From NCBI RefSeq assembly GCF_027579695.1, contig NC_083587.1, positions 59,569,238 to 59,633,237 on the forward strand: a DNA stretch of 64,000 nt. Direction: 5' to 3'. The translations under genes were made by a program, and so were the position numbers. The stretch comes from Neoarius graeffei (lineage: Eukaryota; Chordata; Actinopteri; Siluriformes; Ariidae). The notes under the pieces were generated by a model, which saw only the letters and a program-made list of their open reading frames with translations, had not been told where the DNA came from and did not search any database. Each line of letters starts with the position of its first letter. Position 1 is the first letter of the stretch. Below are positions 1 through 64,000 of the stretch, in pieces.

Positions 1-17
1 CAAAACACCATCTATTG

Positions 18-846
18 GTTAAAGGTTGACTGCCGTTCAGATTTTTCAAGTTTAGGCCATAAAAAGAATTTTCCCGACACCCAATTATTTTTGTTTAGTG
101 GACCAAAAGCTGCTGAATTCGAATCACAGACTTCCAATTTTATCAGGTTTTTTTTTTTTTTTAATAGAACAATTAATGAATTTCAGGCCATGTGGCCCGG
201 AATTCTCTGCTATTTTTTCCTGCTTCACCATGACCCAATTCAAGATACTACATCATGTATATCACGTGGTGGGCTTTCCCCGTTCACGCGAGGCATTGTG
301 GGATACAAATTTGAAACAGGAAAGGAAAATGGAAGATGCGAGTGATATGTGAAAGACTGACGACAGTAACGGAAAGCGAGAAGAAAAGACGTTATGTTAT
401 ATATGAAGGGAAGGAAACGCAGAACCAAACTAATAAATATCGGCGCTCAGCGAGCACCTCGGTGTGATCAGCTGTTCGTTTAGCGACAGAATGATGGAAC
501 TGTCAGTGCACGCTCAAAGGTAAACCTGTCGATGGCAGTAATGTAGCACTGGATGCCAGCTGCTGTAAAACCCAAAAGAAGAAGAAGAAGAAGCGGAAGA
601 AATAGAAGAAGAAGGTAAACCTGCGCATGCGCACACGGACTTCCTCTGTCTGCTTGACTGCACGAAGCGAGCGATTTCATGCACATTATTTGCTTTAATA
701 CCCTCAAATTAAATAACTTCCCAGCCACAGAATGGCCTGATATTTTGCGAGATGTTACAGAAATAAACATATATCACAATGACCACATTTCAGACGGAAC
801 TAAATTTCACCGATTTTATGAAATTGAAAGGTTGTCTAGATTTAAA
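18..846 (+). mobile_element. MITE-like DNA element, family A, copy 1
   Basis: This block recurs in inverted orientation at 33267-34015. The ends are short terminal inverted repeats: TTAAAGGTTGAC near base 19 and GTCTAGATTTAAA at 834-846. The better-preserved second copy has perfect 13-bp ends. No transposase is visible, so it is non-autonomous. This copy contains an extra GAA-rich stretch near 575-615. The superfamily is not assigned. Confidence 0.6.
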
Positions 847-1897
847 ATCGTCCTGAAACTTGCAAGGCCGATGCTGATGTAGAGTCGACCATTTGGTACT
901 GCCCTCCATGATGAAGTTTATTATTAAAAAAGGAACGTGTACGCCTTCGAATCAAAGGTGGGAGGAGCACCTCGCCCAGCCCCCGCCCTCGAGTGGTAGC
1001 CTGCGAAACCACGCTCATTTCCAAATATACTCTGTACTGATCAAGGCTCACTGAGCAACTCCTGCCTCACATATCCATATTCATGGAATGTACTGTAAAA
1101 GTCTTCACTTCTCCGCGATTTATATAATGTTGATAAAAATCCAAACTAATTTATTTATCACTAACCTTAGCTAAATAAGCTAGCTAGCATAGAACATTGG
1201 ATCTGTGGCTAAATGTTTATACATACTTCTAATATAATCTGTGCAAAAGGATTTAGCCTTTTATATCGCACTTGTTTATTTTATGGGTACTTATATAGTG
1301 AGGAAAAAGATTTATTGAAGCTAAACAAAACAAAACTGTGGAACTGTAATACTACTCCGCCCCTTACCCCACCCTATTTTGTGTTCTGCAGTCTTTTTTC
1401 TTTTTAAGGCTGAGAAATGTTGGCCGATTTGACCTTTTTTTGTAGTTTATTCAACTGATATGCATTTACTCAACAATACTTCATGTATAGATGTGTGGAT
1501 AACGGACTATTTCTGACTTCCTGAAATAAAACTCTTTTATACAAAGTCAGATCGCAGCAATATATATTCTGCAACCTCGCCACAATACACACACATACAC
1601 ACTCGCACTCCTATTCTTTCCCACACAGTGGCAGGAAATAGTCCAGATATCCGCAGAAAAAGAATGAGGGAGAAAATCAAAGAGGCGTGGACATAACCGT
1701 TCGCACGGCTTGGGGTATTTTTGCATTGGGTCTGAGAGGGGAGAACTAAGAATTTAAAAAAGATACACATTGACTTGTTACTAGAGCAAAAGTTGTGCAT
1801 AGTGAAAGGGACTGCATGTGACTGGCACTTCATAGAACCTGTGTGTGTAAAATTGTCAGAAAGAAAGAGAAGAACCATTCAGGACCGAACATTTACT
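847..1897. other. upstream flank of the Notch-like gene, no feature recognised
   Basis: About 1 kb lies between a MITE and the proposed first coding exon. It must contain the promoter and 5' UTR if the exon 1 call is right. I see no convincing TATA box, no CpG island and no EGF-type coding exon in it. Confidence 0.4.
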
Positions 1898-1955
1898 ATG
1901 GTCCTGGTGGAAGGTCTGATCTTCATGTTATGGCCTCTCAGCAGTTTATGTCATG
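1898..1955 (+). CDS. Notch-like exon 1: signal peptide
   Basis: ATG at 1898 opens a 19-residue hydrophobic leader ([14 protein letters not shown]...CHG) followed at 1956 by the donor GTGAGT. The exon ends in phase 1 (CAT G), exactly what exon 2 requires, and the split codon becomes Gly, giving ...CHG/DPW. It is the least certain exon because it rests on composition, donor and phase and has no homology of its own. Confidence 0.62.
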
Positions 1956-4900
1956 GTGAGTCCAGATCAATTTGATGGACAGATGGATGGATGGATGGAC
2001 GGATGGATAGACAAATTGTTGGATGGATGGACGTACGGACAGATTGTTGGATGGATGAACAGACGAATGGATGGATGGACAGACAGACAGATTGTAGGAT
2101 GGATGGACGGATGCACAGACAGATTGTTGGATGGATGGATGTACAGACAGATTGTTGGATGGAAGGATAGATGGATGGATGGACAGATGAATAGAAAAAG
2201 TGATACAGATAGATGGATCAATAGACAAATGAATAAGATGGATGAATGGATGAATGAACAAGCATATGTAAGTATATATGGATGGATGGATGGATGGATG
2301 GATGGATGGATGGATGGATGGATGGATGGATGGACAATTGGGAGATCAAAATAGAGAGCTGAAAAAACAGGTGGATAGATGAATGAATGAATAAGACAGA
2401 TGGATAGATGCTTGGATGAATGGATAAAAGAACAGATGTGTGGATGAATGTATAGTATATATGGTAACAGTTAAATGGACAGATGTAGAGAAAAACTGTT
2501 GCATAAATAGGTAGATTGAGGAGCATATAGAGCCTTCGATGGATGGATGTGTGATAAATGTACAAGAGAATAGGATGGATGAATGACAAGATGGATGATA
2601 GATGGACAAATGAATAGAAAGAAGGATTCATCAACAGATACAAAATTGGATGGACAGATATAATGGGTGGATGGATAGAGTAATCAATAGATAGTTGGAT
2701 GATTGAATGGAATGAACAATGGATGGACAGTTGAAATGATGGATGGATGGATGGATGGATGGATGGATGGATGGATGGATGGATGGATGGACGCTTGTTG
2801 TGGCCTCCTTCTTTATGAGCTCCTGATTCCTCTCTGTAATACTCTTTAATTATTAACAACAAAGCTAAGGTTTGTACAAGGTGCTTACATTTTGACTTTG
2901 GGAAAAAAAAAATTAAAAGCACTTTATAACCAGACAAATACTCTGTACAAGGATTCCACAGCAGCCCTTCCACTGATCAATATTTGTACCAAAAACAGTG
3001 TCTGTACGAACCCAAACAACTTAATTACTAACTCACAGGATACAAATTGCACATAACAACGGATTTAATTGACCGCCTTTGTAATTTTACTTTGGAAAAT
3101 GACATTACCTTGGCATTGGCATTTTATTAGACCTGCGCAACCATTACAGCCTGGTTTTTCATTTGTTGTGGTTCGTAAAGACTTGTGCCTTCATTGTCCT
3201 TCACACCTGTTAGCTTATTGTTTCTCTCCATTACATTCATCATCACCATGGTGTTGCCCTTCAACCGTGACCCACTCCCACACCATTCCATTTCCTGTTG
3301 CTGTACACCTCTTCTGGTTCACTTTTCCTGTTTGTGTCAGAGTCCGGGTTTCCTGTTTCCCCTCCGTCTCAGGCCAAAGACAAGCCTTCTTTCAGGCCTT
3401 TGTGGTGTTTGACCTTTTTATTTTTTTGAGCTACAGATATTTTTTTGCTTAGGTTCTTCACTTCTGATTTTATTGTTCAATAGAGCAGAAAATTCAGTTA
3501 TTAATATACATATACACAATACTCAGCACTGAGTGCACCACACTTTTCATCATTAACTTTGGCATTTAATCAATAAATGTTATTTAATTTATTATATTAC
3601 AGTATTATGATAAACGGGCGGCACAGTGGTGTAGTGGTTAGCGCTGTCGCCTCACAGCAAGAAGGTCCGGGTTCGAGCCCCGTGGCCGGCGAGGGCCTTT
3701 CTGTGTGGAGTTTGCATGTTCTCCCCGTGTCCGCGTGGGTTTCCTCCGGGTGCTCCGGTTTCCCCCACAGTCCAAAGACATGCAGGTTAGGTTAACTGGT
3801 GACTCTAAATTGACCGTAGGTGTGAATGTGAGTGTGAATGGTTGTCTGTGTCTATGTGTCGGCCCTGTGATGACCTGGCGACTTGTCCAGGGTGTACCCC
3901 GCCTTTCGCCCGTAGTCAGCTGGGATAGGCTCCAGCTTGCCTGCGACCCTGTAGAACAGGATAAAGTGGCTAGAGATAATGAGATGAGATGAGATTATGA
4001 TAAACTGAACATAGAACACAAAAGTCCTTCACCAGATGTGTAAGCAGATTACTTCTGATAAATAACCCTAGCATAGAACTGTAGTAGGGTTAGTAATTCT
4101 AGTAAACAATACTGTTTCTAGGAAGTATTATTCTATCCACATTCACTGGATATGAGCAATCATGCACTCTGATTGGCTACTCTACTACTAGGATATCAGC
4201 TCATATACCATGAGTAGAGAAAAACAAAATGGTGGAGCGTTTTGCTGAACCAACCGAGGACGAAATAAAAACTCTGCTCGAAAACTAAACCCCAAAAAAT
4301 ACACACAAAAAAGCAAGAAAATATGGAGTAAAAGTATTTGAAGGTAAGAATGTATCTTTTTTTTATATTTTTCAAGAATTATTATTATCGCATTTTTCAC
4401 AAATTGCTCCTGTCATTTCGCCGGTTTGTTTACATTCTAAGCAGAAATGATTTTGTCGGAAGTTTTGTATAAAGTCTTTATTGATCGAATTTGCAAAAAA
4501 TAAAAATGATCTGTTTCTCAAGATCCACTGAATGTGGATAGAATAAAACAGTTATTCCATTCAATCTCGTCGTACATGGCTTATAGCCGACTTGGTGCTA
4601 CATGCCTCGTTGGCTATCGGCTCATGTACGACTCGATTTCGTGGAATAACTGTAAAGTAGTCATAGTAGCATGACTGGTAGTAGCAGTTATATTAATATT
4701 AGCTATAGGTGTAGCAGGCATAGTAGTTAGTAGTATTAGTTGTAGTAGTGTCCTGATGTATTCACTGTTCGCATAGCAGTATTAATAGAACTATTAAGCA
4801 CAATAGCAGTGGCATTAACAGTAGTAGTAGTAGTATTGTTAGCTTTGGTAATATCAGGAGTCATAGTTAAAGTAATATGAGTTGTAATAGTATCAGGAAT

Positions 4901-7900
4901 AGCAGGGACAGTGATTAGTAGTAGTAGTAGTAGTAGTAGTAGTAGATGTAGTCATAGCAGATATAGCTAGAAGTAAAATAGTAGTATTAGCAAAGTGGTA
5001 CTATTAACAATACTAATAACAACAGTAGCAGTAGTAGGAGTACGAGCAATAGTTGCAATAGCAGGATTAGCGATATAGCAATAACGATATAGCAATAGCA
5101 GGAGTAGAACTTATAGTAATATTCGCAATAGTAGTAGTTAGCTGTACCAGTATTAGCAATAGCAGGATTAGCGATTATAGTAATATTACCTATAACCCTA
5201 CTCATAGTAGTAGAAGTAGTAGTTATGGTAATGTTAACTGTAGTAGAAGTGGAAGTAGAAGTTTGAGTAATTTGAGCTGCAGGAGTAGCAGGAGTCTCAT
5301 CTCATCTCATCTCATCTCATTATCTCTAGCCGCTTTATCCTGTTCTACAGGGTCGCAGGCAAGCTGGAGCCTATCCCAGCTGACTACGGGCAAAAGGCGG
5401 GGTACACCCTGGACAAGTCGCCAGGACATCACAGGGCTGACACATAGACACAAACAACCATTCACACTCACATCTACGGTCAATTTAGAGTCACCAGTTA
5501 ACCTAACCTGCATGTCTTTGGATTGTGGGGGAAACTGGAGCACCCGGAGGAAACCCACGCGGACACGGGGAGAACATGCAAACTCCGCACAGAAAGGCCC
5601 TCGCCGGCCACGGGGCTCGAACCCGGATCTTCTTGCTGTGAGGCGACAGCGCTAACCACTACACCACCGTGCAGCCCCGAGTAGCAGGAGTAATTGTAAT
5701 AATAATATTAGCTGTAGTAGTAGGTGTAGTAATTAGGAGTTTTCATTGGTAAAGTAAGCTATATTTTGATTGTTTGATTTCCCTTGGGTTTGTTCTCTTG
5801 AAAGCATCACCAGGTGATCCGTGGAGCAGCTGTCCAGCAGATAAAAAGTGCAAAGTCAAGTTTGCGAATGGCGCATGTGATACCGAATGTTCTGGTTCCC
5901 AGTGCCTGAAAGATGGCTTCGACTGCCTTAAGCCCAAAGAATCCTGCAAGTAATAATCAGATTGTGTCTGTACATCAAAAATATTCTTATCCGTTTGCTT
6001 GTAGATCCAAAAGTCTGGATCCAAGACCAAGAACTATTATTTTATCTGTTAAGCAATACAAAAGTTTGGCCGAAGGACAAAGAAGTCCAGACTGACCTTC
6101 CACCAGGAGAAGAAGTGTAAAGATAATAAATGAATAAAAGAACAAATTGGTTAAGAAAAAGAAATTAGGTTGAATAAAATGGTCTTGGAAGTGAACTTTT
6201 GAACTCAAATACACACATACAAAGGATTATTGAAACTACAATTTGTGATGTATCTTTTCTTATAGTTCCGGACACATTCGGTACTGCCGTGACCACTTCG
6301 ACGACACGCACTGCGATAAGGGCTGCAACACTGCCCCCTGTGGGTGGGATGGTTCAGACTGTATAAAAAACTATAAAAACCAACATCCCAACTGGGCCAA
6401 AGGAACACTGATTCTGCATACAGCTATTCCCTTCCAGAAAGCACCACTGCAGAACAGTTCATTCCTCTGGGCTCTCAGCATCCTGCTCCAGACCAGCGTC
6501 AAACTGAGAGGGGTGGTGCCACTTCAGCCCAGTGCTGATTTCTTAAGTATGGATGCACAGAAACTGATAGATCTGCACCAGCAAGCACCTAACTACAAGA
6601 GCAACAGGTAATAGCATTATTTTCTTGCATCTCAGGTTATGTGTAGATCTAAAGGTAGACAGGAGTAGCTCTGTAATTAAGATATGATGATCGTGTTTGT
6701 TCAAATCCCTCAACTGTCAGACTGTCACTTTTAGGTTCTTGGGGCCCCAACTATTCTAGGGCCTTGACCTCTCACCCTTGCAAGATATAGTAGATAAGCG
6801 AAGAGAGCAAAATTTGGTGTTGACAATTCAATGTTATAAATTAACAAGTGAATGAAAAAGTCATTCAGTCAACTGGTAACTTCAATTTATTTTTCCATTC
6901 TGCTTTACTACAGGTCTTTATTGTTCCTCCAAGTGGATAACAGGCCATGCTCCCAGGTACCATTCTCTTGTTTTCCCTATGCATCAGAGGCAGCAGATTT
7001 CTTGAACGCCATGCTGGACCATGCCCCAGCCCACATCAAGCCTGAGATCCAGGCACTCATCAACATCCGGGGCATCAATAAGGAGATCACAGTGACAGAA
7101 TCTTCCGTCAAGGACCATGATGGTATGTTCGACCAAACAATATAACTACTGTTCTCACTTTCCATTTTTCATTTTCCAGTATTGCTTCAATTTTCAAAAA
7201 TATATTAGAACACAGCCGCACAAGAATGTTATAATACAGTGAAGCAAACGGTGTGACTACCTCAGGGTTATCATAGTCATTCCTTCTCTCTTTATGTCTC
7301 TTCCATGCATAATAATACAGGTTCTCCTGCATGGCTGTGGCCTGTAGTTGGCATTGCAGTGGGCATTGGGGCAGCACTGGCTGTAGTGGCACTGGCAGTG
7401 CTGGTATGGCTATGGAGAAGATGGCAGAGAAGAGAACAAAGAGACAGAGTGCATCACAGATCTACTGTAACTGATATCAATGGTGAGAGTAAAAACTGGA
7501 CACAGCGATCCTCTGAGCAGAACAAAAGGAATGGAAGGATAGCAAGAGAGAAGGACAGAAATGGCATGAAGAAGAAGAAAAAAGGGAAAGACCTGGGAAA
7601 GAAGCGCAGGGAACCACTTGGAGAGGATGCCATTCGGATGAGGTGAGGATACGTTTTACCTTTATCAGTATCTTTGACTGGTACGGTAAGCAAACTTCTT
7701 TCTTGGGCCCTGATGTACAAACAAATATTTTGAAAATGCAGTGTAGCGCTTGTGCTAAAGGTCATGAGAACATCTCCTTGTGTACCGAAGACAAAAATAG
7801 CCTTTCCAACATCCTTCCTGATTCCATTCTTACACACTGTTATTCACACTGGTTATCTGTAACTATAATATATTTAGCCAGCAAAACACTTCTGATCTAT

Positions 7901-10900
7901 CAGTCAAGCAGTGAGGAAACTGTGCATCTAATGTCTTCCGGATGCATTACGACTGCAGGCCTCTTAAGAAGACCATGGACATTGGCAGTGACACAGATGT
8001 GACCCAGAGTTCAATGGAGGACATCAGCAGGACTATCTGTGACCACAGATCTCCAGATCAGAAACATTTCAACATCAATCACCAGCAAGTGCCCATAAGT
8101 AAGATAGATACCTTGGGTTTATGATCATTTCTCATGTAGGCACAAGTTTCCTTGTGATAACATTCTCCTTTTGATCATTTGGTATAATTATCAGGTCCAC
8201 CAAGAAGGTGGGAAAGGAACGCCATTCCTACACATCCGAGGAATCCAAGCAATGTGAGTGTTCATCATAATGATCAAAAGTGATTGGAAAGGTCAAAGCT
8301 TATTGAAAAATAGATGGGTTGAAACGGGCAAGGGGCGGCACAGTGGTGTAGTAGTTAGCACTGTTGCCTCACAGCAAGAAGGTTCTGGGTTCGAGCCCAG
8401 TGGCCGACAGGGGCCTTTCTGTGTGGAGTTTGCATATTCTCCCAGTGTCTACGTGATGTCCTTTGTCCATAAGCACACCACACCTAACCGAGCATCAAAG
8501 ATGTGGAATAGTTGGCAGGGTGAAATGCTCCAGGCATTCCGGTTTTTGATAAACTGATGAGGCTTTGCGAGAATAGATTTTTTTGCCAATGTTTTTTTTT
8601 TTGGTACCTTCACATAATTGTAAAGGACCCTCATTAATACACTAATGCCGCTTTCCACTACAAACGCGGCTGAGCCGTGCCGTGCCGAGTCGAGCTGAGT
8701 CGGGCTGAGCGGGGCTGTTGGAGTTGCATTTCGACTACAACCGCGCTGAACCGTGCTGGCTGGAAGTGGGTGGACACATTGGGTGGAGTTAGCGAAAGTG
8801 GGTGGACGTCACGTGATGTCGTTAAGCAGCGCAAACAGTGACATCAGTGACAGTGGCGGAACAAGTCAGAGCCGGGCCGGGGGCGGGGCAAATGACCGGG
8901 CCCTTTATTAAAGCTTATCATAACATCATTTTAGGCTACAAAATGTCCGCAACTGCGGTGTTTACCAATTTCAACACTACCGGGTGCAACTATGTTATTT
9001 AGTACATCAAGTCCTTCAAACGAACATGTAACTCAGAAACAAAAAACATTAGGATACTGTACATGGCTCATAATAAAACATCAATAGCCTATACTGCGCA
9101 CATTATTTGAAGGGCATACGAATGAGCGCTCAGAGGTTGCAACGGTGACAGGAAGAGTCAGAAATAAAAGGAGGGCGGTGCAAACCTCACTGAATGCACT
9201 GTGTTTACCAATTTCAACACTACGGGGTGCAACTATGTTATTTTGTACATTAAGTCCTTCAAACGAACATGTAACTCAGAAACAAAAAAACATTAGGCGA
9301 CATACTGTACATGGCTCATAATAAAACATCAATAGCCTACTGCGCGCATTATTTGAAGGGCATACGACGAGCCTTGCGCTCCGCGAACTCGTGCACGATG
9401 CTCTGTATGTCACTGATTCAGTGATCTTTTAAGCGGTAGTCTCACGACCCGGAGAGTAAACAATAAACATGGAGGACATGGAGTCGTTAGTGTTGCTGGT
9501 CTTGGTGCTGTGGCTTGTAGTCACCGACAACGCCAACAGATACTGGCAAGAGCGTATAGATGAGGCGAGGCGCATAAGGCTTCAGAAATTCTCGTAATTC
9601 GTAATTATTATTCTTCCGGGTTTACGGTGTTTACAGATCCCAGCGCGCTCGCGGGGCGTGTGTGGGCATGTGAGGACACTCCTCCTCACCAATCAGTGCA
9701 CAGGGGAGTGTCTGCTCACGCCCCCAGCCTCACTCGGCACGGTTTGGCTCGCTTCAGCCCCACTCCAAAACGGTGCGAGTTTTAGGGGCTAAGCAGGGCT
9801 GAAACGAGCTGAGTCGTGCTGGTTTTTGGTAGTCGAAACGCGAGCCGTGTCGGGCTGAAGTGAGCTGAAGCGAGCTGAAGTGAGCTGAAAAAGGGTAGTG
9901 GAAAAGGGCCAAAAAAGTCAAAGTCCCTCTCGTCCCAATACTAACCAGGCCCTTAAGACGCATTGGGCGGCACCAACCTCCGTTTCTATAGCCCTCGGCC
10001 TCTCGCCTATACAGCTAGGGATACAGTGGGGGCTAGTCCTCTGGTAACCGTGAGAGTTTGACTTCCCACTTGCATCTGTATTGCAGCGTGCCTTGCCAAA
10101 TGGCAGTAGGTACCATTTTTATGATGGTCTTTGGTATGACCCGACCGCGAGTAGAATTCGCAATCGACAAGTGGACACGCTAACCACTAGGCCAGTTCAT
10201 GGTCATTCATACACAACTGGACCTTAAAGGCAACTGATTTGTAGGTACCTTGTGGGTATTTACATTGTTTCTTGTACTCTGTAAAATACATGATTTCTGA
10301 CAGGGTATCCCAGCCAAAGGGTGAACCAAGCTACTAAAAAAACGTGTGCTAATGATTTACATGTCACATACTGATCAGAATATTTACAAGAACTTGTTAA
10401 ATTCTCCCATTTCATTCATAATGCATAATTGATTTTGGAGATATAACCTCAGCAGGAACTAATCATTACCCCACAACTGGTCTTGTCATTTTGGTGTTTT
10501 TCACCACAGTCAGCCCCAGTCCAGTGGTGTGGACCTGATGGTTCCGTGGTTCTGATCCGAGCTGTGAGGAGTGGTCTCGATCGGGTGGTGCTGGAGCTAC
10601 TCAGAGCTGGGGTGCCTGTCAACAACACCGACCACACCGGTAATCACCACTCTCATTCTTAACTCAGGTTCTGTCAAGTGGAGGTAACAAGAGGATCATT
10701 TGTGGCCTTCAAGGACATATCAAGTTCTGTTCTGTATCTATCTAGCTCTTTATGCCAACCTCAGTGGCATTATATTTTGTTTTATTCCTTATATGCTGTT
10801 TGGTCAAATGTATGTGGACACCTGACCATCGCAACCAGTGCATGTTGAACATTCTTTGCCAAAACCATTGGCATTAATATGGAGCTGGTCCCTGCTTTGC

Positions 10901-13568
10901 TGCTAGAACAGCCTCCATTCCACTCATCTTCATGAGATTTTGGGACGTGGCTATGGAAATTTGTGATGATTCAGCCACAAGAACATTAGTGAGGTTGATC
11001 AGTGATGATGGGCGAGGAGAACTGGGGTGCACTCGGTGTTCCAATTCATCCAAAAAGTGTTCATTGGGGTTGAGACCACAGACCAGGGCTCTGTGCAGGC
11101 CACTTGAGTTCTTCCATACCAACATCAGCAAAGTATGTCGTTATGGAGCTCACTTTGTGTACAGGGGCATGCTAGAACAGGTTTCGGCCCCATAGTCCCA
11201 GTGAAGGGAACTCATAATGCTACAGCATGCAAAGTCATTTGAGAGAATTGTGTGTTTCCAAGCTTGTGGCACGAGTTTGGAGAAGAGCCACATACTTTTG
11301 GCCATAGAGTGTATCTGGCTTTTAAAGCACCAGTCACAAGTTCCTAAAACAACAATAGCAAGGCTTCCTCAAGTTGTAGTTTACGTGTATGGGACTGATT
11401 TTTGATCTCATGCCTGCCCATTTCTCAAGAGATTCTGACCAACCCCACAGCAAGCTTAACCAGTATGAAGGATATACCAAAAATAAATGAATGAATGTGG
11501 TATATGTGGCAAGTTCAATACCCTCTCATATTAATTTCTTTGTCCCGCGATCTTCATATCTGACCGCCCACTTCCAACCTGCATGGGAGTAAAACCTGCC
11601 CACTCCTGTGGCTTTTTTGTCGAGTCCTGCAAGATCCAATTTCTGAAGAACACCTCTACCATATCAATCGCCAGGCCTCAAGAATGATAAGAACAGCTGT
11701 GACACTTGGACACATTGTAGGAGGGCTTTTTAACTGTCTGGATAATTAGTGGTTCCTGACTGGGGTTTTAAAGGTCTACACAGAAGTGGCTTGGGGAGTA
11801 ACGTGCATTTCTCTGATCTCCCCATTTCCTCCTCCTCTTCCTCTGTACTTTCCTGCTGCACCACCCTCCTTAATCCACCACGGGCTGTCAGAACCCCTAA
11901 TTCCTGCCGATGATTCTGAACAAAGTTAACGTGCTGTGGCGTATTTAGTGTGGATACTTTTATAATAGATTTCATTGCTCTGCTTTATCTCACTGAAGGC
12001 GTTTTGCAAGCTGTTTTTGTTCTTGGTCAACCAGTACCATTCACACCTACTTCCACCTTCTTTGACTGCTCTATGGCCTGCTTACTTTGATCATTCTTTC
12101 TTCTTAACTCCCTAATACCACTGCACGCTTGCTTCTGTCTGCTTCTTTGTGTATGATGGAGCCTCTTCTTTCCTTTATTTCCCTCCTCTCTAAATTCACT
12201 TTCTCTGCCAGGGAGATCCGCCCTGCACTGGGCATGCTCAGTAAACCACCTCTCATTAGCTCGGACACTGATACGTTACGGCGCTGCTGTGGACATGCAG
12301 GACCACAAGGTAAGGTAACTTTTTTCAACACTATTAGACATACTTCAAGGCAGCTTTGGTTGCAGTTAAAATCCTGGACGTGTTCCATTTCCAGGGTGAG
12401 ACAGCTTTGTTTCTATCGGCTCTCCATGGCTGCTACGATACTGCCAGGTTCCTCCTCTTAAACAGTGCCAATCAGGAGCTGACAGACCGCAGGGGGCGTC
12501 GACCAATAGATGTGGCCCGGGAAGGATTCCATCACCAGATCCTTGAGCTTCTACTGGCCCATCGAGTCCACCAGAGCCCATTTCCTGTGGCCCCAGCTAC
12601 CGAGGTGCTGTGGGATGATCGCGCTTATGTGTATTCCCCCTGGGTGGCATCACCTCCATGTCTGCCAGGAAGGAGTGCTTCCTTTTCTGGGGTTGTAGGA
12701 CCCAGGGAGATGGCTTCACCCCAGCCCAGGTAAGTTGGTGATTGAGCTTGCTCACTTGCAATCAACAAAAATCTACTTTATGGTCTTACCTGCTTTGAGG
12801 ATTCCACCCACCTCATGGACGGTTGGACTTGCACATGCAGCAAGTGCAAATAAGGCACCTGCCTAGGGTTTCACCCCATCATCAGGAGACGGCATTCAGA
12901 TGATTCCACAGTCATTTGTTAGCACTGTCCTCCAGGATACGGGTAGCTGTTATGAGGAGCTGTAATAATGGAATGCAAATTGGAAAGTGACTAAATTTGA
13001 AAAACCCTTATCCTTATGTCTCTAAGATATTGATACACATGGAAAATTGTGTCATTTTTGTCTTCTCCACAGTGACTGGCAATTTGTGCCACCTCAAAGC
13101 TGGCGATCAATGACAAACCAATCCACGACGGCGCTAGTCAGCCCCAGAGTCCTCAGCCGGCCATCGCGTCCAATCAGCACGCTTCAGGAAGTGACTTCAG
13201 AAGCCGAGGAAGAAGAAAGAGAAGCAATGCAGCAGGTCCCCAGAGCGACGACACCCCACTTCCTGTGTCCTCAGCCGGCACCCCGGCAGCGATCATTCTC
13301 CTGCACACAGCCCGCTCTGCAGCGCCGCCTCAGCGCCAACCAACCAGAGCCAGTCATCAATGTCCTGCCAGAGAAATTAGCTAATGAGCAGCAAGTGGAA
13401 ATAGTGGTTGTACCCCACCCTAAGGCAAGCTCCAGCCAATCAGAGAGCAGAAGTGCCGGGACGGTGTGTAAAACAGACTCCGAGAGAGAAAATAAAAAGA
13501 GCCATGAGACAAAAAGTCAAAGTGAGGTCGTCAATACCGGGCCCACATCAGTACAAACCGTTATGTGA
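1898..13568 (+). CDS. EGF-less Notch-family receptor, 11-exon gene model (NOTCH4-like?)
   Basis: Join of 1898-1955, 5814-5949, 6266-6607, 6914-7122, 7321-7642, 7959-8098, 8195-8253, 10510-10639, 12212-12309, 12395-12729 and 13073-13568. Every intron is GT...AG, every junction keeps phase, and the total is 2325 bases (774 residues plus stop). Domains in order: signal peptide (about 1-20), Lin12/Notch repeats with six cysteines each (about 26-61 and 64-97), NOD (about 110-179), NODP (about 180-248), transmembrane helix (about 254-280), [10 protein letters not shown] (342-351), ankyrin repeats (about 430-560) and a serine/arginine-rich tail. Family knowledge: Notch receptors are surface receptors cut by ADAM protease and gamma-secretase to free an intracellular transcriptional co-activator. 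Here the ligand-binding EGF array, the first LNR, the ankyrin 2-4 block and a PEST tail are missing (typical Notch is over 2000 residues). Loss of EGF repeats would prevent classical Delta/Jagged binding; this is inference. Alternative: EGF exons lie upstream of base 1 and exon 1 is spurious. The adjacent pbx2-like gene supports NOTCH4 affinity. Confidence 0.82.
1976..2793. repeat. GGAT/GATG tetranucleotide array
   Basis: A degenerate (GGAT)n tract starts about 20 bases after the exon 1 donor and runs for about 800 bp. It has two nearly pure blocks, about 2279-2334 and 2741-2791. It generates long spurious reading frames rich in Ser-Ile-His-Pro or Gly-Trp-Met-Asp, which are not genes. Confidence 0.95.
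2794..3603. other. intron 1 sequence, no feature recognised
   Basis: This is intronic in the Notch-like model. I inspected both strands for EGF-type cysteine patterns (CxxxxxCxxxxxC...CxC) with flanking splice signals and found none. The cysteine-containing frame at 3069-3452 does not fit an EGF module. Confidence 0.4.
3616..3993 (+). mobile_element. tRNA-derived SINE (Mermaid-like), full length
   Basis: The head carries RNA polymerase III A- and B-box-like motifs (GTGGTGTAGTGGTTAGCGC and GGTTCGAGCCC), followed by a long non-tRNA body ending in (GAGAT)n. It is flanked by a perfect 12-bp target-site duplication, ATTATGATAAAC, at 3604-3615 and 3994-4005. The same family recurs at 5296, 8334, 14185, 34261, 54431 and 58745. 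The family name is from memory. Confidence 0.93.
4127..4653 (-). mobile_element. foldback MITE, family B, copy 1
   Basis: Related in inverted orientation to 13869-15473. One end is itself a foldback: ACAGTTATTCCA at 4548 pairs with TGGAATAACTGT ending at 4653, enclosing about 80 bp with further inverted matches (CGTACATGG / CATGTACGA). No transposase is visible. Confidence 0.6.
4660..5755. repeat. degenerate TAG/TAA-type trinucleotide tract
   Basis: About 700 bp of imperfect GTA/AGC/TAT triplets, including a pure (GTA)n block at about 4916-4945. It is interrupted by a SINE at 5296-5678. It lies in intron 1, ending just before the exon 2 acceptor. Confidence 0.85.
5296..5678 (-). mobile_element. 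tRNA-derived SINE (Mermaid-like), full length
   Basis: Reverse-oriented copy of the SINE at 3616. It has a perfect 13-bp target-site duplication, GAGTAGCAGGAGT, at 5283-5295 and 5679-5691. It sits inside the trinucleotide tract, 135 bp upstream of Notch-like exon 2. Confidence 0.92.
5814..5949 (+). CDS. Notch-like exon 2: Lin12/Notch repeat
   Basis: Acceptor CACCAG at 5808-5813, donor GTAATA at 5950. It encodes [12 protein letters not shown], then CDTEC and CLKDGFDC: six cysteines spaced as in LNR modules, starting at the DPW motif that opens the second LNR of vertebrate Notch. LNRs bind calcium and shield the protease site. It is entered in phase 1 and left in phase 2. Confidence 0.9.
6266..6607 (+). 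CDS. Notch-like exon 3: last LNR and NOD domain
   Basis: Acceptor TTATAG, donor GTAATA at 6608. The LNR has six cysteines ([23 protein letters not shown]). It is followed by a NOD domain ([31 protein letters not shown]). The long loop that carries the furin site in canonical Notch is almost absent: the exon ends ...NYKSNR and the next resumes at the NODP strand. Phase 2 out. Confidence 0.92.
6914..7122 (+). CDS. Notch-like exon 4: NODP domain
   Basis: Acceptor CTACAG, donor GTATGT at 7123. [12 protein letters not shown] aligns with the vertebrate Notch strand SIVYLEIDNRQC, and the second cysteine of that disulphide pair (SCF) is kept. It is the membrane-proximal half of the negative regulatory region. 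Phase 1 out. Confidence 0.92.
7321..7642 (+). CDS. Notch-like exon 5: transmembrane and juxtamembrane region
   Basis: Acceptor ATACAG, donor GTGAGG at 7643. A transmembrane helix rich in Val, Ala, Gly and Leu (start PAWLWPVVG) is followed by a basic stop-transfer segment. A 60-residue Lys/Arg-rich linker then leads to [10 protein letters not shown], the hallmark after the RAM segment in Notch. The Trp-x-Pro CSL-binding motif (WFPEGF in NOTCH1) is not found in the linker. An alternative donor GTGAGA near 7483 could remove part of the linker. Confidence 0.88.
7959..8098 (+). CDS. Notch-like exon 6: RAM-ankyrin linker
   Basis: Acceptor ACTGCAG, donor GTAAGA at 8099. It encodes [13 protein letters not shown]..., aligning with the PLKN.SDG linker after LGED in vertebrate Notch. 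Phase 2 in, phase 1 out. Confidence 0.85.
8195..8253 (+). CDS. Notch-like exon 7: short linker exon
   Basis: A 59-base exon with acceptor TATCAG and donor GTGAGT. It encodes [20 protein letters not shown], the position of the RQW..HL linker before the ankyrin domain. Phase 1 in, phase 0 out. Confidence 0.78.
8334..8455 (+). mobile_element. SINE (Mermaid-like), 5' fragment
   Basis: Only the tRNA-like head and about 50 bp of body are present. It is more diverged than the other copies (GTAGTAGTTAGCACTG). It lies in the intron after Notch-like exon 7. Confidence 0.85.
8646..9911 (+). mobile_element. Harbinger-like MITE copy 1, with a secondary insertion
   Basis: Ends TGCCGCTTTCCACTAC and GTAGTGGAAAAGGGCCA are inverted repeats; the related copy at 28137-28807 has a clean TTA target duplication. 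Both copies contain an ATG-led frame beginning [19 protein letters not shown] and ending at a stop after about 42 residues, probably a remnant of the parent element. Copy 1 carries about 570 extra bases (8853-9427) absent from copy 2. Confidence 0.72.
8853..9427. mobile_element. insertion within the MITE, with an internal tandem duplication
   Basis: Compared with the 28137 copy this is an insertion, with TCAGTGA on both sides and a CAGTGGCGG start. A block of about 165 bp at 8959-9124 is repeated at about 9198-9366 with few differences. Confidence 0.6.
10510..10639 (+). CDS. Notch-like exon 8: first ankyrin repeat
   Basis: Acceptor CACCACAG, donor GTAATC at 10640. It contains the GPDG motif that opens the Notch ankyrin domain ([19 protein letters not shown]...) and ends NNTDHTG, matching the end of repeat 1 (NQTDRTG). 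Phase 0 in, phase 1 out; using the AG four bases downstream would break frame. Confidence 0.85.
10795..11311. mobile_element. Tc1-derived MITE-like element
   Basis: Terminal inverted repeats GGTCAAATGTATGTGGACACC (near 10801) and CACATACTTTTGGCCATAGAG (near 11290) are those of a dispersed fish element that I recognise. There is no intact ORF. It occupies a third of the intron where ankyrin repeats 2-4 would be expected. Confidence 0.65.
12212..12309 (+). CDS. Notch-like exon 9: ankyrin repeat (repeat 5 type)
   Basis: Acceptor CTGCCAG, donor GTAAGG at 12310. [14 protein letters not shown]...DMQDHK aligns with the GKSALHWAAAVNNV...DMQNNK repeat of vertebrate Notch. It joins exon 8 in phase (split Gly codon). 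Phase 0 out. Confidence 0.92.
12395..12729 (+). CDS. Notch-like exon 10: last two ankyrin repeats
   Basis: Acceptor TTTCCAG, donor GTAAGT at 12730. [21 protein letters not shown] and [19 protein letters not shown] match the two final Notch ankyrin repeats (ETPLFLAAREG..., LPRDIAQERMHHDIVRLL). A Pro/Ser-rich segment follows. Phase 2 out. Confidence 0.92.
13073..13568 (+). CDS. Notch-like exon 11: C-terminal tail and stop
   Basis: Acceptor CTCCACAG, stop TGA at 13566-13568. About 165 residues beginning [10 protein letters not shown]. It has an acidic stretch ([10 protein letters not shown]) and two basophilic-kinase-type sites (RQRSFS, QRRLSA), and ends ...TSVQTVM. There is no glutamine-rich activation domain and no WSSSSP-type PEST degron as in NOTCH1. 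Arg-rich phospho-site-like repeats also occur in the NOTCH4 tail, which is weak support for that affinity. Confidence 0.88.
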
Positions 13569-13742
13569 CCATGATGGATCTTTATAAAGCTCTGTATTAT
13601 TATAAGAAGGCCCAAAAGTCTAATTCCACAATCAAGCATTGTATTTTTTCACCGAGAACTAATACAAAGTATTTATTAGATGAAATATTATATATAATGG
13701 AGTAACCCTTTATTTTCGCAGTCTGTCAAATCCATGTATTCA

Positions 13743-13748
13743 ATTAAA
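13743..13748 (+). other. candidate polyadenylation signal of the Notch-like gene
   Basis: ATTAAA, about 175 bases after the stop codon, directly followed by an A-rich run. It is the nearest recognisable signal in the 3' UTR. Confidence 0.45.
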
Positions 13749-14184
13749 AAAAAAAGATATACTGAGTGCATACGAGTTGCTTTTTATTTCCTATTTGTGA
13801 AGCAATTTTCATACTCACACTGCCTCTAGGGTTCTCTAGATATTTAAATCTCAAGTAATTAATATTTAACAGTTATTCCACAAACTCTAGTCGTACATGA
13901 GCTGATAGCTGACGAAGCGCGTAGTGTCGAGTTGGCTGTAAGCCATGTACAACGAGATTGAGTGGAATAATTGTTTCATTATATCCACATTTACTGGATT
14001 TTGAGAAACAGAACTTTTTTTTTTTGCAAATTTGATAACAAAACGTCCGACAAAATCATTTCAACTTAGAATGTAAACAAACCAGCAAAATGACAGGAGC
14101 AATTTGTGAAAAATGCGATAAAAATCCTGGAAAAAAAATTCTTAAAGTGCATATCACGGGTAAATTCAGGAGCAAGATCAATGT

Positions 14185-14563
14185 CTCATCTCATCTCATT
14201 ATCTGTAGCCGCTTTATCCTGTTCTACAGGGTCGCAGGCAAGCTGGAGCCTATCCCAGCTGACTACGGGCGAAAGGCGGGGTACACCCTGGACAAGTCGC
14301 CAGGTCATCACAGGGCTGACACATAGACACAGACAACCATTCACACTCACATTCACACCTACGCTCAATTTAGAGTCACCAGTTAACCTAACCTGCATGT
14401 CTTTGGACTGTGGGGGAAACCGGAGCACCCGGAGGAAACCCACGCGGACACGGGGAGAACATGCAAACTCCGCACAGAAAGGTCCTCGCCAGCCACGGGG
14501 CTCGAACCCGGACCTTCTTACTGTGAGGTGACAGCGCTAACCACTACACCACCGTGCTGCCTC
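14185..14563 (-). mobile_element. SINE (Mermaid-like) flanked by an unusually long duplication
   Basis: Full-length reverse copy. The flanking sequence 14143-14184 is repeated perfectly at 14565-14606: 42 bases starting TAAAGTGCATATCACGGG. This is far longer than the 12-13 bp duplications of its sister copies. Confidence 0.9.
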
Positions 14564-14900
14564 ATAAAGTGCATATCACGGGTAAATTCAGGAGCAAGAT
14601 CAATGTAATTCTCCTATTTTATATTAAACTTTGGTCAAATATCTATCACATTTTGGATTTAGTGCAATTTTTTTTACCTTGCACAATACCAGAAAAATTC
14701 AGTTGAAATCAAGCCATTTGAGGCGAATTGGTCCGCCTCTGAAAAAACTTGTTGTTTGGATTTCCCGGCAAACATTGATTTTCGTGACGTCGCGTGCGGG
14801 ACGCCTCCTTCTGAATCCTACGTCAGCGCTGGTTTGTTTATGAGAAAACGACCTGGTGGTTTTCTGCAAATTTCTTCAACGTTATCGCGTAATTATTAAA

Positions 14901-15074
14901 ATGGTTAACAGATGTATCGTAGGAGGGTGTAGCAACACCAATCATGATGGGATTAGTACTCATCGTTTCCCAAAAGACCGGACAATGAGAGAGAAATGGG
15001 AGCGCTTGGTCTACACAGGCTGTGCACTGAAACCGTGCAAAGCTCTTGCAGCCTGCTGGCGCTTCCGCAGGTAA
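14901..15074 (+). pseudogene. THAP zinc-finger N-terminus (transposon-derived)
   Basis: A 57-residue frame begins with a THAP-like CxxGC and HRFPKD motif (RCIVGGCSN ... STHRFPKDRTMREKWERLV), then reads to a stop where the rest of the zinc finger is expected. It probably continued across an intron in the parent transposase. The DNA-binding module is incomplete. Confidence 0.6.
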
Positions 15075-15473
15075 CGTCACGAATCTGGCTCCAGACTCCC
15101 TTGGGATTTTTCCAGACGCATTTTGTTATTTTATTTTTTTCTGCTGTAGACAGATGGCCTTGTGCAAAATTACCCTTCTGGATGAGTGTGTAAAGGGACA
15201 TACTTTCATCTTAAAAAAAAAAGAAATTGGTCCAGAATATGCACTTTAACATCAAATACTTTTATTCCATATTTTGTTGCTTTTTTTTTGTGTATTTTTT
15301 GGGGGTTTTGTTTTCGAGTAGAGTTTTTATTTTGTCCTTGGTTGGTTGAGCAACACACTCCATCCACCATTTTGTTTTTCTCTCCTCATGGTATATGAGC
15401 TGATATCTTAGTAGTAGAGCAGCCAATCAGAGCGCACGATTGCTCATATCCAGTGAACGTGAATAGGATAAAA

Positions 15474-15960
15474 CATGATATAAGGCAGGTATGTACTGTG
15501 TATGAAGTTACATCAAGTTTTGTTGGAGATAGTGTTTTAAAATGTTGAATTTAAAAGGACATATTTTAAATTAAAAACAATTTGGATAAATTAACAGCAC
15601 TTTTCCTAGTTTTATTAAAATTACATTTACATCCAGGATTTCTTATGCTTGTTTTTGAACCTTTGTTTATGAAATGAACCACTTCCGCAAAACAATTTTA
15701 GTACAGCATTAGTAAGAACTATAACAATAATTGATGATAAAAGTTGATAATGGAAAAAGGAAAAGGATTAATAAAATTGCTTTCAGTGTTCACTCTATTA
15801 CTTTTATTATATGCAAGGAATAATAGTGTTTCAAAAAATTTGATATTTCACAGTCTAATAACTTTGCCAGTTCTCGTTCAATTGAACTCAAATTTTAACA
15901 GCATGTATGGAAACGGGTCAAAATTTTGTGTGTAATGTTTTTATCTTTTTAGGTATAGAA
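15474..15960. other. AT-rich spacer between the two genes
   Basis: AT-rich sequence without recognisable coding, repeat-end or RNA features. The 63-residue frame at 15744 has no family resemblance. Confidence 0.4.
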
Positions 15961-16270
15961 ATGCCATTCACTGGAAAAGAAAAGGCGTTTTGTGTATTAG
16001 AGTACACTCGAACACAGTCGAACAAGACTGCAGTGTGCATTTACGAAAGAATTCTCTAAAAATGCACCAACTGTAATGCAGGTTTGGACACGGAGCAAAA
16101 AGTTCAAAGAGGAAGGCCGTCTGTGTGTCGTGTCTCAGGTGGCATGAATATTGAAAATTTGTGAAATTGTTCATGGAATCCACAGATCTTTGAATTTCTC
16201 ATTCAAATTTTGAGGAATAAATCTTACATCGCTCAACATTAAGCCTGTTCCATTTCATTTGCCTAGACTA
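15961..16270 (+). pseudogene. remnant of an arthropod-type transposase/HTH gene
   Basis: Reading from 15961 gives MPFTGKEKAFCVLEYTRTQSN, resembling the N-terminal helix-turn-helix of a transposase-like family that I associate mainly with arthropods (DUF4817-like). After stops, the downstream frame reads CRVSGGMNIENL, like the C-terminus (CRVT.GAHIEHL) of the same proteins. The middle is missing. Recognition is from memory. Confidence 0.4.
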
Positions 16271-16728
16271 CGTAGTTTCTGGAATATTTACATCTCAAAT
16301 AATATATATATATATTTTACAGATTTTATATATTTTTTATGCAATTTTATACATTTTATAATATTATGGACTGTACGTTGTCTGCATGTCTGAGATAGAT
16401 AGATAAATAAATAAAATTTTAAACACCCTGTACATATAAGAAACTTTTAGGTTTTCATAACTAATGGATTAAGAGAAACTTCCCGTCGTGGACTCAGGCT
16501 GTCGTAGCCAGCTATATGTAAAGCCCAAACATTAACAAAAAAAAAAAAACTTTATGAAATCTCAATTGTAAAATAAACTTTTACAATTTTTTTTCATAAT
16601 AATGACAAACTCTGAAGAGAAGCAGTTGATTCGATGTCACAATGACGTACTGAATCTTTATCATTGTGAAATGTTTATTACCTTTTCAGTGCTGAATAAT
16701 TTATCCTTAGAGACATTAAGCAGAAGTA

Positions 16729-18041
16729 CAGTGGTGCTTGAAAGTTTGTGAACCCTTTAGAATTTTCTATATATTTCTGCATAAATATGACCAAAAACAT
16801 GATCAGATTTTCACACAAGTCCTAAAAGTAGATAAAGAGAACCCAGTTAAACAAATGAGACACAAATATTATATTAGCCCATTCCTCTGTACAGAACAGC
16901 TTCAACTCTGGGATGTTGGTGGGTTTCCTCACATGAACTGCTCGCTTCAGGTCCTTCCACAACATTTCCATTGGATTAAGGTCAGGACTTTGACTTGGCC
17001 ATTCCAAAACATGAACTTTATTCTTCTTTAACCATTCTTTCGTAGAATGACTTGTGCTTTGGGTTGTTGTCTGGGTGCATGACCCACCTTCTCTTGAGAT
17101 TCAGTTCATGGACAGATGTCCTGACATTTTCCTTTAGAATTCGCTGGTATAATTCAGAATTCATTGTTCCATCAATGATGGCAAGCCGTCCTGGCCCAGA
17201 TGCAGCAAAACAGGCCCAAACCATGATCCTACCACCACCATGTTTCACAGATGGGATAAGGTTCTTATGCTGGAATGCAGTGTTTTCCTTTCTCCAATCA
17301 GCAATGTTCTTTTTGGAGAGCAGTGGTTTTCTCCTTGCAACCCTGCCATGCACACCATTGTTGCTCAGTGTTCTCCTGATGGTGGACTCATGAACATTAG
17401 CCAATGTGAGAGAGGCCTTCCGTTGCTTAGAAGTTACCCTGGGGTCCTTTGTGACCTCGCCGACTATTACATGCCTTGCTCTTGGAGTGATCTTTGCTGG
17501 TTGACCACTCCTGGGGAATTCAATGGTCTTGAATTTCCTCCATTTGTACACAATCTGTCTGACTGTGGATTGTTGGAGTCCAAACTCTTTAGAGATGGTT
17601 TTGTAACCTTTTCCAGCCTGATGAGCATCAACAACGCTTTTTCTGAGCTCCTCAGAAATCTCCTTTGTTCGTGCCATGATACACTTCCACAAACATGTGT
17701 TGTGAAGATCAGACTTTGATAGATCCCTGTTCTTTAAATAAAACAGGGTGCCCACTCACACCTGATTGGCATCCCATTAATTGAAAACACCTGACTCTAA
17801 TTTCACCTTCAAATTAACTGCTAATCCTAGAGGTTCACATACTTTTGCCAATCACAGATATGTAATATTGGATCATTTTCCTCAATAAATAAATGACCAA
17901 GTATAATATTTTTGTCTCATTTGTTTAACTGGGTTCTCTTTATCTACTTTTAGGACTTGTGTGAAAATCTGATGTTTTACGTCATATTTATGCAAAAATA
18001 TGGAAAATTCTAAAGGGCTCGCAAACTTTTAAGCACCACTG
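16729..18041 (-). mobile_element. Tc1-like transposon, type 1, internally deleted copy
   Basis: Ends CAGTGGTGCTTGAAAGTTTG and CTTTTAAGCACCACTG are inverted repeats, with a TA on the left side; the right TA is mutated. The reverse strand carries a defective transposase frame (17018-17755) with an HTH (SEELRKSVVDAHQAGKGYKTI) and KHGGGRIMVWACF. The block with the first catalytic Asp ([12 protein letters not shown] in the sister copy) is deleted and the C-terminus is broken. It sits between the Notch-like and pbx2-like 3' ends. Confidence 0.9.
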
Positions 18042-18333
18042 TGGAATCAAACTAACCCGTTTCTTAGGTAGTATTACAGTTTTGCTGGTGGTTTAACAAC
18101 GAATACAGTGCATGTACACCACAGAAATGATACCTTCCTCAAAAATCGCCCATCCCAGCTTGACTTCTTCAGTCAAACTCAAACAATATACGAGGCTAAA
18201 TCTCACACACACCTCAAATCGACTACACCTGGGGTAAGAGGAGAATGTGTATAAATCTTGGCACCTTCGCAGTGCCTCCACAGTGAAATGAGAGGCTGTG
18301 TCGTGGTGTGGCTGAATGTGTACACAGACAGTC

Positions 18334-49781
<31,448 letters not shown>

Positions 49782-49932
49782 CTGACGAGACCGTGAAGAT
49801 CATCGTTTAGGTATACAGCCGTGTGACTATTTCACAAACACACATCATATTCCTATACATCACTGACCTCTCTATGCGCCCTTCGATTATGAACTACATC
49901 ACAGCAGTAAATCGACAAAACCTAAGCTTTTA

Positions 49933-50582
49933 AAGGAGAACTGAAGGCAAATTTATCATCAAAATTCTATTTCTCATTTTATTAAATATCGGAATGCATT
50001 TCTGATCGCTATTTTGTCGCTGCTATAGCAATTTATGAGCGTTTGAAATATGCTCTGTAATATACATCAGTCCGTATGTCAAAGCGATGGCCGTAAACGA
50101 GTTTCGTTGAGACCTGCGCGAGACATCGTAGGACGGAAGTAAAACGTATAGCGGAAATCAAAGTGACAGACATCTGCCAAAACCCGTGCGTGCTCTCTTT
50201 CGAATGCTGATGTAATCAACCCGGAAGATGTGTTTGTTTGAAAAAAAAAAAAAAAAAGTCGGCAGTAATCGTCATTTAAACTCGTTTTTGTGCAATATTT
50301 CATTCGGAAAACAGTTTTCAAAATGGTGGCACTGACACCTGGCTGACACTTCACGTTTCGAAGTCTCGTGAAGATGGCACGGATAAGCGACACCTGCCGT
50401 GGACCAAATGAACTAAATTCAACACGGCTAAAAACCGAATAGGCCGATAAGTCTAATATTTAATTGCAATTAGTTGCCAATACGAATCACGATATAAGGT
50501 TACTAAAACCGAAAACGTAATTGAATAACACGTTAATTAAGAAATAAAGCGAGTTTAAAAATGACTTCAGTTCCCCTTTAAG
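49933..50582. mobile_element. TTAA-type DNA element (family C), intact copy
   Basis: TTAAAGGAGAACTGAAG and CTTCAGTTCCCCTTTAA at the ends. About 650 bp, no transposase. It is the reference copy for the split element at 37160-43170. The TTAA-containing ends suggest Kolobok- or piggyBac-type mobilisation. Confidence 0.7.
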
Positions 50583-51054
50583 TGTTTTCAGAACAAGCCG
50601 CCCTTGGAAAATGAACAGCCCTGAAGTCAAACTGGTCATGAGCCATGAATTCATATAAATATAAAAATACTACAGGAAAGTTTTTTTGGCCAAAACAACA
50701 GCAAACGGACATGAAATTTTCCGCAACCCAAAGTCACGCGTGTCAGTATCATACATTCGCAGAGGTCTCAAAAGTAGCTGGTCAGCTGTGGCAGCGGCAA
50801 ACTGCCGTCTGTAGTCGGCTTTGCCGCCGTCTATTTTACATATCTGTACAAAACCGAGCAGCGTGCGATGTGAAACAGTTTTATTCAACTAAATAATGGC
50901 CGGATACTAACATGTCCGTAGGAAACAGAAGCAGCCATTGTGCTGCCGTGTGCTATAGCTAAGATGTAATCTGATTGGCTGACGAGGTGTTTACAATGTT
51001 TTGTGTACTGCGATTGACCCGCGCTACCACGTGGCTAGAAATGGTGACTAAAGG

Positions 51055-51540
51055 ACAATTTATGCTGACAACCCAGTCCTCGCAGATGGTGTCTGCGTAG
51101 CCCCCCCCCCTCGCAGACGCTCTGCACGCACCTCCCAAAAATTGTGACCACCGCAGAAGCCTCGCAGACAAGAGGGCTCCGATTGGTCCACTCTACATCC
51201 GCTGTACACGCACTTCTGCTTCCCTACTTTCCCGGTTTGGTTTGTTTTCACGACCGCCATTTTTAAAAACACGAGCGAAGATGGAGCAGCACGAAGAGCG
51301 GTTGATCGAGGAAGTACGGACATCTATACGACTCCAGTTCTAGTCATTATAAGTAACCGGAGGATAAACACTCCACTAACCACACCCACCAACTACTCCT
51401 AGCGATTTCACGCCCCCTTGCGTTGTGGCGGTGAATAACATCGCGCACACCTATTACTCTGCGCTCAATGATAAATTACAACTGTCTGCGAAAAGCTATC
51501 TCCGAAAGCCTTGTCGCAAGAGCATGCAGAGGCCCTAAGA
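51055..51540. mobile_element. Harbinger-related fragment with MADF-type start
   Basis: A short frame at 51281-51343 reads MEQHEERLIEEVRTSIRLQF and stops. Its first residues match the start of MADF/Myb-like accessory proteins of fish Harbinger elements as I remember them. Termini are not defined. Confidence 0.4.
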
Positions 51541-52539
51541 AGTGGAGCGGTACGTTAGATGCCTGGTTTTCAAAAAGGCCTCGAACCACACGGGCAAGTC
51601 TGTAATTTTAGCCGTCACTATGATTACCGGGTGAAATACGTCTGTGTACGGGTCCATGTATAAATGCTGGTCGGCTAAATATTTATTAAATAAATAAATA
51701 AATAAATAAATATCGATCGCTATCCCATTATTGTATACGGCCTGTTTTGGGTCAAACCCGCCCACTCGGCACGCTCACATCGTTTACATTTTGGCTTGCG
51801 ACAGAATGCGATGTGTCCTTGTAGGGGAGTCACATATCGAGACTTGAGATCTGTCATGCAGTTAATGTTAACGGTAATCGTTAAAATTATAAATATATAC
51901 GCAGAACATGTTAAAACCTGAATCAAGTTCAGTACCTGATCTCACTACAGACACTGCTGTAGAAGCTTTAGGATTCGACCGATATTCAGCTTGTTCAGAA
52001 ATTGAATAATGAATCAAAAAGAAATTTGACGATACAAAACATTTTTGATGTTTCCAAAATCGAGTTATTGTAACTTACTTGATTTTGTAAACATCAAAAA
52101 TATACAGTCAAGCCGGAAAGTCTGCACACCCCTTTCACCTTCTCCACGTTTTATTACGTTACGGACTTATTCTACAATAGATTGAGTTCATTTTTTGTCA
52201 CAAAATAGCCCATAATGATAAAGTGAAAGCAGTTTTTTTTTTTTTTAGATATTTGTGCCAATTTATTAAAAATCAAAATGTAAAATATAAGTGTGCACAC
52301 CCTTTGATATGACACCCCAAAGTGAGCTGAGGTGCATTTTGTTTCCACTGATGCTACTTGAGATGTTTCTCCAACTTTATTGGAGTCCAGCTGTGGTAAA
52401 TTCAATTGATTGGACATGCTTGGGGATTGCCAACAAACACCTGCCTATATAAAAAGGTCCCACAGTTGACCGTGCATGTCAGAGCAAACTCCAAGCCCTG
52501 GGGTCAAAGGAATTATCTGCAGACCTCAGAAAGAGGATT

Positions 52540-53370
52540 GTGTCAAGGCATAGATCTGGAGAAGGGTACAGAAAAATTGCTGCAGCTTTACAGGTCCCAA
52601 ACAGCACAGTGGCCACAATTATTCGTAAATTAAAGAAGTCTGGAACCACCAAGAACCTTCCTAGACCTGGCTGCCTGGCCAAACTGAGTGATCGGGGAAG
52701 ACGGGCCTTGGCCAGGGAGGTGAGCAAGAACCCGAAGGTCACTCTGACAGAGCGCTAGTGTATCCTTGTGGAGATGAGAGAACCGTTCAGAAGATCAACC
52801 ATCCAGGCAGCACTCCACAAATCAGGCCTTTACGGTAGAGTGGCCAGATGGAAGCCACTCCTTAGTAAAAGGAAGATGACAGCCCGCTTGGAGTTTGCCA
52901 AAAGGCACCGAGAGGAGACTCAAACCATGAGAAACCAGATTCTCTGGTCTGATGAAACCAAAATTGAACTTTTTGGCCTGAATGCCAAGCGTCATGTCTG
53001 GAGGAAACCAGGCACCGCTCATCACCTGGTCAATGCCATCCCTACAGTGAAGCATGGCGGTGGTAGCATCATGATGTGGGGATGTTTTTCAGCAGCAGGA
53101 ATGGGGCAACTAGTCCTGATAGAGGGAAAGATAAATGCAGCCAAGTACACAGAGATCCTTGAAGAAAACCTGTTCCAGAGCGCTCTGGACCTCAGACTGG
53201 GGCGAAGGTTTACCTTCCAACATGATAACGACCCGAAGCACACAGCCAAAAGAACAAAGGAGTGGCTTTGGAGAAAGTCTGTGAACGTCCTTGAGTGGCC
53301 CAGCCAGAACCCAGACCTGAATCCAGTTGAACATCTGTGGAAGGAGCTGAAAATGGCTGCGTACCGATGA
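52540..53370 (+). pseudogene. Tc1 transposase pseudogene, single frame with stops
   Basis: One continuous frame is broken by TAG at 52756-52758 and TGA at 53368-53370. HTH (RHRSGEGYRKIAAAL), [35 protein letters not shown] and [11 protein letters not shown] are all present, so the DDE triad is readable. The stops make it inactive. Confidence 0.92.
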
Positions 53371-53586
53371 TCCCTATCCAACCTGACGGAGCTTGCAAGG
53401 ATATGCTAAGAGGAATGGGCAAAAATGTCCAGAAACAAGTGTGCTAAGCTTCTTTCCCAAGATGCCTTGAAGCTGTAATTGCTGCCAAAGGTGCATCAAC
53501 CAAGTATTAGGCTAAGGGTGTGTACAGATATGCAACCCCTAAATAACCCATCTTTGTCAGTAAAATAAAATTGCATATTTACTATT

Positions 53587-54165
53587 TTCAGGTACCTGGG
53601 GTCAACTGTGCAGGAAAATGGGGGCTGCGATAGTGAGGTGAGAAAGCGAGTGCAGGCAGGGTGGAGCAGTTGGAGAAGGATTTCGGGAGTCATTTGTGAT
53701 AGGAAAGTCCCAGCAAAAGTGAAAGGTAAGATGTATAAGACAGTAGTGAGACCAGCTGTGATGTATGGATTGGAGACCGTACCCTTAACGAAGAGACAGG
53801 AGGCAAAGTTGGCGGTGGCGGAGTTGAGGATGTTAAGGTTTGCGATGGGAGGTTGGACAGGATAAGGAACGAGCACATCAGAGGGACAGCACATGTGGAG
53901 AGCTTGGGAATTAAGCTAAGAGAGATGAGACTGAGATGGTATGGGCACATCCAGAGAAGAGATGCAGAGCATGTTGGAAGGAGAATGTTGAGGATGGAGC
54001 TGCCAGGCACACGAAAACGATGAAGGCCAAAGAGGAGATACATGGATGTGGTGAGAGAGGACATGAAAGTGGCAGGTGTGGTAGAGAAGGATGCTGAAGA
54101 CAGGGAGCAATGGAGATGAAAGATCCGCTGTGGCGACCCCTAATCGGGAGCAGCCAAAAGATGAT
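53587..54165 (+). mobile_element. LINE 3' end, 5'-truncated, inside Tc1
   Basis: The frame reads YLGSTVQENGGCDSEVRKRV and KVKGKMYKTVVRPAVMYGLE, the C-terminal part of a fish non-LTR reverse-transcriptase protein, then shifts frame near 53860. The 3' end is ATCCGCTGTGGCGACCCC...AGCAGCCAAAAGA. No endonuclease or catalytic RT motif is included. Confidence 0.8.
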
Positions 54166-54430
54166 TTTCTAAAAACCTACTTCCGCTATTTTGTGTCGAA
54201 TTTTGTGACAAAAAAATGAACTCGATCTATTGCAGAACAAGTCTGTAACGTAATAAAACATGGAGAAGGTGAAAGGGGTGTGAAGACTTTCCGGCTTGAC
54301 TGTGTAAAGTTTTGTATTGTCAAATTTCTTGTTGATTCATTACTATATGGCAGTTCCATTAAAATTTTTTACTCTTGATTACCATCACTTCAGACTATTT
54401 TTGTGTTTACAATAAATTGGAAATTCCTCC

Positions 54431-54810
54431 AGGGCGGCACGGTGGTGTAGTGGTTAGCGCTGTCGCCTCACAGCAAGAAGGTCCGGGTTCGAGCCCCGTG
54501 GCCGGCGAGGGCCTTTCTGTGCGGAGTTTGCATGTTCTCCCCGTGTCCGCGTGGGTTTCCTCCGGGTGCTCCGGTTTCCCCCACAGTCCAAAGACATGCA
54601 GGTTAGGTTAACTGGTGACTCTAAATTGAGCGTAGGTGTGAATGTGAGTGTGAATGGTTGTCTGTGTCTATGTGTCAGCCCTGTGATGACCTGGCGACTT
54701 GTCCAGGGTGTACCCCGCCTTTCGCCCGTAGTCAGCTGGGATAGGCTCCAGCTTGCCTGCGACCCTGTAGAACAGGATAAAGCGGCTACAGATAATGAGA
54801 TGAGACGAGA
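54431..54810 (+). mobile_element. tRNA-derived SINE (Mermaid-like), full length
   Basis: Perfect 13-bp target duplication TGGAAATTCCTCC at 54418-54430 and 54811-54823. Confidence 0.94.
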
Positions 54811-55304
54811 TGGAAATTCCTCCCCGAACGCCTTGAAACTGTCTCAGGTAACCCCAGTTTTCCATTTTTCTCACCTATGGTTCACGGTGAAGGGCTTCAG
54901 CCTTTTTTTTTTAAATTGTACCCTCCCATTCTCTGCCTCGTACCCTTTTATTCCCCAAAACCTTGAGACCACTGCATTCATGCAACATAAGTGACTAAAA
55001 ACCAAAAGAACATTCCATGTACTGATTTAACAGTCTAATAGGATATGTTGTGTTATGCTGCGCTATATGAAAACTCACGCTGAGGTGGTGTTATACGGCC
55101 CGACGCAAAGCAGCCTGGTCTAGACTTTACATGCATATGAAGAAGCAGCAGCAATTGTGTGTACGCGCGTGACATCATGCTGATTTTCCAAACCGGAAGT
55201 CCACCATGCTGGATGATGAACACCACCAAGATAGCGGCGCTTCATGTGTGAGCTGCTGCAATGCTTCGTGATTTTCTTTTCATTTCACTGCCTTTGAAGA
55301 AAGA

Positions 55305-55768
55305 CAATGCCTGCTTGGTGTGCGGGAAATAATCGCGGTAATGATGCTACTCGTGACAAAGAGAAATGGTTCTTCAGAAAGAATTCCCAAAATAAAAACG
55401 GTGACAAAACAGATGAAGGACTGTTTAGAGAACGCCGTGTATACGCTACGGTTCAAAAACATCCATCGTAAGGATTTAACTTTTTTTTTTTGGGGGGGGG
55501 GGGGGACTTTTTCACCTTTATTGGATAGGACAGTGTAGAGACAGGAAATGAGTGGGAGAGAGAGAGAGAGAGACGGGGAGGGATCGGGAAATGACCTCGG
55601 GTCGGAATCGAACCCGGGTCCCCGGATTTATGGTATGGCGCCTTATCCACCTGAGCCACGACGCTCCCCGTAAGGATTTAACTGAGGAAAAAGCTCATTA
55701 CACCCATGTGTGTGGTGACTGCGTTATATCTGACGAGAGCTCATTGCTAATTAAAGCTGTTTTCGGCT
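55305..55768 (+). pseudogene. unidentified short frame interrupted by a SINE
   Basis: MPAWCAGNNRGNDATRDKEK... from 55305 continues, after removal of the SINE and its duplication, into KDLTEEKAHYTHVCGDC and a stop near 55768. Cys-containing and possibly zinc-binding, but not recognised; probably the relic of a transposon gene. Confidence 0.3.
55481..55668 (-). mobile_element. second tRNA-derived SINE family
   Basis: On the minus strand the head has GTGGCTCAGGTGGATAAGGC (A box) and GGTTCGATTCC (B box); the tail ends in poly(A) (poly(T) on the + strand at 55481). A 14-bp target duplication CGTAAGGATTTAAC flanks it at 55467-55480 and 55669-55682. Confidence 0.88.
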
Positions 55769-55804
55769 GATTAAATTGAACTTCAGCGTGAGCGCTCTCT
55801 GTTA

Positions 55805-56332
55805 CCCCTTTTCCACCAAGTCAGTTCCAGGGCTGGTTCGGGGCCGGTGCTGGTGCTGGTTCACAACTCGTTCAACTTGTGAGCCAGCTGAGAACCAGTT
55901 TGCTTTTCCATCGCTCACGGTGCTAAGGGAAGCCACGTCATTACGTCGCTATATACGTCAGTTACGTCGCTACGTTTGCATAAACCTTGGCGCGAATATC
56001 GAAGCAAAAACAACACGGAAGAAGCAGCAGCAGCAACAACAACAACAACAACAATAATAATAATGGATGACTTGGCGTTTGTACAGCTGCTGCTTCTCAT
56101 CGCTTAAAAATGGCGATCTTTCGCGGTCTTGTTATTGTTGTTGGTCTTAACAACTCCGCCCCCCGCTGACGTAAGCGGTTCTTTCCTCTGGCCCAGCAGA
56201 GAGTTGGTGCTAGTCTGGAACCGGTTTTTCTGGCCCCAGAGCCAGTTCTTTGTTCAGTGGAAACAGAAAACCTGGTTCCAAATTGAGCACTGGCCCCGAA
56301 CCAGCCCTGGAACTGCTTTGGTGGAAAAGGGG
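55805..56332 (+). mobile_element. Harbinger-like MITE (CCCCTTTTCCACC ends), copy 1
   Basis: Ends CCCCTTTTCCACCAAGTCAG and CTTTGGTGGAAAAGGGG, with inner inverted matches (CCAGGGCTGGTTCGGGGCC / GGCCCCGAACCAGCCCTGG). Contains CAG/CAA repeats and a short frame MDDLAFVQLLLLIA. Sister copy at 62430-62941. Confidence 0.8.
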
Positions 56333-56911
56333 CATGTCTGTCACTGGCAAACCTACGCGGTAAAACAAGCCCAGATTGGGCACCAAGACTCAAATTAGGA
56401 CACGATCATTAGGATCAAGACGGAAACTGAAAAATCTGCCGAGAAAGCCAGATTAGAAGCAGCACAAACCTTGGAGTTCGGATACACAAGGAGAACAATG
56501 TGGGCCAACACTGCCAGGTGAGAGATTAGCGATGCCGTTCCAGTAACTTCGTTTTACTTCTGCACTTTTTTTTTTCCCTCTTTGGTAAAACAAAACAGTT
56601 CACAATATCAAGATATTCAACCGGTGGTAACGAGGCTAAATCCTCCATCATCGGACAGCTTTAACATATACAGGTCAAAGCCACAAATCTCAACTTTTTT
56701 CTCCGAATCTTGACTCGAGGACTCTGAGAATCATAATCTGTCGAGAAAGTCGGAGATGCATCACAGTTATTGTTCGTATAGACCCCTTCGCAGTAAACGT
56801 CATTCATACGCAAGAGGAAATTGCGCGCGCAGCCTGGACTCAAAAAAAGACTCCGCGACGGTCAGACTGACTTTTGGCGACGGTAGAGACGAGAAGAAAT
56901 ATTTGGAAGAA

Positions 56912-57099
56912 ATGCCTAGTTGTGTTGTCGGGTGTCAGAATCGTAGCAGTGATGGGGTTAAAATGTACAGAATTCCAGCAGGATCTCACCCATTCCAAAA
57001 AAAATCGCCGACGTCTATGACTACAACCCATCAAACGTGTAGACTGGGATGAAAGCACCATCAAAAATGCGCGGGTTTGCAGCGCCCACTTCATCACAG
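56912..57099 (+). pseudogene. THAP-domain exon, frameshifted
   Basis: MPSCVVGCQNRSSDGVKMYR (C..C of THAP) runs to an A-run at about 56997. After a one-base shift and one stop, the other frame reads LQPIKRVDWDESTIKN and ARVCSAHFITG, which supplies the THAP W and CxxH (C-S-A-H-F). A GTAAGA donor follows at 57100. Confidence 0.65.
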
Positions 57100-57426
57100 G
57101 TAAGATCAGGCTATTTATTAAATCTTTTCTTTTTATTCTTTCTAGTCTTCGTTTATTGATGTAGCAAAATACTTTGGCAGCGTTTGTCTGATTAGCTGGG
57201 TCATAGTTACACAATGTAATGAATATTGTTAGCATGTTAACTTAGCTTTGCGTGCAATTTTGTTTGTAGGAGATTACTTACCCTGCCATAGGCTACATGT
57301 GCAATTGGCTGTCAAAACATAGCCTTCCAACTTGTTGTATACCACCGGCTTCATACATAGCAACCTTCTGACCTTGACACTGACTTGGTAAGATTTTTGA
57401 CTTCAGAGCACAGAAGTTTATCAATT

Positions 57427-57762
57427 TCAGTGTAAAACACGTTCTGTACATGCCCGCACATAATCATATGCGTCTAAAGACTTGTAGGCACGAAGTTTTT
57501 CGTGGGTGTACACTGAAGTCTTGTCAATAAGGTACGAGTATATATCTGGCCATTGTATACCAGGGAACTTACTAACATCGTCCGTCCACTCTTTAATTAA
57601 ATACGGATCCGGTAGGCGATGTCCACTTGTTAGAGTTAACTTATTTATGTAGCATTCTCCATCTTGTAACGACAATTGTTTTGCATAATCTGACAGCTCA
57701 TAATGCCGGTCGATGGGCAGCGCCATTGTTTCTGAGTCCAGGCTGCGCGCGCATCCTAGCAA
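57427..57762 (-). CDS. transposon-associated protein N-terminus, function unknown
   Basis: 111 intact residues containing ALPIDRHYELSDYAKQLSLQ, SGHRLPDPYLIKEWTDDVSK, WPDIYSYLIDKTSVYTHEKL and RAYKSLDAYDYV. I have seen similar N-terminal regions in fish transposon-linked proteins with SWIM/YqaJ-type domains, but cannot name a family. It lies on the opposite strand to a THAP exon within the same TIR element. Confidence 0.45.
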   Translation of the reverse strand: MLGCARSLDSETMALPIDRHYELSDYAKQLSLQDGECYINKLTLTSGHRLPDPYLIKEWTDDVSKFPGIQWPDIYSYLIDKTSVYTHEKLRAYKSLDAYDYVRACTERVLH

Positions 57763-58194
57763 CAGTCGGTTTGTTTACAAACATGCGAAGGGGTCTATGA
57801 GACGGCATTTTGGATTTGTACATCATCAAACATGACGGCGGATGCATACGTCACACTGTTTTGTCACGTGGATGCAAACAAAGAACGCACATGCCACTGT
57901 TATCCACCCACACACACACACTGCTTTTCTTAGGTACATCCAGAATATTTAAAAGCAACGCTCGCTAGACGACACGTCAGAGCCAAAACGTCCCTGTTCA
58001 TCAGGTTTCCAAATCGGACTTGAAAATATTTATCCATTTTCATGCACAGTGATGTAAAACACACTGATGAGCTCCGTTTCTTGTTTGTGAATGTGTCGAT
58101 ATAATAAAAAGACAAGAGTGCTCCGAGAGCACAATATCCCCCGCTGGCAACGATGCCATAACTCTGATAAAATGTGTCTGAATTGAGCGAAACT

Positions 58195-58735
58195 GCAATA
58201 CGCGCATTACCGACATATAACAAAGAATCCTGCCAAGTTTCATAAAATTCATCCAAAAATTGAGTGTACCACCCTTCCTGGGACGGATGGATGGATGGAT
58301 GGATGGACATCGCCACGACATAATCCCCGTTTGGACCATTTTGCCAAATTACATGAAATTCCTCCAAAAACTGTGATGGAAGTTGATTTCAGAAAGCGAG
58401 CACACCTTGATGAAATTGCCAAAGTGCAAGTTTGTTAATAATCAAGGGCATAACTCTGGGAACATTTGCCCAAATTAAACAAAATTTCAATATGCGCATA
58501 ACTGTCCTATAGCAAAGCCTTTTGCCAAGTTTGGTGAAATTCCTCCACAAATTGTAAGAGGAGGTGATTTCAGAAGAACGTACACCCTCATGAAACTGTC
58601 AAAGTACAAGTTATTTAATCAAGGGTCAAAACTCTGGGAAAATTTTCACAAACCAAATTAAATCGCAATCTGCGTATTACCGTCATAGAACAAGGCCTTT
58701 TGCCAAGCTTCGAGAAATTCGTCCAAAAATTTTGA
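58195..58735. repeat. diverged tandem repeat, about 170-190 bp period
   Basis: The phrase GCCAAGTTT..TGAAATTC.TCCAaAAATT recurs near 58233, 58341, 58532 and 58703. The accompanying phrase CAAGGGxxxxAACTCTGGGAA recurs near 58444 and 58623. A GGAT tract (58286-58304) lies in one unit. Confidence 0.6.
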
Positions 58736-58744
58736 GAGGGGGAC

Positions 58745-59117
58745 GGCACGGTACGGTGGTGTAGTGGTTAGCGTTGTCGCCTCGCAGCAAGAAGGTCCGG
58801 GTTCGAGCCCCGTGGCCGGCGAGGGCCTTTCTGTGTGGAGTTTGCATGTTCTCCCCGTGTCCGCGTGGGTTTCCTCCGGGTGCTCCGGTTTCCCCCACAG
58901 TCCAAAGACATGCAGGTTAGGTTAACTGGTGGCTCTAAATTGAGCGTAGGTGTGAATGTGAGTGTGAATGGTTGTCTGTGTCTATGTGTCAGCCCTGTGA
59001 TGACCTGGCGACTTGTCCAGGGTGTACCCTGCCTTTCGCCCGTAGTCAGCTGGGATAGGCTCCAGCTTGCCTGCGACCCTGTAGAACAGGATAAAGCGGC
59101 TAGAGATAATGAGATGA
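58745..59117 (+). mobile_element. tRNA-derived SINE (Mermaid-like)
   Basis: Full-length copy (head GGTGGTGTAGTGGTTAGCG, tail AATGAGATGAGA). No clean target duplication is visible. It is inserted at the end of the 180-bp tandem repeat. Confidence 0.92.
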
Positions 59118-59544
59118 GAAACTATCAGCAGGGGTCAAGGGGGCTGCCTGAAGCTGTTGAGATTTTAACATTTAAAGATGCTATAGAACACATTTTTTAC
59201 ACAGATTTAACATAGAAAAGCAACAGAATTTAACCATCATGTGTATCTATTTGATGCCATATTTTGTAATCAATGACATAAGTGGCAAAAAAAAAAAATT
59301 ATAAAAATTAGACGAAAATGTAGCTTTGAAGAATATACTTGCCTAAATATTCCACTGATTTTGTTATAACAATAGTTCATCTCATTTATTTATTTATTTT
59401 GTTTGTTTCAAGTTAATGTCAAACCTAGTCTAATATAAACCACATTCATTTTTCGAAAATCATGAATATGAGCAGAAATCAATGATTCAGTAATATTAGA
59501 TATATACATATGTACAGCAAATACTGGAGATATTTGATTTAAAC

Positions 59545-60239
59545 TAGTGCTGTCAAAAATGTCGCGTTATTAACGCGTTAACTTGACTCAATTTTAACGG
59601 CGATAATTTTTTTATCGCGAGATTAACGCTCTGTGACATGATGCCACGCCCTGCACAGCCAGAGTCCTCTGCCCCCCCCCCCGAAGAGCCACGGTGCTCG
59701 GTTAGGTTTCGTTTTCCCATCAGCGGCTCCAGCTCCACTTTGCAGTGGCTGTGACAAAACGCGTTATGCTCTGCAATTTAAAAAAAAAAAAAAAAACAAA
59801 CAAAAAAAAACATTGGTACAACCAGTGTTCGAACTATGCCGATATTTTCGGGGGGTCCCTTATTTTCCCTTGGGGGGTGCTTGCGCTTGTCTCAGAGCGT
59901 GGCTCTCCATCACGCGCTCACTTCAGATATGCAAATGCTTCCCGTTACACACGATTGCTATGTCTATAAACATCATTTTGCCAATATTTTAGAGACCCCC
60001 CAAACATTTCCCAAATCATGTTTTCCAGGGATCTCATGTCTGTTTCAGGGGATCTCGGATCCCCCATGTACCCCCGTAGTTCGAACGGTGAGCAAGCCCA
60101 TTCACTTTATGCTGATAAGAGAATTACAATGGTTTTTCATGTGACAAAAATGTGCGATTAAATTGCGATTAATCGCGAGTTAACTATGACAGTCGCGACA
60201 TTAATCGCGATTAAATATTTTAATCGCTTGACAGCACTA
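59545..60239. mobile_element. hAT-type MITE with 8-bp target duplication
   Basis: Ends TAGTGCTGTCAA and TTGACAGCACTA, flanked by ATTTAAAC at 59537-59544 and 60240-60247. The inner sequence is rich in TTAACGCG/AATCGCGATTAA. 695 bp, no transposase. Confidence 0.9.
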
Positions 60240-60247
60240 ATTTAAAC

Positions 60248-61238
60248 CTCTCTTTTTGAAAAGGTTTCACTACAAAGGAATTTAATGCTCTTTTCTGGGG
60301 TGCATTCTGTCTTTCCTCCAGTTTTCTCTGCTTTTGTTTCTCTGATCTTTCCTTCTGCTTTTCTGATGTTCCTGCAGTGCTCTGAATTAAGTTCAATGCA
60401 TTAGAAACAAAAGCACGAACGGAGTTAAAACATGTTTTCTAGCAAATGGGCGCAGCCATATTGTTTTCTTGTTCTATCGCGTACAGTCTCGCGGTCAGTG
60501 TTGCCAGATACTCCTGACGTTTTCCAGCCCAAAATATGTTCAAAACCCGCCAAAATGCACTTGAAACCCCCCAACTGGGTGGAGAACCGCGCAATCTGGC
60601 AACACTGCTCGCGGTATTTACATCAATTTAACTCCCGAGTGTTCCCGAATGTCAACGAGAACAAACGAAGCCGACGAAAACATCGCTAAACAAGCAAACC
60701 AAATCAGAACGTATTCTGCTGGTCATTTTACTTAAACATATTTTTAATGGATATACAAGAGATTTAAAAAAAAAAAAAAAAAAAACTTTTCGCTAGAAAA
60801 TAGCGGAATTCCGCTAAATAGCGGACGTCTGGGATCCCTGTATGAAATACATCGCGGATCTGAGTGACACGTTTCCCGATATTTCGCTCTGATGACGTCA
60901 CTCCCAGTGTTTTCCCACTGACTGGATGCACGTTGTCAAAATGAAAATTCTGCTGATGAACTTGTGCTTTTGTTTTTTGGTGGATGTGTCCATATCATAT
61001 AAAAGAACATTACACAGTGGAGCGAGGATATGAAATTTATCTTCTTGTTTGGGAAAAAACAAACACATAAATCTATGACTTGTTCACTTCACTCTTTTAT
61101 GATAGTCCATATTATTCATTCACAACTTCAAGATAAACTTCATATCTTCGTGCAACCGTGTAATATTCTCTATAAACGCAGCTTGACTGAACACGACAAA
61201 GCATCAGCGCACACAAAACCTATCTTCGATATTTCGAA
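60248..61238. other. no feature recognised
   Basis: Probable pbx2-like 5' intron or flank. There is an A-run near 60768-60785 and no supported ORF. Confidence 0.35.
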
Positions 61239-61936
61239 GGCTACGTTTACATTAGACCGTATCTGTCTCGTTTTCTTCGCGGATGCACTGTCCATTTACA
61301 TTAAACCGCCTGGAAACGCCGGGAAACGGGAATCCGCCAGCGTCCACGTATTCAATCCAGATCGTGTCAGCTCTGGTGCTGTGTAAACATTCAGAATACG
61401 CGGATACGCTGTGCTGAGCTCTAGCTGGCGTCTCATTGGACAACGTCAGTGTGACATCCACCTTCCTGATTCGCTGGCGTTGGTCATGTGACGCGACTGC
61501 TGAAAAACGGCGCGGACTTCCGCCTTGTATCACCTTTCATTAAAGAGTATAAAAGTATGAAAATACTGCAAATACTGATGCAAATACTGCCCATTGTGTA
61601 GTTATGATTGTCTTTAGGCTTGCCATCCTTCCACTTGCAAGTGGTAAGTGATATGCGCTGGGATCACACACACAGCGACTCAGTACCGAATCACTGCTTG
61701 TGCACTTCACTCGCGCGCTCTGTGAGCTGCGCAGGGCCGGAGTGCGCACCCTCCAGAGGGCACTCGCTGTTCAGGGCGGAGTGATTTGGAGCGCAGGATG
61801 CCTGCGGAGCCGAGCGTATCCGTGTATTGGCGTTGCTATGTGCACGCAAATTGTGTATTGGTGTTGCTGTGTGCACTAATCGTTTTAAAAACGTTAATCT
61901 GATGATCCGCTGATATGGTCTAATGTAAACATGGGC
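61239..61936. mobile_element. 0.7-kb MITE (GGCTACGTTTACATTA ends), copy 2
   Basis: Nearly identical to 19926-20616 over most of its length. The right end is mutated (TAATGTAAACATGGGC). Confidence 0.85.
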
Positions 61937-62429
61937 TAATAGTGATCTGTCAAATAACTGAATGAAGCAAAGATGGAGATTCTCTTGCATTCTCCATTTC
62001 TCTTCCAACTCCATTTGTAAATCAAGCGACCTCATGCAGAGGTCACGATCCCTCGTTTGGGAACGTCTCGGTTACACTGTCGCGCAATTTGATATTGGAA
62101 AATAATCAACAAGGCAGTGGACAGAAGCAGAATTACTATTACCACCAAGATGATGATGTTCCTGTACTATCGCATCAGGAAGTGATTCATTCCTCTTAGA
62201 CCACAGTAATTTATTTATCAACAGTATTTCAACAGGCGGTCCAATTCAGCTAAGGTTGGTTTAAATGGAGGCCTGTAATATAACTTAAAAAAAAAATCTA
62301 CAAAACACTTAAGAAAAGGTATATAAATGTGAATATATAAACAACAACTAGAGGCAATGAACACACTAACTATACAAATCAAGTCTGAGACTCTTCTTGA
62401 ATTTCAGGAAAGATGCTTCCTGTCTCATA

Positions 62430-62638
62430 CCCCTTTTCCACCAAATCAGTTCCAGGGCTGGTTCGGGGCCGGTGCTGGTTCACAACTCGTTCAACTTGCG
62501 AGCCAGCTGAGAACCAGTTTGCTTTTCCATAGCTTGCGGGGCTAAGCGGAGCCACGTCATTATGTCGCTGTATACGTCAGTTACGGCGATACGTTTGCAT
62601 AAACCTTGGCGCGAATATCGAAGCAGAAACAACACGGA

Positions 62639-62671
<33 letters not shown>

Positions 62672-62941
62672 AATGGATGACTTGGCGTTTGTACAGCTGC
62701 TGCTTCTCGTCGCTTAAAAATGGCGATCTTTCGCAGTCTTGTTATTGTTGTTGTTCTTAACAACTCCACCCCCCGCTGACGTAAGCGGTTCTTTCCTCTG
62801 GCCCAGCAGAGAGGTGGTGCTAGCCTGGAACCGGTTTTTCTGGCCCCAGAGCCAGTTCTTTGTCAGTGGAAACAGAAAACCCGGTTCCAAACTAAGCACT
62901 GGCCCCGAACCAGCCCTGGAACTGCTTTGGTGGAAAAGGGG
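62430..62941 (+). mobile_element. Harbinger-like MITE (CCCCTTTTCCACC ends), copy 2
   Basis: Sister of 55805-56332, with the same ends, the same CAG/CAA tract and the same MDDLAFVQLLLLVA frame. Confidence 0.8.
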
Positions 62942-63058
62942 CGTCAAACTACTTGGAAGAGTCTTCCACACTTTAGCCCCATTAAAGCGGGAAAAAAAAC
63001 CTATGATACTTAGCAATTTCAGCAAATAGAGAAGATCTTTCTTTCAAGTGTTATAGAG

Positions 63059-63915
63059 CAGTGTTTCTTAACTGGTGGGTCGCGACCGGAGGGGTCCCGG
63101 GTGGGTCATGGAGCTGTGGTGTAAAAAAAATGCTAATTCATTGATTCACTAAAAAAAAGTGCAACTTTTTTCTGCGACAATTTACAACTCTTATTTTGAT
63201 AGACGATTCCAGCTCCGTGTCATCTGTTGCCATAGACGCAGAATGTTTATGCGACATAACGTGCGTGCTAGTCATTTGAGCGGTGAACGACATGTCGAAA
63301 TGATGGTACGACCCCGAATATTTGAAATATGGATTTAGTTGTGTTGAGGACAAAATGGTACAGAAACCCATCTGTGTGGTATGTGGTGAGACACTTGCAC
63401 ATGAGAGCATGAAGCCGTTGAAACCGAAACGTCACCTGGACACAAAACACCCGATGGTCAAAGATAAACCAGTTGAGTATTTTGAAAGACGGCGCCAAGA
63501 ACTGAGGGCTTCGCAAATGCGGCTAACAGCAACATGCTCCACATAAGTGCAGGCACTCCGTGCGTCTTACCACGTAGCTCATCGGATAGCGAAGGCCAAG
63601 AAACCTCACACCATAGCAGAAGACCTCATCTTACCTGCTGCTATGGATATGGTCAGGGAGATGGTCAATGAAGCAGCGGCAAATAAGTTGAAGACAATAC
63701 CGCTATCGAATGATACTATAATTATACAGCATATAATGGCCATGCAGATGCAAACACAGGTATAATAATAATAATAATAATAATGTTATTATTACATATT
63801 ATGGTTATATTTTGAGAATTACATTAAATTGACTTGAACGCTAAAAAAATTGGGTCGCGACCTAATGACCATGGAAAATTGTGGGTCCCAAGACTGTTCC
63901 AGTTAAGAACCACTG
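63059..63915 (+). mobile_element. hAT-Charlie-like deletion derivative
   Basis: Ends CAGTGTTTCTTAACTGG and CCAGTTAAGAACCACTG, with the 8-bp duplication TTATAGAG at 63051-63058 and 63916-63923. It contains part of a ZBED-type transposase (below). 857 bp. Confidence 0.9.
63322..63765 (+). pseudogene. hAT-Charlie/ZBED transposase N-terminal fragment
   Basis: From 63322: KYGFSCVEDKMVQKPICVVC, then GETLAHESMKPLKPKRHLDT and KHPMVKDKP, a zinc finger CxxC...H...H typical of these transposases. A TAA at 63544 interrupts. The next stretch ([35 protein letters not shown]) continues the same protein. The catalytic RNase H-like domain and hAT dimerisation domain are deleted. Confidence 0.8.
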
Positions 63916-64000
63916 TTATAGAGGATTTCAGCCTACGTCATTGTTTCCATAGCGACAATATTTATGCCGCCATTTTGACGGTCACAAATATGGCGACTAC

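Follow-up and report, generated by a model that had tools for sequence, protein, structure and literature searches.

A Notch-derived gene without EGF repeats in the catfish Neoarius graeffei, a probable ray-finned-fish orthologue of NOTCH4

Does the Notch-like gene in this stretch of catfish DNA really lack an EGF array and, if so, which Notch gene is it and how may its product work? The window, by which is meant the whole stretch of 64,000 nucleotides analysed here, is C20:59569238-59633237 of the 2.34-Gb Neoarius graeffei genome (contig NC_083587.1). On its + strand it holds a notchl-type gene, 11.7 kb long, whose 11 exons all have GT-AG borders and give a single open frame with a single stop. 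Exon borders were approached by trying GT and AG within 8 nt of every exon end, which gave 24 open in-frame chains. The exons in window coordinates are as follows, P0001 being the homologous protein of Ictalurus.

1898-1955, + strand: exon 1, ATG and signal-peptide-like stretch, 58 nt, donor gtgagt, exit phase 1, N-terminus homologous in P0001
5805-5949, + strand: exon 2, LNR-B only (GDPWSSC...DGFDC...SCN), acceptor placed by comparison with P0001, matches to PF00066
6266-6607, + strand: exon 3, LNR-C and the N-terminal half of the heterodimerisation domain (HD)
6914-7122, + strand: exon 4, NODP, the C-terminal HD half
7321-7642, + strand: exon 5, transmembrane helix, basic stretch and 10-residue motif
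7959-8098, + strand: exon 6, linker, from the PLGED motif towards the ankyrin repeats
8195-8253, + strand: exon 7, linker
10510-10639, + strand: exon 8, ankyrin repeat corresponding to repeat 4 of NOTCH1
12212-12309, + strand: exon 9, ankyrin repeat 5
12395-12729, + strand: exon 10, ankyrin repeats 6-7, RSASFSG motif
13073-13568, + strand: exon 11, C-terminal tail with the EVTSEAEEE and RQRSFS motifs, C-terminal QTVM (PDZ-type) and stop codon

The original prediction of a signal-peptide-like exon, left in phase 1 through a gtgagt donor and spliced directly to LNR exons with all 11 exons in phase, was borne out by this gene, and the 2325-nt model proposed with it translates with one stop. Entry into exon 2 in phase 1 was also retained, but its position at 5814 was not, since P0001 fits an acceptor 9 nt earlier in the same phase, at 5805. 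This is the more likely acceptor by protein comparison, and it gives a coding length of 2334 nt and a protein of 777 aa. The window protein fits the plan of the notchl family, with signal peptide, LNR-B and LNR-C, HD, transmembrane helix, ankyrin repeats 4-7 and tail motifs. Pfam matched LNR (two stretches), NODP and Ank, and the NOD match fell short of E 0.001. The HD ahead of one transmembrane helix is present both by Pfam NODP and by alignment with the NRR chains of NOTCH1-3, and exon 4 presumably carries the strand with the predicted S2 region. The structure model employed was that of the Ictalurus protein P0001 and not of the window protein, with a mean pLDDT of 59.6, and only its ankyrin and HD parts were used; S2 exposure is not readable from it since pLDDT is below 60 in the LNR part. 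Compared with NRR structures by Foldseek, the model gave target TM values of 0.52-0.59 at an rmsd of about 6-7.

The absence of any EGF-type cysteine pattern, also predicted, holds in six frames of the whole window, and the proposed scan of the 50 kb upstream for EGF exons likewise found the six-cysteine pattern 0 times in six frames. As a control, eight 3-kb loci around LNR matches of canonical Notch genes in the same genome were scanned, and the pattern was found in five of them (L001, L002, L003, L006 and L007). L003 and L007 are one gene, the five positive loci cover all four canonical Notch genes, and the loci without the pattern (L004, L005 and L008) contain the LNR-C exon. In each of the four canonical genes the last EGFs, LNR-A, the linker (e.g. 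CSLNFHDPWKNC) and LNR-B share a single exon, whose frame ends in ...CK in three of the four, like that of window exon 2, with L006 reading past CK. Window exon 2 corresponds to the 3′ part of this canonical exon and begins at the site of the LNR-AB linker, just ahead of DPW; its acceptor thus sits in the former linker, and the EGFs and LNR-A are missing together. These two losses need not be one event, since the sturgeon and bichir proteins described below keep EGFs without LNR-A.

EGF exons could in principle sit further upstream, making exon 1 a chance or alternative first exon, and the window itself includes only about 1.9 kb of upstream sequence. The 50 kb beyond, however, hold TAP1-like exons instead of an EGF pattern, and the relatives argue in the same direction: of 122 family members, 121 had an LNR-B match, preceded by a median of only 27 residues, a hydrophobic core stands ahead of LNR-B in 98 of the 122 (some entries being partial), and the contigs of two relatives measure 2,989 and 3,191 bases and are each read in one frame, of 789 and 799 aa respectively. 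These two short contigs with their uninterrupted frames look like spliced transcripts, given that the gene here takes 11 exons over 11.7 kb. The alternative first-exon reading was rejected by the 50-kb scan together with the canonical exon comparison, and it is extremely improbable. A crude signal-peptide score, above threshold in 98 of 122 members with 24 misses that include partial models and several scoring 1.5-1.8, gives weak support for the N-terminus.

More than the EGF array is missing. The original prediction of a ligand-independent or differently triggered Notch-like receptor was right about the EGFs and overlooked the losses of LNR-A, the plug over S2, an S1 furin pattern, a canonical RAM motif and ankyrin repeats 1-3, as well as the presence of a PDZ-type C-terminus. 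The window protein has two LNRs (B and C), LNR-A being absent. S1 and W-x-P were counted in a position-aware manner, with 117 of 120 teleost members parsed. Looked for from LNR-C up to the DNR motif, the S1 furin pattern occurred in 0 of these 117 and was also absent from the proteins of the window, Amia, sturgeon and bichir, while as a yardstick it was detected in 6/9 NOTCH1, 1/2 NOTCH2 and 5/5 NOTCH3; its incomplete detection in NOTCH1 and NOTCH2 makes the absence in notchl weaker evidence, and the comparison covers NOTCH1-3 and not NOTCH4, of which one in nine was parsed. The spacing from LNR-C to DNR in notchl (85-88) is that of NOTCH3, which has the S1 site. The W-x-P of RAM is absent at its canonical place in the window, Amia, sturgeon and bichir proteins. 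A loose W-x-P, farther from the membrane than the canonical place, was found in 10 of 117 members, and at least 80% of 121 members have a tryptophan somewhere between the transmembrane helix and PLGED. Instead of seven ankyrin repeats the window protein has repeats 4-7 only, and this part aligns with the last four of the seven NOTCH1 repeats. The P0001 model shows four helix pairs here with a block pLDDT of 80-96, and its Foldseek matches include 1ymp (mouse Notch1 repeats 4-7) at a target-normalised TM of 0.80. The bichir protein has one extra ankyrin repeat, aligned with repeat 3.

The spread of this architecture was investigated by a homologue search restricted to proteins of about 426-1355 aa at E<=0.001, which gave 161 matches, the best 120 being listed. 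The best relative among the matches listed showed 89% identity over 100% of the protein, and the closest listed entries were from catfishes, with Ictalurus furcatus at 89%, Tachysurus at 85% and Silurus at 81%. The 120 listed homologues measure 684-976 aa, bar one partial entry of 582, and belong to catfishes, characins, carps, herrings, salmonids, spiny-rayed fishes, eels, tarpon, bonytongues and a mormyrid. The EGF pattern was found in 0 of these best 120 of 161, and LNR patterns numbered two in 116 and one in 4; so wide a spread speaks against an artefact of annotation. For full-length relatives the query was padded with X, which moved the length range to about 890-2830 aa. The best non-teleosts among the matches listed were then Acipenser ruthenus P0124 (1445 aa, 353 bits) and Polypterus senegalus P0125 (1719 aa, 285 bits), and other vertebrate Notch proteins reached at most 211 bits in this padded-query search. 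Among the highest-scoring matches, the four longer entries from teleosts (P0044, P0121, P0122 and P0123) have no EGF domain in the precomputed list. P0124 and P0125 carry 14 and 20 EGFs by pattern, or 10 and 12 Pfam EGF stretches, and two LNRs only, without LNR-A. A search with the C-terminal part of the sturgeon protein found P0240 of the bowfin Amia ocellicauda, 794 aa long, in which the signal stretch runs into LNR-B without EGFs. The gene had been suggested as a possible teleost remnant; its presence in teleosts is confirmed, but it is not restricted to them, as the bowfin also has it. Gar was not among the matches listed (best 120 of 161-212 per search). Judged by these proteins, the EGF array probably disappeared in the stem of the neopterygians, after the sturgeon split and before bowfin and teleosts parted. 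On the few non-teleosts sampled, the loss of LNR-A in the ray-finned branch likely preceded that of the EGF array.

Conservation was counted over 121 neopterygian sequences, the partial entry P0010 being left out. Positions at least 95% invariant amount to 92 of 140 in the ankyrin part, 14 of 43 in LNR-B and 13 of 38 in LNR-C; the HD halves have 10 of 77 and 16 of 67 such positions, and the tail has 61 of 217. Identity between the window and Amia proteins is 77% in the ankyrin part, 46% in LNR-B, 42% in HD and 44% in the tail. The cysteines of LNR-B and LNR-C were invariant in 80 of 80 sequences chosen by hand for the family alignment. Two tail motifs, RSxSFSG and RxRSFS, each occur in 120 of 121 sequences (120 teleost entries and the window) and are also carried by Amia, sturgeon and bichir. 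They were found in 0/9 amniote NOTCH4, 0/10 NOTCH1, 0/5 NOTCH3 and 0/1 NOTCH2. The RxRSFS site fits the AKT consensus. The frog NOTCH4-like protein P0194 (Hymenochirus boettgeri) reads RSGSFS at residue 1254, where notchl has RSASFS. A class I PDZ-type C-terminus ([ST]-x-hydrophobic) ends 112 of 122 neopterygian members, the ten misses including partial records, and it was found in 0 of 27 other Notch proteins, namely sturgeon, bichir, 8 NOTCH4, 10 NOTCH1, 5 NOTCH3 and 2 frog proteins, a set without NOTCH2.

The identity of the gene was addressed with an IQ-TREE tree of 41 sequences, including 11 of the listed notchl proteins, over 484 columns that begin with LNR-B and run through the ankyrin part to its end. 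The notchl, sturgeon and bichir proteins group together with support 100/100, and a branch with support 100/98 separates NOTCH4 and notchl from NOTCH1, 2 and 3 and the acorn-worm Notch. The AU test rejects a grouping of notchl with NOTCH1 (p 0.0097), NOTCH2 (0.017) and NOTCH3 (0.015). The tree contains long branches, of which the program warned, and one distant outgroup; given the long-branch warning, the tree alone is insufficient for NOTCH4, and linkage adds support. In human, NOTCH4, PBX2 and the TAP genes are neighbours in the MHC. In the window two PBC-domain exons of a PBX gene were recognised.

46207-46395, - strand: PBC-domain exon of the PBX gene, a neighbour and not part of notchl
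49534-49782, - strand: upstream PBC-domain exon of the PBX gene, likewise a neighbour

The PBC exons lie 33-36 kb downstream of notchl on the opposite strand, and by position the gene is probably PBX2. Four other contigs bear PBX genes: C16, with a canonical Notch gene 0.9 Mb away, C10, with one about 54 Mb away, and C4 and C24, where no Notch gene stands beside; the Notch genes on C25 and C12 are without PBX. TAP1-like ABC transporter exons (L010:118-803 and L011:7259-7525, - strand) lie about 19-23 kb upstream of the window, head-to-head with notchl, and the ABC transmembrane part scored 111 bits against TAP1, 83 against ABCB9 and 49 against TAP2 among solved structures. A candidate TAP1-like first exon (L009:1869-2327) had no Pfam or PDB match, and matches for PPT2 were found on C16 and C2, with none on C20. 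Ten neighbouring ORFs were compared with Pfam, where five matched (three ABC and two PBC) and five did not.

The locus is therefore very probably notchl, the ray-finned-fish orthologue of NOTCH4, identity and architecture being judged jointly from sequence; a fish remnant of NOTCH4 had been guessed at in the original prediction, and the 100/98 branch, the AU tests and the PBX and TAP1-like neighbours favour that guess. Automatic record names, mostly 'neurogenic locus notch homolog protein 1', would instead make notchl a derived NOTCH1 copy, which is highly improbable in view of the AU value of 0.0097 against the NOTCH1 grouping, the canonical Notch loci standing separately on C25, C16, C12 and C10, and the MHC-type neighbours. 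Against the NOTCH4 link count the long branches, the single distant outgroup, the lack of a PPT2 match on C20, the PBX genes on C4 and C24 with no Notch gene beside them, the Notch genes on C25 and C12 without PBX, and the occurrence of the notchl tail motifs in 0/9 amniote NOTCH4. RSxSFS may have belonged to the tail of the ancestral NOTCH4 and have been lost in amniotes. PBX2 and NOTCH4 both stand in the MHC class III table of PMC1309616, where a NOTCH4 orthologue is stated to be absent from the zebrafish and Fugu assemblies. Elsewhere Notch4 is called mammal-specific (PMC4350099), and a lungfish Notch4 is mentioned (PMC11401434).

Other features of the window were noted. The PBX gene with its PBC and homeodomain exons occupies 43500-49800 on the - strand, another PBC match, a weak one, follows outside the window at C20:59637614, and within the gene lies a 31-bp minisatellite of about 55 copies (46612-48372) with long chance ORFs on both strands. 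ORFs that we take to encode Tc1/mariner-like transposases are located at 17018-17755, 29509-30432, 44594-45571 and 52453-53370, one of them with 325 aa without a stop. An interspersed repeat, whose copies were recognised by a common translated stretch, occurs in both orientations at about 3600-3990, 5300-5690, 14190-14560, 34200-34600, 54450-54840 and 58770-59120.

By name and sequence the gene is the same as the notchl of zebrafish and other teleosts, with 71-89% identity to catfish and characin entries and 64% to Danio aesculapii. Zebrafish notchl was called previously uncharacterised (PMC9338088), and the excerpts of notchl literature found describe neither its architecture nor a loss of EGFs or LNR-A nor a link to NOTCH4. 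Tetrapod NOTCH4 resembles notchl as its nearest group in the tree, in PBX and MHC-type linkage, in endothelial expression, as in mouse arteries (PMC11441982), and in basophilic phospho-sites in the tail (PMC4350099). It differs in having 22, 22 and 26 pattern-matched EGFs in the three proteins examined, three LNRs in the two scanned by Pfam and W-x-P between LNR and PLGED in 9/9 (over a loose stretch), and in lacking the PDZ-type end in 8/8 and RxRSFS, RSxSFSG and EVTSExE in 9/9. Sturgeon P0124 and bichir P0125 are like notchl in their two LNRs without LNR-A, in showing neither the S1 pattern nor a W-x-P at the canonical RAM place, and in sharing its tail motifs, but unlike it they have EGFs (14 and 20) and no PDZ-type end, and the bichir has its extra ankyrin repeat. 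Delta-EGF NOTCH1 constructs retain full LNR, RAM and ankyrin domains. Such engineered NOTCH1, used as a gauge of ligand-independent activation (PMC2726630), lacks the EGF region like notchl; it is however a laboratory construct, whereas notchl is natural and has lost more.

How may such a protein work? The best explanation overall, to which we assign a probability of roughly 0.6, is that notchl is an EGF-less NOTCH4 that works free of ligand, weakly or not via CSL, in arterial endothelium, the mechanistic part, which we infer, standing at somewhat less than even odds. NOTCH4 would have been cut down stepwise in ray-finned fishes. Absent from the bichir, sturgeon, bowfin and teleost proteins alike are LNR-A, an S1 furin pattern, the CSL-binding motif of RAM in its canonical form and either the first two or the first three ankyrin repeats; after the sturgeon split the whole EGF array would have gone, with the signal-peptide exon joining the acceptor at the former LNR-AB linker, and the PDZ-type end would have appeared. 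The known ligand contact of Notch is EGF11-12 (PMC3415683) and, with no EGF repeats in notchl, that contact is gone, so that DSL ligands would not be bindable through EGF repeats. In NOTCH1 the LNR-AB linker plugs a hollow over S2, and deletion of LNR-A, linker and LNR-B gives ligand-independent activity (PMC3145759). Of the parts deleted there, LNR-A and the plug are missing from notchl as well and LNR-B is present, as are LNR-C and HD. Its autoinhibitory region would be weakened, and any ADAM/gamma-secretase processing would then be ligand-independent; some autoinhibition may remain, since the LNR-B and LNR-C cysteines are invariant. A lack of S1 cleavage need not matter (PMC2726630).

The conserved output would be the module of ankyrin repeats 4-7 and tail, with little or no canonical CSL activation, controlled at basophilic-kinase sites in arterial endothelium. 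In human NOTCH4, AKT sites and 14-3-3 hold the ICD outside the nucleus (PMC4350099), and zebrafish notchl RNA was reported in dorsal aorta and intersegmental vessels, in the same arterial cluster as dll4 (PMC9338088). Release of the ankyrin-tail module by cleavage or action at the membrane is a choice that sequence cannot settle. The arterial endothelial expression with dll4 (PMC9338088), the retained HD domain, transmembrane helix and PLGED basic motif, and the tryptophan (at least 80% of members) and loose W-x-P (10/117) in the RAM region would also suit a ligand-independent but otherwise canonical Notch, with constitutive S2/S3 cleavage and an ICD that drives Notch targets with CSL and Mastermind. 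This is unlikely, as the RAM motif is missing at its canonical place, ankyrin repeats 1-3 are gone, and CSL binding rests mainly on RAM and MAML requires the ankyrin domain (PMC3415683, PMC8100066), the W-x-P of RAM being necessary for CSL binding (PMC8100066). On these requirements a full CSL complex with notchl is unlikely, although the tryptophan and the loose W-x-P make weak CSL binding still conceivable.

Two further readings give the protein no signal of its own or turn it against canonical Notch. As a membrane-tethered scaffold, no longer a signal receptor, it would hold partners such as AKT/14-3-3 by its PDZ-type end and ankyrin repeats 4-7; the restriction of that end to the neopterygian members (112/122, against 0/27 other Notch proteins without NOTCH2) and an intracellular ankyrin part much better conserved than the ectodomain are in its favour. 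It is nonetheless doubtful, for a pure anchor would have no need of the conserved cysteines in the LNRs or of the conserved part of the HD core. As a damper of canonical Notch it would compete for ADAM/gamma-secretase or supply a dominant-negative ICD, for which the retained cleavage-region domains, the missing needs for CSL activation and the arterial cluster shared with dll4 (PMC9338088) would be suitable; substrate competition would not require near-invariant ankyrin surfaces, however, and this role is quite unlikely. The explanation preferred here, an EGF-less NOTCH4 working without ligand, can be drawn further into the tentative proposal that NOTCH4 was never lost in fish but rebuilt in the neopterygian stem from a ligand-gated transcriptional receptor into a ligand-free, PDZ-tethered, AKT-regulated and CSL-free arterial ankyrin membrane protein, kept in bowfin and the sampled teleosts. 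A Notch-derived membrane protein working without Notch ligand is the surer description, and a receptor signalling like Notch is less certain, because LNR-A, the LNR-AB plug, the S1 pattern, a canonical RAM motif and ankyrin repeats 1-3 are gone and a PDZ-type end is present.

Among the matches listed, openly licensed PMC literature gave no description of an EGF-less teleost Notch. The architecture, age and origin of notchl were likewise not found among the papers listed, while the gene name and the arterial expression in zebrafish were already published. The identity proposed here argues against the statements that NOTCH4 is absent from the zebrafish and Fugu assemblies (PMC1309616) and that it is mammal-specific (PMC4350099). 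Zebrafish arterial Notch work that counts only notch1a, notch1b, notch2 and notch3 would miss a fifth member in the same vessels. Notch is the textbook receptor gated by ligand on its EGF repeats, and the natural notchl departs from that: with the EGFs, LNR-A, the S1 pattern, the canonical RAM motif and three of the seven ankyrin repeats all gone, its ankyrin repeats 4-7 are still near-invariant across bowfin and teleosts, which suggests some Notch function that is independent of the missing parts. Moreover, notchl is a small, tractable protein in zebrafish arteries in which such a function may be found.
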